This document shows, in pieces, positions 1 to 64,000 of a stretch of 64,000 nucleotides of DNA. Under the pieces are notes generated by a model. That model did no database searches and had not been told where the DNA came from. It saw only the letters and a program-made list of their open reading frames with translations. Position numbers and translations under genes: made by a program. The DNA lies in assembly GCA_000335735.1 (NCBI GenBank), contig AMYY01000011.1:1-64000 (forward strand), in the 5' to 3' direction. This DNA is from an alpha proteobacterium L41A (GTDB taxonomy: Bacteria > Pseudomonadota > Alphaproteobacteria > Caulobacterales > Caulobacteraceae). Every line of letters begins with the position of its first letter. Positions within the stretch are counted from its first letter, which is position 1.

Positions 1-542
1 TAACCGTCGAACACGCTCAGCATCGACCATTCGCGACGCAGGCCCATCCACCAGGCGTCTTCTGTATTGATCGCCAGCACGGCGATCCCGTGGCCTTCGG
101 CGGCGAACGCCAGCGCCTTCTGCGGATCGCGCACCATCTTGATGTCGGCGGCGGCCCCGAAACGCAGGCGCGCGCCGTCATAGGCGCGGGTCGGTTCGAT
201 CGGGGCCCAGACCTGGACCTGAAGCCGGCCCTGGCGCGCCAGCCCCCATCCGACGATCTCGCGCCACAGATGTTCGACCGCCTCGGCGTTCTCGGGCTTG
301 GCCTGCTTGAGCATGCGCGAGAGGACGGTCTGCTCGCGATCGGGACGCAGCTTGGTGTGCGGTCCCGTTGGCGCGTCCTTGGCCCGGCCGACGGTGGCGG
401 CGATGGCCAAACGCTGTTCGAACAGCGCCAGGATCTGGTCATCGATGCCGTCGATTTCGGCGCGCAGGGCGGCCAGCGCCTGCTGTTCGGGGGTCAGGTC
501 GGCCATGTCAGGCCAGACTTGCTGAAGGTTGGAATGGGTCAT
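1..542 (-). CDS. Chorismate mutase, AroQ type, with C-terminal extension (3' end beyond window)
   Basis: Converts chorismate to prephenate, the branch point to Phe and Tyr. Reading back from the ATG at 542 gives about 180 residues with no stop before the window edge. The AroQ helix is clear near residues 25-45 (LRAEIDGIDDQILALFEQR), followed by GRAKDAP and a Lys/Arg-rich helix (TKLRPDREQ). After about residue 110 there is an extension (QVQVWAPIEPTRAYDGARL...GHGIAVLAINTEDAWWMGL) that is neither an ACT domain nor a prephenate dehydratase domain; I do not recognise it. No strong Shine-Dalgarno is visible. The gene follows pheA and the class II DAHP synthase on the same strand but is separated from pheA by 282 bp that hold an aromatic leader peptide. 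Confidence 0.85.
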   Translation of the reverse strand, partial: MTHSNLQQVWPDMADLTPEQQALAALRAEIDGIDDQILALFEQRLAIAATVGRAKDAPTGPHTKLRPDREQTVLSRMLKQAKPENAEAVEHLWREIVGWGLARQGRLQVQVWAPIEPTRAYDGARLRFGAAADIKMVRDPQKALAFAAEGHGIAVLAINTEDAWWMGLRREWSMLSVFDG

Positions 543-592
543 GGGATAGGGCTTTCGGCATTCTAAGATTCGATATGTGCAGGGGCGAACAG

Positions 593-611
593 CCGCTCTG
601 GTCCAGAGCGG
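593..611 (-). promoter_or_regulatory. Perfect 9-bp palindrome between leader peptide and chorismate mutase
   Basis: CCGCTCTGG and CCAGAGCGG form a perfect inverted repeat around a single central base, 51 nt upstream of the chorismate mutase ATG and 40 nt after the leader stop. It would be the terminator or switch stem of an attenuator. It is not followed by a T-run on the minus strand, so a classical intrinsic terminator is not proven; it could act as a pause site or an operator. Confidence 0.45.
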
Positions 612-651
612 TCGCCGGTGAAGCAGTCAGGGACGGAGTGCGCCCGACGCC

Positions 652-753
652 TCAGCCGGCGTATCGAAAGCCGTAAAAGCCGTAGCCGAAATAGAGGCCG
701 GAAACCGCGCGCGAACGGTCGAAAGAAACAGAAAGAGCGCGCAGGCGGGACAT
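652..753 (-). CDS. Candidate Phe/Tyr attenuator leader peptide (33 aa)
   Basis: A 33-codon frame starting ATG at 753 and ending TGA at 652-654, too short for routine gene calling. Its last 14 residues read LYFGYGFYGFRYAG: four Tyr and three Phe alternating with Gly, just before the stop. An earlier Phe is at codon 11. It sits 109 nt upstream of the chorismate mutase start on the same strand. This is the arrangement of amino-acid-responsive leader peptides such as PheL: ribosome stalling at Phe/Tyr codons would alter folding of the downstream RNA. The end of the ORF (CGCCGG) can pair with CCGGCG just before the palindrome at 593-611. The peptide reading is direct; the attenuation role is inferred. 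Confidence 0.7.
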   Translation of the reverse strand: MSRLRALSVSFDRSRAVSGLYFGYGFYGFRYAG

Positions 754-824
754 GGTCCGGTTCCGGTTTATGCGGATCGTGTTGCGATCCGTGGGTGTCT
801 TAAGGACGCAAAGACCGTGCGCCG

Positions 825-1400
825 TCAACCCTCAGGGAAGCTCAACAGGACAAAACGCGTCTGATTATCGCCGGAATCCTGCAAGTCGTTGCGCAGGATC
901 GACAGGCCGTACACCTCGGCGGCGCCGACCGGGGCGATGGCCGCCCGTGTGGGATCGCCCGCTTCGGCAACGTCGCGCGCTGCGCCCGCGGTATCGAAAT
1001 GCTCGATAACCTCGACATTCAAACCGGCCAGCGTGTCCTTGCACTGAGCCAAAGCGATGGGGTGGCTCTCGACCGTGCGGATATCGGACAGGCGCGCGCC
1101 GTCGATCGCCATCAGCGCATGACGGATCGGCCGCCAGACCTGGGCGACCGGCTCCACGCCAAGCGCACCGACCAACGTCGCCGCCGGCTCGACCACGCCG
1201 ATGGTCGAGTTCTCGACCGGGATCAGGGCGCAACCGCAGTCGCCGGCGCGCAGCGCATCCAGAGCCTGGGCAAAGGTTTCGAACGCCACAGCCTCGTCCC
1301 AAGGACGCAGGGCCAGACAAGCCTCATGGCTGAACGAACCGGGCGCGCCCTGATAGGCGACCCGGCCGGGCTTTTCCTCAGTTGGAGCCGCTGATTGCAT
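825..1400 (-). CDS. pheA: Prephenate dehydratase lacking the ACT domain
   Basis: Converts prephenate to phenylpyruvate in Phe synthesis. The protein is 191 aa and consists only of the catalytic PDT domain: VAYQGAPGSFSHEA at residues 14-27, the IPVENSTIGVV motif near 60-70, and the catalytic TRF motif (DNQTRFVLLS) immediately before the stop. Most family members are about 280 aa and carry a C-terminal ACT domain with an ESRP/GALV Phe-binding signature; that half is absent here, and the 282 bp downstream do not encode it in any frame I can see. The gene lies 90 bp after the class II DAHP synthase on the same strand and upstream of chorismate mutase. Confidence 0.88.
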   Translation of the reverse strand: MQSAAPTEEKPGRVAYQGAPGSFSHEACLALRPWDEAVAFETFAQALDALRAGDCGCALIPVENSTIGVVEPAATLVGALGVEPVAQVWRPIRHALMAIDGARLSDIRTVESHPIALAQCKDTLAGLNVEVIEHFDTAGAARDVAEAGDPTRAAIAPVGAAEVYGLSILRNDLQDSGDNQTRFVLLSFPEG

Positions 1401-1490
1401 CGATCACTCCCTCGGTCTCGGATCGATCTGGCGCTGCCTCGGTGGCGTCACCATGACCGGATCGGCCCGCATTTGCGGCGCTGACGACGG

Positions 1491-2861
1491 CTAGGCCGCC
1501 GCCGACTGCGCCACCCGCCCGGCCTTCAGCCGCTCCGCGACCAGGAAGGCCAACTCCAGCGCCTGGTCCGCGTTCAGGCGCGGGTCGCAGTGGGTGTGAT
1601 AGCGGTTGGACAAATCATCCTCTGTAACCGCCTGGGCGCCGCCGATGCACTCGGTCACGTTCTGGCCGGTCATTTCCAGGTGGACGCCGCCGGGGTGAAC
1701 CCCTTCCGCCTCGGCCACGTCGATGAAGGTCCTCACCTCGCCCATAATCCGGTCGAACGGCCGGGTCTTGTAGCCATTGCCGGCCTTCAACGTGTTGCCG
1801 TGCATCGGATCGATGGACCAGATCACCTTGCGGCCCGAGGCCTTCACCTCGCGCATCAGCTTGGGCAGGCGCTCGCCGACCTTATCGTGACCGAAACGCC
1901 CGATCAGGGTCAGGCGTCCCGAGACATTGTCCGGGTTCAGGGCGTCGATCAGCGGCAGCAGATCGTCGGCCGTCATGGTCGGTCCGCACTTCACGCCGAT
2001 GGGGTTCTTGATCCCCTTCATGAACTCGACGTGGGCGCCGTCCAGCTGACGCGTGCGCTCGCCGATCCACAGCATGTGGGCCGAGGTGTCGAACCATTCG
2101 CCCGAACCGCCATCGAGACGCGTCAGAGCGCTTTCGACGTTCAGCAGCAGGGCCTCGTGGCTAGTGAAGACCTCGACCCGGCTGAGATCCGGATGGGTCT
2201 CAGGCGTAACGCCGACCGCCTCCATGAAGGCCAGGGCCTCGGTGATCTTGTCGGCCAGCTCGCGGTACTGCGCGCCGGCGGCGTTGTCGCCCGCGAAGCC
2301 TAGGGTCCAGCGATGGATGTTGTACAGGTCGGCATAGCCGCCGCCGGCGAAGGCGCGCAGCAGGTTCAGCGTCGAGGCCGACTGGTTATAGGCGCGGATC
2401 AGACGCTGCGGATCGGGCGCGCGCTCTTCCGGCGTGAATCCCATGCCGTTGATGATATCGCCGCGATAGCTGGGCAGTTCGACGCCGTCGATCTCTTCGA
2501 GTGGCGACGAGCGAGGCTTGGCGAACTGGCCCGCGATCCGCCCCACCTTAACAACCGGCTTGCGTCCGGCGAAGGTCAGGACGGCCGCCATCTGCAGGAT
2601 CAGGCGGAAGGTATCGCGGATATTGTCGGTCGAGAATTCCTTGAAGCTCTCGGCGCAGTCGCCGCCCTGAAGCAGGAAGGCGTCACCCCGCTCGACCTGC
2701 GCCAGCTTCGACGTCAGGCGCCGCGCTTCGCCGGCGAAGACCAGCGGCGGCAAGGCGCGCAGCTCGTCTTCCACCCGCGCGAGGGCGGCAGGATCCGGAT
2801 AGTCCGCCGGCATATGCAGGGCGGTCTTGGTTCTCCAGCTTTCGGGGGTCCAGCGTGTCAT
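1491..2861 (-). CDS. aroG: 3-deoxy-7-phosphoheptulonate synthase, class II
   Basis: First enzyme of the shikimate pathway: condenses phosphoenolpyruvate and erythrose 4-phosphate. At 456 aa it has the plant/actinobacterial class II length rather than the 350 aa of class I. Diagnostic segments are [13 protein letters not shown] (metal-binding Cys) near residue 65, [16 protein letters not shown] near 105, [11 protein letters not shown] near 345 and [15 protein letters not shown] near 395. Start is the ATG at 2861; no Shine-Dalgarno is visible and a 7-bp inverted repeat sits directly upstream. First gene of an aromatic block with pheA and chorismate mutase. Confidence 0.95.
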
Positions 2862-2868
2862 CGCGCAA

Positions 2869-2890
2869 GAATAGGACTTCGCGCCTATTC
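2869..2890 (-). promoter_or_regulatory. Inverted repeat just upstream of the DAHP synthase start
   Basis: GAATAGG-N8-CCTATTC, a perfect 7-bp inverted repeat whose inner edge is 7 nt from the ATG at 2861. The minus strand also reads TTGTTT-N16-CTATTC here, a possible promoter that would leave an almost leaderless mRNA. It could be an operator or a translational hairpin; only the repeat itself is directly seen. Confidence 0.35.
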
Positions 2891-2927
2891 AAACAACGAA
2901 AAGCCGGGAGGATTTTGCCGCGAAATG

Positions 2928-3068
2928 TCAATCTTCCGAAGAAGGCGACTTTTCCGCCGCAGCTCCAGCCTTGCGTTCGGCCTTCGCCGCCGCCTTCTCG
3001 GCCGCCTTCAGCGCTGCGGCGCGCTCGCGTTCCTGACGCTCAAAGCTGTAGTTGGGTTTGCGAGCCAT
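2928..3068 (-). CDS. Small basic Lys/Ala-rich protein (46 aa), unknown function
   Basis: Reads MARKPNYSFERQERERAA then a Lys/Ala-rich helix ending in EKSPSSED. I chose the ATG at 3068 because AGGACG lies about 6 nt upstream; a longer in-frame extension exists but is Arg/Thr-rich and looks non-coding. The composition (R/K/E/A with no hydrophobic core) suggests a single charged helix. I know of similar short proteins in Caulobacter relatives but cannot assign a role. It precedes the DAHP synthase by 66 bp on the same strand and might be co-transcribed with it. Confidence 0.65.
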   Translation of the reverse strand: MARKPNYSFERQERERAAALKAAEKAAAKAERKAGAAAEKSPSSED

Positions 3069-3311
3069 CGGCGTCCTCGTCTCAAAGCTTGATCTTGCGG
3101 TGAAGGTGGCAACGCAGGGAGCCGGACGCAATCGCCAAATCCCGCACCCTGCAAAAGCGGCTCACAGCAGTCTCTCCTTGCGCGTCAAAATCTTGGCTGC
3201 GGCGTCGAAGGCGATGAACAGGCGGGCTAAAAGGGTCATGGGGTCTGAACGCTTGGCCCCATTCGATGTTCAGTCCCGCGAACCTTCGTCGCACCCGAAA
3301 GACAGGCGCCC

Positions 3312-4307
3312 ATGTTGACCCAACCCATGCTCCTTGGCGGTGTCGAAGCCGGCGGAACCAAGTTCATCTGCGGCGTCGCCGCCGCCGACGGCGTGATTGT
3401 CGACCAGATTCGTATACTCACGACGTCGCCCGACGAGACGCTCGATGCGGTCGCAGCCTTCTTCGTCGACGCCCAGTCGAGGCACGGCCGGCTTTCTGCG
3501 CTGGCGATCGTCAGTTTCGGCCCTCTGTCGTTGAAGCCCGACGCGCCGGATTTCGGCGCCATCACCAGCACCCCCAAGCGCGGCTGGAGCGACGTCAACC
3601 TGTTGGCGCGCCTGCGCCGCCGCCTCGATGTTCCAACGACGCTGGACACCGATGTGAACGGCGCGGCCGTCGGCGAACATCTTTTCGGCAGCGGGCAAGG
3701 ACTGGAGAGTTTCTGCTACGTCACGGTCGGCACGGGCGTGGGGGTCGGGGTGATGATCGACGGCGCGCCGCATGGCGGGGCGAACCATCCCGAAGCCGGT
3801 CATATCCGGCTGCCCCGCGCCAAGGGCGACGAGACGTTCTCGGGAATCTGCCCCTTCCATGGCGACTGCCTGGAAGGCCTGGCGAGCGGGCCGGCGCTGC
3901 AAGCGCGCTGGGGCGCGGCGGCCGAGACTTTTTCTCACCATCATCCGGCCTGGCCGATGGCGGCGGAATATATCGCCGGCCTGTGCACCAACCTGACCTA
4001 CACGCTGCGGCCGGAGCGAATCATCATCGGCGGCGGCGTGATGCAGCCGCACATGTACGATCTGGTCAGACAGGCGCTGGTGAGACAGCTCTGCGGCTAT
4101 GACGCGAGCCTACGGGGTCTGGATATGAAGACCTACATCGCGGCGCCGACCGCGGGCGTGTCCGCCGGCCTGATCGGCGCATTGGCCATCGCCTACCGGT
4201 CTGTCACGGGCGAGTGGCCCAAGAACTGGGCGACGCAAGGCCAGGATCAAATTGGATTGGAGATGGTGGACGCGACAGGGATTGAACCTGTGACCCCCTC
4301 GGTGTGA
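3312..4307 (+). CDS. ROK-family fructokinase
   Basis: Phosphorylates fructose (or a related hexose) with ATP. The N-terminal phosphate-binding loop reads GGVEAGGTKFICGV (residues 9-22). LDTDVNGAAVGEHLFG (about 112-127) carries the catalytic Asp, and the ROK zinc site is GHIRLPRA...CPFHGDCLEG near 172-195. The protein is 331 aa, longer than the usual 290-310. The last residues (DATGIEPVTPSV) are translated from the antisense of tRNA-Val, so the stop codon lies inside the tRNA gene on the opposite strand. No earlier in-frame stop exists. The gene stands alone on the plus strand between minus-strand genes. Confidence 0.9.
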   Translation: MLTQPMLLGGVEAGGTKFICGVAAADGVIVDQIRILTTSPDETLDAVAAFFVDAQSRHGRLSALAIVSFGPLSLKPDAPDFGAITSTPKRGWSDVNLLARLRRRLDVPTTLDTDVNGAAVGEHLFGSGQGLESFCYVTVGTGVGVGVMIDGAPHGGANHPEAGHIRLPRAKGDETFSGICPFHGDCLEGLASGPALQARWGAAAETFSHHHPAWPMAAEYIAGLCTNLTYTLRPERIIIGGGVMQPHMYDLVRQALVRQLCGYDASLRGLDMKTYIAAPTAGVSAGLIGALAIAYRSVTGEWPKNWATQGQDQIGLEMVDATGIEPVTPSV

Positions 4308-4338
4308 ACGAGGTGCTCTCCCGCTGAGCTACGCGTCC
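4264..4338 (-). tRNA. tRNA-Val (anticodon CAC)
   Basis: Cloverleaf read on the minus strand: acceptor GGACGCG pairs with CGCGTCC, D-arm GTAGCTCAGCGGGAGAGCAC, anticodon loop TTCACAC (CAC, Val GUG), T-arm GGTTCAATCC, discriminator A and an encoded CCA. Its 3' half overlaps the last codons of the fructokinase gene on the other strand. Confidence 0.97.
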
Positions 4339-4356
4339 TTGCCTTGCGGAGGCGGC

Positions 4357-4385
4357 GACATAGCCCGGTCGCCGCCCCCGCGCAA
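4357..4385 (-). promoter_or_regulatory. Promoter of tRNA-Val, overlapping a hairpin
   Basis: Minus strand reads TTGCGC-N17-TATGTC, with the extended -10 GCTATGTC matching the Caulobacter housekeeping consensus GCTANAWC. Start would fall about 12 nt before the mature tRNA. A perfect 9-bp inverted repeat (GGCGGCGAC...GTCGCCGCC, 4351-4376) flanks the -10 and may also serve the end of the symporter gene. Confidence 0.55.
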
Positions 4386-4394
4386 GCGCCTGTT

Positions 4395-5684
4395 TCAGAT
4401 TCCGGCGGCGCGAACGCCTTCGGGCGTATCGGCTTCCGGGTCGCCCGGCAGCCAGGCGACATGACCGTTGTAGATGTCCTCGTTGAGGATGCCCTCTTCC
4501 TTGGCGACCAGCACCGGGACCAGCATCTGGCCGGTCACATTGGTCGCGGTGCGCATCATGTCGATGATCCGGTCGATGGCGACGATATAGCCGATGCCTT
4601 CCAGCGGCAGGCCGGCGGTCGACAGGGTCAGGGTCAGCATGACGATGCTGGTGCCCGGCACGCCGGCCGTCCCCAGCGACCCGAGCACCGCCGTCAGGCC
4701 GATCAGAACGTACTGGGTCAGCGTCAGATCGATCTTGAAATACTGGGCGATGAAGATCGAGGCGATGGCCGGATAGATGGCCCCGCACCCGTCCATCTTC
4801 ACATTGGCGCCCAGGGGCACGGCAAAGGCGGCGTAGGCCTGGGGTACGCCCAGACGCTCGACCGTCTGGCGAAGGGTGATCGGCAACGTCCCCAGCGAGG
4901 ACGAGGTGGCGAACGCCGTCTGTTGCGCCGCGAAGGCGCCGCGGAAGAAGCTGGTCATCTTCAGCCCATGCACCTTCAGCAGGCCCGAATAGACGATCAG
5001 GATGTGGAACAGGCAGGCGGCGTAGATGGCCAGGATGAACTTCACCAGGGGCAGCAGCGCCTCCCAGCCGTAGCCGCCGACCACCGATCCGATCAGGCCG
5101 AAGACGCCGATGGGCGTCAACTGGATCACCCAGCGGGTGATGCGGAAGATGACCGCCGCGCCCTCATCCACCAGACGCCGAACGCCCTGCGCCCGGTCGC
5201 CCAGCGCCACCAGCGCCATCCCGACCAAGGCCGAGAAGAAGATGATCTGAAGCACCTTGCCTTCAGCCAGGGCGGCGAACGGATTGGTCGGCACGACGCC
5301 GATCAAGACTTCCAGCGGCGTCGGTATCACCCGTTCCTTGACCTCGCCCAGCGGCAGGTTGGACAGGCCGACGCCCGGATTGATGATGTGTCCGAAGGCG
5401 AAACCGACCAGCACCGCCAGCAGGGAGGTGATGACGAACCAGAGGATGGTCCGCACCCCCAACCGCACGGCCCCCGCCCCTTCCCCCAGCTTGGCGATGG
5501 AACTGGCGATGGTGAACAGCACCAGCGGCGCCACCACCATGCGGATCAGGTTCAGATAGACGTCGCCGATAGGCTGAAGCCAGGTCTCGGCCCGCTCGCG
5601 CAGGATCAGCCCGGCGATGATGCCGAGGATGAAGCCGGCGGCGGTCCGCTGCCACAGCGGGATCTTGAAAAAGCGAGCGAGCAT
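4395..5684 (-). CDS. Dicarboxylate/amino acid:cation symporter (DAACS family)
   Basis: Inner-membrane secondary transporter of C4-dicarboxylates or Glu/Asp driven by Na+ or H+ (GltP/DctA fold). At 429 aa it has the normal family length. The N-terminal helix starts IPLWQRTAAGFILGIIAGL and further hydrophobic segments recur throughout. The re-entrant hairpin Ser-rich motif is ATSSSLGTLP near residue 265 and the substrate-binding region includes PLGANVKMDG near 295 and GTAGVPGTSIVML near 345. Substrate cannot be told from sequence alone. It is followed by tRNA-Val on the same strand and has no obvious partner gene. Confidence 0.93.
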   Translation of the reverse strand: MLARFFKIPLWQRTAAGFILGIIAGLILRERAETWLQPIGDVYLNLIRMVVAPLVLFTIASSIAKLGEGAGAVRLGVRTILWFVITSLLAVLVGFAFGHIINPGVGLSNLPLGEVKERVIPTPLEVLIGVVPTNPFAALAEGKVLQIIFFSALVGMALVALGDRAQGVRRLVDEGAAVIFRITRWVIQLTPIGVFGLIGSVVGGYGWEALLPLVKFILAIYAACLFHILIVYSGLLKVHGLKMTSFFRGAFAAQQTAFATSSSLGTLPITLRQTVERLGVPQAYAAFAVPLGANVKMDGCGAIYPAIASIFIAQYFKIDLTLTQYVLIGLTAVLGSLGTAGVPGTSIVMLTLTLSTAGLPLEGIGYIVAIDRIIDMMRTATNVTGQMLVPVLVAKEEGILNEDIYNGHVAWLPGDPEADTPEGVRAAGI

Positions 5685-5756
5685 GACGGCACTTTCAACA
5701 GGGGTGCGCCAATCTGTCCATCGCCATGGCGATCCGCAACCGCAGCAGCGATCATT

Positions 5757-5781
5757 CAGCCGACAGATTTCCTGTCGGCTG
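5757..5781 (-). terminator. Strong hairpin after the phosphoglycolate phosphatase gene
   Basis: CAGCCGACAG-ATTTC-CTGTCGGCTG, a perfect 10-bp stem with a 5-nt loop, starting 4 nt after the stop of the gph gene. No T-run follows on the minus strand, so it may terminate weakly or protect the 3' end. Confidence 0.45.
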
Positions 5782-5784
5782 GCT

Positions 5785-6498
5785 TCAGAATTTCAGCGCC
5801 CGCCTCACGTAGAAGTCGGAGAGGACACCGTCGATCGCCTCTTCGACGTCTTCGAAAGCGTCGATCAGCACGTCCCCGCCCAAGTCTTCGACGGGCGTCG
5901 GCGTAAAGCCGAAGGTCGTCAGAATGCAGGGCATGCCGGCGTCTTTGGCGGCATCCGCGTCAGGCGCGGCGTCACCCACCATGATGGCCCGTTCGGGATC
6001 GCCGCCTGCGATGGCGACGGCCTCCTTCAGATGGGCGCCCGAGGGCTTGCGCGCGCTGACCCGATCCGGGCCGACGATCGCGGCGAAATGTCGGGTCAGG
6101 TCCAGCTTGCCCAACAACAGCTCCGACAGGTCCGAACGCTTGTTGGTGGCCACGACCAGGATTGCGCCCCGCTCGCTGAGCCGCTCCAGCGTCTCGACCA
6201 CGCGCTCGAAAGGCTGCGAGCCGTCGGCGATATGGGCGGCGTAATCGACCAGGAAGCGCTCGAACAGATCGTCGGACTTGGCTCTCTCGACCGACGCGCC
6301 GGCGGCTTCGAAGCCGTGCACCAGCAGCGCCCGCGCGCCCGATCCGATCAGGCTCGAGGCGGACTCCATCGGCACGGGCGGCAGCCCCTCCTCGACCAGC
6401 ATCCGGTTCAGCGTGCCGATCAGGTCCGGGGCGGAATCGACCAGCGTGCCATCCAGGTCGAAGGCGATGGTCCAGCCTTCCAGGTCGCGATCGCTCAT
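5785..6498 (-). CDS. gph: HAD hydrolase, phosphoglycolate phosphatase-like
   Basis: Predicted to dephosphorylate 2-phosphoglycolate, a repair product of oxidative DNA damage. HAD motif I is FDLDGTLVDSAPDL (about residues 13-26), motif II is VVATNKRSD near 115, and motifs III/IV are ARKPSGAHLKEA and IMVGDAAPDADAAKDAG near 150-180. Length of 237 aa is typical. Two in-frame ATGs lie 6 nt apart; I chose the second (6498) because GGGAG is spaced 6 nt before it but abuts the first. Divergent from glmU across a 64-bp gap. Confidence 0.85.
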   Translation of the reverse strand: MSDRDLEGWTIAFDLDGTLVDSAPDLIGTLNRMLVEEGLPPVPMESASSLIGSGARALLVHGFEAAGASVERAKSDDLFERFLVDYAAHIADGSQPFERVVETLERLSERGAILVVATNKRSDLSELLLGKLDLTRHFAAIVGPDRVSARKPSGAHLKEAVAIAGGDPERAIMVGDAAPDADAAKDAGMPCILTTFGFTPTPVEDLGGDVLIDAFEDVEEAIDGVLSDFYVRRALKF

Positions 6499-6562
6499 CC
6501 ACATCTCCCGCTGGCCCGCATGATGGGCTAGATCGCAGGACGACTAGACTGCGAGACGATTC

Positions 6563-7915
6563 ATGACCAGCCAGACGCGCGCCCGCGCCGCCATCATTCT
6601 CGCCGCCGGCCAGGGCACGCGGATGAAATCGCCGCTGCCCAAGGTGCTGCACCCCGTCGCCCACCGCGCCATGCTGGACCACGCCATCGATGCGGCGGAA
6701 GGCCTTGGCTGCGAACGCATCGTCGTCGTGGTCGGCAATCACTCGCCGGAGGTCCGGGCCCATGTGGTGAAACGGCTGGGCGAGGCCGCCATTGCGGTCC
6801 AGGATCCGCCGCTCGGCACCGCGCACGCCGTGCGCGCCGCCGAACAGGCCCTGGCCGGCTTCGACGGCGAGGTGGTCGTCACCTATGGCGACGTCCCCCT
6901 GCTGAAAGCCGCCGACATCGAGCCCGTGTTCAATGCGGACGGCGTCACAGTCATCGGGTTTGAGGCCCGCGATCCGGGCGCTTATGGCCGTCTGATCGTC
7001 GAAGGCGACACCTTGACCGCCATCACCGAGGCCAAGGAGGCGTCGGCCGAGATTCTCGCCATCACCGCCTGCAACTCGGGCGTCATGGCCGCGCCGGCCG
7101 GCCTGCTCTTTTCCCTGCTGGCCGACGTGAAGAACGAGAACGCCAAGGGCGAATACTATCTGACGGATGTCGTCGCTCTGGCTCGCCAGGGCGGCCACCC
7201 GACCCGCGCCGTCTTCGCCGCGGAGGACGCGGTAATGGGCGTCAACTCCCAGACCGAGCTGGCTCAGGCCGAAGCCTTGTTCCAGAGCGTGCAACGCGAC
7301 ACCTTCCTGGCGGCCGGCGTGACGATGGCGGCGCCAGAAACCGTTCATTTCGCGTGGGACACCCAAATCGGCGGCGGGGCCGTCGTCGAACCCTTCGTGG
7401 TCTTCGGCCCTGGTGCGGTCATCGAGGGCGGCGCGCGTATTCGCAGCTTCAGCCATATCGAGGGCGCGCGGGTCGCGGCCGGCGCCGAAGTCGGTCCTTA
7501 CGCGCGCCTGCGTCCCGGCGCGGACCTGGCGCCCGGGGTCAAGGTCGGCAACTTCGTCGAGGTCAAGAACGTGAAGATGGCCGAAGGCGCCAAGGCCAAT
7601 CATCTGGCCTATCTGGGCGACGGATCGGTCGGTGCGGGCGCCAACGTCGGCGCAGGGACCATCTTCTGCAACTACGACGGCTTCAACAAGGCGCAGACCC
7701 AGGTCGGCGCCGGCGCCTTCGTCGGATCGAACTCCAGCCTGGTGGCGCCTGTCGTCATCGGCGACGGCGCCCTGATCGCCTCTGGCTCCGTCATCACCGA
7801 GGACGTGCCCGCCTACGCCATGGCGTTCGGTCGCGCCCGCCAGACCGTCAAACCCGAAGCGGCCGCGGCCTTCCGTGTCGAAGCCAAGGCGAAGAAGGCT
7901 GCGAAATCCAAATGA
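6563..7915 (+). CDS. glmU: Bifunctional UDP-N-acetylglucosamine pyrophosphorylase / glucosamine-1-phosphate N-acetyltransferase
   Basis: Makes UDP-GlcNAc for peptidoglycan and LPS. The N-terminal uridylyltransferase domain opens with [19 protein letters not shown] (residues 12-30); GDVPLL (about 112) is the metal-binding segment. The C-terminal half is a left-handed beta-helix with hexapeptide repeats and the acetyltransferase segment [20 protein letters not shown] near 352-371. Length of 450 aa is normal. Its TGA overlaps the ATG of rpiA (ATGA), so the two are translationally coupled. Confidence 0.97.
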
Positions 7916-8595
7916 GCGACCTCCAGAAGAAGAACGCCGGCGAGGCCGCCGCCGCCCACGTCGAGGCGGGCATGATCGTCGGCCTGGGCACCGGCTCGAC
8001 GGCCGCCTGGTTCGTCAAGGCGTTGGCGGCGCGGAACCTGTCGGGTCTGCGTTGCGTCCCGACATCAGAGAAGACCGCAGACCTGGCGCGCGAACTGGGT
8101 CTGACGTTGTCGACGCTGGAAGACACGCCCCGCATCGACCTGACCGTGGACGGCGCCGACGAAATCGGGCCGGGTCTGGCGTTGATCAAGGGCGGCGGCG
8201 CGGCCCTGCTGCGCGAGAAGCTGGTGTGGGAGGCCTCGGCCCGCTGCATCGTCATCGCCGACGCCGCCAAGGTTGTGCCTGTGCTGGGAAGCTTTCCCCT
8301 GCCGATCGAGGTGGTCGCCTTTGGCCACAAGACGACGGCCAACCGCATCGCCGATGTGCTGGTCGACCACGACATCAACCAGCCGGCGCGTGTGCGCCAG
8401 GCGGATCGCGGTCTGGTTCGCACCGACGGCGGCAATCTGATCTATGATGCGGGCTGCAAGGCGATCCACGATCCGGTCCGTCTGGCCGACGATCTGAAAC
8501 TGATCACCGGCGTGGTGGAACACGGGCTGTTCCTGGACCTCGCTGACCTGGCCATCATCGGCACGGACGATGGCATTGAGGAACGTCTTCCCTAG
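7912..8595 (+). CDS. rpiA: Ribose-5-phosphate isomerase A
   Basis: Interconverts ribose 5-phosphate and ribulose 5-phosphate. The start ATG at 7912 overlaps the glmU stop. Family motifs are [15 protein letters not shown] (residues 24-38), [20 protein letters not shown] near 81-100 (catalytic Asp/Lys loop), and a C-terminal [19 protein letters not shown]. At 227 aa it is full length. The stop overlaps by a few bases the stop of the convergent sugar transferase gene. Confidence 0.96.
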
Positions 8596-9254
8596 GACAC
8601 GCCCCGGCGGCTCAGCACCGCCGGAACCGTGCGCGCCAGGATCGCGAGATAAACCCCGATGCTCCGGTTTCTGACCAACCAGACATCCATCGCAACCCGG
8701 CGTGGATAGGGCACGGCGTTGCGCCCCGAGACCTGCCACAGCCCCGTCAGGCCCGGGCGGACCGCGCAGTAGTCGGCCAGTCGCCGTCCGTATCGCGCCG
8801 CCTCATCGATCACGATCGGTCGGGGGCCGACCAGCGACATCTCGCCCCGCAACACATTGATCAGCTGAGGCAGTTCATCCAGGCTGGACCGTCGCAACAG
8901 GCGGCCCAGCGACGTGACGCGCGGATCGTGTGTCAGCTTTCGCATCGCCTGCCATTCCGGATCAGAGGCTGACGGCAAGGCTTGCTCCGCACCCATCCTC
9001 ATGGAGCGAAACTTGAGACAGTCGAACATTCGGCCGTCGCGCCCGATCCGTTGCTGGCGAAAGATCGCGGCCCCTCCGTCCTGCGCCCTTACGCCCAGGG
9101 CGATGAAAACAAAGAGCGGCCAGGTCAGAAGCAGGCCTATCAGGGCGAAGGCGATATCCATGGCGCGGGTCGGGTCGAGACGAACACGGCGCCGATGCGC
9201 ACCGACACCGCATGTCGACGTTACATCGCACCCGGCCAATTCCGATATCGACAT
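8592..9254 (-). CDS. Polyprenyl-phosphate sugar-1-phosphate transferase (bacterial sugar transferase family)
   Basis: Transfers a sugar phosphate to undecaprenyl phosphate as the first step of an exopolysaccharide or O-antigen unit. At 220 aa it is the short, monotopic form. One membrane segment (AMDIAFALIGLLLTWPLFVFI, cut here across residues 31-51) is followed by the catalytic core: FRQQRIGRDGRMF, CLKFRSMRM, SLDELPQLINVL, MSLVGPRPI and RPGLTGLWQVSGR. No other glycosyltransferase genes are nearby, so the sugar and the polymer are unknown. It is convergent with rpiA and shares 4 bp with it. Confidence 0.88.
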   Translation of the reverse strand: MSISELAGCDVTSTCGVGAHRRRVRLDPTRAMDIAFALIGLLLTWPLFVFIALGVRAQDGGAAIFRQQRIGRDGRMFDCLKFRSMRMGAEQALPSASDPEWQAMRKLTHDPRVTSLGRLLRRSSLDELPQLINVLRGEMSLVGPRPIVIDEAARYGRRLADYCAVRPGLTGLWQVSGRNAVPYPRRVAMDVWLVRNRSIGVYLAILARTVPAVLSRRGVS

Positions 9255-9333
9255 CCAGCGCCCCCAAGCGTCACCATGACTTGGGATTGCGCGGCTGGCA
9301 ATCTTGGCGCGTCGCCAACAAAGATTGCTCAGA

Positions 9334-9831
9334 TCAGTCTCCGCCCCACCAACTCAGCGTGAAGGGCGTGCGACGGCCGTTAACCGAAATCGTCCCGGTA
9401 ACGACAGGCGTCTGATCGCCGAGATTCCGGCGCGCCGTCGCCAAAGCGCCCTGATCAATCCGCGCCGACAACTCCACCGGGCCCAAGCCGGGCGCGGAGC
9501 CGCGCATCTGCACCCGATCGTCGGTGACGACGTAGGCGTCCGGCAAGACCCTGATCGCACCTTGCGGCCCGGATAGCGACAGGATCAGCGGCGGCGAAGC
9601 GCGGGACCCGCCCTCCCAGGCAGCGAAGGCCTCATCCTGTCCGATGAACAGCGATGCCACGGGCTGAATGGAAGCCTCACCTGTCGGGCGATAGTCGCCC
9701 GAGATATCGCCGCTCAGACGATGCTGAAACGTCGCTTCCGGCGTCGACGTCGGTGTCGCATCGTCGTGCCGCTCGCAAGCGGCCAAGCTCAGCAAGCCCA
9801 CGAGCGCCGCAACCGCCCATGACGACCTCAT
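9334..9831 (-). CDS. Hypothetical lipoprotein
   Basis: 165 aa beginning with a lipoprotein signal peptide (WAVAALVGLLSLAACERHD; lipobox LAAC with Cys at 19). The remainder is a Thr/Pro-rich linker and a beta-rich domain (RLSGDISGDYRP, VTGTISVNGRRTPFTLSWWG). I do not recognise a family. Its start overlaps the stop of the M28 peptidase gene by 4 bp (ATGA), so the two are translationally coupled and probably act in the same compartment. Confidence 0.75.
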   Translation of the reverse strand: MRSSWAVAALVGLLSLAACERHDDATPTSTPEATFQHRLSGDISGDYRPTGEASIQPVASLFIGQDEAFAAWEGGSRASPPLILSLSGPQGAIRVLPDAYVVTDDRVQMRGSAPGLGPVELSARIDQGALATARRNLGDQTPVVTGTISVNGRRTPFTLSWWGGD

Positions 9832-10784
9832 CGATCAAGCGCCCGGTCCAAGGCGCGAAATCCGGCGATGGCGATCTCGGTGGCGCTGGTGAAGATCGAC
9901 GGCGTGATCCGGTCGAAGGTGTCGCTCGGTCGATGATAGTCGGGGTGATAGTCGACGCCCATGTACAGGAAGGGGACGCCCGCCTCGTGGAAGGCGCCAT
10001 GATCAGAGGCGTCGACCCAGTTGTTCTCGCCCGTATCCTGCGGGGTGTCCTTGCCGAAGGCGAAGGACACGGCCCCGTTCGGCACAACGGCCTCCAGCAC
10101 AGGGCGCAGATTGGGGTGCTGATAGGTCCCGGTGACCCATAGATGGTCATCCGTTTCCGCCCGCGCCGTCATGTCGAAGTTCAGGTTCAGGCTGAGTGAC
10201 GACAGGGGCACCGGAGGCGCCTTGACGAACTCGCGAGCGCCCAGCAGCCCCCGCTCCTCGCCGTCCAGCGCCACGATCAGCACGCTGTGTTCCGGCGGTT
10301 GGGCCTTCAGTCGGGCCGCCAGCTCCAGCATCGTCGCCACGCCCGAGGCATTATCGTCGGCGCCGTGGAAGATCTGGCCGTCATTGACGCCGACATGGTC
10401 GTAGTGGGCCGTCACGACGATATAGCGGTCGGCGACGCGGGTTCCGGGGATCAGGCCGACGATGTTGACGCCGCTGAAGGTCTTCACCCCCTCGCGCGTG
10501 CGGCCCGGCGCCTCGAACGGCTGCAAACGCCCGAACGGCGGGGCCTGAACGCCCATGGCCTCCAATCGCGAGACGATGTAGGCGCGTGCCCGCTTGCCGC
10601 CTTCCGAGCCTGTGTCGCGGCCTTGCATGTCGTCGGCGGACAGGATGCGAACGTCCTCCAGCAGTTGGCTGGAAACCGGCGCGACGGCGCTCGGAGCAGT
10701 CGGCGCTGTTGCGGGAACGGCGGCGCAGCCGCTGACGATCAGGGCGGCGCCAGCGACGAAGAGGCAGAGGGTCGAACGAGTCAT
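9828..10784 (-). CDS. M28-family zinc aminopeptidase, predicted lipoprotein
   Basis: 318 aa with a lipobox near residue 20 (ALIVSGCAAV). The M28 metal ligands are all visible: TAHYDHVGV (His/Asp), GADDNASGVATMLELA (bridging Asp), DGEERGLLGA (Glu-Glu catalytic base and ligand), NFDMTAR (Asp) and SDHGAFHEAGVPFLYMG (His). The family removes N-terminal residues from peptides in the periplasm or at the outer membrane. Length is normal for the compact form. First gene of a two-gene unit with the small lipoprotein. Confidence 0.88.
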   Translation of the reverse strand: MTRSTLCLFVAGAALIVSGCAAVPATAPTAPSAVAPVSSQLLEDVRILSADDMQGRDTGSEGGKRARAYIVSRLEAMGVQAPPFGRLQPFEAPGRTREGVKTFSGVNIVGLIPGTRVADRYIVVTAHYDHVGVNDGQIFHGADDNASGVATMLELAARLKAQPPEHSVLIVALDGEERGLLGAREFVKAPPVPLSSLSLNLNFDMTARAETDDHLWVTGTYQHPNLRPVLEAVVPNGAVSFAFGKDTPQDTGENNWVDASDHGAFHEAGVPFLYMGVDYHPDYHRPSDTFDRITPSIFTSATEIAIAGFRALDRALDR

Positions 10785-10814
10785 ACAGGCTCCGATAAGG
10801 ACGCGCGAACCTAG

Positions 10815-13238
<2,424 letters not shown>

Positions 13239-13308
13239 GCGCGCCGGCGAGACCCAGCGCGCCTAAACTGCCCGCGCACACGGGTGGCAGCTAAGCCGTC
13301 GCCGCGCT

Positions 13309-14337
13309 TCAGATCGTCATCACGACGCGGCCCTCGATCTGGCCTTCGCGCATCCGCTGGAAGATGCTGTTCACATTCTCCAGCGGCTCGACCGAGACCG
13401 TGGCCTTGACCTTCTCTTCCGCGGCGAACTGAAGCGCCTCCTGAAGGTCAAGCCGGGTGCCGACGATGGAGCCGCGCACCGTGGTTCCGTTCAGCACCAT
13501 ATCGAAGATCGACAGGGGGAAGTCGCCGGGCGGCAGGCCGTTCAGCGCCACGGTCGCGCCGCGCGAGGTCATGTTGACCGCCTGTTCGAACGCCTTGGGC
13601 GAGACGGCCGTGACCAGCACGCCCTGGGCGCCGCCGTCGGTCTGGGCCTTGATGTCGGCGGCGGGATCGTTGGACGTCTTGGCGTTGACCGTGACGGTCG
13701 CGCCTAGCCGTCGCGCCAGATCCAGCTTGGCGTCGTCCACGTCCACGGCGGCGACATTCAGCCCCATGGCCTTGGCGTACTGGACCGCCACATGGCCCAG
13801 GCCGCCGATGCCGGAAATCACGACCCAGTCGCCCGGCTTGGTGTCCGTCATCTTCAGCCCCTTATAGACCGTCACCCCGGCGCACAGGATCGGGGCGATG
13901 TCGGTGAAGCTGACATTGGCCGGCAGATGGCCGACGTAGTTGGGGTCTGCGATGGCGTATTCCGCGAACCCGCCGTTGACCGAATATCCTGTGTTCTGCT
14001 GGTCATGACACAGGGTCTCCCAGCCGCCCAGGCAGTGTTTGCAGTGACCGCAGGCTGAGTACAGCCACGGCACACCGACCCGGTCGCCTTCCTTGACCAA
14101 GGTGACCCCCGCCCCGACCGCCGAGACATAGCCGACCCCCTCGTGGCCAGGAATGAAGGGCGGGTTCGGCTTGACCGGCCAATCGCCCTCGGCCGCGTGC
14201 AGATCAGTGTGACAGACACCCGACGCCTCGATCTTGACCTGGATCTGACCTGGACCCGGCTCGGGCACCGCAACCTCTTCGATGGTCAGCGGCCGACCGA
14301 ACGCGCGCACGACAGCGGCCTTCATGGTTCTGGGCAT
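13309..14337 (-). CDS. adhP: Zinc-dependent alcohol dehydrogenase
   Basis: NAD-dependent oxidation of ethanol or other primary alcohols. 342 aa. Catalytic zinc ligands are in [14 protein letters not shown] (Cys about 41) and GHEGVGYV (His about 64). The structural zinc site is [15 protein letters not shown] near 96-110. The Rossmann motif is [17 protein letters not shown] near 170-186. The order regulator, aldehyde dehydrogenase, alcohol dehydrogenase on one strand indicates an alcohol-to-acid pathway. A 142-bp spacer with two hairpins separates it from the aldehyde dehydrogenase gene, so expression of the two may differ. Confidence 0.93.
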
Positions 14338-14479
14338 GGAACATCCTCGTCATTTTAGGGGACAGACGGGCCGGAAGCAGGACACCGGCCCGCCCTCTTG
14401 GGACGTATGCTCTCCGAACCGATGGATCAGAGAGCGATCACAGAATGGCCGATCCAGGACCGGCCATCCTTGATGCAGA

Positions 14480-15997
14480 TCAGAAGAAGCCCAGTTTGTC
14501 GGGGCTGTAGCTGACCAACAGGTTTTTGGTCTGCTGATAGTGGTCCAGCATCATGCGGTGGTTCTCCCGCCCGATGCCCGACTTCTTGTAGCCGCCGAAG
14601 GCCGCATGGGCCGGATACTGGTGATAGCAGTTGGTCCAGACCCGTCCCGCCTGAATGGCGCGACCGGCGCGATAGGCGGTGTTCATGTCGCGCGACCACA
14701 CCCCGGCGCCCAGGCCGTATTCGGTGTCGTTGGCGATTTCCATGGCCTCTTCAAAGGTCTTGAAGGTCGTCACCGCTAGGACAGGCCCAAAGATCTCCTC
14801 TTGGAAGATCCGCATGTCGTTGGTGCCTTTGAACACGGTGGGCTTGACGTAATAGCCGCCGGCCAGATCGTCCTTGAGCGCGGCCTGATCGCCGCCGGTC
14901 AGGACCTCGGCGCCCTCCTCCCTGCCCAGCTTCAGATAGCCGAGTATTTTCTTCAGCTGCTGGTCCGAGGCCTGGGCGCCGACCATCGTCGCCGGGTCCA
15001 GAGGGTCGCCTTGGACGATGGATTCCACCCGCGCGATCGCCTTCTCGATGAAGGCCTCATAGATGTCCTCATGGATCAGAGCGCGGCTGGGGCAGGTGCA
15101 GACCTCGCCCTGATTGAGGGCGAACATGGCGAAGCCTTCCAACGCCTTGTCCAGATAGGCGTCGTCATGATCCATCACGTCCTTGAAGAAGATGTTCGGC
15201 GACTTACCGCCGAGTTCCAGCGTCACCGGGATCAGATTCTGGGTCGCATACTGCATGATCTTCTGACCGACGGCGGTCGAGCCGGTGAAGGCGATCTTGG
15301 CGATGCGCGGATTGGTGGCCAGGGGTTCGCCCACCTCGGCCCCCGTGCCCGAAACGATATTCAGCACGCCGGCCGGCAGCAAATCCTGGATCAGCTCGAT
15401 CACCACGAGGATGGACGCCGGGGTCTGCTCCGCCGGCTTCAGCACGATGCAGTTGCCCGCCGCCAGGGCCGGAGCGATCTTCCAGGCCGCCATCAGGATG
15501 GGGAAGTTCCAGGGGATGATCTGCCCCACCACGCCCAGCGGTTCATGGAAATGATAGGCGACCGTGTCGTGGTCCAGTTCCGAAATCCCGCCTTCCTGCG
15601 CCCGGATGCAGCCGGCGAAATAGCGGAAATGGTCGATGGCCAGGGGGATGTCGGCGGCCATGGTCTCACGCACCGGCTTGCCGTTGTCCCAGGTCTCCGC
15701 CTCTGCGACGGCCTGAAGATTGGCTTCAATCCGGTCGGCGATCTTGTTCAGGATGACGGCGCGTTCGGCGACGCTGGTTCGCCCCCAGGCGTCCTTGGCG
15801 GCGTGTGCGGCGTCCAGGGCCAGTTCGACGTCGGCCGCGTCCGATCGCGCGACCTCGCACAGGACGCGGCCGTTCACCGGGGAGGTGTTCTCGAAATATC
15901 GGCCGTTGACGGGCGGGATCCACTGTCCGCCGATGAAGTTGTCGTAGCGCGCCTTGAACTTGGGGGTCGCGGCGCGGCTGAACTCGGGCTTGGTCAT
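14480..15997 (-). CDS. NAD-dependent aldehyde dehydrogenase (acetaldehyde/ExaC-like)
   Basis: Oxidises acetaldehyde or related aldehydes to acids. 505 aa. The NAD-binding turn [11 protein letters not shown] is near residue 235, the catalytic Glu in [12 protein letters not shown] near 257-268 and the catalytic Cys in [11 protein letters not shown] near 300. The CTC context and the C-terminal [22 protein letters not shown] are typical of AldB/ExaC-type enzymes. GGAGG is about 6 nt upstream of the ATG at 15997. It lies between the GAF-Fis regulator and adhP on the same strand, with a palindromic candidate operator upstream. Confidence 0.92.
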
Positions 15998-16107
15998 GAT
16001 GGCCTCCTACGGTTTCCTCTGGCGTCGATTGTCGACGTCGTTGGAGCCAGAAGTGCCATCGGCCTGCGCCCATCCGCCAGACGACGACGCGATGGTGCAG
16101 TGCAAAC

Positions 16108-16127
16108 CTGTCGCATCCCTGCGACAG
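16108..16127 (-). promoter_or_regulatory. Palindromic candidate operator CTGTCGCA-N4-TGCGACAG
   Basis: Perfect 8-bp inverted repeat spaced by TCCC, 5 nt after the stop of the GAF-Fis regulator and 110 nt before the aldehyde dehydrogenase start. There is no T-run after it on the minus strand, which argues for a protein binding site rather than a terminator. The Fis-type helix-turn-helix of the adjacent regulator would bind such a dyad; this pairing is inferred. Confidence 0.5.
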
Positions 16128-16132
16128 TCTGT

Positions 16133-17107
16133 TCAGTGGGTTTCCCGAAACAGCCCCAGCCGATGCAGTTTGCGATGCAGAGTCGCGCGGCTGACGCCCA
16201 GCGCTTTCGCCGCTGCGGACACATTGCCCCCAGTGCGCGCCAGGGCCCGACGTACTGCCCCTCGCTCGGCTTCCAGAAGCTCGGCCTCGACCGAACCCGT
16301 GTCGAGCACCTCGGACGCCGCCAGCTGCGCCGCGATCCGTTCATCGGTGATCGACAGGGCCAGACGTGCGGCGCGAGTCGCGCCGACCACCATATCGTCC
16401 CGGTCGACAGCCAACAGCGCCGCCGTGTTGCGCTCGCCGGTATCGCCCGCCAGCACGATCCGGGCCTGGTGGAAGGCCTGGCGGAAGGTCTGCGCCTCGA
16501 TGGCCCGTGCGGCGTCGGCGACCGCCGCCGCGATCAGTCCCAGCACGCCCTCCGTCGCATCGGCGCGGCAGGACGAAACATCCAGCAGTCCCGCCAGCCG
16601 CCCCAGGTGATCGTGAATCGGATGGCTCGTGCAGCTCAGGGCCGTGTTGCGCGTATGGAAATGCTGGTCACGGTGGATGGTCACGGGCCTGTGCTCCGCC
16701 AGAGCGGTCCCAATGCCGTTGGTGCCCTCGACCGCCTCGGACCATATGGCCCCCGGCCACAGCCCCCATCGACGAAAGGCGACGTCGTCCGCCGCCGCCC
16801 CCCGGCGCTCCAGCGGCACCCCGTCGGCATTGGTCAGCAGGATACAGCAGCCGGTATCGCCCACGGCCAGAAACAGCCGATCCAGAACCCCTTGCGCGGC
16901 CCTCGTCATCGGCTCCATCGCCTGGCGCGCCTCGCGCAACTGCCCCTCGGTCAGGGTTTGCGGCATGCCCCGGTCCTCGGGATCCAGGCCATACAGCGAC
17001 AGGGATCGGCGCCACGACGCCGCCAGGGCCGAGCGCGCGGGCTCGGCGCCGTTTTCAAGCGCCTGCTTGATTAGGCTTCCATGGTTGTGTCCCGGCCGGT
17101 CGGCCAT
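16133..17107 (-). CDS. GAF-domain, Fis-type HTH transcriptional regulator without AAA+ domain
   Basis: Likely activator of the adjacent aldehyde and alcohol dehydrogenase genes. 324 aa. The N-terminal region (SWRRSLSLYGLDPEDRGMP, about 30-48) and the GAF domain (TGCCILLTNADGVPLERRG; GTNGIGTALAEHRPVTI; SCTSHPIHDHLGRLAGLLD) match AcoR-like sigma-54 activators. The sequence then goes directly to a C-terminal Fis HTH (NVSAAAKALGVSRATLHRKL, about 295-314). The central ATPase domain (GAFTGA loop, Walker motifs) is absent, so it cannot remodel sigma-54 and should act on sigma-70 promoters. ATG at 17107 chosen because GGGAGA is 5 nt upstream; an upstream TTG has no such site. Confidence 0.85.
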   Translation of the reverse strand: MADRPGHNHGSLIKQALENGAEPARSALAASWRRSLSLYGLDPEDRGMPQTLTEGQLREARQAMEPMTRAAQGVLDRLFLAVGDTGCCILLTNADGVPLERRGAAADDVAFRRWGLWPGAIWSEAVEGTNGIGTALAEHRPVTIHRDQHFHTRNTALSCTSHPIHDHLGRLAGLLDVSSCRADATEGVLGLIAAAVADAARAIEAQTFRQAFHQARIVLAGDTGERNTAALLAVDRDDMVVGATRAARLALSITDERIAAQLAASEVLDTGSVEAELLEAERGAVRRALARTGGNVSAAAKALGVSRATLHRKLHRLGLFRETH

Positions 17108-17308
17108 GGTGTCTCCCAGGACTTTCTCGCTCCAATCAGACGCCCGCACCGAGCCAAGGTCAAGGGATGCCCGGCAGAGCTTCAAAAGCTTCCGTAAGGT
17201 CCAGTTTTCGTTAGTCTTCGTGGATCAGTTCGGCCTTGTTTTCGGCCGAAAGCCGGATCACCTTGTGCATCAAAGGGTCGCACAGGCGACCTGAACAAGG
17301 GAACGACC

Positions 17309-17731
17309 ATGAAGACCAAGATCATGCTGGCCGCCGCTGCTCTGGCGGGCGCCCTGGCCTCTCCGGCGCTGGCCGGCGACCCAACCGGACTTTGGCAGAC
17401 GCCGACCAACGGCGGCCAAGTGCGCATCGCGCGCTGCGGCCAGGCGCTGTGCGGCACGCTGGTGACCTCGGACCACATTCGCCGCGACGCCAATGCGCGC
17501 GACGCCAACAATCGCGACGCCTCGCTGCGGAACCGCACCCTGCGCAATCTGCCCATGCTGACCGGCTTCACCGGCGGTCCGACGGAATGGCGCAACGGCT
17601 CGGTCTATAATCCGGCCGACGGCGGCACCTATCGCGGCACCATCACCATGACCAATGACAACAGCCTGCGTCTGCGCGGGTGTATAGTCGCGCCGCTCTG
17701 CAAGACCCAGACCTGGACCCGCATCCAGTAG
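17309..17731 (+). CDS. DUF2147 family exported protein
   Basis: 140 aa with a Sec signal peptide (MLAAAALAGALASPALAGD, cleavage after ALA about residue 22). The mature part starts PTGLWQTPTNGGQVRIARCG and ends with Cys-containing strands (RLRGCIVAPLCKTQTWTR), typical of DUF2147, a small periplasmic beta-rich lipocalin-like domain of unknown role. RBS AAGGGAACG precedes the ATG. An intrinsic terminator closes the single-gene unit 22 nt downstream. Confidence 0.85.
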   Translation: MKTKIMLAAAALAGALASPALAGDPTGLWQTPTNGGQVRIARCGQALCGTLVTSDHIRRDANARDANNRDASLRNRTLRNLPMLTGFTGGPTEWRNGSVYNPADGGTYRGTITMTNDNSLRLRGCIVAPLCKTQTWTRIQ

Positions 17732-17752
17732 GATCAGGACGCCCCAGATACG

Positions 17753-17788
17753 AAAGGCCCGGCCGGAGCGATCCGACCGGGCCTTTTT
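17753..17788 (+). terminator. Intrinsic terminator of the DUF2147 gene
   Basis: AAAGGCCCGG and CCGGGCCTTT form a perfect 10-bp stem with a 14-nt loop and run into TTTTT on the plus strand. The same hairpin with A/T flanks could serve the convergent aldo/keto reductase gene. Confidence 0.9.
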
Positions 17789-17803
17789 CATTTGGCTTGT
17801 AGC

Positions 17804-18790
17804 TCAGCGATTCAGCGCCGCCCGCGCCGCCTCGGCGTAGCGATGCCCCGTCGCCGCGCCCTTGGGGAAGACGGCCTCGATCCGGGCGAGATCCTCAGGC
17901 GTCAGAACGACGTCCACGGCCGCCGCATTCTGCTCCAGGGTCGCGATACGACGGGTGCCGGGGATCGGGATCAGATCCTCGCCTTGCGCCAGCACCCAGG
18001 CCAGCGCCAGTTGAGCGGCAGTTATGCCCTTGTCCAACGCAATGGCCTTAACGGACTCCACCAAATCCAAATTCTTTTGGAAGTTCTCGCCCATGAAGCG
18101 CGGGTTGGTGCGGCGGAAGTCGTCGGCGTCCAGATCGTCGATGGAGGTGATGTCGCCCGACAGGAAGCCGCGGCCCAGCGGGCTGTAGGGCACGAATCCG
18201 ATGCCCAGTTCACGCACGACCGCGAACAGTTCGTCTTCGGGCTCTCGGCTCCACAGCGAATATTCCGTCTGTAGCGCCGTGATCGGATGGGTCGCATGCG
18301 CCTTGCGCAGGGTGTCGGGCGCGGCCTCGGACAGTCCCACGAAGCGAACCTTGCCCTCCTTCACCAGTTCCGCCATCGCCCCAACTGTCTCTTCGATCGC
18401 CGTGTCCGGATCGACGCGGTGCAGATAGTAGAGATCGACGTGATCGACGCCGAGGCGTTGCAGGCTGCCTTCGATGGCGCGACGGACATTGGCCGGGCTT
18501 CCATCAGTCATCAGCTTGGTGCGATCGGCGTTATAGTTGATGCCGAATTTGGTTGCGATGAACGCATGGTCGCGCCGGTCCGTTAGCGCCTTGCCGACCA
18601 GCGCCTCGTTCGTGTGAGGACCGTACATCTCGGCCGTGTCGAACAGAGTGATGCCCAGATCGAGCGCGCGATGAATGACGGAAATGGACTGGGCCTCGTC
18701 GGCGCCGCCGTAGAAGGCGCTCATGCCCATGCAGCCCAAGCCGATGGCCGAGACCTCGGGGCCGTTCGCACCCAACTTGCGCGTCTTCAT
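17804..18790 (-). CDS. Aldo/keto reductase
   Basis: NADPH-dependent carbonyl reductase of the AKR fold. 328 aa. The start [20 protein letters not shown] is characteristic. The catalytic tetrad is visible: Asp and Tyr in [18 protein letters not shown] near 50-67, Lys in FIATKFGI near 80, His in [14 protein letters not shown] near 121. The cofactor-binding C-terminal part includes [15 protein letters not shown] near 275. The substrate cannot be predicted. It is a single gene between the DUF2147 terminator and tRNA-His. Confidence 0.92.
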
Positions 18791-18901
18791 GGGGGCCTTC
18801 TCCTGTGATATGGGGGATCGGCCTTAAAAACGGATATGGCGGCCGACGATCAGGAGATGGTCGCGGCGACGGCGGGCTGCAAGCTCGGCCGCGCTTTGCG
18901 A

Positions 18902-18978
18902 TGGTACCGCCTCTCAGGCTTGAACTGAGGACCTCCGGTTCCACAAACCGGCGCTCTAACCAACTGAGCTAAGGCGGC
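18902..18978 (-). tRNA. tRNA-His (anticodon GTG), alphaproteobacterial type
   Basis: Minus-strand cloverleaf: acceptor GCCGCCT with AGGCGGT, D-arm TAGCTCAGTTGGTTAGAGC, anticodon loop TTGTGGA (GTG), T-arm CAGTTCAAGCCTG, encoded CCA. The discriminator is A73 and not C73, so there is no G-1:C73 pair, the arrangement known for many alphaproteobacterial tRNA-His. Confidence 0.96.
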
Positions 18979-18998
18979 CCGCTCATCGCGAGGGGCGT

Positions 18999-19027
18999 TC
19001 TCTACCGGGCCTGCGGCAGGCGATCAA
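18999..19027 (-). promoter_or_regulatory. Promoter of tRNA-His
   Basis: Minus strand reads TTGATC-N17-TAGAGA, with the -10 ending 20 nt before the tRNA 5' end. The same TTGNNN-N17-TAGAGA layout precedes tRNA-Ser in this window. Confidence 0.55.
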
Positions 19028-19075
19028 GCGCCTTCCTCATATTTCGTCAGGAGATTTCGTAGGCCACGTCGCAAA

Positions 19076-19108
19076 GAAAAACGCCCCGGAGATTGCTCTC
19101 CGAGGCGT
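19076..19108 (-). terminator. Intrinsic terminator of exbB-exbD-tonB
   Basis: A 12-position stem with one mismatch (ACGCCCCGGAGA with TCTCCGAGGCGT) and TTGC loop; on the minus strand it is followed by TTTTT. It starts 20 nt after the tonB stop. Confidence 0.88.
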
Positions 19109-19128
19109 CTTGTCTGTTGCCGTGACGA

Positions 19129-19848
19129 TCACCCGAGGGTGAAGGGCACCCGGACGCGGAAGGTCGCGTCTTGAGCGGCGCCATCGACGGTCCGCGGGGA
19201 CAGTTGTCCACGCTGAACCACCCGAATGGCGGCGCGGCCGAAGCCCATTCCGGCAGGCTCTTCCGACACCACGCGGCAGTTCGCCGGAGATCCGTTGGAG
19301 CGCGCCGTGCACTCAACCGTAGCCGAACCGCTGATTTCACGCTCCAGCGCACGCGCCGGGAAGTCATCAGCCGTCGGACGGGGTTGGCGCGACCATTGAA
19401 CGTTCGTGATCGTCGATGGACGCGGCGGAGCCGGAGGCGCGGGTGGCGGCGGAGGTCCAGGAATATTGACGGGCGGACCCGTGTATTCAACCCGATCTTC
19501 CTTCTTCGTCGGCGTGATGTTGACCGGCGGAGGAGGGACGATGTTCGGGACCGGAGCCGGCACGCGCACCTGAAGCTTCGGCGGCGGAGGCGTATCCGTC
19601 GGCGGAGGCGGCGGGGGCGGAGGCGGCGGAGGCGGCGGAACCGGCTCGACCAACTCGACCTCGACGGACTCGTCGACGTAGTTGAACTCCTTCAGCTTGA
19701 ACTTGGACTGCTGAACAAAGAAAATCAGCAACGCGAACAAGATGCTGACCACCATCAGGCAGACGATCAGCACGGGGTAGGACACCCCCATGAAGCCCTT
19801 CTTCTTGGGTACGTCGTAGCGACTGCGATGATATTCGACGTCTGTCAT
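19129..19848 (-). CDS. tonB: Energy transducer TonB
   Basis: Couples the inner-membrane proton gradient to outer-membrane TonB-dependent receptors. 239 aa: short cytoplasmic N terminus, one membrane helix (YPVLIVCLMVVSILFALLIFF, near 24-44), a Pro-rich periplasmic spacer beginning with 13 consecutive Pro near residue 71, and a C-terminal TonB domain (ISGSATVECTARSNGSPANC, then FGRAAIRVVQRGQLSPR). Third gene of the exb operon, 14 bp after exbD. A dedicated terminator follows. A TonB-dependent receptor lies at the far end of the window. Confidence 0.93.
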   Translation of the reverse strand: MTDVEYHRSRYDVPKKKGFMGVSYPVLIVCLMVVSILFALLIFFVQQSKFKLKEFNYVDESVEVELVEPVPPPPPPPPPPPPPTDTPPPPKLQVRVPAPVPNIVPPPPVNITPTKKEDRVEYTGPPVNIPGPPPPPAPPAPPRPSTITNVQWSRQPRPTADDFPARALEREISGSATVECTARSNGSPANCRVVSEEPAGMGFGRAAIRVVQRGQLSPRTVDGAAQDATFRVRVPFTLG

Positions 19849-19862
19849 ACTATCTCCGCATC

Positions 19863-20297
19863 CTAACTCGTCGCCTGGTCTTCGCCGACCAGCGCAACGC
19901 TATAGAAGCCGTTATCCTGCAGCGCATTCATGACCTGCATGAAGTCGCCGTAACGGGTGTTCTGGTCGCCCCGAATGAAGATCCGCTCATCGGCCGGGTT
20001 CCGGGATCCGATCTGCTTCTTCAGATCTTCACCCAGGGCTCCGACGTCGGTCCGGAAGTCGCCCACATAGACGTCGCCGTCATTCTGGATCGAAATATAG
20101 ACCGGCTTGGGCGGGTTCGGAGCCGCCTTGGCGACGGCGATTGGCAACTCAACAGGCACCGACACGGAGGCTAGCGGAGCCGCCACCATGAAGATGATGA
20201 GCAAGACCAGCATGATATCAACGAAAGGCGTAACGTTGATATCACTGTTGGCCTGAGGCAGGTTGCCAGCGCCGCCCGATTTAATCTTGGCGGCCAT
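19863..20297 (-). CDS. exbD: Biopolymer transport protein ExbD/TolR family
   Basis: Proton-channel partner of ExbB in the TonB motor. 144 aa: N-terminal cytoplasmic stretch, then INVTPFVDIMLVLLIIFMVA (about 20-39) with the essential membrane Asp in FVDIMLVLL, followed by a periplasmic domain (IQNDGDVYVGDFRTD; ERIFIRGDQNTRYGDFM). Five bases separate it from exbB, consistent with stoichiometric co-translation. It is ExbD rather than TolR because tonB, not tolA/tolB, follows. Confidence 0.93.
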   Translation of the reverse strand: MAAKIKSGGAGNLPQANSDINVTPFVDIMLVLLIIFMVAAPLASVSVPVELPIAVAKAAPNPPKPVYISIQNDGDVYVGDFRTDVGALGEDLKKQIGSRNPADERIFIRGDQNTRYGDFMQVMNALQDNGFYSVALVGEDQATS

Positions 20298-20302
20298 CCG
20301 TC

Positions 20303-21184
20303 TTACGCCCCCTTGTCGAGCTGACGCGAGATGCCGTTCAGCAGCTCAGCGGCGAAGCCGTCGGCGCGCGTGCCGTAAGCAGCGATGCGGGTGTTGAAGT
20401 AGTTGTAAAACACAACGGCCGGAATAGCGGCGAACAGACCGATACCGGTGGCCAGCAGAGCTTCAGCGATACCCGGAGCCACGACGGCCAGGTTGGTGGT
20501 GTTCGACTGGGCGATACCGATGAAGGAGTTCATGATGCCGTACACGGTGCCGAACAGACCGACGAACGGACCGATCGAGCCGACCGAAGCCAGGAACTGC
20601 TGGCCGCCCGAAAGGCGCAGGGCCAGACCGGATTGCACGGCGGCGACGGCCGACTGAGCGCGGGCCATGGCCGAATCGAGGTGATCGCCGGTGACCGACA
20701 GACCCGATTGACGCGACAGTTCGATTTCCTCGGTGGCGGCGGCGGCCATGTCGGCCAGCGGGTTGCCGTCGAACTCTTCCTGGGTCGAGACAGCGCGCAT
20801 GTCAGCGATGGTGCGGGCGCCGCGGAAGTTCTCGAGGAAGTTGTCGGTCTTGCGGTTCAGAGCGCCGAACTCGAACAGCTTGATGAGCAGCAGGGTCCAC
20901 GACAGGATCGAGGCCAGCAGCAGGCCGGCCATGACGACCTTAACGACGACCGTGGCTTCCATGAACATGGAGATCGGGGTGATGTCGCCGTGACCGCCGC
21001 CGACGGCGTCGTTCACCGTTGCCGGATCAGCTTCGCCGGCAGCCGGAGCGGCGGCTGCGGGAGCCGCAGTCGAGGCGGCCGGGGTGGGCTCGGCCGGGGC
21101 CTGGGCCAGGACCGGCGAGCTCGCCATCAGCGCGGCGGCGCCGGCCATGGCGAGAAGGATATTCGTCTTTTTGCTGTTCAGCAT
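20303..21184 (-). CDS. exbB: Biopolymer transport protein ExbB with N-terminal signal and Ala/Pro linker
   Basis: Motor subunit of the TonB complex. I start it at the ATG at 21184 (293 aa; AGGAAC about 10 nt upstream), giving a cleavable-looking signal (LLAMAGAAALMASSPVLAQA), an Ala/Pro-rich segment, then the MotA/ExbB core with three membrane helices (VVMAGLLLASILSWTLLLI; SVGSIGPFVGLFGTVYGIM; LLATGIGLFAAIPAVVFYNY). The extended periplasmic N terminus is known from ExbB of other proteobacteria. The open frame continues upstream without a start that is convincing. First gene of exbB-exbD-tonB. Confidence 0.92.
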   Translation of the reverse strand: MLNSKKTNILLAMAGAAALMASSPVLAQAPAEPTPAASTAAPAAAAPAAGEADPATVNDAVGGGHGDITPISMFMEATVVVKVVMAGLLLASILSWTLLLIKLFEFGALNRKTDNFLENFRGARTIADMRAVSTQEEFDGNPLADMAAAATEEIELSRQSGLSVTGDHLDSAMARAQSAVAAVQSGLALRLSGGQQFLASVGSIGPFVGLFGTVYGIMNSFIGIAQSNTTNLAVVAPGIAEALLATGIGLFAAIPAVVFYNYFNTRIAAYGTRADGFAAELLNGISRQLDKGA

Positions 21185-21716
21185 AATTCGCCAGTTCCTG
21201 CTTGGTCTGACTCGTGGAACCAAAGGTGCGGCCATAGTCAGCGACCGCCCCCCAACCTGAAATGTTTCCTTCAACGCGCCCGTCCTTTCGAGGATCAGAG
21301 CCCGCTGAAATCTTCGGTGGAGATCGAACCGGTCGCCCGCCTCGTCTCCGCTGGTCGAACCTTCGGGGACACGTCCCCGGCGATCCGCATTAACGTCTTC
21401 TTGCGAAGACGCCTCAACCCTTTGACGAACCCTTACCGGAGCGTCAAGGGACAAGAGGGGCTTTTAACCCGCCGAGAGACATGGAGAAAAGTTCCACCAA
21501 CCGGCGCATTAAAGTGCGGCCGCGCGACATTTTGATGATGACCTGGCGTCAGATGAAGCAAGTTTGTTCAAAACGGCCATCCTTGAGCGCGATCATTTCC
21601 CTATACTGCAAATGTCGGGCTGATCGCTGCAAGGCAGCGGAAACCCAAGGGCGGCGCAAAGGCCGCAGCGGAGGATCATGCGCCGGCGCAATCGATTTTC
21701 ACGGGGCAGAAAAAGA
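21185..21716 (-). other. Non-coding stretch upstream of exbB with three inverted repeats
   Basis: No convincing gene in 532 bp. Three dyads stand out: CGGGGAC-AC-GTCCCCG (21364-21379), CGTCTTC-TTGC-GAAGACG (21394-21411) and TTGACG-N14-CGTCAA (21422-21447, extended by flanking CCC/GGG). They lie 180-265 nt before the exbB start, where a promoter and operator would be expected. I could not pick a single -35/-10 pair. No obvious Fur box is visible. Confidence 0.4.
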
Positions 21717-21792
21717 TGGTGCCTGGAGGCGGGTTCGAACCACCGACACGCGGATTTTCAATCCGCTGCTCTACCAGCTGAGCTATCCAGGC
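21717..21792 (-). tRNA. tRNA-Phe (anticodon GAA)
   Basis: Minus-strand cloverleaf: acceptor GCCTGGA with TCCAGGC, D-arm TAGCTCAGCTGGTAGAGC, anticodon loop TTGAAAA (GAA), T-arm GGTTCGAACC, A73 and encoded CCA. It begins 27 nt after the yacG stop on the same strand with no separate promoter apparent, so it may be the last gene of the murA-to-yacG operon. Confidence 0.97.
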
Positions 21793-21819
21793 GCCGACGC
21801 GGCGTCGCGAGAGGCGGGT

Positions 21820-22020
21820 CTATAGGGGAGGCTTTTCCGCCTGTCCAGCGCCCAATCCGTCCTTTTCGTCATCATCTTGTGCACCCTCGTCCAGGGCGAC
21901 CGGAATGGCGTAGGCGCCGGTGAACCAGCGTTGAAGATCCACGTCCGAACAGCGGCGTGAGCAGAAGGGCTTGTACTTGAGATCGGCGTCGGCCTTGCGA
22001 CAGATGGGACAGGAAGCCAC
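21820..22020 (-). CDS. yacG: DNA gyrase inhibitor YacG
   Basis: 66-aa zinc-ribbon protein that in E. coli binds GyrB and blocks DNA binding. Four Cys are in the expected layout: CPIC near residue 4 and FCSRRCSDVDLQRW near 19-32. The tail is acidic (EGAQDDDEKDG), as in the family. It lies 3 bp after the RNase E/G-like gene, a pairing common in alphaproteobacteria, and just before tRNA-Phe. Confidence 0.9.
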   Translation of the reverse strand: MASCPICRKADADLKYKPFCSRRCSDVDLQRWFTGAYAIPVALDEGAQDDDEKDGLGAGQAEKPPL

Positions 22021-22023
22021 GGC

Positions 22024-23058
22024 TCAACCCTCTTCTATTCGTCCGCGCCCTGGCGGGATCGCGGCATCGGCCTGGACCACCGCTCGCGGTCCCAGACGAG
22101 CCACCAACGGATAAGCGATCAGGGCTTCGTCCGGTGCGCAACGCGCGATGATGCGTGGCGATAAGGTATCCGCCAGCAGCTGCCGTCGCAAAGCGCGCAC
22201 GACAGATATGGCCCGCGTCTGAACCGAGGGGCGTCCGCCGGCGTCGAGCAGAATCTCCTCGATCGGCGTGCGACGCCAGGGAAGCGACATCTGCAACAGG
22301 CCGAATCGACTGACGGGTCCGAAGACGGCCTGGGGTTCATGACCGAACGCGGCCCGCACGACCTTGGACTGCGCCTCGGCGTCCTGACCGTCCCCGACCA
22401 TGTCGATGACGACTAAACCACCCCAGTTCCGCAGGCCGATCAGCCGCGCCGCCTGTTTCAAACCCTCCCGATTCGCAGTCGCCCTTGCCTGTTTCGGATC
22501 ACGACCGGGGGTGGAGGTGAAGTCGATGTCCACAGCCACCAAGGCGCGCGTGCGTTCGATGGCGAGATCGATTCCATGCGAGGCGACAACGATCGATTGA
22601 GCCAGAGCCTCCTCCTCTGCCTCGACCACGGCGTCGATGGCGGGGATGCCGGTGACTGATTCCTCGCCGGGCGCGAGATCGCGCAACTGTGCGGCGATAC
22701 CGAGTGCAGGTTGAAGCAGGCGGGGCGTCCCCTCCCCCGGTCCTACATACCGAATTGCCGCCCCTTTCCCGGCACGAGGTTCGGCGGTGACGACGACTTC
22801 CAGCCGTTGGCCTTGGGTAATCCGGTCGTTTCTCGGGAAGGACAGAAAGGCGGCGGTCGGTGCGGCGATATCGACGAAGGCGCCGTGCAAGCCGGGGTTC
22901 ACCTCGATGACACGCCCCACCGAGCGGGCGCCGAGCCGGGTCTGCGCCGCATCATCGTCGCGGTGGATCAGAAGATGGGTGTAGCGGCCGTCGCGCATGA
23001 TCGCGCCACGCGTCTCGCCTGGCGTTTCGTCGAGGAAGACCTCGACTGCGCCGCTCAT
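22024..23058 (-). CDS. Ribonuclease E/G family protein (short form)
   Basis: 344 aa, shorter than E. coli RNase G (489). An S1-like N-terminal segment (GRVIEVNPGLHGAFVDIA, about 49-66) precedes the RNase H-like catalytic core. Acidic residues equivalent to the catalytic pair are seen in LVAVDIDFTSTPGRD near 175 and NWGGLVVIDMVGD near 213. The zinc-link Cys motif and small-domain sequence of full-length RNase E/G are missing. Start overlaps the maf stop by 4 bp (ATGA). The probable role is RNA processing, but activity of the reduced form is uncertain. Confidence 0.85.
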   Translation of the reverse strand: MSGAVEVFLDETPGETRGAIMRDGRYTHLLIHRDDDAAQTRLGARSVGRVIEVNPGLHGAFVDIAAPTAAFLSFPRNDRITQGQRLEVVVTAEPRAGKGAAIRYVGPGEGTPRLLQPALGIAAQLRDLAPGEESVTGIPAIDAVVEAEEEALAQSIVVASHGIDLAIERTRALVAVDIDFTSTPGRDPKQARATANREGLKQAARLIGLRNWGGLVVIDMVGDGQDAEAQSKVVRAAFGHEPQAVFGPVSRFGLLQMSLPWRRTPIEEILLDAGGRPSVQTRAISVVRALRRQLLADTLSPRIIARCAPDEALIAYPLVARLGPRAVVQADAAIPPGRGRIEEG

Positions 23059-23636
23059 GAACGCCAGCCGACGCCGTGCAAAAGCTTGACGGCCTCATAG
23101 ACGGGCAGGCCCATCACGGACGGATGGCTGCCGACGATGCGCTGGATGAAGGCGGCCGCCGGGCCCTGGATGCCATAACCCCCGGCCTTGCCGCGCCAGT
23201 CGCCCGTGGCGACGTAGGATGCGATCTCGTGGTCCGACAAGGGTTTGAAGGTGACGCGGGTTTCGTTGACGCGCGACGATAGTTTTCCGTCGCGCCACAC
23301 GGCGACGCCGGTGAAGACGCGGTGATTGCGGCCGGACAGCAGTTTCAGAAAACGCGTCGCCTCGGCCTCGTCCACCGCCTTCTCCAGAAAACGACGCCCG
23401 ACAGCGACAACCGTATCGGCGGCGATGACCACCGCGTCGGGACGGCGTTCTGCGACAACCAGGGCTTTCGAGGTGGCGAGCCGTTCGGCCAGACGCGGCG
23501 GGGTCTCGCCCTTCAGAGGCGTTTCGTCGATGTCGGCGGGATCGATATGGTCGGGCGTGATCCCGACCTGCGCCAGCAGTTCGATGCGGCGCGGGCTGGC
23601 CGAAGCCAGCACCAGTTCGGGGCGACCCGCAGCCAC
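23055..23636 (-). CDS. maf: Maf family nucleotide pyrophosphatase
   Basis: House-cleaning nucleoside triphosphate pyrophosphatase (dTTP/UTP or m7GTP type). 193 aa. N-terminal LASASPRRIELLAQVG (residues 9-24) is the Maf signature; the catalytic Asp lies in VVIAADTVVAVGRRFLEKA near 68-86, followed by FLKLLSGRNHRVFTG. The C terminus has GKAGGYGIQGPAAAFI. It starts one base after the infA stop and is coupled to the RNase E/G gene. Confidence 0.94.
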   Translation of the reverse strand: MAAGRPELVLASASPRRIELLAQVGITPDHIDPADIDETPLKGETPPRLAERLATSKALVVAERRPDAVVIAADTVVAVGRRFLEKAVDEAEATRFLKLLSGRNHRVFTGVAVWRDGKLSSRVNETRVTFKPLSDHEIASYVATGDWRGKAGGYGIQGPAAAFIQRIVGSHPSVMGLPVYEAVKLLHGVGWRS

Positions 23637-23855
23637 TTACTTGAAGCGATAGGTGATGCGACCCTTGGTCAGGTCGTAGGGGGTCATTTCGACCAGCACC
23701 TTGTCGCCGGCCAGGACGCGGATGCGGTTCTTGCGCATCTTGCCGGCGGTGTGGGCGATGATCTCGTGGTCGTTCTCGAGCGTCACGCGGAAGGTGGCGT
23801 TCGGCAGCAGTTCGCTGACGGTGCCGGGAAACTCGAGCAGTTCTTCCTTAGCCAT
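23637..23855 (-). CDS. infA: Translation initiation factor IF-1
   Basis: 72-aa OB-fold protein occupying the ribosomal A site during initiation. The sequence from the ATG at 23855 begins [20 protein letters not shown] and ends [13 protein letters not shown], full length with all family landmarks ([19 protein letters not shown]). A longer in-frame extension upstream is ignored because 72 aa is the universal length. It is followed directly by maf. Confidence 0.97.
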
Positions 23856-23958
23856 GCGGCCTCTCACGCCCGTTGAATATGCGTTCGACCCCACGCCGGG
23901 CGGGCGCGAGGGGAGGAATGGACGGGCCTAATGCCCGAAAACACAGAGATAGTCGAGG

Positions 23959-24426
23959 TCAGCCGCGACGGTAGAGGGCGCAGAGCAATGTAAACAGGCG
24001 CCGCGACGTCTCGTGATCGACCACGATCTTACCGTCCAGTCGCGTCTTCAGCTGCTCGGCGCCCTCGTTGTGAAGGCCGCGCCGGCCCATGTCGACCGAT
24101 TCGATCTGGCTGGCCGAGGATCCGCGCAGAGCCTCATAGTAGCTGTCGCAGATCATCAGATAGTCTTTGATCACGCCCTTCAGCGGCGTCAGGCTGATGG
24201 CGTAGGTGCGCGTGAAGTTCTCGCCGTCGATGTCGAACACCAGACGATTGTCCTGAAGCGACAACTTCAGCCTGTAGGGTCCGCCCTCGGCGCCGACGGG
24301 CTCGAAGCTGTTCTTCTCGACCAGATCAAAGATGGCGACCCGACGCTCGTGCTCGATCTCGGCCGTCGCCGCCGGCAGGGTCGCGGCGTCCAGTTCGACC
24401 GAGGCCAGCTTGTGATCGGCGCTCAT
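23959..24426 (-). CDS. UPF0262 family protein
   Basis: 155 aa, function unknown. Landmarks are EIEHERRVAIFDLVEKNSF near residue 22, LKLSLQDNRLVFDIDGE near 52-68, SLTPLKGVIKDYLMICDSYY near 78-97 and a C terminus ending TSRRLFTLLCALYRRG. The ATG at 24426 overlaps the DUF2948 stop (ATGA). The family is found in alphaproteobacteria in this same position between murA/DUF2948 and infA, which implies a housekeeping role. Confidence 0.88.
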   Translation of the reverse strand: MSADHKLASVELDAATLPAATAEIEHERRVAIFDLVEKNSFEPVGAEGGPYRLKLSLQDNRLVFDIDGENFTRTYAISLTPLKGVIKDYLMICDSYYEALRGSSASQIESVDMGRRGLHNEGAEQLKTRLDGKIVVDHETSRRLFTLLCALYRRG

Positions 24427-24911
24427 GCCGCAGTCCCTTCGTCCAGTTCGGGCGTGTCCAGGTGGGTCGGCGCGATCCGTGCAGGCCAGCGGTCGGAAAT
24501 ATCCGTGACCACGGCGTCCAGACATTCCACGTCGATTCGCAAATCACCGCCGCCGGCGAACATCAGGATGACGCGTCCGCTCAGATCCTCGGTCGGAATG
24601 AAGTCGAGCGCGAGCAGTTCGAGCGAGGCGTCGGGGCTGCGCGACAGGCGGCGGCTCTTGACCGCCAGAACGTCGCCGAACTGCATGGCGCACATCACCC
24701 GCGTCCCGCCGCACTCCCAGCAGAAGCGGCTGAAGGCGATGGTCAGGGTCCGGGCCGCCTTCTCCCAGACGATATCGACGGGCCGCAGGATGGCGTCCTG
24801 GAGCGCGGCGGAGATGATCTGAAGATCGTCGGCATCCTCGGCCAGCAGACGCAGCGGTTCGACCGGCGCCTTGGCTTCGGAGATGACGCCGTCGATCTCA
24901 GTGCTCATCAC
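24423..24911 (-). CDS. DUF2948 family protein
   Basis: 162 aa, function unknown. It has the family pattern [20 protein letters not shown] (about 18-37) and [20 protein letters not shown] near 60-79, with a beta-rich C-terminal half ([19 protein letters not shown]). Two consecutive Met codons are possible starts. It overlaps the murA stop by 14 bp and the UPF0262 start by 4 bp, so all three are co-translated. Confidence 0.86.
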
Positions 24912-26187
24912 CTGTTCCCTTTATGCGGCGGATGTCGGCTCCGCACGCGCCGAGCTTTTCTTCCAAACGCTCGAAACCGCGATCCAGATGATAGACGCGT
25001 CCGACCGTCGTTTCGCCCTCGGCGACGAGGCCCGCGATGACCAGGCACATCGAGGCCCGAAGATCCGTGGCCATCACCTGCGCGCCGTGCAGAACCTCGA
25101 CGCCGTTGACGTGCGCCTCTCCGGCATGAACCGAAATGTCAGCGCCCAGTCGCGCCAACTCCGGCACATGCATAAAGCGGTTTTCGAAGATCGTCTCGCG
25201 AACCGTGCTGACGCCCGCCGCCGTCGTCATCAGCGCCATGAACTGAGCCTGGAGATCGGTGGCGAAGCCCGGATAGATGGCCGTCTCGACGTCCACGGCC
25301 TTTAGTCGCTGCTTGGGGTCGCGCTTGATCAGAACGCCGTCGGCGGTCGGCGAGACCTCAACGCCCGCCTCGACCATCTTGTCGGTCAGCGAACCGATCA
25401 GTTCAGCCCGCGCCTTGGTCAGCCGCACCTCGCCGCCCGCCATTGCGGCGGCGACGGCGTAGGAGCCCATCTCGATACGGTCGGGAATCACCGACCAGGT
25501 CGTCCCGTTCAGCGACGAGACGCCGGTGATGGTCAGGACGTCGGTGTCGATTCCCTCGATCCTGGCGCCCATGGCCGTCAGACAGTGGGCCAGATCGCCG
25601 ATCTCGGGCTCGCGCGCCGCACGACGCAGGACGGTCGTGCCCTCAGCCAGCACGGCAGCCAGAAGCGCGTGTTCAGTGGCGCCGACCGAAACGAAGGGGA
25701 ACTCGATCTCGGCGCCCTTCAGACCCTTGGGCGCGCGGGCGGTGACGTAGCCTTCGTCCAACTCGATCTCGGCGCCCAGCGCCGTCAGCGCCTGCAGGTG
25801 CAGATCGACCGGACGCGCCCCGATGGTGCAGCCGCCTGGCAGCGAGACCTTGGCCTCGCCGGTACGCGCCAGCAGAGGCCCCAGCACATTGAAAGAGGCC
25901 CGCATCTGCCGCACCAGATCGTAGGGGGCGAAGGTCGAGGTCAGGTCCTTGGCGTGGAACAGGCTCTCCTGCCCGTCCGCCCCGTCCCGCTCGGTCACTT
26001 CGATGCCGAACTGGCGCAGCAACTGACCCAGGAACCGCGTGTCGGCCAGACGCGGCATATTGGTCAGCAGCAAGGGCTGATCCGTCAGGATCGAGGCGGC
26101 CATCAGCTTGATGGCGGAGTTCTTGGCGCCGCTGACGGGAATGTCCCCGAAAAGCTGGGCGCCGCCCTGAATGGCGATGCTGTCCAT
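24898..26187 (-). CDS. murA: UDP-N-acetylglucosamine 1-carboxyvinyltransferase
   Basis: First committed step of peptidoglycan synthesis; adds enolpyruvate from PEP to UDP-GlcNAc. From the ATG at 26187 it is 429 aa. Landmarks are the N-terminal [18 protein letters not shown], the loop [19 protein letters not shown] with the catalytic Cys that fosfomycin alkylates (about residue 118), and [19 protein letters not shown] near 306. An upstream start would add 18 residues not found in the family. It heads the conserved cluster that runs to tRNA-Phe. Confidence 0.96.
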
Positions 26188-26289
26188 GACGTCCTTAAGC
26201 GCGCCCGAGGCCAACGCCTCGGGGGGAGGGTTCTCTAGCAAGCCGGCGGGCGCTTGCCAAAGGGCTGCGTGATCGCGAGCCGATGACTT

Positions 26290-26487
26290 TCAGTTGCTGT
26301 CGCGTGGCGCAGCCGGCGTCCGCGCCGGCGCCTTGCGCCGCCGCAGATTGGCCCGGAGCGCCGAGGCCAGCCGCATGGCCTTTTCCGCCTTAGCCCGCGC
26401 TTTCTCGAAATCAGGACCCGATTCGACGATCGGCGTCGCCTGTGCGGCGGCGGAGGGCGTATCGGCGTCATGCGGCGTGCGAGTCAT
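26290..26487 (-). CDS. Small basic protein upstream of murA, unknown
   Basis: 65 aa, reads PHDADTPSAAAQATPIVESG then a basic amphipathic helix (EKARAKAEKAMRLASALRAN) and an Arg-rich tail (LRRRKAPARTPAAPRDSN). No recognised domain. It is 102 bp upstream of murA on the same strand and could be the first gene of that operon. Low complexity makes spurious calling possible, but the charged helix and position favour a real small protein. Confidence 0.5.
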   Translation of the reverse strand: MTRTPHDADTPSAAAQATPIVESGPDFEKARAKAEKAMRLASALRANLRRRKAPARTPAAPRDSN

Positions 26488-26597
26488 GGCGCGATGATGC
26501 CGTGATCAGAGGCCATGTCCAAACTTTCTTTCAGATCGTCAAAAAGCCGCTTCCCTCCCCGGAAGGGTTTGGCTATACGGCCGCTTCCTCAGTCGGG

Positions 26598-26672
<75 letters not shown>

Positions 26673-26683
26673 TCTGAGACTTG

Positions 26684-26712
26684 AAAAGGCCCGGCTTTCG
26701 CCGGGCCTTTTT
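26684..26712 (+). terminator. Intrinsic terminator after tRNA-Thr
   Basis: AAAAGGCCCGGC-TTTC-GCCGGGCCTTTT: perfect 12-bp stem, tetraloop, then T-run. It lies 11 nt after the CCA of tRNA-Thr and also 27 bp beyond the stop of the convergent exported-protein gene, for which the symmetric A/T flanks could work too. Confidence 0.92.
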
Positions 26713-26738
26713 GATTTCCAGATCGGACGGAAAGGTCT

Positions 26739-27326
26739 TCAGTCGTAGCCGTACAGGCTGCGGCGGTAGGGATCCCGGTCATCCGCATCGCCGTCCTTGC
26801 TCCAGCTGAACCCCATCGACATCGACTTGGTCGTGGTGTCGGCCCCATAGCCTCGACCGCGCCAGCCGCCGCCATAGGGCGAATAGAAGCCCGGCCCGCG
26901 CAGACCATAGCCGCCGTAGCCGTATCCCCAGGGCTCATTGCGGGCTTCGCGGTAGGCCAGGTCCAGGCGGCCGTTCTCGCCGACGGGCAAGGAGACCGCC
27001 GCGCCATAGCTGCGATAGCCGCCGGTGCCGATCCCGGCCTCGACCATGCCATGCATCTTGCGCTCGGCCGGCGCGCCCGGCTCCGCGCTTTCGTCGAAGC
27101 TGGCCCCCGGCGTGCGCGCGCTGACCCAGCTCTGGATCTGCTGCTCGGTGGTCATGCCGTGCGGGGCGGCGTCCTGAGCCGTCGGCGCGGTCAGCGACGC
27201 CTCAGGCGCCGCCGCCAGGGCCTGAGCCAAGGTAGGCGCGTTTGTCGGCGCCGTGGTCACCACGCCGTCCGGATCACCGTCCGACGCCGCCAGCGCAACA
27301 CCCGCCAAGAGACTTGCAATCAGCAT
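26739..27326 (-). CDS. Exported protein with Gly/Tyr-rich segment, unknown
   Basis: 195 aa. A short signal peptide (MLIASLLAGVALAASDGD) is followed by an Ala/Pro/Thr-rich stretch, then a region beginning KMHGMVEAGIGTGGYRSYGA that looks like beta strands of a small outer-membrane or cell-surface domain (AAVSLPVGENGRLDLAYREA). Residues 130-160 are Gly/Tyr/Arg-rich (GYGYGGYGLRGPGFYSPYGG). The end, SMSMGFSWSKDGDADD, again alternates. No family recognised. It is separated from msrB by 48 bp; both are on the minus strand. Confidence 0.7.
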   Translation of the reverse strand: MLIASLLAGVALAASDGDPDGVVTTAPTNAPTLAQALAAAPEASLTAPTAQDAAPHGMTTEQQIQSWVSARTPGASFDESAEPGAPAERKMHGMVEAGIGTGGYRSYGAAVSLPVGENGRLDLAYREARNEPWGYGYGGYGLRGPGFYSPYGGGWRGRGYGADTTTKSMSMGFSWSKDGDADDRDPYRRSLYGYD

Positions 27327-27374
27327 AGGCCACCTCCGTTCAACGTCATCCTAGCACAGCGATTGAGGCCAAGG

Positions 27375-27869
27375 TCAGGCGATGCCGTCGCCGCGACTGA
27401 GGGGGTCCGGCAGAGCCTCGCCCTCAGCTACGAAACTGAGCGCGACCGAGTTGATGCAATAGCGGTTTCCGGTGGGCGGCGGGCCGTCGGGGAAGACGTG
27501 ACCCTGGTGGCTGCCGCAGCGGGCGCATTGGGTCTCGATCCGGATCATGCCGTAACTGGTGTCGCGGATCGCGTGGACGTGCGCTTCATCGACCGGCTGC
27601 GTGAAGCTGGGCCAGCCGGTGCCGCTTTCGAACTTGGTTCCGCTCTTGAACAGCGGCAAGCCGCATTCGCGGCAGCAGAAGACGCCGGCACGCTTCTCGC
27701 CCAGCAGAGTGCCGCAGAAGGGCGCCTCCGTGCCATGAGACAGCAGGACGCGCTTTTCCTCTGGGTTCAGATCGGCTTCGAGCCGGGCGCGTTCTTCGGC
27801 GTTCGGCGGGGTCAGGTCATAGCCCGACGGCGAACGGAGGGCTTCGGAGGTTTGGGCGAGATCGGTCAT
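27375..27869 (-). CDS. msrB: Peptide-methionine (R)-S-oxide reductase
   Basis: Repairs oxidised methionine (R form). 164 aa from the ATG at 27869. Zinc ligands are CCRECGLPLF near 86 and CARCGSHQGHVF near 137; the catalytic Cys is in GNRYCINSVALSF near 147-159; substrate-pocket sequence SGTGWPSF is near 103. A longer upstream open frame is not supported because it enters the next gene's 3' region. It lies 76 bp downstream of the S41-like protease gene. Confidence 0.94.
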   Translation of the reverse strand: MTDLAQTSEALRSPSGYDLTPPNAEERARLEADLNPEEKRVLLSHGTEAPFCGTLLGEKRAGVFCCRECGLPLFKSGTKFESGTGWPSFTQPVDEAHVHAIRDTSYGMIRIETQCARCGSHQGHVFPDGPPPTGNRYCINSVALSFVAEGEALPDPLSRGDGIA

Positions 27870-27945
27870 GGACTGCAAATAAGAAGGGCGGGCCAAGGGT
27901 TCCACCCCTGCCCGCCCCTCGTTCATTCGACCGACCGTTCCCTCC

Positions 27946-29430
27946 TTATTGGAACAGCGTGCCCACCCAGGCGCGCACGGCCGCTTCATCCGTCGCCGAG
28001 CCGGTATAGGCAAGGCCCTGCGCCGGGGTGAAGGGCGCATCGTTGCCGCGCTGACGCGTGGTCCAGGCCTTATGACCATAGGTCAGCTCGGCATAGTTCG
28101 ACGGCAGGCGCAGAACGGTCGGCTCGATGAAGATCGAATCCTCCGCCGTCACCGATCCGGCCAGCCGCACGTTCGGCAGGCGCGTCAGCAGGTCCAGCGT
28201 ATCCAGGCACCCGCTAGTGCAGCCGCTGTCGACCAGGACCACGACCGGACCCGCGACGGGGTTTGCTGCGCCTGTGTCCGCCACGGAGGGACGGCCCGGC
28301 ATGGTGAAGGTCGGCTGATTGGCGGCCAGGGCCGAATCGAAGGCGGCGACGATGGCCTGGGTCTGTTCGATCACCGGACCGGATTCGGCGACGAAGCGCG
28401 GGTCGGCCTGCATGCGCGCCAGGGTGTCGGCGAACCACTGACGGTTCGCGGGCGTGGCGCGGTAGGTGATCGAGCCGGCTTCAGGCTGACGGCTGACGGT
28501 GAACTCCGGCGTCCAGATGCGGTTGGCCAGGCCGTAGCCCCTACCCGTCGCGTTCAGCGAAGCGCCGTTGGCGCCGCGCAGGTCGATGACCAGACCCTGC
28601 GCGCCGCGAATGGCGGGCAGTTGGGCTTCGACAGCGGCGTAGAAGGCGTCCCATCCGGCGTCGTCAGCCAGGCTGTGAACGTTGATCCAAGGACGGCCGT
28701 CCACCGTCTCGACCGACAGAGGATTGGCGCCCGGCGTGTAGACGGTCGCGCGATAGGCGGCTTCCAGACTGGCGGCGTCGGCCGGCTGGGGCTGCATCTG
28801 GAAGTCGCGATCGCGACGCCCGACCTTGAAGGTGCACAGCGACGGCACGCCGCCGGTGAAGGGATTGTTGCGGTTCCAAAGCAGATAGGGGGCGGTGCGG
28901 ACACGCCCGGCTTCCGTCGTCAGGTCGCCTTCCCAGCGGTCCAGCCGCTCTTCGGCCAGCTGAGCGGCGGTCTTGTCGCCACACTTGACCAGGGTCGCGC
29001 CGAGCGGCGGCACGTTGCGAACGCCGGGCTTCACATAGGAGACGACATATTCGCCGTTGCGCCACGCCGTGGTCACACCCGGCCAGCTGGTCGCGAAGAA
29101 GGGGCCGAGGCCTTCATAGGTCGGGCGAATCGCGATGTTCGAATCGCGGAAGCCGTTGGCGTAGTAGCGCATCAGATAGGCGTGGCTGTCGCCGCTGTTC
29201 ACGCGTCCCACCTTGCCTTGAGCGTCCGTCAGGCCCGCATCGATCCATCTGCGAAACGCTTCGCTGGGCGCGCCGGGAATCACGGCGGCGGGGTGGTTGG
29301 CGGCCAGGGCGTCATGCGCGGCCTGAAGGTCCTGTTGCGCCAGAGCGCGAAAATCCTGTGCGACAGCGGCGCCGGCGGCGACGGTCAGCGACAGAACGGC
29401 GGCCGATGCGGCGGCGATCATTCGGTTCAT
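27946..29430 (-). CDS. S41-family-like exported peptidase
   Basis: 494 aa from the ATG at 29430, with a signal peptide (MIAAASAAVLSLTVAAGAAV). The C-terminal half has the tail-specific/C-terminal processing protease layout: ALVIDLR-type strand (GLVIDLRGANGASLNATGRG near 290), and a nucleophile segment VVLVDSGCTSGCLDTLDLL near 403-421 where Ser would be the nucleophile, followed by VTAEDSIFIEPT. Four Cys (one near each of 135 and 195, and CTSGC) may form disulfides. No PDZ domain is seen. Substrate unknown. Catalytic Lys is not certain from sequence alone. Confidence 0.72.
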   Translation of the reverse strand: MNRMIAAASAAVLSLTVAAGAAVAQDFRALAQQDLQAAHDALAANHPAAVIPGAPSEAFRRWIDAGLTDAQGKVGRVNSGDSHAYLMRYYANGFRDSNIAIRPTYEGLGPFFATSWPGVTTAWRNGEYVVSYVKPGVRNVPPLGATLVKCGDKTAAQLAEERLDRWEGDLTTEAGRVRTAPYLLWNRNNPFTGGVPSLCTFKVGRRDRDFQMQPQPADAASLEAAYRATVYTPGANPLSVETVDGRPWINVHSLADDAGWDAFYAAVEAQLPAIRGAQGLVIDLRGANGASLNATGRGYGLANRIWTPEFTVSRQPEAGSITYRATPANRQWFADTLARMQADPRFVAESGPVIEQTQAIVAAFDSALAANQPTFTMPGRPSVADTGAANPVAGPVVVLVDSGCTSGCLDTLDLLTRLPNVRLAGSVTAEDSIFIEPTVLRLPSNYAELTYGHKAWTTRQRGNDAPFTPAQGLAYTGSATDEAAVRAWVGTLFQ

Positions 29431-29556
29431 GGGGTTTCCTGCGGCCTTTGATTTCAAGCTCGTGGGAAGGTTAAACCCCATGCGTCCGGCGCTTGCCAAC
29501 CCCGCCGCGCGGGATTTCGCCCGATTGTCACATGGGCTGCGGCGATGCGGCGCGCA

Positions 29557-30273
29557 TCAAAGCGGCGCCGACGCCTCGACCGCTGCGCCGAAGATCCGAT
29601 CGAAGCTGCGCCTCAAGGCCTCGTCCGCCTCGTCCATCGTCGCCAGAACGCCGAGATCGACCAGGCTGGTGACGCCGTGTTCCTGAATGCCGCACGGGAC
29701 GATGCCGCCGAAATGATCCAGATCCGGCTCCACGTTCAGGCTGATGCCGTGGAAGCTGACCCATTTGCGGACCTTGACGCCGATGGCGGCGATCTTGTCC
29801 TCACGCGACCATCCCGCCCCCTTGCGCTCGACCCACACGCCCACGCGACCGGGCCGGATGTCGGCCTTTACGCCGAACGTCTCCAGGGCGCCGATCAGCC
29901 ACAGCTCAAGCCCGCGCACGAAACACCGCACGTCCTTGCCGCGTCGGTTCAGGTCCAGCATCACATAGGCCACGCGCTGTCCCGGCCCGTGATAGGTGAA
30001 CTGTCCGCCCCGCCCTGTGCGATGCACCGGGAACCGGCCGGCGTCCAGAAGGTCGTCGTCCTTGGCCGAGACGCCGGCGGTGTAGAGCGGCGGATGCTCC
30101 AGCAACCAGACCATCTCATTGGCCTCGCCGGCTGCAATGGCGGCGACGCGCGCCTCCATGAAGGCCTCTGCGGCCGCATAGTCGACGTAGCCCTTCGACA
30201 CGGCCCATTGGACCGGTCGGTCATCGTCGAGACGCAGTTTCTGAAGGGACGGGCTTAACGGCTCAGCAAGCAT
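29557..30273 (-). CDS. lipB: Octanoyl-[acyl-carrier-protein]:protein N-octanoyltransferase
   Basis: Transfers octanoate from ACP to lipoyl domains, the first step of lipoate synthesis. 238 aa. Motifs are [20 protein letters not shown] (about 57-76), the substrate loop [20 protein letters not shown] (85-104), catalytic Lys in [20 protein letters not shown] near 163-182 and catalytic Cys in [15 protein letters not shown] near 193-207. Divergent from the short fliN gene across a 65-bp gap. Confidence 0.95.
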
Positions 30274-30338
30274 GACGCTTCAATGTGGTCGCCAGGGCGT
30301 TTCTGCAAGAGACGGTCCTCTAGTGAAGAGAGCTTTAC

Positions 30339-30590
30339 GTGACCCAGATTAACGCCGTCGATGTCGAAATCTCCGTGGTTCTGGGTCGCTCGGTGCTGCC
30401 GATGTCGCAACTGCTGCGCATGGGTCGCGGCGCGGTGATTCCCCTGGACGCCGCAGAGGGCGACGAGGTCTGGATCCTGGCCAACAACTATCCGGTCGCG
30501 CGCGGCGAAATCGAGATTCGCGACGACCGGATCGCCATCACCGTCACCCGCCAGGCGGACGTGTACGACTTCATGGCCGGGTCGGCCTGA
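30339..30590 (+). CDS. fliN: FliN/SpoA-domain protein, short
   Basis: 83 aa starting with GTG at 30339 (AGAGAG upstream). Essentially the whole protein is a SpoA domain: DVEISVVLGRSVLPMSQLLRM (cut here) and VIPLDAAEGDEVWILANNYP, ending EIRDDRIAITVTRQADVYDF. FliN forms the base of the flagellar C-ring with FliM. Typical FliN is 100-150 aa; here the N-terminal extension is missing. No other C-ring genes flank it, although flaF/flbT are 5.5 kb away. It could be the main FliN or a SpoA paralogue. Confidence 0.8.
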   Translation: MTQINAVDVEISVVLGRSVLPMSQLLRMGRGAVIPLDAAEGDEVWILANNYPVARGEIEIRDDRIAITVTRQADVYDFMAGSA

Positions 30591-30676
30591 GACTTTGATC
30601 CGCGACGTCTTTGCGTCGCTCATTTCGCCCTTTCCTTTTCCAACGGCTTCGTCTATTCGCCGCCGCTCCGATGCGA

Positions 30677-30761
30677 GCGGTCGTGGCGGAATTGGTAGAC
30701 GCGCAGCGTTGAGGTCGCTGTGGGGCAACCCGTGGAAGTTCGAGTCTTCTCGACCGCACCA
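30677..30761 (+). tRNA. tRNA-Leu (anticodon GAG)
   Basis: 85-nt class II tRNA: acceptor GCGGTCG with CGACCGC, D-arm TGGCGGAATTGGTAGACGC, anticodon loop TTGAGGT (GAG), long variable arm TGGGGCAACCCGTG, T-arm AGTTCGAGTCT, encoded CCA. Confidence 0.97.
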
Positions 30762-30826
30762 TCTGGCTAAACAGGGCGATTTATCGGCTAAGTACGGCTG
30801 GACATTCTACCAAGGGAGGCGACCAC

Positions 30827-32245
30827 GTGAGCACCACGGACACCGCCTTTGCTCCAGACGAGACGCTCGATAACGAAGACCACGCCGCCCTGGACGAGGA
30901 CTATGTCCTCACCCCCCAATTCGTCGAGAAAGTCGTGGACGCCGCCGACGACGGCGACGGGATGCGGCTACGCTCGCTGTTGGAAGACCTTCACCCGGCC
31001 GACGTCGCCGACCTGATGGGCTTTCTGACGGCGGAACACCGCGCCGTCGTGGTCCTTTGGTTGCCGCCGGAGCTTCTGGCCGAAACCCTGCCCGAGCTGG
31101 ACGACAATATCCGCGAGGAAGTGCTGGAGCGGGTTCCGCACGGCACCCTGGCCGAGGCCTTGCAGGAACTGGATTCCGACGACGCCGCCGCCGTCGTCGA
31201 GGACCTGGAGGACGACCAGCGCGAACGCGTTCTGGCCGCCATGCCCGAGGTCGATCGCGCCGCCATCGAAAGCAGCCTGGGCTACGAGGAAGAGTCCGCC
31301 GGCCGCCTGATGCAGCGCGAGGTGATGGCCGCGCCCCAGTTCTGGAGCGTGGGCGACACCATCGACCACATCCGCAAACAGGGCGACGACCTGCCCGAGC
31401 TGTTCTTCGACATCTATGTGGTCGATCCGCTGAACCGCCCGGTCGGCGGTGTGCCGATCAGCGGCCTGTTGCGCGCCGCCCGCACAATCGCCCTGACCGA
31501 TCTGATGGAGCCGATCAACGAGATCGCCGTCGACCAGGACCAGGAAGAAGTCGCCTACATCTTCGAGAAATACCACCTGATCTCGGCGCCCGTCGTGGAC
31601 GCGGCCGGTCGGCTGGTCGGCCAGATCACCGTCGATGACATCGTCAACATCATTCAGGAAGAGAACCGCGAGGACATCCTGCGTCTGGCCGGTGTCGCCG
31701 ACGAGGACCGCGGTTCGTCCGTGCCCGAGATCGTGCGCGGTCGCGTGCCCTGGCTGGCGATCAATCTGGCGACGGCGGCGCTGGGCGCCAGCGTCATCGG
31801 CCTGTTCGAAGCCACCATCCAGCAGATCGTCGCTCTCGCCGTCCTGATGCCGATCGTCTCGGCCATCGGCGGCAACGCCGGCACCCAGGCCCTGACCGTG
31901 ACCGTGCGCGCCTTGGCGACGCGCGAGTTGAACAGTTCGAACGCCCCGCGCACCTTCTGGCGCGAGATGATGGTCGGTCTGGCCAACGGCCTGATCCTGG
32001 CGCCCCTGATCGGCATCGCGGCCGGCTTCTGGTTCCGGGATGAGGACTGGAAGATCGGCCTGGTGATCGGCGCGGCCATGATCCTGAACCTGCTGGTCGC
32101 GGCATCAATCGGGGTCCTGACGCCCCTGACCCTGTCGAAGCTCAAGTTCGATCCGGCCGTGTCGTCGGCCGTGTTCGTTACGGCGACCACCGACTTCTTC
32201 GGCTTCCTCATCTTCCTTGGTCTGGCCACACTGGTGCTGCTCTAG
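30827..32245 (+). CDS. mgtE: Magnesium transporter MgtE
   Basis: Mg2+-gated Mg2+ channel of the inner membrane. 472 aa, GTG start at 30827 with GGGAGG 8 nt upstream. Domain order is canonical: N domain of acidic helical repeats (LHPADVADLMGFLTAEHRA near 45-63; ELDSDDAAAVVEDLEDDQRE near 115-134), two CBS domains (about 155-280; VDQDQEEVAYIFEKYHLISA), then five membrane helices from about 300 (PWLAINLATAALGASVIGLF) with the pore signature MPIVSAIGGNAGTQALTVTV near 344-363. Confidence 0.95.
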   Translation: MSTTDTAFAPDETLDNEDHAALDEDYVLTPQFVEKVVDAADDGDGMRLRSLLEDLHPADVADLMGFLTAEHRAVVVLWLPPELLAETLPELDDNIREEVLERVPHGTLAEALQELDSDDAAAVVEDLEDDQRERVLAAMPEVDRAAIESSLGYEEESAGRLMQREVMAAPQFWSVGDTIDHIRKQGDDLPELFFDIYVVDPLNRPVGGVPISGLLRAARTIALTDLMEPINEIAVDQDQEEVAYIFEKYHLISAPVVDAAGRLVGQITVDDIVNIIQEENREDILRLAGVADEDRGSSVPEIVRGRVPWLAINLATAALGASVIGLFEATIQQIVALAVLMPIVSAIGGNAGTQALTVTVRALATRELNSSNAPRTFWREMMVGLANGLILAPLIGIAAGFWFRDEDWKIGLVIGAAMILNLLVAASIGVLTPLTLSKLKFDPAVSSAVFVTATTDFFGFLIFLGLATLVLL

Positions 32246-32323
32246 ACACGACGCGGAAGATGCGGCGCGGCCCTTGCTGGGAGCGGTCCGAGCGCCGCGC
32301 GCCTGTTTCCAATTGGGTCAACT

Positions 32324-33478
32324 GTGTCTGACGTCCTCCCCAAACCCAGCAAGGTGTCCCGCGAGGGCGTCCTGCTGATCAAGAGTTTCGAAGGCTTCCG
32401 GCCTCGGGCCATGCAGCGCAGCGACGGTCGCTGGGTCATCGGCTATGGCCACACCCAGTCGGCTCGCGAGGGCGCGAGGGTTTCCGAGGCCGAGGCCGAA
32501 CTGCTGATGCAGTACGACCTGATCCCAGTCGTGAAGGCCGTGACCGATCATGTCCGCGTTCCCCTCAACCAGCATCAGTTCGACGCCCTGGCCAGTTTCG
32601 CCTTTTCCATCGGCGCGGACAGGTTCGCCGCCTCCGACGTGGTCGAACAGTTGAATGCAGGGTCTGCCCGGCAGGCGTCCGCGTCTTTGAGCGCCTGGGC
32701 CGATGAAGCCGCAGCCGAGACCCCGACCCGCCGTCGCTCGGCCGAACACGCGCTGTTCAATGCCGCGCCCGGCGCGCCGGTCACCTTGGCGGATCTTTTG
32801 GCCGCGCCCCTGCCGTCTCCTTTCGAGACGGATGAACCGACACTCCCCGCCGTCGACGGCGCCCTGGATGAAGCCGTCGCCCCCTTCCCGGCCCAGGACG
32901 GCATGGTGCTGGCTCAAGGCATCTCTGCGACCACCGCACCTCAGCCGCACAACACCTATGCCGCGACGGCTGTCGGCCCGGTCCCGGACGCCGTGCCGCT
33001 GACTGGGAAGTCAGAGACCGTCTCCGTCGCTGCGCCGATCATCGCCGCCAACGACATCCACGCCCCGGTTGAGACCCAGCAGCCGGAGACGCCGTCGGGC
33101 TTCGCGGGTGCGCAGAAGACCAGCGTGGTGCTGACCGCGCCGGGACTGGCAGAAGCCACGCTCGCCGACAGCGCCGCAGAACCGGCCATCGAGGCTGACG
33201 CGGCATCCAGCGAAGACGTGGTGAGCACGCGTGAGGTCGTGGCCCGCGCTCGGGCCAAACGGCGCTCGGGCCTGGGGGAAACCCTGACCTTCGTCATCAT
33301 GGGCGGCCTGGGTGCCCTGTGCCTCGGCGTCGCCATGGCCGCCTTTCGCCGCGCGTCGCTATCGAACAGCAGCGACACCGCCACGGTCGCCTGGGTCCTG
33401 ATCCTGGTCGCCGCCGCCTGCCTCGGCGTATCAGGCTACAACTGCTATCGGCGCTGGGGACGGGCTGACCGCGTCTGA
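32324..33478 (+). CDS. spmX: SpmX-like polarity protein: muramidase-related domain plus two C-terminal membrane helices
   Basis: In Caulobacter SpmX localises and activates the kinase DivJ at the stalked pole. The 384-aa product has the same architecture. An N-terminal GH24 lysozyme-like domain (about 10-145) carries SREGVLLIKSFEGFRPRAM with the Glu equivalent to the catalytic acid, then RWVIGYGHTQSAREGARVSE and QFDALASFAFSIGADRF. A Pro/Ala/acidic linker (about 150-300) follows, then two helices, FVIMGGLGALCLGVAMAAF and WVLILVAAACLGVSGYN. There is no signal peptide, consistent with a cytoplasmic muramidase domain. The GTG start has no clear Shine-Dalgarno. Confidence 0.85.
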   Translation: MSDVLPKPSKVSREGVLLIKSFEGFRPRAMQRSDGRWVIGYGHTQSAREGARVSEAEAELLMQYDLIPVVKAVTDHVRVPLNQHQFDALASFAFSIGADRFAASDVVEQLNAGSARQASASLSAWADEAAAETPTRRRSAEHALFNAAPGAPVTLADLLAAPLPSPFETDEPTLPAVDGALDEAVAPFPAQDGMVLAQGISATTAPQPHNTYAATAVGPVPDAVPLTGKSETVSVAAPIIAANDIHAPVETQQPETPSGFAGAQKTSVVLTAPGLAEATLADSAAEPAIEADAASSEDVVSTREVVARARAKRRSGLGETLTFVIMGGLGALCLGVAMAAFRRASLSNSSDTATVAWVLILVAAACLGVSGYNCYRRWGRADRV

Positions 33479-33521
33479 CAGCGCTTGGCGAAAGGCCGTG
33501 CGCGATGCTACGCCCTAGCGC

Positions 33522-34691
33522 ATGAGCATTCCCTTCGCGCCCCAATCCATGGAATTCGGCCTTGGCGACAACGCCGACGCCATCCGCGACACCACCGCCC
33601 GTTGGGCCTCCGATCGTCTGGCCCCGCTGGCCGCCGAGATCGACGAAAAGAACGCGTTCAAACGCGAACTCTGGCCCGAGATGGGCGAGCTGGGCCTGCA
33701 CGGAATCACCGTCGAGGAAGAGTTCGGCGGCCTTGGCCTGGGCTATCTCGAACATGTCGTCGCGATGGAGGAAGTGTCGCGCGCCTCGGCCTCGATCGGC
33801 CTGAGCTACGGCGCCCACTCCAACCTGTGCGTCAATCAGATTCGGCGCTGGGGCACGGCCGAACAGAAGCAGAAATATCTGCCCAAGCTGATCAGCGGTG
33901 AACACGTCGGTTCGCTGGCCATGTCCGAGGCCGGATCAGGTTCCGACGTCATGTCGATGCGCACCCGCGCCGAAAAGAAGGGCGATCGCTACGTCCTGAA
34001 CGGCACCAAGTTCTGGATCACCAACGCCCCCCACGCTGACACCCTCGTCGTCTACGCCAAGACCGATCCGGATGCGGGATCAAAGGGTTGCACCGCCTTC
34101 CTGATCGAAAAGGGCATGAAGGGTTTCAGCGTCTCCAAGAAGCTGGACAAGATGGGCATGCGCGGCTCGGACACCGCCGAACTGGTGTTCGAGGACTGCG
34201 AAGTGCCGGAAGAGAACATCATGGGTCCGCTGGGCGGCGGCGCCGGCGTGCTGATGAGCGGCCTGGACTATGAGCGCGCCGTTCTGGCCGCCGGTCCGCT
34301 CGGCATCATGCAAGCCGCACTCGACGTGGTCCTGCCCTACGTCCGCGACCGCAAGCAGTTCGGAAAGCCGATCGGCTCGTTCCAGCTGATGCAGGGCAAG
34401 ATCGCCGACATGTATGTCGCCCTGAACAGCGCCCGCGCCTATGTCTATTCGGTCGCCCGTGCCTGCGACGCCGGCCTGACAACGCGCTACGATGCGGCGG
34501 GCGCGATCCTGCTGGCGTCCGAGAATGCGGTGAAGGTCACGATGGAGGCCGTTCAGGCCCTGGGCGGCGCCGGCTACACCAAGGAATGGCCGGTGGAACG
34601 CCTGGTCCGCGACGCCAAACTCTATGATATCGGCGCCGGCACCAACGAGATCCGCCGCTTCCTGATCGGACGGGAACTGCTGGGCGGCTGA
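33522..34691 (+). CDS. ivd: Isovaleryl-CoA dehydrogenase
   Basis: FAD enzyme of leucine catabolism, isovaleryl-CoA to 3-methylcrotonyl-CoA. 389 aa, standard acyl-CoA dehydrogenase length. FAD/substrate segments are [17 protein letters not shown] near 132-148 and [18 protein letters not shown] near 164. The catalytic Glu sits in [17 protein letters not shown] (about 247), the position characteristic of isovaleryl-CoA dehydrogenase rather than C-terminal as in short-chain enzymes. The C terminus is [18 protein letters not shown]. The carboxylase and hydratase of the pathway are not adjacent. Confidence 0.92.
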
Positions 34692-34721
34692 CGGCTTGTC
34701 TCCGCACAAGGGAGACAGACC

Positions 34722-34907
34722 ATGCCCGCCAAATCCGCCGCTCAGCAAAAGGCCGCCGGCGCCGCCCTGTCGGCCAAGCGTGGGGACACCCCGAAGTCGA
34801 AGCTGAAGGGCGCATCCAGGTCCATGGTCGAGTCCATGACGGAAAAGCAGCTGGCAGAGCTTGCCGAAACCAAGCGCAAGGGCAAACCCGAGCACGTGAA
34901 GGACTGA
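34722..34907 (+). CDS. DUF3008 family small protein
   Basis: 61 aa, reads MPAKSAAQQKAAGAALSAKR and closes with AELAETKRKGKPEHVKD, the pattern of the DUF3008 family of short, Lys/Ala-rich soluble proteins of unknown role. AGGGAGA precedes the ATG by 5 nt. It is 30 bp after ivd, but the strong own RBS suggests independent translation. Confidence 0.85.
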   Translation: MPAKSAAQQKAAGAALSAKRGDTPKSKLKGASRSMVESMTEKQLAELAETKRKGKPEHVKD

Positions 34908-34973
34908 GACACAGTCGATTTATCTGAGGACCTGTCCGTTCTGTAAGTGGCGATCCGCGCGCCGACCGCCTAG

Positions 34974-35771
34974 ATGGGCGCAATCTCCAGCCGAGCGCCC
35001 CGCCTGATGCCCGCCCAACCGCCCCCCAACGACGACCTGCGGCGGTTCTCCGACGTCCTTGAAGACCTCGGGCACGCCCCAGAACCCAAGCTGACCATGG
35101 CCGAACTGGTCGCTTCGTTCGGCGAGCGCGGATTCGGGGCCATGATCCTGATCCTGTCGCTGCTGGCGCTTTTGCCCTGGCCGCCCGGCGGCAAGGCGGT
35201 CTTCGCCGTACCGATCATCCTGATGTCTCTGGAACTGGCCTTCCAGAGGCAGAGCGTGTGGTTGCCGCGCTGGATGTTGAAGGCTTCGGTGTCCCGCGCC
35301 GCCTACACGTCCTTGATCGCCACGCCGTTCGCAGCCCCCGCCTGGCTACGCCGCTGGGTGCTGTCGGCAAAGGTGCGGATCGCCGGGCGCTGCTACATCT
35401 TTTCCGACGGCGTGAGGCGCGCCGTTCGCAGACGGCCGAATGGGCTGAGCGTCCTGAAGATGGTCCGCGCCATCGAACGCTTGACCCGCCCGCGCCTGCC
35501 GCTGCTGACCGGCGATGTCGCCGACACCTTCACCGGCTTGGTCTGCGTCGTGTTGGCCCTGATCATGGCCTTGCCCATTCCGTTCGGGGACGCTTTGCCC
35601 GGCATCGCCCTGGTTCTGTTCGCCCTGGGCATGATGCAGCGCGACGGCGTCGCCATCCTGCTCGGCGTCGTCGCGACGGCAGCCAGCGCCCTCTATCTGT
35701 TCCTGATCTGGGCGACGGTGGTCGAGGTCGCCCAGCACGTGACCGGCTGGTTCGCCAAGCTGCTGCACTGA
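34974..35771 (+). CDS. exoD: ExoD family membrane protein
   Basis: 265 aa. Members are linked to exopolysaccharide synthesis and alkaline tolerance in rhizobia; the molecular role is unknown. Signature pieces are MAELVASFGERGFGAMILIL (about 42-61) and ALLPWPPGGKAVFAVPIILM near 65-84, then RPRLPLLTG and four C-terminal hydrophobic segments (FTGLVCVVLALIMALPIPFG; ALPGIALVLFALGMMQRDG; AILLGVVATAASALYLFLIW). An in-frame ATG 33 nt downstream is an alternative start. A terminator follows 8 nt after the stop. Confidence 0.88.
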   Translation: MGAISSRAPRLMPAQPPPNDDLRRFSDVLEDLGHAPEPKLTMAELVASFGERGFGAMILILSLLALLPWPPGGKAVFAVPIILMSLELAFQRQSVWLPRWMLKASVSRAAYTSLIATPFAAPAWLRRWVLSAKVRIAGRCYIFSDGVRRAVRRRPNGLSVLKMVRAIERLTRPRLPLLTGDVADTFTGLVCVVLALIMALPIPFGDALPGIALVLFALGMMQRDGVAILLGVVATAASALYLFLIWATVVEVAQHVTGWFAKLLH

Positions 35772-35778
35772 CGGCGAC

Positions 35779-35811
35779 AAAAAGGGCCGCCGGGTTTCCC
35801 CGACGGCCCTT
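35779..35811. terminator. Bidirectional terminator between exoD and the short ORF
   Basis: AAGGGCCGCCGGG pairs with CCCGACGGCCCTT (one mismatch) around a short loop. The T-run (TTTTT) is on the minus strand, so it mainly ends the minus-strand transcript carrying the 21-codon ORF at 35858-35923, and ends exoD less efficiently. Confidence 0.85.
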
Positions 35812-35857
35812 CATTGCCTGACCGCGCACGGTCCGGCCGCAACTCAGTCTGAAAGGC

Positions 35858-35923
35858 TCAGACCAGACCCTCTCCGAGGGCCAGGGTCGCGGTCGCCGCT
35901 CGCGATTGATGACAATGAGACAC
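35858..35923 (-). CDS. 21-codon ORF with extreme ribosome-binding site (leader peptide or small protein/sRNA)
   Basis: GTG at 35923 to TGA at 35858-35860 encodes 21 residues beginning MSHCHQSRAA and ending LALGEGLV. The region just upstream, GAAAGGAGGTGATCCAG (35923-35939), is complementary over 17 nt to the 3' tail of 16S rRNA. The ORF is followed 47 nt later by an intrinsic terminator and preceded by a good promoter, so it forms an isolated unit of roughly 180 nt. The ORF RNA also contains a GACCCT...AGGGTC stem. It could be a small protein, a regulatory leader, or an RNA whose function is the 16S-like pairing. No family recognised. Confidence 0.5.
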   Translation of the reverse strand: MSHCHQSRAATATLALGEGLV

Positions 35924-35939
35924 TGGATCACCTCCTTTC
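35923..35939 (-). promoter_or_regulatory. 17-nt perfect anti-16S-tail ribosome-binding site
   Basis: GAAAGGAGGTGATCCAG is the exact complement of the universal 16S end CTGGATCACCTCCTTTC. Ordinary Shine-Dalgarno pairs are 4-8 nt. The core GGAGGTGA can pair with TCACCTCC at 35953-35960 across a 17-nt loop, which would hide the site if that stretch is transcribed. Confidence 0.7.
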
Positions 35940-35960
35940 GACTGTTGAACAGGGAGGTGA

Positions 35961-35990
35961 ATCATAAGACCGCTCAACGGCTTGCGCCAA
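35961..35990 (-). promoter_or_regulatory. Promoter of the 21-codon ORF
   Basis: Minus strand TTGGCG-N18-TATGAT, the best sigma-70 type match I see in the window. Predicted start near 35954, inside the left arm of the repeat that pairs with the ribosome-binding site; the arm is transcribed in full only if start is a few bases earlier or transcription comes from flaF. Confidence 0.55.
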
Positions 35991-36022
35991 TGGGGTTCGC
36001 GCTTTCGTGAACGCGTGCCGAT

Positions 36023-36388
36023 CTACTGCGTCGGCGACGCCCCGCCGGACAGGCCCTGCATGATCATGCGGTTGATGTCGATCAGGTCCTGGAAGCTCTC
36101 CTCGCCTCGCATGATCGCCGAGGAATGGCGATTGACGAACAGGCTCAGCGAAATGATCTGCGCCCGCATCGGAGCGCCCAAGGCGTTGCCCGGATCGCTG
36201 CACTCGCCGGCCAGCGTCGACCAGAGGCGCCGGTTCCAGTCCAGCGCATCGATCCTTGTAGCGATGTCGGATTCGTCGACGGTCGAAGCGTGAACCAGAG
36301 CGCGCGTGACCTGACCGAACAGACGGTACTCCAGGTCGCGCGGGCTCTCAGCCCTCGCTGTCGCTGCTGTGTAGGCCTGAAGCGACAT
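36023..36388 (-). CDS. flaF: Flagellin biosynthesis regulator FlaF
   Basis: 121 aa. FlaF is required for flagellin synthesis or export in Caulobacter and works with FlbT. Landmarks are [20 protein letters not shown] at the start, [20 protein letters not shown] near 53-72 and [20 protein letters not shown] near 82-101. It overlaps the end of flbT by 41 bp, so the pair are translationally coupled. The short ORF with strong ribosome-binding site begins 100 bp downstream on the same strand. Confidence 0.92.
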
Positions 36389-36770
36389 TCAGCACTCTCT
36401 CTTCATACTCGACAATCTTACGCGCCGACATCAGGGCCTTGTAGTATTCGCGCGCCAGCACATGACGCGAGGCCGCGACACATTCGGCCAGAATCTCGGG
36501 ATTCTGCGTGGCGCCCATGAATTCCGTGATCCGCAGAGCCAGTTCGTCGAAGAACTTCGACGCCGAACTCTCGTCCAGATACATCATCATGATCGGGAAA
36601 TAGATGCGACGTGCGGGCGTGGTGACGTCCTCGGCCTGCATGATGTCCTTCTCGCGCAGGACGCTGGCGCGGTTTTGAAGGATCAGTACGCCGCGACGAT
36701 CGCCATTCTGGACCACGGCGCCATTCAGAACGAACTTCTCGCCGGGTTTCAGCGACAGCTTCAAGGCCAT
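36348..36770 (-). CDS. flbT: Flagellar biosynthesis repressor FlbT
   Basis: 140 aa RNA-binding regulator that destabilises flagellin mRNA when basal body assembly is incomplete (Caulobacter). The N terminus [20 protein letters not shown] and [20 protein letters not shown] are typical, followed by the helical C-terminal domain ([20 protein letters not shown]). Upstream on the minus strand is ATGGTTAACTG at about 36848-36853, which resembles a CtrA half-site (TTAA). flaF follows, overlapping by 41 bp. Confidence 0.93.
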
Positions 36771-36926
36771 TGAGGACCGTACTCCAGTCGTGGTCGAGCC
36801 GGTCGCGCACGACAGCTCTGAGTGAATCAGACTCTACCCCGGCATCAGTTAACCATCCCTTGTGAGAACGATCCGCTGGAACGCGTATCGTCGCCGCTGC
36901 GTTGGCTTGTCGAAGAGGAGACGACC

Positions 36927-37370
36927 ATGCCGGACAACGACTATCAGGGCGATCAGGAACAGTCTGAGACATTCGACGAAACCCATCTGGACGACGAGGG
37001 CGACGGCGAATTTCTGCTGGATGAAGCCGACCAGGTGCTGGACGTGACCCAGGCCGATGGCGACGCCGACGAAGAGGATTTCGACGAAGACGCCGAGATC
37101 GATCTCGATGACCAGTTGGCCCTCGACGGCATCGAACGCGAAGCCGACGCTCTGCTGGGCGTCGATGGCGAAAACCGCGATCAGATCGACGCCGAAGGCG
37201 GGCCTGCGTCAGCGCCGGATGAAGTCGAGCTCGTCTACTCGGGCCTGATGGAAAACGAACGCGGCGCACAGGCCAGCGCCGCCCATTGGGAGGCCAAACG
37301 GCTCTCCGATGACGACATCACCGACCTGGGATACGGCCCGGACGGCGATCAAGACGCTCCGGCGCAATAA
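36927..37370 (+). CDS. Very acidic hypothetical protein
   Basis: 147 aa from the ATG at 36927 (GAGGAGACG upstream decides this start; the longer frame is rejected). Nearly 40 percent Asp/Glu in the first two thirds: DETHLDDEGDGEFLLDEADQ, then DADEEDFDEDAEIDLDDQLA. The C-terminal part, DEVELVYSGLMENERGAQAS and LSDDDITDLGYGPDGDQ, looks better folded. No known domain. It lies 12 bp before a 64-aa acidic/basic small protein gene and probably forms an operon with it. Possible Ca2+ or polycation binding is only a composition-based guess. Confidence 0.75.
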   Translation: MPDNDYQGDQEQSETFDETHLDDEGDGEFLLDEADQVLDVTQADGDADEEDFDEDAEIDLDDQLALDGIEREADALLGVDGENRDQIDAEGGPASAPDEVELVYSGLMENERGAQASAAHWEAKRLSDDDITDLGYGPDGDQDAPAQ

Positions 37371-37382
37371 GGAGAGAATGAC

Positions 37383-37577
37383 ATGACCGACGACAAAGCC
37401 CGTCACGACGCGTCGCCCGACGCCCCGCACGCCAAGCGCACGACCTCGCAGGACGGCGTGCCGGACCAGCTCGACAAGATCGACAAGTCGGATAGCCGCC
37501 AGGAGGCGCTGGTCGATGAAGGCCTGGAAGAGACCTTCCCCGCCAGCGATCCGGTCTCGGCGAAGCGCATCACCTGA
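37383..37577 (+). CDS. Small protein with EETFPASDP motif
   Basis: 64 aa, hydrophilic. The C-terminal half, LVDEGLEETFPASDPVSAKR, carries a motif I know from many short alphaproteobacterial proteins of unknown function. AAGGAGAG is 5 nt upstream of the ATG. The second gene of a pair with the acidic protein; an intrinsic terminator follows 28 nt after the stop. Confidence 0.8.
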   Translation: MTDDKARHDASPDAPHAKRTTSQDGVPDQLDKIDKSDSRQEALVDEGLEETFPASDPVSAKRIT

Positions 37578-37605
37578 TCGCTGTTCACGACGCAAGTGAT
37601 CCGCT

Positions 37606-37638
37606 AACCCACTTCGTGGAAACACGGAGTGGGTTTTT
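37606..37638 (+). terminator. Intrinsic terminator abutting the next start codon
   Basis: AACCCACT/AGTGGGTT outer stem, CGTG/CACG inner stem with one G-T pair between, GAAA tetraloop, then TTTTT ending 2 nt before the ATG at 37641. It ends the 36927-37577 transcript and also contains the only GGAG available as ribosome-binding site for the AAA ATPase gene. Confidence 0.88.
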
Positions 37639-37640
37639 CT

Positions 37641-38501
37641 ATGAGCCGTTTCGAAGGCACGGACCGTTATATCGCGACGAGCGACCTCAAGGTCGCGGTG
37701 AACGCCGCGGTCGCACTGGAGCGTCCCCTGCTGATCAAGGGCGAGCCCGGCACAGGCAAGACGGTCCTGGCCTATGAGATCGCCAAGGCTTTCGACGCGC
37801 CGCTGATCACCTGGCACGTCAAATCCACGACCAAGGCCCACAACGGCTTGTATGAGTATGACGCCGTCAGCCGGCTGCGCGACAGCCAGTTGGGCGAGGA
37901 ACGCGTCCATGACGTCCGCAACTATCTGAAAAAAGGCAAGCTGTGGGAGGCTTTCACCGCCCCTGCTCGCCCCGTCCTGCTGATCGACGAGATCGACAAG
38001 GCGGACATCGAGTTCCCCAACGACCTGCTGCAGGAACTCGATCGGATGGAGTTCTACGTCCAGGAAACAGACGAGACGATCCGCGCCGAAGTGCGCCCCA
38101 TCGTCATCATCACCTCCAACAATGAAAAAGAGCTGCCCGACGCCTTCCTGCGCCGCTGTTTCTTCCACTTCATTCGCTTCCCCGACGCCGAGACACTGTC
38201 GGCCATCGTCGATGTCCACTTCCCCGGCATCAAGCCGCGCCTGGTTTCCGAGGCGCTGAAGACCTTCTACGAAATCCGCGACACGCCGGGCCTGAAGAAG
38301 AAGCCGTCCACCTCGGAGCTTCTGGATTGGCTGAAGCTGCTGCTGGTCGAGGATATCGATGCCGAGACCCTGCGTGAGAAGACACCGAACAAGCTGATCC
38401 CGCCGCTGCACGGCGCGCTGCTGAAGAACGAGCAGGACGTGCATCTGTTCGAACGTCTGGCGTTCCTGAATCGACGCGAAGGCTCGCGCCCCGGCGGCTG
38501 A
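37641..38501 (+). CDS. MoxR/CoxD-like AAA+ ATPase
   Basis: 286 aa. Walker A GEPGTGKTVLAYEIAKAF (about 33-50), Walker B VLLIDEIDKADIEFPNDLL near 113-131, sensor 1 VIITSNNEKELPDAFLRRC near 154-172. MoxR ATPases usually act with a vWA protein as a metal- or cofactor-insertion chaperone; here no vWA gene follows, only a lipoprotein gene. The ATG at 37641 lies directly after a terminator; an in-frame GTG 12 nt upstream is inside the terminator stem and is less likely. Confidence 0.88.
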   Translation: MSRFEGTDRYIATSDLKVAVNAAVALERPLLIKGEPGTGKTVLAYEIAKAFDAPLITWHVKSTTKAHNGLYEYDAVSRLRDSQLGEERVHDVRNYLKKGKLWEAFTAPARPVLLIDEIDKADIEFPNDLLQELDRMEFYVQETDETIRAEVRPIVIITSNNEKELPDAFLRRCFFHFIRFPDAETLSAIVDVHFPGIKPRLVSEALKTFYEIRDTPGLKKKPSTSELLDWLKLLLVEDIDAETLREKTPNKLIPPLHGALLKNEQDVHLFERLAFLNRREGSRPGG

Positions 38502-38574
38502 CCCGGTGATTACCGCGATTTCACTGGATCACGCGGCCGCAGCGGGCAGAATGGAGGCCAAGAGAGGTTCGACT

Positions 38575-39375
38575 ATGCGTCATATCCTGCTTTATCTAGC
38601 CCTCAGCGCCAGCCTTGCCGCCTGCGACGGCGACAACTCGGTCCGCATCACCACCACCTCCTCCAGCGACGATCAGGGCGCGGGCGTGTTGAAGGTGATC
38701 GACGCCCTGCAATGCCCCGACAATCTCGGCGTCCTGACGCGAAAGGGCCTGGCGGCGGCGGGCGGCGCGAACTGCGTCTATGGCGGCCCCAAGGGCGCCG
38801 ACGTCGTGCTGCATCTGGTCAAGCTGGACGGGCGCTCAGTCGATGATGTGCTGCGGGATTTCGAGGCGCGCGCCAGCGCCGATCTGCCCCATACGGTCGC
38901 GCGCCTTGCCCCCGGGGCCGGAGATGCGCCGCCGCCGCCATCGATCGAGGCAGGCGATACGACTTCCGTGCAGGCGCCTGGGGTCGACATCAAGACGCGC
39001 GGCGAAGACGCCTCGGTCCGCCTGCCCGGCCTGAAGATCGAGACCCAGGGCGATAACGCCAGCGTCCGCATCGGCGGCATCAACATCCGGTCCAAGGACG
39101 GACAAAACGTCCGCACCGAAACCTCGACGGTCAGCGTGGACGCCAACGACAACTCCACGCGCGTGCGCACCCGAGCGCCGGGCGCGGCGACGCGCATGAC
39201 CTATATCCTGGCTGACGACCAGCCCGGCGATGCGGGTTGGCGCCAGGTCGGCTTCGAAGCGCGCGGGCCCAGCGGCGGCCCGATCGTGATCGCCGTGGTC
39301 AGGTCCAAGGATCGCCGAAACGACGGCATTTTCGACGACGCCAAGGAACTGGTCACACTGAACGTCGGACGCTGA
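38575..39375 (+). CDS. Hypothetical lipoprotein with strand repeats
   Basis: 266 aa from the ATG at 38575 (GAGAGG 8 nt upstream). The lipobox is LAAC with Cys at 17 (LLYLALSASLAACDG). The middle carries imperfect repeats of about 20 residues: GVDIKTRGEDASVRLPG, LKIETQGDNASVRIGG, INIRSKDGQNVRTETS, which look like a small beta-solenoid. The C-terminal part (WRQVGFEARGPSGGPIVIAV) is a separate domain. No family assigned. It follows the AAA ATPase gene by 73 bp on the same strand. Confidence 0.75.
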   Translation: MRHILLYLALSASLAACDGDNSVRITTTSSSDDQGAGVLKVIDALQCPDNLGVLTRKGLAAAGGANCVYGGPKGADVVLHLVKLDGRSVDDVLRDFEARASADLPHTVARLAPGAGDAPPPPSIEAGDTTSVQAPGVDIKTRGEDASVRLPGLKIETQGDNASVRIGGINIRSKDGQNVRTETSTVSVDANDNSTRVRTRAPGAATRMTYILADDQPGDAGWRQVGFEARGPSGGPIVIAVVRSKDRRNDGIFDDAKELVTLNVGR

Positions 39376-39469
39376 CGCGGCGATTTCCTGCGCCGTCTGG
39401 CCCCTCCCGCTTGATCCCGGCGTATCTTTGCGTCACCTGACCAGCCGACAAGCGATCAGGACACGCGAT

Positions 39470-40111
39470 TTGGCCGAGCGCCCTACCAAGAAGAACGCCC
39501 CCCGCGCCTGGCAGCGCATGCTGTCCGGTCGTCGCCTGGATCTGCTGGACCCGTCGCCGTTCGACATCGAGATCGAGGACATCGCCCACGGCCTGGCGCG
39601 CGTCGCCCGATGGAACGGTCAGACCATCGGCGAACACGCGTTTTCGGTCGCCCAGCACTCCTGCGTAGTTGAAGAGATCGCCGCCCACATCAAGCCCGGC
39701 CTGGATCCGAAATGGCGACTGGCCGCGCTGCTGCATGACGCCTCGGAATACGTCATCGGCGACATGATCTCGCCATTCAAGGCGGCGCTCGGGGCCGGTT
39801 ACAAGGACTTCGAGGCCAAGCTGGAAGCCGCGATCCACCTGCGCTACGGCCTGCCGCCCAAGACGCCGCAAACGATCAAGACCCTGATCAAAAAGGCCGA
39901 TAAGGCTTGCGCCTTCTTCGAGGCGACGCAGCTGGCGGGTTTCACCGAAAAGGAATCGCTGGGCTTCTTCGGCAGTCCGCCCGAGGGCTACAGCCTGACG
40001 ATCGAACCTCAACCCGCGCCGGTCGCCCAGGCCCGCTATCTGGAACGCTACCGCGTCCTGGCGGGAGCCGTCGGTCTGATCCCCGCCGACGACGCCTGGC
40101 ATACGGAATAA
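39470..40111 (+). CDS. HD-domain hydrolase (YfbR-like 5'-deoxynucleotidase)
   Basis: 213 aa if started at the TTG at 39470, which has AGGA 8 nt upstream; a TTG at 39428 would add 14 residues and no ATG is available near the N terminus. HD metal ligands are seen in TIGEHAFSVAQHSCVVEEIA, LAALLHDASEYVIGDMISPF and KKADKACAFFEA. Related enzymes dephosphorylate deoxynucleoside 5'-monophosphates. It lies 4 bp upstream of the NadQ-type regulator gene, suggesting a nucleotide or NAD-related operon. Confidence 0.8.
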   Translation: MAERPTKKNAPRAWQRMLSGRRLDLLDPSPFDIEIEDIAHGLARVARWNGQTIGEHAFSVAQHSCVVEEIAAHIKPGLDPKWRLAALLHDASEYVIGDMISPFKAALGAGYKDFEAKLEAAIHLRYGLPPKTPQTIKTLIKKADKACAFFEATQLAGFTEKESLGFFGSPPEGYSLTIEPQPAPVAQARYLERYRVLAGAVGLIPADDAWHTE

Positions 40112-40115
40112 AGCG

Positions 40116-41048
40116 ATGACCCAGGGGGCGGAGGATGGCGTTCGCATCGGTCTGTCGGCGGTCGTGATGACCTTGAGAGACCGACAGGCCGTCGTCCTGA
40201 CGACCCCGACCGAGGACGGTTCACGCGCCCTGCCCTTCGGGCCGTTCGATCCCGTGCGCGACCGCACCTTCGAGCGCGCACTGCGGGATTTCGTGACCGC
40301 CCAGACTGGGTTTCGGCTCGGCTTCGTCGAACAGCTCTACACCTTCGGCGACGCGGGCCGCGCCTCGCCGCGCGCGACGCCCGGCCCCGGCCGGCACAGA
40401 GAGGTCTCCGTCGGCTATCTGGCCCTGACGCCCGACGCCGCGGAAGGCCAAACCCACGACGCCCGCTGGGACGCCGTGTTCGAGTTCTTTCCCTGGGAAG
40501 ACCGGCGCGGCGGTCAGGACACTCAGATCACGAAAGGCCTGCACGCCTGGGCCGATGGCGACGAGCACCGCCTGGCCCGGGCCCGCGCCCTGTTCGCCCT
40601 GACGCCCGATCACCGCTGGAACGAGGAGCGGGTGCTGGAGCGCTATGAACTGCTCTACGAAGCGCGTCTGGTCGCCGAGGCGTGGCGCGACGCCGACCTG
40701 TCGCCCACGCAGCCCATGCCGGGCCGCATCATGTCCTCGGATCACCGGCGCATCCTGGCGACGGCGCTCGGCCGCCTGCGCAGCAAGCTGAAATATCGTC
40801 CGGTCCTGTTCGATCTGACCCCTGGCGTCTTCACCCTGTCCGAACTCCAGGCGGGCGCCGAGGCCGTCTCGGGCCTCAGCCTGCACAAGCAGAATTTCCG
40901 ACGCGGCGTGGAGCGGACAGGCCTGGTCGAACCCACCGGACAGTTGTCTTCCACCACGGGCGGCCGCCCTGCTGAACTGTTTCGATTCAAGGGCGTGGAC
41001 GACCAGACCGGCGCCGCGCCGGGCCTGTCTTTGCCCGCGCAAAGATAG
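40116..41048 (+). CDS. nadQ: NUDIX-like transcriptional regulator of NAD metabolism (NadQ type)
   Basis: 310 aa. The N-terminal half is a NUDIX fold (VRIGLSAVVMTLRDRQAVVL; ALPFGPFDPVRDRTFERALR; QLYTFGDAGRASPRATPG) without an intact catalytic NUDIX box. The C-terminal half is a winged helix (YRPVLFDLTPGVFTLSELQA; LHKQNFRRGVERTGLVEPTG). This matches NadQ regulators of alphaproteobacteria, which repress NAD biosynthesis genes and sense NAD metabolites. It is co-transcribed with the HD hydrolase gene. No NAD biosynthesis gene is in the window. Confidence 0.72.
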   Translation: MTQGAEDGVRIGLSAVVMTLRDRQAVVLTTPTEDGSRALPFGPFDPVRDRTFERALRDFVTAQTGFRLGFVEQLYTFGDAGRASPRATPGPGRHREVSVGYLALTPDAAEGQTHDARWDAVFEFFPWEDRRGGQDTQITKGLHAWADGDEHRLARARALFALTPDHRWNEERVLERYELLYEARLVAEAWRDADLSPTQPMPGRIMSSDHRRILATALGRLRSKLKYRPVLFDLTPGVFTLSELQAGAEAVSGLSLHKQNFRRGVERTGLVEPTGQLSSTTGGRPAELFRFKGVDDQTGAAPGLSLPAQR

Positions 41049-41072
41049 CGTCGGATTTCTTTCACAGACGGG

Positions 41073-41101
41073 TTGCGAAGCGCTGCGGCTCCGACTAGAG
41101 A
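41073..41101 (+). promoter_or_regulatory. Promoter of tRNA-Ser
   Basis: TTGCGA-N17-TAGAGA, with the -10 ending 34 nt before the tRNA 5' end. Same -10 hexamer and spacing as the tRNA-His promoter. Confidence 0.55.
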
Positions 41102-41135
41102 AGCCCCTCGCTCGACCAAGCGATATCGGCGCCGC

Positions 41136-41225
<90 letters not shown>

Positions 41226-41536
41226 TTCCGTCGGGAATAGCCTAAACTCAAAAGATCCAAGCCTCAGACGCTCGCTGATTCTGATCTTCTGGCATGCATA
41301 ATTGCTCAGCGCGCTGGCGTGGTCGCCGTGCTCTAAGGCAATCCCCTTCACCCGCTGACGGGGCCGCCGCTGATCGACAGGTTTTCTGAAATGGCGCCGT
41401 CAGTTGTGGCGACATTCACCCGTGCGCACGCCGCCCCGATGTTGAGGTCGAAGTGCACAACCGACGAAGGCTCTCGATCAGAACAACGCCACGCCCTCTT
41501 CCCCACGACACAAGAGCGAGAGCCATGGTGTCGGTG
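41226..41536. other. Gene-free stretch after tRNA-Ser
   Basis: 311 bp in which I see no supported gene, tRNA, or strong hairpin. A 36-codon frame on the minus strand starting near 41526 has no recognisable features. The right edge is the true end of the aspartic protease reading frame. Confidence 0.5.
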
Positions 41537-41646
41537 CTATTTCGGTATCCGAACCTGAAGCTCCGCCTTGGGAAAATCTAGGGCGAAGGCATCGAGGTTA
41601 TTCAACAGGTCCGATCCGAGGATCAGCTCTGGCGTTTGCCCCCCCC
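41537..41646 (-). other. Out-of-frame 3' tail of the aspartic protease gene
   Basis: After the C8 tract the shifted frame reads QTPELILGSDLLNNLDAFAL then DFPKAELQVRIPK and stops at TAG 41537-41539. GSDLLNNLDAFALDFP is what a retropepsin-like domain normally has at its C terminus. The frame used upstream instead ends within 15 nt at TGA (41623-41625). One extra or two fewer G in the run restores the full protein. Confidence 0.8.
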
Positions 41647-42447
41647 GGCGTCAGGGGATTCGTCAGCAACGAAGATCAACGGCACGTTCTGGAAGTTGAC
41701 CGGCCCCAAACGGATGCGGTTCACAGTTCCCTCTAGGACCGCCGTCCCATGGTCGGTCGCACCGCGAATCTCGCCTGCTGGCGCAAGGCGCGAATCGGTC
41801 TGCGTCCAGCCGAGGGCCTTCAAGGCCCCTCCAGACGCCACGGAAACGGATGCGCCGGTATCGATCAGAGCGTTGAAGGTTACGCCGTCGATGTCGACCG
41901 GCACCTCAAGCAGGCCGCTGTCGTTGAGGCGGCCGGCGACAGAGACAAAGCCCGTCTTCGGGACGCCGGAGGGTTGGATCGACAGACGCTTTGCAGCGTT
42001 GTCGAAGACGACGCGATCCTGGGTGAAAACCTCCATGCCGACGATGCCGCGCGCCTCGGTGGCCGTCGCGTTCGGCATGGCGATCATGCCGACGGCCGTA
42101 CTATCAAACAGGGCTGTCTTGAAACGATCGACGCCATAAAGCGCAGCCTGCTGCTGGCCAGCAACCCCGCCGACACCCATCTCCCCAATCGCCGGCAACC
42201 CCAGTTCGTCGACCAGCGCCGGCGTCAGAAGGCTGGTCTGCGCGGCGGTATCGACGACCATACGGAAGGGTCCCTTCCCGTTGATCTCAGCCTCGATCGT
42301 CGGTCGGCCACGGCTGTCGCGGGTCAGGGCCGACTCCTTGGAAGCGAGCATGGGCGCCGCGGCTGTCGCGGCTTGATGCTGTGGCTGCTCAGTGGCGGGC
42401 TGGGGCGCGTTGATGGCCAGGCCGGCGATCAGGATCAGAGCGTGCAT
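41623..42447 (-). CDS. Bilobal retropepsin-like aspartic protease, frameshifted near the C terminus
   Basis: 274 aa with an N-terminal signal (ALILIAGLAINAPQPA). Two related lobes each carry one catalytic triplet: FRMVVDTAAQTSLLTPALVD near 61-80 (DTA) and FNALIDTGASVSVASGG near 191-207 (DTG), as in single-chain pepsin-like or gag-asp_proteas families. The reading frame leaves the family pattern at a run of eight G (41639-41646) and stops early; the missing C terminus is present in another frame down to 41537. So the gene is disrupted, phase-variable, or misread in the assembly. It lies 91 bp downstream of the histidine kinase gene on the same strand. Confidence 0.75.
   Translation of the reverse strand: MHALILIAGLAINAPQPATEQPQHQAATAAAPMLASKESALTRDSRGRPTIEAEINGKGPFRMVVDTAAQTSLLTPALVDELGLPAIGEMGVGGVAGQQQAALYGVDRFKTALFDSTAVGMIAMPNATATEARGIVGMEVFTQDRVVFDNAAKRLSIQPSGVPKTGFVSVAGRLNDSGLLEVPVDIDGVTFNALIDTGASVSVASGGALKALGWTQTDSRLAPAGEIRGATDHGTAVLEGTVNRIRLGPVNFQNVPLIFVADESPDAGGGKRQS
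41639..41646. repeat. C8 homopolymer (G8 in the coding strand)
   Basis: Eight consecutive C at the exact point where the aspartic protease frame breaks. Such runs mutate by slippage and are also a common error site in sequencing. Confidence 0.95.
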
Positions 42448-42538
42448 GTCAGTCTCCAGGACAGATCGCTCGATCTGTACTCAACCAAGCTGATCGGAAA
42501 CTGGCGCCGTCATTTCGCCAGACCTGGTCTGCCTGTCG

Positions 42539-43960
42539 CTATGGCCGCGAGGACGCGTCGGGATCAAAGCGCAGCGCCACTTCGGCGCCCCCGCCCGGCG
42601 CCTCTCCGATCTCCACCGCGCCCTCGTGCCGATCGACCACAGCTTTCACGATCGCAAGCCCCAGCCCATAACCGCTACGTCCCGTCGAAAAGCGGGTGAA
42701 CGGCTCGAACAGCGACTTCATTTGTTCGGCGGGAATACCGGGCCCCTGGTCGCGCACCCTGACCCAGCCATCCTTGTCCAGCCTCACCACGACGCGTTGT
42801 CCCTGAGCCGAAAACGACAGGGCGTTGTCGATCACGTTGCCGATCGCGGTCTCGACCAGGCCCGGATCGGCCCAGAGGGTGTAGCGCGTCACTTCGCGTT
42901 CGAAAACGAGATCGAGACCGCGACGGGCCGCGACGACTTCTCGCTCGCCAACCGCCCTCCCCGTCAGCGTGACCAGATCGGATTCCTTCAGCGGCTCCGG
43001 CGCCTCGCCGATCGTCATCAGCTTGAGCAACTGGTTGGCCAGGTCAGTCAGGCGGCGAACGTCGGAGATCAGCTTCTCCTTCAGCCGTCCGTCGTCCATG
43101 ATTTCGAGACGGGTGCGCAGCACCGTGAGAGGGGTGCGCATCTCGTGAGCGGCGGCCGACAGGAAGAAGCGCTGTCGACGCTGGGCCTCGTCGACGCGCA
43201 CGATCATCTGGTTGAGCGCCGATACAAGGGGCGCGACCTCCAGGGGGAGGCCTTTCTCCGGGAAGAGGTCGCTCAGATTGTCGGGATCGAGATCGCGCGC
43301 CATGGCGGCGACCCTGCGAATGCGTAGAACGTTCGCCAGGAGGATGATTGCGAAAACGACGAACGCCGCCCCGACGGTGAAGAGGAAGATGCCCCCGTAA
43401 CTCCAGATGAATTTGCTGTAGAGCCGAACCGATCCGCTGGCCGCCGTGGTCGTCGCATGTTCGATCCCAGCGTACTCGTAGTAGCTCGCCTGACCTCCAC
43501 ATTCCGAATAGGCGAGAAAGCTGCGTCCCGGTCCGCCAGGGTCGTCGTTCGTGCTGGTCAGGCACAGGCCTGAATAGGCCTTCGTCAAATCCTGCTTTTG
43601 CAGCCTGTCGAACGCTAGGCTGATGAAGAAGGGCGTCCCTTCACCCGAGCGAAACTCACGCCCACGGACCTTTATGAAATACCGAAACTGCGGATTGTGC
43701 GCCTTGATGTCGCGCAAGACAGGATCGGCGGCGAGGTCGCCGCCTGCGCCCGGGCGCTCGCGTTCGGCGAAGGCGAACCGGCTGAGGACCTGAGAGGCGT
43801 TAGATGCCGTGATCTGCACGGGATCTGCGACGCCGGAGGGTTCGACGGACAGCAGGGGGCGCAGCGTGAAGAAGTAGACGCCAAACCCCACGAATAGAAT
43901 GGTGATGAGCGCCAGTTGCCCGAACATGGACCGGTGCAGACTTCGTAACGCCAGACCCAA
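42539..43960 (-). CDS. Sensor histidine kinase
   Basis: 473 aa. Membrane helix 1 (FGQLALITILFVGFGVYFF, about 13-31), a periplasmic sensor of about 155 residues with two Cys (SGLCLTSTNDD, AYSECGGQASYYEY), helix 2 (GGIFLFTVGAAFVVFAIILL, near 189), HAMP, HisKA with H-box SAAAHEMRTPLTVLRTRLEI, then ATPase boxes N (IGNVIDNALSFSA), G1 (VRDQGPGIP) and G2 (GYGLGLAIVKAVV). No response regulator is adjacent; the OmpR-type regulator at 60312-60986, beyond the envelope operon, is the candidate partner. It follows the giant repeat protein by 87 bp. Confidence 0.92.
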   Translation of the reverse strand: MGLALRSLHRSMFGQLALITILFVGFGVYFFTLRPLLSVEPSGVADPVQITASNASQVLSRFAFAERERPGAGGDLAADPVLRDIKAHNPQFRYFIKVRGREFRSGEGTPFFISLAFDRLQKQDLTKAYSGLCLTSTNDDPGGPGRSFLAYSECGGQASYYEYAGIEHATTTAASGSVRLYSKFIWSYGGIFLFTVGAAFVVFAIILLANVLRIRRVAAMARDLDPDNLSDLFPEKGLPLEVAPLVSALNQMIVRVDEAQRRQRFFLSAAAHEMRTPLTVLRTRLEIMDDGRLKEKLISDVRRLTDLANQLLKLMTIGEAPEPLKESDLVTLTGRAVGEREVVAARRGLDLVFEREVTRYTLWADPGLVETAIGNVIDNALSFSAQGQRVVVRLDKDGWVRVRDQGPGIPAEQMKSLFEPFTRFSTGRSGYGLGLAIVKAVVDRHEGAVEIGEAPGGGAEVALRFDPDASSRP

Positions 43961-44047
43961 CCCGTCCTCCTCGCCCTTGAGCGCTCATGCCTCATCCTAG
44001 CCGATGCCCGCGAGGGTCAAAACAGCACGCTTACAGGGGCGTGGGCC

Positions 44048-47000
44048 TCAGTCGGCCGCGAGACCCTCGAAGCGATTTCCGGCTGAACTGGCGGCCTGCC
44101 GCTTGACCAACTGCGCGAGGTCCCTTCGAATCCGTTCAGCAGCCGGCCTGTCTGAGAATGTCGCCAACGCCTCTGCGAAGGCGTCAGAATCCAGCGGCGG
44201 GTCGCCTGGATCGACGGAGTCGCGATCGGCGGGATACAGACTTTGCAGCAGCGCAGCCTGCATCAGTTCTGCGGCAATGGCATTCTCACCGGCACGTCCA
44301 TAGGCGCGTGCAGCCGCCAATCTCAGGCCAGCGGATGGCGTCGACACGAAACGCAACTGTCGGGTCAACCCCGCCAGGCGCTCTTCATTCAGCGCCACCG
44401 GAGCCTTGCGCTCGAGCGCCAGGAAGAGCGCCAGGTCATTGGCGCCGATCGGCGGTCCCAACAGTTGGCCGGCAAGCGCGTCGAGCCGCGCCTGTCCCGC
44501 GCCCTGGCTCCAAAGACCGTTGGCAATCCTGTCATAAAGTCGCATCTGCCGCGCCTGCATGGCTCCCGACAGGCTCGAGAGCTCGGCTTCGACCTCTGCC
44601 GTGACAGCGGGATCGTCGGTCAAGGCCGCCAGAACAGGCGCGGCATAACCGGCGGCTGTCGGATCCGCCAGACTGTCAATCAAGGCCTGACGATCGGCCG
44701 TGTCGCCCTCCTCGCGTCCGCGTGGCGACGTGGAGCGCCATAGACCGCGAAGAGCGTCGGCTCTCGCCGCACCCTGCATCTGCGGCTCAACCAGTCGATC
44801 AAGCGGCCGAGCAGCCGCCGTGACCGTCCGCTTCGGCTCTTGAACAGCCAGGGCGGCGACAGCTGGCGCTTGCGGAAACCGTTGCCTATAGGCGGCCCAG
44901 ACGGGCTCGAAGGCGCTCAGCAGATCGACTTCGCCGCGGCGCGGCGCTGCAGCTCGTGTGACGAGTTGACCGATCCATTCGGGATCATCCAGATCGACGC
45001 TCGACGCTTGCGCCACGCGCGCCGCGTCGGCGGGATTGTCCGTCAGACGGTAGGCTAGGCCCAGCAGGGTGGCGAGCACCTGATCTTCGGATCGGCTCGC
45101 GGCATACGGGGCTGCGCTCGCGACAAAGGCGGGAAAATCGCCGGCCTTGGCCTGGATCAAAAGCAGGCCCGCGATATAGGCGCCGTTCTCCGGCTCGACG
45201 GAGACCAGTTTGGCGTAGGCGGCGGCGACCTTGGGATTGACCGGCGTCTTGGCAGCTTCGCCTCGCAAGAAGCGTCTTTGAAAGCGAGCCGTCTCCTCAC
45301 GACTTAGCCGGGGCGCCGATAGGAAGGCGTCAAATGCCGCCTGACGCTCGACCTCGAACTTCTGCGTCAGTAGTCCCGCGAGACTTAATGGCGGCGTTTC
45401 CATCGCCTCTTGCAGAGCGGTCAAGGCTTCGAACGCACGAGCGCGATCACCAGCAAACCAAGCTGTCAGAACCTCCGGCAGACGCGCGCTGTCGGCGTAG
45501 CGCGCCGCGACGACCCGCGCGCCCGCTATCAAGACCTCCTGGTTGCCGGGCGGCGCATCCAACCGCAAAAGCAACTCGACAAAGCCGGCGCCGGTGTCAG
45601 CCGCCGCCGACCGTTCAGCGCTGATGTCCCGGATCAAGACGGCTTGCAGCCGAGCCCTTTGCGCCGGGGTGATAGAGGCATCGAGCAAGTAGCCGGCGAT
45701 GGCCTTCTGCAGCCCCGAGGCCGCACCCGTCTGCTCAAGACGTGCAACGAGCGCATCGTAGAGATCAATGAGCCGATCCGGCTCGAACCGTTGCGTCATC
45801 ACCTGCAAGGGCGTCGGCCCGCCGTCCCGCCGGCCCGCCGCCCCCGCCACGGGAAGCGGATCATTACCGCGCGAAACCAGCAGTTGGATGAGGACGTCAT
45901 CCGAAAGCAGGCGACGACCTGCGGCGGCCTCCAGCTTCGCGAACCTGGCGGGATCGATGCGATAGACGTCGTAAAGAGCCAGATCGTTGAACGATGTCTG
46001 CGCCAGCGGCGCGAGAATGTCCTCGCGCACGATCTCTGGACGGTCGACGTCGGCCGCCTTGAGCAGAAGCGAGACCAACATGGGCGGCTGGCCTTCGATC
46101 ACGCCCTTTTCACGTTGGGCTCGCCAAGGCGTGTCCGCCGCGATCGCCTGGTCGGTCAGGGCGCGAATACGGACGCGGTCCTGGGCTTCGAAGGCCAGGG
46201 CCAGACCCAGATCGAAATCGCCGTTCGCCTCTGACTGGCGCCGCAGATCTGCAATGGGCCAGTCAGCTTCCGCCGCTGTGGACGCCTGAGTCGCCGGAGC
46301 CGGCAGATCGGCCGACGCGCTCCGTGCATCAGGATCGTTCGCAAAGGGGGCAAGAAGCGATGTCTGCAGTTCGCCCAGATCGGCCTCGCCTAGGAAGGTC
46401 CCCAACCGCTGGTTGATGCTGACGATCAGCGCGAGCCTGGGATAATCGGCCAGCTTGGCCGCCCCGCCCGATGCGGCCGATTGCGGCTGCAGCGCTGCAG
46501 AGGACGCGGTCCGGCGCCAGGCGGCCAAACGCTGTGGGGTCTCATCGGCAGGCCACGTCAACAGCACGCCTTCGATCAGCGTCGGCGCGTACTGAGCGGC
46601 GTCGAGCGCCTTCAGGGCGTCGCTGGCGCTTTGCGTCGGCTGCCGCTGCACAAGGGCGTTCAGACCGCGCCAATAGAGGGCGCCGGCTTCCGATTTCTGG
46701 CCCGACTGTTCCAGCAAGACAGCGGTGCGGGCGATCAGATCGAGATTGTCCTGATCCTGCAAAAGCGCCACGCGGTAGCTGGCCAGCGCCTCGCGTGTCA
46801 TTCCAGCCTCGGCATAGGCTTCGCCTCGCAAGGCGTCCACGTTCACCAGCCCGCCGATGTCGCCCATCAATGCAAACGCCCGCTCGGCGCCGGCGACATC
46901 GCCTTCCTTCAGGAAGGTCTGCGCGAGGTCGGCGTAAACCTCCGGCGGATAGGGTTTGCGCATCGCCACAAGGCGGCGGCCGTAGATCGCCTTGCGCGCC

Positions 47001-49552
47001 GGGTCGCCTGCCGTCGTTTCACTGTCGGACGTCAGACTGATCAGTTGACGCAGAACCGCCGGCTTCTGATCGCCCGCGACCGCCAGCGAGGACTGGAGGG
47101 CGCGCAACTGCAGTTCAGGATCGCCGCGCTCTTGGCCTATATCGCCGACCAGCGATGACAGCCGGACATCATCTCCGTCGTGCAGCATACGCTCCAGCGC
47201 TGCGCGCCTCGCCCACCCCAGGCGGGCTTGCGTTAGATCGGCCGGGACCGGGTCGCTGTCTGCGTCGCCGGCGGCCAGCACGTCCAGCAGGCCGTTCAAG
47301 GCGGCCATGAACGCGGCGGCGCCTGAGGCCGCCTCCGCTTTGAACTGAAGCAGACTGGCGGCCTGCGCCGCCTGTCCTTCCGTCTTCATCGCCGAGGTGT
47401 ATTCGAGCAGCGCGTCAACGTCTCCCGGGGCAAGCGCGAGAGCGCGTCTGTGTTCGGTCAGCGCTTCGGCGCGTCGGTATCCCGATGTATAAATCGACGC
47501 GGCGAACCGCGCGGCCTCGACATCGTCGAGTTGGCCGGCGGCGCGCATCCGCGTCATCAGTTCATCCACGCGACGATTGCGATCCGCCTCGCTCTCGGCG
47601 GGGTCCGGGAAACGCAGCAGATTGATGATCAGCCGGCGCAGGTAGGCGTCCGCGTTGGCGGGATCGACGTCGGCCAAGCGGGCCAGGCTTGCGTTGAGAC
47701 CGGCGTAGTTCCTGAGTCGCGCCTGAACCGCCGCCAGTTGCTCCAGAGTCCGAACTTCTCCCGACCGCGAACGCTCAGCATAGCGGCGAACCGCGCGCTC
47801 AGCGCCCGCGCCGTCCTGCTGTGCGATGCGGATTTCGACCAGCAGGCTCACCTCGCCCTGATCCGCAGCGCCCGAGGTGATCCGCCCTTCGAGTTCGGCG
47901 GCGATCGTCTCCAACTGACCCGTCTGCCGGGCGGCGCGAATGATCTGGCGTTGCAGAAAGACCTTGCGCGCGGGCAGCCGGGTGCGGGCCCACAGCACCC
48001 GCCAACGTCTCAACGCTTCCGCAGGCTGGCCGGCCGCGAAGGCCAGGTCCGCGATATGGGCCTGTTGATCGTCATCCAGCACGCCGCCTCGCGACTCCGC
48101 ACCCAACAGGGTTTCGAGCGCCAGGTCCTGGCGACCCAGGCGCTCGTAATCTTCAGCCACGGCGACAAGGAGGGCCGTATCGCGCGGCGCGGCCGCCGAA
48201 AGAGCACGAAGGCCCGCCTCGGCCTCAGCCTCGCGACCCTGATCTATGGCGGTCTCGACTTCGAAGCGACGGATCGCGGCGGTCAGCGCCGGCGACGAGC
48301 CGGCGTCACCCAGGATGCGGGTCGCCTGCTCCCCCATTCCCATGGCGATCATCTTGCGCGCCGTCTCGATCTGCACATCAGCGTCGGCGCGATTGGCGAC
48401 AGCGAGGCCGTGATAGACCTCGACCGCCTCGTCCGCCCTGCCCTGTTCCAGATAAAGGGCGGCCAAACCATCGGCCCAACGGGGGTCGGCGGGCTGAGCC
48501 GCAATCAGCCGGCGATATTCGGCCTCGACTTCCGCCGTGCGACCCGCCGTCTTCAGCACACTGAGCAACCGCTCGCGCAGCGCGCCGTTCCCGCGCTGCC
48601 GAACCAGGGCGACGGCATCGTCGTAGCGTCGCAGCTCCAAAAGCACATCGAGGCGAGCCTGATCCACTTCCGTCCCACGCGGTTTCTGCGCCAGGAAGAC
48701 TTCGGCGCCCGCGAGCTGATTCGCCGTCCGATAGGCTTCCACTAAGAGGGCCAGGGCGTAGAGCCGATCTTCGGTGGTGCCGGCGGCCTCGGCGGCGCGC
48801 CAGGCCGAGGCGGCGGCCGCATCCGGCGTCCCTTGACTGATGGCCCAATCCGCCAGGCGCACCCCATCGCTGTACCGCGCGCTGGCTTCCGTCCGCGGAC
48901 GATAGAGCGCCGCCGCGTCGGCGGGTCGCCCAAGGAGCCCGAGAACCGCCGCCGCCCGGTTCGCCATGACCGCGTCACCCGATCCCGCAAGCTGAGACAG
49001 AGCCTCCGGCTTACGTCCCGTCACCCCGATGATCGCCAGGCGCCGGTCGAGCAAGGCGCGCTCTTGCGGATCCTCCGATTTCGCCCGCGCCCGTTCATAC
49101 CAGACCGATGCCGCTCCGGCCTGGTTCTGAATGTCCAGCAGCCGACCTCGCAGAAGCAGCGCGTCCGTGGACTGACAGTGATCGAGCGCATCGGAGACGG
49201 TGGCGGTCGCGGCATCAACATCGCCGTCACGCCATTCCAGCACCGCTTTCAAAACGCCGACCCGACAGGCGCGCTCTGAATCGGCGCTGACCGACAGCTC
49301 ATCCAGGTGTCCATAGACGGCGCTCAATTCGTTCGCGAGCACGGCGCGGGCGTACAGGCGATCCGCCGCGGCGAAGTCGAGCCGCGCGCCGGACAGGGCG
49401 CTGTCGATCATCGCGCGTGAACCGACGCCGTTCGGGGTCGGCGGCGTCGAAATCTCGCCGCCCGGCGCCGTTTGCGCCATTGCCGACGCGACGCCCGCGC
49501 CGGCCAGACTCAGGCCGAGCGCGAGAAACAGGGAGCGTGATCGCAGGGTCAT
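44048..49552 (-). CDS. Giant exported TPR-like helical-repeat protein
   Basis: 1,834 aa from the ATG at 49552, chosen because a Sec signal follows it (SLFLALGLSLAGAGVASAMA). Almost the whole length is Ala/Leu/Arg-rich helix pairs of TPR type, for example ADALLLRGRLLDIQNQAGAA-like turns, PADPRWADGLAALYLEQGRA and DADVQIETARKMIAMGMGEQ. No catalytic motif is visible. It starts 10 bp after the vWA gene. In MoxR/DUF58/vWA clusters TPR proteins serve as periplasmic scaffolds; this one is far larger than the usual 300-700 aa. The function is unknown. Confidence 0.88.
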   Translation of the reverse strand: MTLRSRSLFLALGLSLAGAGVASAMAQTAPGGEISTPPTPNGVGSRAMIDSALSGARLDFAAADRLYARAVLANELSAVYGHLDELSVSADSERACRVGVLKAVLEWRDGDVDAATATVSDALDHCQSTDALLLRGRLLDIQNQAGAASVWYERARAKSEDPQERALLDRRLAIIGVTGRKPEALSQLAGSGDAVMANRAAAVLGLLGRPADAAALYRPRTEASARYSDGVRLADWAISQGTPDAAAASAWRAAEAAGTTEDRLYALALLVEAYRTANQLAGAEVFLAQKPRGTEVDQARLDVLLELRRYDDAVALVRQRGNGALRERLLSVLKTAGRTAEVEAEYRRLIAAQPADPRWADGLAALYLEQGRADEAVEVYHGLAVANRADADVQIETARKMIAMGMGEQATRILGDAGSSPALTAAIRRFEVETAIDQGREAEAEAGLRALSAAAPRDTALLVAVAEDYERLGRQDLALETLLGAESRGGVLDDDQQAHIADLAFAAGQPAEALRRWRVLWARTRLPARKVFLQRQIIRAARQTGQLETIAAELEGRITSGAADQGEVSLLVEIRIAQQDGAGAERAVRRYAERSRSGEVRTLEQLAAVQARLRNYAGLNASLARLADVDPANADAYLRRLIINLLRFPDPAESEADRNRRVDELMTRMRAAGQLDDVEAARFAASIYTSGYRRAEALTEHRRALALAPGDVDALLEYTSAMKTEGQAAQAASLLQFKAEAASGAAAFMAALNGLLDVLAAGDADSDPVPADLTQARLGWARRAALERMLHDGDDVRLSSLVGDIGQERGDPELQLRALQSSLAVAGDQKPAVLRQLISLTSDSETTAGDPARKAIYGRRLVAMRKPYPPEVYADLAQTFLKEGDVAGAERAFALMGDIGGLVNVDALRGEAYAEAGMTREALASYRVALLQDQDNLDLIARTAVLLEQSGQKSEAGALYWRGLNALVQRQPTQSASDALKALDAAQYAPTLIEGVLLTWPADETPQRLAAWRRTASSAALQPQSAASGGAAKLADYPRLALIVSINQRLGTFLGEADLGELQTSLLAPFANDPDARSASADLPAPATQASTAAEADWPIADLRRQSEANGDFDLGLALAFEAQDRVRIRALTDQAIAADTPWRAQREKGVIEGQPPMLVSLLLKAADVDRPEIVREDILAPLAQTSFNDLALYDVYRIDPARFAKLEAAAGRRLLSDDVLIQLLVSRGNDPLPVAGAAGRRDGGPTPLQVMTQRFEPDRLIDLYDALVARLEQTGAASGLQKAIAGYLLDASITPAQRARLQAVLIRDISAERSAAADTGAGFVELLLRLDAPPGNQEVLIAGARVVAARYADSARLPEVLTAWFAGDRARAFEALTALQEAMETPPLSLAGLLTQKFEVERQAAFDAFLSAPRLSREETARFQRRFLRGEAAKTPVNPKVAAAYAKLVSVEPENGAYIAGLLLIQAKAGDFPAFVASAAPYAASRSEDQVLATLLGLAYRLTDNPADAARVAQASSVDLDDPEWIGQLVTRAAAPRRGEVDLLSAFEPVWAAYRQRFPQAPAVAALAVQEPKRTVTAAARPLDRLVEPQMQGAARADALRGLWRSTSPRGREEGDTADRQALIDSLADPTAAGYAAPVLAALTDDPAVTAEVEAELSSLSGAMQARQMRLYDRIANGLWSQGAGQARLDALAGQLLGPPIGANDLALFLALERKAPVALNEERLAGLTRQLRFVSTPSAGLRLAAARAYGRAGENAIAAELMQAALLQSLYPADRDSVDPGDPPLDSDAFAEALATFSDRPAAERIRRDLAQLVKRQAASSAGNRFEGLAAD

Positions 49553-49562
49553 GATCTCGATC

Positions 49563-52037
49563 TCAAACGGCGATCCGCCGAGGCGGCCAGCGACGATAGA
49601 CGATGTCGGCGACATAGAGGGCCAAAGCCAACCAACAGAGCCAGCCCCAAAGGTCCAGCGCCGAGGCGGGCGGACGTCCCGGCGAGAGGGCGACGGCGCT
49701 GACGCGAGACGGATCTTGGATCACCGTCCCGCCCGTCAGACGCGCCAGTTGATCCAGCGGCAGGCCGTCGGCCTCGGAGACCGGGCGGTCAGATTGACCG
49801 CCGGAAACGGCCGGCAGCGCCGCTCGGGCCACGCCGCGTCCGTCACGAACCTCGGCGAGCACCGCAGACTTCGTCGGCGCAGGGCCTTCCGCCGTAAACA
49901 GACCCGGCGCCCGTTCGACTGTCGAAAGCGCGGGACCAGCTTGGCCTGCGGCGTCCATCAACCGGATCTGCGGCGCGTCGGCGCCGGCGCTGCGGACACG
50001 CTGCGCCACGATCTTGACCCGGTCGCCGACGCGGCCGAGACGGACATCCCAGTCGGGTCGCGGGTCGGCCGTGCGGGCGATCATGCCTTGCATCCAGTCG
50101 CCGTAGCCGGACCAGTTGCGCCAACGGGCGGTTCCCTGCCCCACAGGCTCGGTCATCAGCGCCGTCACACGCCCGGCGCCCCATTGCCAGGACGCCAGAA
50201 CCGGCTCGCCGGTCGTCGTGCGGATCAGGGTCTGCGCCAACGGCTTTACGCCCGCCTGGGTGTAGCCGTCCAACTGCCTGGGCGGGGCCGCCGCCAACTC
50301 ACCCCAACCGAAAGATGGGGCGGATGCGGCCAGGGCGAAACCTCCGCGCTTAACGCCCGGCTGAGGCTTCTGCTGCGGCTGTTTGAAGTTGATCTCGACA
50401 AGGTTGAACTCGTCCCCAACGACATAGAACCGACCCCGCCCCAGCCGCGCCCACTGCGCCATCCGGGCTTGGCCCTCGACGCTGCCGCCGACCAGCACGG
50501 TCGATACAGTGACCTGGTCCTCGGCGATGTGTCGGATCAGTTGGGGATAGCGGTCGGCGTTCACCCCAGCATCCGAGATCACCAGGATATGGCGATAGCG
50601 GGCCTGGGTGTTCTGAAGCCCATAATAGGCTTCCTGCAGGGCGCCGAAGAGATGTTCGCTTCCGCCCTGGGTCTGGACCCGACCGATGGCGCGCTCGATC
50701 TCAGGAACATCTCGCGCAGGCTGCATCGGCGCGACCCATTGGCGACCGCCGTAGAACTCGACCACGCCGACGCTGTCTGCCGGCGTGAGTTTGCGCACCG
50801 CCAGGCGCGCGACCTGCTTGCCCAGATCAAGCGGCGCGCCAAGCATCGAGCCTGACGTGTCGATCACGACGGCGACGGCGACGCTGGGATCCTCGGTCTG
50901 CTCGTCCTGGCGGATGGTCACGGGCAAGGCGGCGGCGAGCGGCGTGCCGGCGTAACCGCCCGCGGCGAAGGCGCTGTCCCCACCGGACACCATCAGGCCG
51001 AGACCGCGAGAGCGGACCGCCTCGATCAACCGTTGCTGCGAAGGAACCGGCAGCGCCGACGCGGGCACATCATCCAACATGACCGCGCGGTAGGCCGACA
51101 GGTCGATGCCGCCCAAGGCCGCCGGCGCCCGGCTGTCGATGCGAAGACCCGGACCCGCAAGTCTCTGAAGCGCCGCCGCGCCGCCGGCCTGGCCTCCGTC
51201 GACATACAGGATGGGAAGCGGATCCTGCACGGCGGCCGCCGTCTCGAACTGGCTGGCGACAGCGCCGCCGCGTGTCAGCTCGATACGTAGCGGCATGAAG
51301 CCTGGTTGATCGAGGGGGATGGCCAGAGCCACGCTGGCAGGGCCGTCGAGGTCGATCGGTCCAGCCCCGCCGACCCGCCGATCGCCGCTGAACACCGAGA
51401 TCGACAAATCCTGCCCGACGCCGTCCAGCCGCACCCGCGCCGAGACGCGCTCGCCGGCGCGGCCTGCAGGAATGGCGACGTCGGAGATGAAGGCGTCCCG
51501 GCGTCCAACGGTGACTGGCACGCTGTCCACGACCACGCCACGCGCCAGCAGGGCATCGACGGAACGCCCCCAGACGCGATCGGCGCCCAGGCCAGAGCCG
51601 ATCATCGTGACCCTGCCCTCTGAGCCGAGCGGGAAAGCTGCAAGCGCTAAATCAAGCGCATGAGAGATGCCACCCGTCTGGCCGCTTTCCGGCAAGGTGA
51701 CGTGCCGCGCCGCCTTCAGGGCGAGAGGCGCGCCGCCCCGCTGGATGACAACGACGGGGCCGTTGCGTTCCACCCGCGCCACCACCGACTGGGCGGCCGA
51801 GGCGGCAAGCGCGCGAGACGCAGGCGAAAGCGCAGCGCCCTGATGTACGATGATCACCGACGTCGGACCGCCCCGACGCACAATCAGACTGGGTTGAGCC
51901 AGGGCCGCGACGAGCGCCACGAAGACGGTCGTACGAAGGGCAACGCGCACCCTGGAAGCCTTGCGCGCCCACCAGACGAATCCGGGGATCAGCAGCAGGA
52001 GCCAGCCCGCCTCAGGATGAAGAAAGGTCAGGTTCAC
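49563..52037 (-). CDS. Membrane-anchored GATase-like/vWA protein
   Basis: 824 aa. The N-terminal hydrophobic pair (GWLLLLIPGFVWWARK; TTVFVALVAALAQPSLIV) resembles BatA. The region near 270-370 (PILYVDGGQAGGAAALQRLA; YRAVMLDDVPASALPVPSQQ; GLGLMVSGGDSAFAAGGYAG) looks like a glutamine amidotransferase-like fold. Next comes a vWA domain with an intact MIDAS, VAVVIDTSGSMLGAPLDLGK near 390. A C-terminal helix (DLWGWLCWLALALYVADIVY) precedes a basic tail. Such proteins partner MoxR ATPases. It is 10 bp from both neighbours in the operon. Confidence 0.88.
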   Translation of the reverse strand: MNLTFLHPEAGWLLLLIPGFVWWARKASRVRVALRTTVFVALVAALAQPSLIVRRGGPTSVIIVHQGAALSPASRALAASAAQSVVARVERNGPVVVIQRGGAPLALKAARHVTLPESGQTGGISHALDLALAAFPLGSEGRVTMIGSGLGADRVWGRSVDALLARGVVVDSVPVTVGRRDAFISDVAIPAGRAGERVSARVRLDGVGQDLSISVFSGDRRVGGAGPIDLDGPASVALAIPLDQPGFMPLRIELTRGGAVASQFETAAAVQDPLPILYVDGGQAGGAAALQRLAGPGLRIDSRAPAALGGIDLSAYRAVMLDDVPASALPVPSQQRLIEAVRSRGLGLMVSGGDSAFAAGGYAGTPLAAALPVTIRQDEQTEDPSVAVAVVIDTSGSMLGAPLDLGKQVARLAVRKLTPADSVGVVEFYGGRQWVAPMQPARDVPEIERAIGRVQTQGGSEHLFGALQEAYYGLQNTQARYRHILVISDAGVNADRYPQLIRHIAEDQVTVSTVLVGGSVEGQARMAQWARLGRGRFYVVGDEFNLVEINFKQPQQKPQPGVKRGGFALAASAPSFGWGELAAAPPRQLDGYTQAGVKPLAQTLIRTTTGEPVLASWQWGAGRVTALMTEPVGQGTARWRNWSGYGDWMQGMIARTADPRPDWDVRLGRVGDRVKIVAQRVRSAGADAPQIRLMDAAGQAGPALSTVERAPGLFTAEGPAPTKSAVLAEVRDGRGVARAALPAVSGGQSDRPVSEADGLPLDQLARLTGGTVIQDPSRVSAVALSPGRPPASALDLWGWLCWLALALYVADIVYRRWPPRRIAV

Positions 52038-52047
52038 GGCGCGGTTC

Positions 52048-53757
52048 TCAGGCCATCGCGCCGCGCTGATGCAGCCGCCACTCGAGCAACAACAGCAGAC
52101 CGGCGATCACGACGAGCAGGATGAAAAGAAGATCGACAGCCGGACCCCGCACCGACGTCACGACGACATCGGAAGGCGCGGCGCTGGCGGCGTCCATCGT
52201 GATCTCGCGATCCGTCAAGGAGACGGCCAGGCGCAGGTCGCCGATCCGGGTCTCGCCCGCCTGGCTCAAATACAGGTCGCCGTTCAGGGCGCGTTCGGCG
52301 ATCCGGCGATCGGAAGACAGGCCATAGAGGTCCGACTGATCGGTCAGATCGGTTCCGGCCTGGGCATAGGGAACCCAGGGGCCGGCATCCACCAGCCAGG
52401 ACAGGGTGCGCGACACGAAGACGGGGAAGCTGGCGGCCGCCGGAAATCCGCCGCCATCGTCGAACAGGGCCGACCAGACCGCCACGCTCCGCTGCTGGCC
52501 CGGCCGCGTTTCAGCCGAGACATCGCGCCGTGTCGTGCGGGCCAGCGCCTGGGTTTCGACGTCGGACATCCCAAGGGCGTCCAGCGCGCCGGACAGGTCC
52601 GGCTCAGGCTCTTCAACGCCATAGGTGAAGACAATAGCGGGCTGATCGCCAGATTGGGTGACGATCAAGGCTGGGCGGTCCTCGCCGAACCGCTCACCTG
52701 AACGCCGCACCACGACCTGGGCGTCCTGCGGCGCTGTGACCGAAAAGGCAGGATTGAGCTTCACCGCCCGAACGACGGCGGCGGGGGCGCCCGGCGACAA
52801 GGCGACGTTTACAGGGCCCCTGTCCGGCAGGCGCAAGCTGGCTTTGTCGTCCGCTGGGAAGGCGTCTGAGCGCGCCAGTCGGACGGTGAACAGACCGCCG
52901 TCCGCGACCACGTCCCGAACGATCAGCCGTCCGTCGGGACGAACTAGGGTATCGGCCACGACGTCGCGCCCATCGCGGCTGAAACGCAGGGCGTCCGCCG
53001 GCAAGGGACGACCATCTGCGCCGATCGCCTCGACCAGGATATCCGCACGTCCGGCGTCGCCTGAGGCGGCGGGCGATGCGCCGAGTGCGACCACGCCGCG
53101 ATTGTCCGGTGTCGGCGCGGCCAGATAGCCATAGACCAGACGCCGATCGGCAGATGGCGCGACTGTCCGCGCGCCCGACCAGGCGCCGTAATAGTGGATG
53201 ACGGAAGGCCGACCCGACGACGCCGCGCCGTCCAACTCACGACCGGCGACGGCATGGGCAAAGCTGGAGGGCGCGGGCCGGGCCTTCACGTCTTCCAGCC
53301 GTTGACTGAGCAGGGCGAGGTTTTCGCCAGGCTGCAGCAGCGGCGTGGCGACCGCGCCGTCCAGATAGACGGCGCGGCGCGCGGGATCGGTGTTCCGGGC
53401 ATCGGCGATCAGGGCGCGACGCGCCTGCGCCAGGTCGTCACGTCCCATCAGCACGGCCGAGGCGTCGAGGTAGAAGATGTGATCCGCTGCGTCTCGACCG
53501 GGCGTCATCTCGGGCCGTGCGCCGGCGATCCACAGCAAAAGCGCGATCGTCAGGATCAGCAGATAGGCCGACCAGCGCTGGAACCGCTGCCGAAACACTC
53601 GCAAGGGTGTGACCCTGGCCGCCTGCGCCCAAAGGCCGGCAGCGGCGATCCGCACAAGCTTCTGTCGCGCCTTCAGAATCTGCAAGGCGAACAGCAGGGC
53701 GGCGAGGCCGACGGCGCCGGCGATGACCGCCCACATCGGAAGGGACAGGAAACTCAC
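52048..53757 (-). CDS. BatA-like membrane protein with degenerate vWA region
   Basis: 569 aa. Two N-terminal helices (WAVIAGAVGLAALLFALQIL; WSAYLLILTIALLLWIAGAR) match the BatA/aerotolerance N-terminal domain. The following segment HIFYLDASAVLMGRDDLAQA has the position of a vWA MIDAS but not the full DxSxS. A long periplasmic part follows, and the C terminus is a helix (VDLLFILLVVIAGLLLLLEW). The start overlaps the DUF58 stop by 4 bp. Likely a structural partner of the vWA protein downstream. Confidence 0.82.
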   Translation of the reverse strand: MSFLSLPMWAVIAGAVGLAALLFALQILKARQKLVRIAAAGLWAQAARVTPLRVFRQRFQRWSAYLLILTIALLLWIAGARPEMTPGRDAADHIFYLDASAVLMGRDDLAQARRALIADARNTDPARRAVYLDGAVATPLLQPGENLALLSQRLEDVKARPAPSSFAHAVAGRELDGAASSGRPSVIHYYGAWSGARTVAPSADRRLVYGYLAAPTPDNRGVVALGASPAASGDAGRADILVEAIGADGRPLPADALRFSRDGRDVVADTLVRPDGRLIVRDVVADGGLFTVRLARSDAFPADDKASLRLPDRGPVNVALSPGAPAAVVRAVKLNPAFSVTAPQDAQVVVRRSGERFGEDRPALIVTQSGDQPAIVFTYGVEEPEPDLSGALDALGMSDVETQALARTTRRDVSAETRPGQQRSVAVWSALFDDGGGFPAAASFPVFVSRTLSWLVDAGPWVPYAQAGTDLTDQSDLYGLSSDRRIAERALNGDLYLSQAGETRIGDLRLAVSLTDREITMDAASAAPSDVVVTSVRGPAVDLLFILLVVIAGLLLLLEWRLHQRGAMA

Positions 53758-54713
53758 AGCCTGACCCCGCCCTGGCCGAACAGGGCCGACAGTTGGTCGC
53801 GCACCGGCCGGTCGGCGTCGATCTGGACGAGACCCGCCCCCCGTGTCCGGGCGAAGTCCGACAGGACGTTGCTGAAGTGACGGTAGGCGACCTTGTAGCG
53901 GGCCATCAGATCGGGCGTGATGGTGACCGACGTCGGCTGGGCGTGTTCGCCGTCTTCAAGCAGGATGTCGCCGTTCAAATCCGGGTGACGCTCAGGATCG
54001 GCGTCATGAGCTTTGACGATCTGCACCAGCAGAAGCCGATGCGGCAGTTGCTCCAGCCCGCGCACCACGGCCTCGACGCCCGCTTCATCGAAGAAGTCCG
54101 ACACCACGATCACCAACCCCTGGCGCAAGCGAAGACCGGCCAGATGAGAGAGGGCCGCGGCCAAGCCTGTGCCTTGCAGCGCTGAATACCCCGCCAGGCT
54201 GTGCGCTACGCGCGCGAGGTTGCCCTTTCCGGAAACCGCTCGAAACTCGATCTCCAGCGTGTCTGAAAAGGGGAACAGGCCGACGGAATCATGCTGGTCC
54301 AAGGCCACCGCCGCCAGGGCCAGGGTCGCCGCCTGGGCCGCATGAATGCGCGGAGGCTGTTCGACGAACAGGCTCCGCGACCGATCCACCAGGAAATAGA
54401 CCGGCATGTCCTGGCTTTCTTCGAACACCCGCACGAACAGGCGTCCCAGGCGGCGATAGACGTTCCAGTCGATGGCACGCAGGTCGTCGCCCGCCACATA
54501 GGGTTTGAAGTCTGCGAACTCGGCGCCCTGCCCCCGCGCGTTCGTCCTTTGCTCGGCCAAACGGCCGCCCTTCTGGGCGCGAGATATCCGCAGCGAAAAC
54601 GGACGAAGCGCCGCCAGAAAGGCTGGATCGAACAGCGCCTCGAAGGTCAGGGGATCGGCGAGGCCAGCGACTGCGGCTGGGGCGGCGACGGGCGCGCGAC
54701 GGCGAAACAGCAT
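53754..54713 (-). CDS. DUF58 domain-containing protein
   Basis: 319 aa. The DUF58 hallmark is clear: GQGAEFADFKPYVAGDDLRA (about 63-82) and IDWNVYRRLGRLFVRVFEES, then the vWA-like strand VYFLVDRSRSLFVEQPPRIH. DUF58 proteins form a conserved pair with MoxR ATPases and may recruit them to the membrane. The ATG overlaps the stop of the preceding gene by one base (TGATG), and its own stop overlaps the next gene by 4 bp. Confidence 0.92.
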   Translation of the reverse strand: MLFRRRAPVAAPAAVAGLADPLTFEALFDPAFLAALRPFSLRISRAQKGGRLAEQRTNARGQGAEFADFKPYVAGDDLRAIDWNVYRRLGRLFVRVFEESQDMPVYFLVDRSRSLFVEQPPRIHAAQAATLALAAVALDQHDSVGLFPFSDTLEIEFRAVSGKGNLARVAHSLAGYSALQGTGLAAALSHLAGLRLRQGLVIVVSDFFDEAGVEAVVRGLEQLPHRLLLVQIVKAHDADPERHPDLNGDILLEDGEHAQPTSVTITPDLMARYKVAYRHFSNVLSDFARTRGAGLVQIDADRPVRDQLSALFGQGGVRL

Positions 54714-56179
54714 CAGCGACCGCCGCCGTTACGCGCGTTGAAATAATCGCGCGTGACACGCAGGTCTTGGGCGCTGGCGGCCAGCGGCGCTGTCCGTCTC
54801 GCCTCGCCCCGAGCGCTCCCACGATCCTGGGCCGACGCGCCCCGCGCCGGCAGGGGCTGGGGCACGCCATCACGTGTGGTGGTGCTGACGCGGCCGGGAC
54901 TCATCATGCCGCTAAGTTGATCCTGCATCGGGGTGGCCAGCATCAGGCTGGACACGCCCCGACCCTTTTTGGGACCAGTCTCGGCTCCGCTCTGACTGCC
55001 ATCCTCGCCCTGCCCGCCGCCCTGCTCTCGGCTGGACTGGCCCTGATCGCCACGCCGGCTGCGCCCGGGCTGCTGCCCCTCGCCGCTCTGCGATGACCCG
55101 GAACCCTCCTGAGGCGGCTGAGGCCGGCTGGCCGACGGCGCGTTCTGGCGGGCGCCGGCGGACTGTCCGCCCGACGTGCGGGAGGTCGACGCGTCAGCTT
55201 CGTTCTGGGCGCCGGCCGCGCCTTGCGTCTCTTGCGCCTCATCGCGGGGCTGCTCGCCGTCAGAACCCTGAGCCGCGCCGCTGCGCGACGCGGTGGTTCC
55301 CGCTCCGCCCAGACCGCCGCGGCCCGCGCCTTCGCCGCTGGCGGCGGACTGGGACGGCGCCGCCGGACGCGCGGCGGCGCTTTGGGCCGGCGCGGCGCCG
55401 CCGCCGGACGGCGACAGGCGGGCGATCAGGCGCTGAAACGCGGCGATCAATCCAGCCCCGGGCTTGTCCTCACCACTCCGAACGGCGGCGCCCGCGTCAC
55501 GACCTGCTGCTGCAAAGGGGGCCGCTCCAGTCATGAGCGGCGGATTGACCGAGGGATCGTCGGACGCGGCGGCAGCCGACCTTGGCGTCAGGTCGTTTCT
55601 CGCCGAGTTCGCCGCACCGCTGGCGGCGCCCGTTGCGAACTGGGGCATGACGAAGGCGGCGCCGAGGCACAGGAGGCCCGCGACCGGCCAAAGCCAGAGG
55701 CGTGAGCGGCCAAGCCTCAGCGCGCCTGTTTCATCCGCCAGCGGACTGTCCTGCGCCCGAGCCACCCACGGCGCCGCCTCTAGCAGGGCGGCATCATGAA
55801 AGGCGCTCCTGCCATCCAGCCGTGCAAACTCGTCGGACGTCTGCAGACGATCGTTCAACCTTAGACGGTGATCGAGAAGCGCCAAGGCCGCAGTGCGGGA
55901 CCGCGCAGTCGACTGATGCGCTTGGGCATAGGCCAGGCCTATCGCCACCACAGGAGGGACGACGACGGCGATGGCCGTAGCGGTCAAGCTTGGCGCGGCA
56001 AACGGAGCACTCAATACGAGCGCCGCAGGGCCGAGAAGCGAAGCGGGCGCAGCCCAGGCCAGCGCCGTTCCGAAAACCTGACGTCGACCCATGGTCGACA
56101 GGACGTTGCGGCCGCGCGTCTCGAGACGATCGAGGCGACGACGCAACCCATCATCGACGCCCTGGATCATCCGTTCCAT
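54713..56179 (-). CDS. Membrane protein with long Gln/Ser/Gly-rich tail (DUF4175-like, tentative)
   Basis: 488 aa. The N-terminal third has two closely spaced hydrophobic segments (ALAWAAPASLLGPAALVLSA; LTATAIAVVVPPVVAIGLAY) and one more near 178 (LWLWPVAGLLCLGAAFVMPQ). The rest is low complexity: Ala/Pro/Gln, then Gly/Ser/Gln (QEGSGSSQSGEGQQPGRSRR) and a conserved-looking end (VSSLMLATPMQDQLSGMMSP). It resembles in layout the DUF4175-type members of MoxR clusters, but I cannot confirm it. First gene of the tight five-gene operon, divergent from the M16 peptidase gene. Confidence 0.8.
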   Translation of the reverse strand: MERMIQGVDDGLRRRLDRLETRGRNVLSTMGRRQVFGTALAWAAPASLLGPAALVLSAPFAAPSLTATAIAVVVPPVVAIGLAYAQAHQSTARSRTAALALLDHRLRLNDRLQTSDEFARLDGRSAFHDAALLEAAPWVARAQDSPLADETGALRLGRSRLWLWPVAGLLCLGAAFVMPQFATGAASGAANSARNDLTPRSAAAASDDPSVNPPLMTGAAPFAAAGRDAGAAVRSGEDKPGAGLIAAFQRLIARLSPSGGGAAPAQSAAARPAAPSQSAASGEGAGRGGLGGAGTTASRSGAAQGSDGEQPRDEAQETQGAAGAQNEADASTSRTSGGQSAGARQNAPSASRPQPPQEGSGSSQSGEGQQPGRSRRGDQGQSSREQGGGQGEDGSQSGAETGPKKGRGVSSLMLATPMQDQLSGMMSPGRVSTTTRDGVPQPLPARGASAQDRGSARGEARRTAPLAASAQDLRVTRDYFNARNGGGR

Positions 56180-56364
56180 TTCGACCCGCGCAAACTCATC
56201 AGAAGTGTCACATAGGACCGGCAGCTTGCACCAACCTTACAGCCTGTGCGCTAGCGAGGGCCATTTTTCCTTGCGTTCCAAGGGCGAGGCTCTCGGACGT
56301 CAGGCTGGCGCAAGCTTCGTATGTTTGATGGCGGCCACGCGACTTCGGCGTGTGAGGATCGAAC
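56180..56364. promoter_or_regulatory. Divergent promoter region between envelope operon and M16 peptidase
   Basis: 185 bp separating divergent starts, so at least two promoters must lie here. I see no convincing -35/-10 pair or long palindrome on either strand. GAGGATC 8 nt before the TTG at 56365 is the peptidase ribosome-binding site. Confidence 0.45.
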
Positions 56365-59115
56365 TTGAAGACCTTCGGAAAACCCATCGCCGGCGTCGTG
56401 CTGGCCGTCCTTTTGTCCTGCGGCGCCTCGAGCGGGGCGCTGGCCCAGGCGCGCCCCGAACTGGGCCAGGTCCGCATCCCCTACGAGACATTCACCCTGC
56501 CGAACGGCCTGACGACCCTGGTCTACACTGATCACACAGCGCCCACGGTTTTCGTCGGCGTCTGGTACCGGATCGGCTCCAAGGACGAGCCCGTCGGCAA
56601 GACCGGCTTCGCCCATCTGTTCGAACATTTGATGTTCCAGCCGACGGTCAATCGTCCCACCGAATACTTCACGCCGCTGGAAGCCGTTGGAGCCACGGGC
56701 CTGAACGGCAGCACGACCACAGACTACACCAACTACATCCAGACAGTACCCACACACGCCCTAGACCGGGCTCTGTGGATGGAAGCGGACCGCATGGGCC
56801 ATCTGACAGACGGGATGACGCAGGCGCTGCTCGACGAGCAGCGGGCCGTGGTCAAGAACGAGAAGCGCCAGAGCGAACTCGGACCCGGTCGGGCGGCTGA
56901 GGCGCAGTTCCTCAAGAGCTACTACCCTGCCGGACACCCATACGCCCACACGACCATCGGCTCGATGGAAGATCTGGACGCCGCCACCCTTGGCGACGTC
57001 AAGGCCTGGTTCGACGCCAACTACGGCGCCTCCAATGCCGTGCTGGTCCTTGCGGGCGACATCGACGCCGCGACCGCGCGCGAAAAAGTCGCGTTGTATT
57101 TCGGCGGCGTTCGCCAGGGCGAGCCGATCAGCCGACCCGATCGCTGGACGCCGTCGATGCCCGACATCCGGCGCGATATTGTCTACGAGAATATTCCGGC
57201 GGCCGTCATTTCGCGGACCTGGCCGCTCAGCAATGGGTCTCCGCGCGACAACACGCTCTTGCAGCTCGCGGCCCGTGCGATGGCGGCGGGGCGAGGCACG
57301 CCGCTCTACGACGGTCTGGTCGACAAGCTGAAAATCGCCGACGGCGTGTCCGCATCCGTCGGCGAAGGTCAACTGGCCAGCGCCTTCACCCTGTCCGTCG
57401 CCCTTAAGCCTGGCGTGACGCCGCAGGCCGCCGGCGAGGCCATCGATCGCGAACTGGCGGCCTTCTTCGCCGCTGGACCCGACCCGGATCGTCTGGAGCA
57501 GGTCGTGACGGCCACCGACATCTCGCTTCTCAGGACGATGGAAAGCAGCGCGGCGATCGGCAGCTGGCTCGCCAAGGGCGCCGTGACGCACGACGACCCC
57601 GTCTATTTCCTCAAGCAGCGCGAGTGGATCGGCGACGTCGATCCGGACACCTTGGCGCGGCTGACGCAGAGCGTGCTCTCGCGCCCCTATTATGAGCTGA
57701 TCCAGCTTCCAACGCCGGTTCCTGTCGCCGCGCCGTCCAACGTCGCCGACCCCACGCGCATGCCCGACCCGGGCGCGGCGGACACGAAGATCGCGTTCCC
57801 CGCCGTGGACGAGGCGACGCTCGCCAACGGGCTCAAGATCGTTGTGGCCACCCGCCCCAATCTACCCATCGTGAGCGCCAGCCTGCAGTTCTCGACCGGC
57901 GCGCTTGCCGAGGACGCCTATGGACGTGGCACAGCCAGCCGCGCCCTGGCCATGCTGACCAGCGGCTCGCTCCGTTACACCGCCGAACAGCTTCAGCGTG
58001 AGGCGACCAAGGCTGGGGTCAACATCTCCGCCGGCGCTGACAGCCGCCAGAGCACCGTGAGGTGGACCATGCTCGCCGCGCGTCTCGACGACGGCTTCCG
58101 ATTTGTGTCCGACGTGGTGCGACACCCCACCTATCCGCAGACCGAAATCGACAAGGCGCTGGAGCAGGTCGCGCCCCAGTTCGACGCCTATGAGCGCAAT
58201 CCGCTGCAGTCGGCCGGCCCAATCTATTCGCGAGCGATTTGGGGCGAAGACCATCCCCTAGGGCGGATCGGCACGCGCGAAGACGCCAAGGCCGTATCAC
58301 GCGACGATATAAAGGCCTTCCATGATCGCGAACTCGGCCCGAACAACGCCGCTCTGTATCTCGTCGGCGACATCACCCTCGAGCAGGCCAGGACGCTGGC
58401 GCAGTCCTATTTCGGGGACTGGCGACGCATCACTCCGACACCTCTTAGCGAGCGAGGCGCGGCGACTGGCGTCCCTGGCCGCATCATCCTGGTGGACGCC
58501 CCTGGCGCGGCTCAGACGAGCCTGACGGTGGGCGAGCTGACCACGCCGTTCGTCGCCGATCAGGCCGCGGCGGGATCCCTGGCGGACTCCATCCTGGGCG
58601 CCGCTTTCAACAGCCGGCTGAATATGAATCTTCGCGAGGAGAAGGGCTGGAGCTACGGCTTTACTGGCGGCATGGCCGACACGCCCATTGGCCCGCGCAC
58701 CTTCACCGCCTCAGGCACGGTCGAGGCCGACCGGACGGCTGACGCGATGGCGGAGATTCGCAAGGAGATCGCCGCCTATGTCACCGACAGGCCGGCGACC
58801 GTCGAAGAGCTGGAACGGGATCGCACCGCGCGAACGCTCGCCCTCCCCTCGGCCTTTTCGGGCAACGGCGCCTTCCTTGCGGCCATCACCAGCGCGGCGG
58901 CGTATGGCCAGCCCTATGATCGGGCAGCGTCTTCAGGCGCCCGTCTGGCGGCGGTCACACTCGACCAGGTCCAGACCGTCGCCCGGCAAACCTACGATCC
59001 GACGCGCCTGACCTGGGTGGTGGTCGGCGATCTCTCCAAGATCGAGGCTCCCGTCCGCGCGCTCAACTACGGCCCCGTCGAGGTTTGGGACGTCTATGGC
59101 CACAAGGTCCGCTAG
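56365..59115 (+). CDS. M16-family zinc metallopeptidase, periplasmic, two-domain
   Basis: 916 aa with TTG start (GAGG 8 nt upstream) and a signal peptide (IAGVVLAVLLSCGASSGALA). The N-terminal M16 domain has the inverted zinc motif HLFEH in KTGFAHLFEHLMFQ near 78-91 and the downstream Glu in LLDEQRAVVKNEKRQ. The C-terminal half repeats the fold without HxxEH (VDEATLANGLKIVVATRPNL; LNMNLREEKGWSYGFTGGM). Size and layout match periplasmic PqqL/FusC-type clam-shell peptidases that degrade imported or unfolded proteins. It is the only plus-strand gene within the 41.5-64 kb block, inserted between moxR and its presumed partners. Confidence 0.93.
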   Translation: MKTFGKPIAGVVLAVLLSCGASSGALAQARPELGQVRIPYETFTLPNGLTTLVYTDHTAPTVFVGVWYRIGSKDEPVGKTGFAHLFEHLMFQPTVNRPTEYFTPLEAVGATGLNGSTTTDYTNYIQTVPTHALDRALWMEADRMGHLTDGMTQALLDEQRAVVKNEKRQSELGPGRAAEAQFLKSYYPAGHPYAHTTIGSMEDLDAATLGDVKAWFDANYGASNAVLVLAGDIDAATAREKVALYFGGVRQGEPISRPDRWTPSMPDIRRDIVYENIPAAVISRTWPLSNGSPRDNTLLQLAARAMAAGRGTPLYDGLVDKLKIADGVSASVGEGQLASAFTLSVALKPGVTPQAAGEAIDRELAAFFAAGPDPDRLEQVVTATDISLLRTMESSAAIGSWLAKGAVTHDDPVYFLKQREWIGDVDPDTLARLTQSVLSRPYYELIQLPTPVPVAAPSNVADPTRMPDPGAADTKIAFPAVDEATLANGLKIVVATRPNLPIVSASLQFSTGALAEDAYGRGTASRALAMLTSGSLRYTAEQLQREATKAGVNISAGADSRQSTVRWTMLAARLDDGFRFVSDVVRHPTYPQTEIDKALEQVAPQFDAYERNPLQSAGPIYSRAIWGEDHPLGRIGTREDAKAVSRDDIKAFHDRELGPNNAALYLVGDITLEQARTLAQSYFGDWRRITPTPLSERGAATGVPGRIILVDAPGAAQTSLTVGELTTPFVADQAAAGSLADSILGAAFNSRLNMNLREEKGWSYGFTGGMADTPIGPRTFTASGTVEADRTADAMAEIRKEIAAYVTDRPATVEELERDRTARTLALPSAFSGNGAFLAAITSAAAYGQPYDRAASSGARLAAVTLDQVQTVARQTYDPTRLTWVVVGDLSKIEAPVRALNYGPVEVWDVYGHKVR

Positions 59116-59132
59116 CCGGCGGGCCTCATCGT

Positions 59133-59170
59133 AAAAAAGCGCCGCGGGCCAAGCAGGATCCCGCGGCGCC
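59133..59170 (-). terminator. Intrinsic terminator of the MoxR gene
   Basis: GCGCCGCGGG and CCCGCGGCGC form a perfect 10-bp stem with an 11-nt loop; on the minus strand TTTTTT follows. It sits between the convergent ends of the MoxR and M16 genes, so MoxR is not co-transcribed with the DUF58 operon. Confidence 0.9.
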
Positions 59171-59204
59171 CTTAAGCACCCTCTTTGACGACCCAGATTG
59201 GGGA

Positions 59205-60221
59205 CTAGTCCGTCGCGTAGGGGCGCTTCACCTGCGCCAGGACCTCTCCCAGGAGGTCGTCGGCCGAAAGGTTGTTGGCCTGGGCGTGGAAGTTCAGCAC
59301 CAGCCGGTGACGCAGCACCGGCATGACGACAGCGGCGACGTCATTGGTGGAGACGGAGAACCGATCGTCCAAGAGCGCCTGGACCTTGGCGGCCAGCATC
59401 AGGCTCTGCACGCCCCGCGGCGAGGCGCCCAGGGCCACGCTGCGGTTGATGCTGTCGGGCGCATAGTCGCTGCCGGGCTGGGTGCCCATGACCAGACGGA
59501 TGGCGTAGGCCTTGGCGGCCTCGGTGACCGGAACCTGACGGACGACCGCACGCATCTGCTGCAGCGTCTCGGCATTGGTGACCGCGTTTAGAACCACGTC
59601 ATGGCCGCTCGTCGTGCGGTCGATGATGGCGTGATAGTCGGCTTCGGACGGATATCCGACCACCAGCTTGAACAGGAAGCGATCGAGCTGGGCTTCAGGC
59701 AGCGGATAGGTGCCTTCCTGATCCACCGGGTTTTGGGTCGCCATGACGCAGAAAGGCTCGGGCATCTTGATCGTGCGACGACCGACCGTGACCTGGCGTT
59801 CCTGCATCACTTCCAGCAGGGCGGATTGGGTCTTGGGTGTGGCGCGGTTGATCTCGTCGGCCAGAACCAGGTTGGAGACGATCGGTCCCTGCTGGAACGT
59901 CAGTTCATGACCGCCGCCTTCGGTTTCCGTCAGGACCGTGGTGCCGACGATGTCGGCGGGCATCATATCGGGCGTGAACTGGATGCGCGAGAACGGAAGG
60001 TCGATGGCCCGACTGATCGACGAGACCAGCATGGTCTTGCCCAGTCCCGGCACGCCTTCCAGCAGGACGTGGCCGCCCGCCATCAAGGCCGTCAGAACGC
60101 CATCGACCACATCGGCCTGACCCACGATCATCCGACCGACCTCGGCGCGAATCTTGATGAAGGTTTCCTTGAACGCGGCCGCGCTCTGGCGGGCCAGCTC
60201 TACGTCGTCAGTCGAAACCAT
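59205..60221 (-). CDS. MoxR family AAA+ ATPase
   Basis: 338 aa from the ATG at 60221. Walker A LLEGVPGLGKTMLVSSISRA near 54-73, Walker B LVLADEINRATPKTQSALLE near 116-135, sensor 1 CVMATQNPVDQEGTYPLPEA near 155-174, C-terminal lid with SVALGASPRGVQSLMLAAKV. This is the classical MoxR subgroup that associates with DUF58 and vWA proteins as a chaperone. Those partner genes are 4.5 kb downstream, beyond the M16 gene. The response regulator gene ends 90 bp upstream on the same strand. Confidence 0.95.
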   Translation of the reverse strand: MVSTDDVELARQSAAAFKETFIKIRAEVGRMIVGQADVVDGVLTALMAGGHVLLEGVPGLGKTMLVSSISRAIDLPFSRIQFTPDMMPADIVGTTVLTETEGGGHELTFQQGPIVSNLVLADEINRATPKTQSALLEVMQERQVTVGRRTIKMPEPFCVMATQNPVDQEGTYPLPEAQLDRFLFKLVVGYPSEADYHAIIDRTTSGHDVVLNAVTNAETLQQMRAVVRQVPVTEAAKAYAIRLVMGTQPGSDYAPDSINRSVALGASPRGVQSLMLAAKVQALLDDRFSVSTNDVAAVVMPVLRHRLVLNFHAQANNLSADDLLGEVLAQVKRPYATD

Positions 60222-60311
60222 TGAAAACCCGCACACTTAGATCCAGTCAAACAGGGTATGGCATAGAAGGCTTGCACCAGTCTGGCAGGCCTTTCGAAAG
60301 CCGAAGCAGCG

Positions 60312-60986
60312 TCAGCCCTCCGCCGCCAGACAATAGCCGAGACCGCGGACCGCCTGGATGCGCACCTTGTCCGTGCGCCGCGCCAGATTGGTCCTTAGCC
60401 GTGAAATCTGCGACTCGAGCGAGTTGGCGTTGACGACCTTGTCGTATCCATAGACCCGCGCCTCCAGCGTCTCGCGCTGGATCACCGCGCCGGGCCGCGC
60501 CATTAACGCTTCCAGCACCAGCGCCTCGGTTCGGCGCAGGGTCAAAGGCGCCTCGTCGATGAAGAAGACCCCGCTTTCCAGATCGTGCATCAATGGTCCG
60601 AACTGACGAGTCTCACGACGCGCCTCAAGCGAACGACGGAGGGCGATGCGAATTCGCGCCAGAAGTTCACGCGGTTCGAACGGTTTGGCGATGTAGTCGT
60701 CGGCGCCGGACTCAAGGCCTTCGACACGATTATCCGGCGCGGCCATGGCCGTGAGGATGATATAGCGCTGACGACGATTGCGATGCGCCGAATAGGCGAT
60801 CAGGGAAACCCCGTCGCCATCCGGCAATCCTCGATCCAGCAGCACAAGGTCGAAGTCATTCGCGTCGACGGCCGTCCTTGCGATCGCGAGAGAGGGCGCG
60901 ACATCGACGACGAAGCCCTGTCTTTCCAGGTAGACGACAAGCGTTTCCGCAACGTCGACGTCGTCCTCCACCAGCAACAGACGCAC
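60312..60986 (-). CDS. OmpR/PhoB-family response regulator
   Basis: 224 aa from the GTG at 60986, preceded by AAGGGAGG at good spacing; a longer frame starting further upstream is less likely. The receiver domain begins RLLLVEDDVDVAETLVVYLE, phosphoacceptor Asp in LVLLDRGLPDGDGVSLI (about 51), conserved Thr/Lys in IILTAMAAPDN and IAKPFEPRELLARI. The C-terminal winged helix includes LTLRRTEALVLEALMARPG and RIQAVRGLGYCLA. The likely partner is the histidine kinase 16 kb away at the other end of the cluster, as no kinase is adjacent. Confidence 0.93.
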   Translation of the reverse strand: MRLLLVEDDVDVAETLVVYLERQGFVVDVAPSLAIARTAVDANDFDLVLLDRGLPDGDGVSLIAYSAHRNRRQRYIILTAMAAPDNRVEGLESGADDYIAKPFEPRELLARIRIALRRSLEARRETRQFGPLMHDLESGVFFIDEAPLTLRRTEALVLEALMARPGAVIQRETLEARVYGYDKVVNANSLESQISRLRTNLARRTDKVRIQAVRGLGYCLAAEG

Positions 60987-61075
60987 CTCCGACCTCCCTT
61001 CAGACGCTCCAATCCGTATTGGCCGGATATGAAGCATTTCGCCTTCTAACGAGCAGGCAGGCCGTCGGCCCAGAG

Positions 61076-61105
61076 GCAGGGCGCGCTGGTGCGCGCCCTG
61101 CTTTT
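61076..61105. terminator. Strong hairpin at the end of the TonB-dependent receptor gene
   Basis: GCAGGGCGCGC-TGGT-GCGCGCCCTGC: perfect 11-bp stem and tetraloop, 2 nt after the receptor stop. The T-run is on the plus strand, so on the receptor's strand it is a GC hairpin without U-tract; it may still reduce read-through into the response regulator. Confidence 0.6.
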
Positions 61106-61106
61106 G

Positions 61107-64000
61107 TCAGAATGAATACTGGAGCTCCAGAGACAAGGTCCGACCTGCGGCATTGTAGCGTCCCGTATCGTAAGGCCGCCCCTGAACCACCACGAACGGC
61201 GGCGCCTGGTCCAGTATGTTTCGACCCGCGAAACTGATGCGGATGTCGTTCGTGACCCGCCAGGCCGCCGTCAGGTCGAGGATGAGCATGTCATCGACCG
61301 GCACAAACTTCCGCTCGTCGGTTACGTTGCCGGCGGCCCGGAAGACCTCGTAGTCGTTCGTGTACTTCGGCGTGTAGTAGGCCCAAAGGGATGCGCTCAT
61401 ATCGTGATAATACCAGCCGACCGAGCCCACCACCTTGTAGTCGTCAGGCCCCTGAAGGAAGCCCAGGTTCGAGACGGGTTCGCGATTGGCGAAGGCCTGG
61501 CGTTCCGACTTGATATTGTCCAACACATTGATCTTCGGCTCAAATGTGCCCCAACGCGTCGGCCAAAGGTAGCTCAGCTCGTAGGCGATCGACTCATATT
61601 CCGAGCCGATAATGTTGAAGGTGTAGTTCCTCGCCTCGATGATCTTGCCGCTGGCGTCGCGCGGATAGAACTGAGAAAGCTGAAGAATCTCGCGCCGGGT
61701 CAGGAAGGTCTGCAGGTCGTTGGGATTGGCGTATTCGCTGTCGATCTTGGTCGAGTTATAGGCGACATCCAGGGTCAAGCCCTTCAGCATACCCTCGGGA
61801 CGCCAGTTGAAGCCCAGGGTGTATTGCGTGGACACCTGCGGCTCCAGGTCGGGGTTCGGGGCCACGACCATCGGGACGACATAGGTTCTTGGCCGCACAC
61901 AGTCCGTCGTGCAGGTGTAAAGCGGATCGTCAGAGATCGTCGTGGTGTAACGCTGAGTGCCAGTCGGGTTGAAGAGTTGCGTATACGGCGGCGCCTTGAA
62001 ACCCTCGGTCCACCGAGCGCGGAGCGCCAGGCCCTGGAACGGTTCCCAGCGCAGACCGATGGCCGGGGTAGTGTTGGCGAAGGTGTTGGACTCGTAGAGC
62101 AGTTCTCCGCCTTGGGAATAGGGCACATTGTTGACCGTGCCGATCGGTCCCGAGGTCTTATAGCTGTCGCGTCGGGCAGCCAAACTCAACAACAGGGATC
62201 GCGCGCCCGGATAGTTGAAACCCTCGCCAAAGATCGGAACGGTCAGTTCGCCGAAGTAGGCGTGGCGGTCGCTCGTGACCGGATTGATGGTCCGGACACG
62301 GACTTCCTTACTGTCCGTATCGTCCAAGGAAATCTCGGCCCCCGCCGCGTAACGGATCTTCCCAGCGGGCAGCGTCCAAAGGGCGCCCGTCAGCCGCGCT
62401 TCCCAGTTCTCGGTGCGCGTCGACCGCTGCTCGGTGACAGGAATATAGTAGAAGTCGGCGACACTGGACCCACCGCCGTCGGCGGACGACTTCCAGGGAT
62501 TGAAGGCGAGCGTGGGGTCGCTGCTCGTCAAGGCGAGGCATTGCCGGTCGAAGACCGCCTGGAGCATCTCCCGGTCCGTACCGTTGAGTTGGTTCTGCGC
62601 AAGCTGGAAGTTATAGCACCTCACGCCGTTTGGGGCGGCCGCGTCTCTGACGAGTTCAACAGTAGAGCCTAACAGCGGGCTCTGACCTGACGTCTCGGAT
62701 TTGGAGGTGGTGTAAAAAAGCTCCGCCTTGGTGTCGGTGTTGATCTGGTAACGCAGGCCCAGATTCAGGTTCCACTGTGTCGCCGTATTCGAAATCCGCC
62801 CTGTCGGCAGCTCGCCCGCGTCGACCTCCGACTTGGGGTTGTAGGCCACCAGCGGCCCCGGCGTGAATCGGTCGAAATAATAGGCTGGGAAGGGATTGTA
62901 AGCCTGGCCAGGGGCCAGCTGAACGCGCAATCCTTCCGAATACAGGATGTCCTGCTCGTTCTTGCTGCGTGAATATAGTGCGTTGCCGAAAGCTGTCAGC
63001 CTGCTGGTCAGCTTTTGCTCGAAGTTGAGCGTACCGCTGATCGTGTCAGACTCCGGACCGGCCAACTCCGGCACAACGTCCGGCAAGGCCTCAGCCCCGA
63101 CTGTAATGAAGTCGTTCAAACCGGGACGACCAACCAGGCCCGGCCTGACGGTCAGACCCTGCGCGACGTAACGCGCATTGTAATCGGGTGGATCGAACGA
63201 ATAGTAGCCGCGGTCGATGACGCCAGGCTGCAGCCCGCGACTGAACGACCGCAGATCAAACGACGTGTCGCCGCCGTAGTAACTGGCGTAGTTTTGCGTG
63301 ACATAGCCGCTCTTATAGTTGTTGACCGGCTTACGGCGGCTGTAGTCGATCGTCCCCGAGATGTTGCCGGAGCCCCAGGAATAGCCGGAGAACAGGCTTA
63401 TGCGGCTGTTGTCTGCGTCATTGCTGGACTCTTCGTGCTGAACCGTCAGGGTCGAACCGACGAAATCCTTGCGCAGAATGAAGTTGATGACGCCACCGAT
63501 GGCGTCGGCGCCATAGATGGCGGACGCGCCGCCAATCGAGATTTCGACACGCTCCACGGCGCTGAGGGGGATGCCGTTGAGGTTAGCAAAACCATCCTCG
63601 ATCCCTGCGGCTCCGGCGACGCGCCGGCCGTTGACAAGGATCAGCGTGTTCCCGGCGCCCAGGCCGCCGAGATTGGCGGCCGACACGCCGAGCGAGCCGA
63701 TCTGCGAGACACCGACCTTGCCGCGATTGGACAGCGGCCCCCGCGCGCGTTCATTGGTGACGGCGCCGATGGTGTTGACGTTCTGCGGCAGAGTCCGGAT
63801 CAGTTGCTCGACGCTGGTCACGCCGCGCGCCTGGATTTCTTCCTTCGAAATGACGATGACGCGCGAGGTCGGGTCACCCGTTGCAAGACGGCTGCCTGTC
63901 ACCTCGACCGACTCCACGACCGAAGTCTCACCGGCTGGCTGAGCGGCGCGTGCGCGTTCCGCTTCTGTCGGCGGCGGAGCCGATTGGGCCCAGGCCCCGC
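61107..64000 (-). CDS. TonB-dependent receptor (5' end beyond window)
   Basis: Outer-membrane beta-barrel importer. 964 residues are in the window, open to the right edge. The first visible residues, AWAQSAPPPTEAERARAAQP, look like the end of a signal peptide and a linker, followed by SVEVTGSRL and the plug domain (VTSVEQLIRTLPQNVNTIGA; GNTLILVNGRRVAGAAG; ASAIYGADAIGGVINFILRK). Barrel strands continue to a terminal Phe (TLSLELQYSF), the usual outer-membrane sorting signal. The plug lacks an obvious Fe-siderophore clue, so the substrate is unknown. It is 120 bp upstream of the response regulator on the same strand. Confidence 0.93.
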   Translation of the reverse strand, partial: GAWAQSAPPPTEAERARAAQPAGETSVVESVEVTGSRLATGDPTSRVIVISKEEIQARGVTSVEQLIRTLPQNVNTIGAVTNERARGPLSNRGKVGVSQIGSLGVSAANLGGLGAGNTLILVNGRRVAGAAGIEDGFANLNGIPLSAVERVEISIGGASAIYGADAIGGVINFILRKDFVGSTLTVQHEESSNDADNSRISLFSGYSWGSGNISGTIDYSRRKPVNNYKSGYVTQNYASYYGGDTSFDLRSFSRGLQPGVIDRGYYSFDPPDYNARYVAQGLTVRPGLVGRPGLNDFITVGAEALPDVVPELAGPESDTISGTLNFEQKLTSRLTAFGNALYSRSKNEQDILYSEGLRVQLAPGQAYNPFPAYYFDRFTPGPLVAYNPKSEVDAGELPTGRISNTATQWNLNLGLRYQINTDTKAELFYTTSKSETSGQSPLLGSTVELVRDAAAPNGVRCYNFQLAQNQLNGTDREMLQAVFDRQCLALTSSDPTLAFNPWKSSADGGGSSVADFYYIPVTEQRSTRTENWEARLTGALWTLPAGKIRYAAGAEISLDDTDSKEVRVRTINPVTSDRHAYFGELTVPIFGEGFNYPGARSLLLSLAARRDSYKTSGPIGTVNNVPYSQGGELLYESNTFANTTPAIGLRWEPFQGLALRARWTEGFKAPPYTQLFNPTGTQRYTTTISDDPLYTCTTDCVRPRTYVVPMVVAPNPDLEPQVSTQYTLGFNWRPEGMLKGLTLDVAYNSTKIDSEYANPNDLQTFLTRREILQLSQFYPRDASGKIIEARNYTFNIIGSEYESIAYELSYLWPTRWGTFEPKINVLDNIKSERQAFANREPVSNLGFLQGPDDYKVVGSVGWYYHDMSASLWAYYTPKYTNDYEVFRAAGNVTDERKFVPVDDMLILDLTAAWRVTNDIRISFAGRNILDQAPPFVVVQGRPYDTGRYNAAGRTLSLELQYSF

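Follow-up and report, generated by a model that had tools for sequence, protein, structure and literature searches.

The closest described relative of the element analysed here is CC2171 (Rfam RF01867), a known but uncharacterised family that is typed as a Caulobacter sRNA, and for which Rfam 15 gives one additional covarying base pair (PMC11701678). The element shares the P1 helix and the terminator of this family, but it also has a second predicted pairing, P2, between the Shine-Dalgarno (SD) and start region and an arm at the end of a short open reading frame (ORF), and this pairing of the SD with a downstream arm is absent from the RF01867 consensus as cmscan displays it. Like the element, MH_s33 of Mesorhizobium huakuii 7653R is annotated as RF01867, and a 215-nt RNA-seq transcript is reported for it in passages that discuss neither its function nor a 16S match or an ORF (PMC5596092).

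Two further systems are comparable in part. In Staphylococcus aureus, extended SD pairing toward the start codon strengthens start-codon selection, with only about two extra start-proximal pairs seen by cryo-EM on ordinary mRNAs (PMC13009471), whereas the element is predicted to pair with the whole 16S tail and is a putative stand-alone RNA with an unconstrained peptide. The dual-function sRNAs rnTrpL/peTrpL and Spot 42 are regulatory RNAs from which a short ORF is translated (PMC10117765), as is proposed for the element; their peptides are functional, whereas here the borders of the ORF are kept and the peptide is not constrained.

In the window, which is the whole stretch of 64,000 nucleotides that was analysed, cmscan matched the element to RF01867 at full length (model positions 1-159) and at 95.6 bits, above the gathering score of 75, an identity missed by the original prediction. 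As read from its sequence, it is a predicted stand-alone RNA of ~165-175 nt with its own promoter and terminator, and consists of the following parts:

35784..35947, minus strand: whole RNA, RF01867 (CC2171), full-length cmscan match
35985..35990, minus strand: -35 box TTGGCG, read from the sequence, 18-nt spacer to the -10 box
35961..35966, minus strand: -10 box TATGAT, read from the sequence
35953..35960, minus strand: TCACCTCC, promoter spacer DNA, probably outside the RNA, varying in relatives
~35955-35947, minus strand: expected transcription start, exact position predicted (the RF01867 model starts at 35947)
35940..35947, minus strand: short A/C-rich leader CAACAGTC, from column information of 55 clusters (class-wide consensus YCAACAAC)
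35923..35939, minus strand: 16S-complementary stretch GAAAGGAGGUGAUCCAG, by comparison with 16S CUGGAUCACCUCCUUUC
35858..35923, minus strand: short ORF of 21 codons, MSHCHQSRAATATLALGEGLV, from GTG (35923-35921) to TGA (35860-35858), with frame and stop position kept and the peptide not
35911..35918, minus strand: 5' strand of P1, UCAUUGUC, immediately 3' of the start codon (Rfam consensus pairing, own-versus-swapped test, centroid structure)
35811..35818, minus strand: 3' strand of P1, GGCAAUGA, immediately 5' of the terminator (same three lines of evidence)
35845..35856, minus strand: candidate P2 arm CCUUUCAGACUG, starting 1 nt past the stop codon (minimum-energy fold; class-wide arm test with controls)
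~35779..35810, minus strand: intrinsic terminator (hairpin followed by a U-run), bordering exoD on its 3' side
34974-35771, plus strand: exoD, convergent with the RNA

Much of the original prediction can be read directly from these coordinates: the promoter TTGGCG-N18-TATGAT (35990-35961), the 17-mer GAAAGGAGGTGATCCAG complementary to the 16S tail (35939-35923; also recovered by genome search), and the GTG, 21 codons, TGA and subsequent intrinsic terminator are all present on the minus strand. Its proposal of an independently transcribed, stand-alone short RNA agrees with the predicted promoter and terminator, and 30S engagement is plausible. The features within its interval, 35858-35990, are real, but the interval ends at the stop codon and omits the 3' half of the RNA and the terminator. 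It had further proposed that the upstream TCACCTCC serves as a masking arm; this octamer, which is not conserved, falls in the spacer from the -10 box to the expected +1, and while the SD does appear to be maskable, the actual candidate for the masking partner is an arm that lies downstream, where the ORF ends. The core observation of a 16S-complementary short-ORF element is real, and ribosome engagement, though tentative, is its best supported reading.

A separate feature of the same region is an inverted repeat around a single central nucleotide, CTGTTCAACAG (35952-35942, minus strand), which lies between the promoter and the SD, is retained in many Brevundimonas relatives and could be an operator or a part of the leader.

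The 3.1-Mb genome contains the 17-mer at two places, this site and the 3' end of 16S read in antisense. A 21-nt version of the pattern (GAAAGGAGGTGATCCNRTGTC, up to two mismatches) was found in 101/385 Alphaproteobacteria, mostly as a single match each, and the reversed control in 1/385, which places the 17-mer far beyond chance. Allowing for at most one mismatch in a sample of the phylum, 34/63 Alphaproteobacteria and 0/136 other Pseudomonadota had a match, and a scan of named genomes yielded at least 119 stretches; among the matches listed (80), all those named below class level were alphaproteobacterial, with Rhizobiales, Sphingomonadales, Rhodobacterales, Rhodospirillales, Acetobacterales, and Caulobacterales represented. 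Searching with the RF01867 model across the genus and order gave hits in 57/101 genomes at E ≤0.001. Loci from Methylobacterium, Bosea, Roseiarcus, Rhizobium, and Falsiroseomonas also scored above the gathering threshold, so that 'Caulobacter sRNA' is too narrow a name. Most of the scanned loci beyond Caulobacterales score below this threshold, and no other Rfam family reached its gathering score at the sites in further orders. The range of RF01867/CC2171 is hereby extended, on the evidence of sequence, to the class Alphaproteobacteria.

The common core of the family can be written as GAAAGGAGGUGAUCC-N-RUG, and its match to 16S is exact over 15-17 nt. Across 55 clusters, the first 14 positions (0-13) of GAAAGGAGGUGAUC were nearly invariant, the rare interior changes being A to G and wobble-preserving, and complementarity to the 16S tail is kept class-wide with this wobble-tolerant change. 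At an ordinary start, GAUCC need not be paired to within one base of the start codon; that all 14-15 nt are invariant here therefore suggests a state with the entire 16S tail paired.

The genomic neighbourhood is far less constant. In the window, flaF/flbT lie upstream of the RNA (FlaF and FlbT were confirmed next door), and the original prediction had raised a link to flagellar regulation from this position. Neighbours of the flaF/flbT type recur only among Brevundimonas loci and were not found beyond the genus, other genera having other neighbours, and no neighbour was common to different orders; a flagellar regulator linked to flaF/flbT was consequently rejected, the neighbourhood being a genus-level property. 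Second genomic copies were likewise considered and rejected. The weak RF01867 hits seen in Brevundimonas (~27-40 bits) have no SD; 11 of them coincide with the end of a single conserved coding sequence and its terminator and five are terminator hairpins alone, the terminator part of the model scoring by itself. They are accordingly false positives, and the RNA looks single-copy.

A stand-alone RNA with its own promoter and terminator in a mobile neighbourhood could be a dual-function base-pairing sRNA, in which translation of the ORF would control folding or lifetime, the loops would pair with mRNAs, and ribosome binding would be a control input only. Some Caulobacter sRNAs do pair with other RNAs on Hfq (PMC12559287). 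However, no seed is conserved class-wide, the 16S match being the only class-wide invariant segment, and this alternative is considered rather unlikely, if worth keeping in mind. The same invariance could point to a regulator or chaperone that acts on the 16S 3' end in an antisense-like manner, pairing with pre-16S or with the tail of idle 30S subunits and affecting 3' maturation, assembly or quality control, with the ORF being secondary: the complementarity extends beyond the canonical SD to one base before the start codon, which is more than an ordinary SD needs, the complementary stretch is the most conserved part of the RNA, and in 105 genomes the exact 15-mer was confined to 16S loci and these RNAs. 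Such a regulator accounts neither for the conservation of start codon and frame nor for the way stop codons are exchanged, and is judged to be quite unlikely.

Ribosome engagement, as the preferred reading, involves the start codon and frame directly, and their conservation was evaluated with some care for how loci had been retrieved. Most of the class-wide loci were retrieved with RTGTC as part of the pattern, and the conservation of the start codon among them is biased by this selection; less biased are the loci from a search without a start-codon condition and the Caulobacterales loci that were fetched with the Rfam model. The unconditioned search, run over 105 genomes, took the 15-mer GAAAGGAGGTGATCC alone, with six free positions and one non-T base after it. 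It gave 30 sites, 21 of which were 16S genes in antisense, while the other 9/9 had RTG at offset 16. The Caulobacterales loci had RTG at offset 16 as well, apart from one with RTG at offset 15.

The end of the ORF is kept as strictly as its start. A frame-0 stop at codon 14-36 was present in 96% of 55 clusters, as compared to 29% and 29% for the other two frames. Stops fell after 18 codons in 30/32 sphingomonads (over all 32: 16 TAA, 15 TGA, one TAG) and in 17/17 Rhodobacterales (eight TAG, seven TGA, two TAA), and after 14 codons in 7/7 Bradyrhizobium, with TAA, TAG, and TGA swapped within clades at an unchanged stop position. Start, frame, and stop position are thus preserved through synonymous exchange, which is the pattern expected of a putatively translated ORF.

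No comparable signature was found for the peptide. Variable columns amounted to 91, 97, and 89 at codon positions 1, 2, and 3 (180 columns each, 11 clades), so that the third-position excess of purifying selection on a peptide was not seen in these 11 clades; peptides are unrelated from family to family, and in one Brevundimonas clade codons 2-5 are frame-shifted and then restored while the P1 sequence CATTGTC is kept. Given the stop position and its exchange on the one hand and the equal codon-position variation on the other, the frame and its end are selected and the peptide is not, and this suggests that the reading frame is kept for translation rather than for the encoded product. The RNA probably works by engaging ribosomes, not by making protein. 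Of the parts that the original prediction had proposed to compare in relatives, the 17-mer is near-invariant over its first 14 positions and the frame is kept, while neither the upstream arm nor the peptide is, and its option of a highly translated small protein is not borne out by the codon-position test.

The perfect SD and the fixed start and stop would also fit the mRNA of a functional peptide, and a small-protein gene does seem to exist in one place: in an Azospirillaceae-like lineage (L078, L081, L174) the ORF codes for 56-59 aa, with a secreted-looking product and a signal-peptide-like start, and the differences between L078 and L174 (10/4/26 by codon position) show third-position bias. 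This product had no Pfam match. A real small-protein gene seems to have occupied the site there, and a peptide function is possible in this lineage. For the family as a whole, the missing codon-position bias in 11 clades, the unrelated peptides and the frame-shifted Brevundimonas clade make a small-protein gene improbable. One of the three Azospirillaceae-like loci is from Azospirillum and the others are from two related genomes, with the L174 ORF at 6773-6952 (plus strand).

The RTG found in 9/9 unconditioned sites also bears on a further alternative, namely that the GGAGG tail of the RNA sequesters sRNAs bearing the anti-SD motif CCUCC. Anti-SD-loop sRNAs are known in Alphaproteobacteria, e.g. 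BbsR14 of Bartonella (PMC7717549), and RNA sponges are known in Caulobacter (PMC12559287). An exact 16S match of 15-17 nt, however, exceeds what a CCUCC motif needs, and the RTG that follows it in all of these sites also speaks against a sponge; such a role is highly improbable.

The predicted structure adds a possible switch to ribosome engagement. P1, already part of the Rfam consensus, pairs the bases just 3' of the start codon with those just 5' of the terminator (CAUUGUC/GACAAUG), and in other clades takes the forms CAUCGC/GCGAUG, CAUGGUUCAGC/GCUGACCAUG, and AGUGAG/CUCAC. Over 57 clusters, the duplex energies of own strands were lower than those of swapped strands (-13.3 vs -11.2 kcal/mol, p 5.5e-5). 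For P2, the complementarity between arm and SD exceeded that of shuffled arm regions (mean z -1.23, p 3e-8), and the further controls of shuffled SD (p 7e-10), other strand (p 1e-8), and upstream DNA (p 1e-7) agreed, with the reservation that shared ancestry is not fully removed in these cluster and shuffle tests. The free base N15 covaries with its partner in the arm (28/53 clusters vs 18.1 expected; 0/5000 permutations). In 85% of clusters the arm starts between +40 and +75, where a uniform distribution would give 32%, and its end lies at a median of 11 nt before the stop codon; the arm was placed by best complementarity, which makes its position less sure for weak cases, including the Brevundimonas cluster of the window. 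Column conservation is low outside the SD and start, the strands of P1, and the arm.

In the window itself, the cluster concerned scores weakly in the class-wide arm test (z -0.58), and the arm is for this reason proposed mainly from the fold. In the minimum-energy fold of the window RNA (z -4.2), the P2 arm is used and the SD is hidden, with the arm pairing with CAGUC-GAAAGG on the SD side and crossing P1, while in the centroid structure P1 is formed and the SD and start codon are free. Although a short ORF with alternative structures resembles an attenuator, a role as attenuator or leader peptide for a gene downstream is mostly refuted and its probability close to negligible: the next gene, exoD, is convergent and the RNA ends at its intrinsic terminator in the window, leaving no dependent gene downstream as the original prediction had noted, and downstream genes vary in identity and strand across orders.

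The preferred reading is a ribosome-responsive switch that acts via ribosome engagement and senses and/or buffers free 30S subunits, a tentative proposal that falls somewhat short of an even chance. Here, the 16S tail and the internal arm would compete for the same SD bases, with the SD paired to its own arm in the closed state and to the 16S of a free 30S subunit in the open state. A ribosome that initiates and reaches the stop codon would cover or open the arm, leaving the site open for the next 30S, while P1 closed behind the start codon could hold a 30S on the full tail duplex without initiation. The output would be either the capture of ribosomes as such or a stability of the RNA that depends on ribosomes. 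I infer 30S binding and translation from sequence anatomy, and the sensing or buffering output would be a further step of the same kind.

6S RNA mimics a promoter for RNA polymerase. The element has no homology to 6S RNA, and the likeness is an analogy only, lying in the mimicry of a central machine's substrate, which here would be the ribosome binding site. A bolder version of ribosome engagement makes the element a ribosomal counterpart of 6S: an ancient, class-wide mimic of an ideal start that would capture free 30S on a 15-17-bp duplex and, by means of a peptide-independent mini-ORF, would report ribosome availability through the SD/arm switch; this is possible, though on the unlikely side.

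In a Caulobacter ribosome-profiling and annotation paper, intergenic ncRNAs are described as untranslated in general, with two earlier-predicted ones being translated (PMC4117421), and this statement was counted against the ribosome-engagement model. A search of open-licence literature found no paper on the arm, on the borders of the ORF or on the match to 16S, none showing 30S binding or translation of the RNA, and nothing relevant on the 16S-complement string, the peptides or a ribosome-decoy sRNA.

These results suggest that an uncharacterised Caulobacter sRNA family is an alphaproteobacterial RNA, the most conserved part of which is an exact mirror of the 16S tail. Ribosome engagement, if true, would couple gene control directly to ribosome availability through an RNA, in a class to which nitrogen-fixing symbionts, photosynthetic bacteria, and the cell-cycle model Caulobacter all belong, and would make the SD, the stop codon, and the arm clear targets for mutation in laboratory strains.

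Two minor observations were made at other loci. In another genus of the same family (L097), the RNA lies ~1.2 kb from the tmRNA gene (1353-1529 and 2723-3021), and a Whalefall-1 RNA match above the gathering score was found in Inquilinus limosus (L159, 7753-7804).
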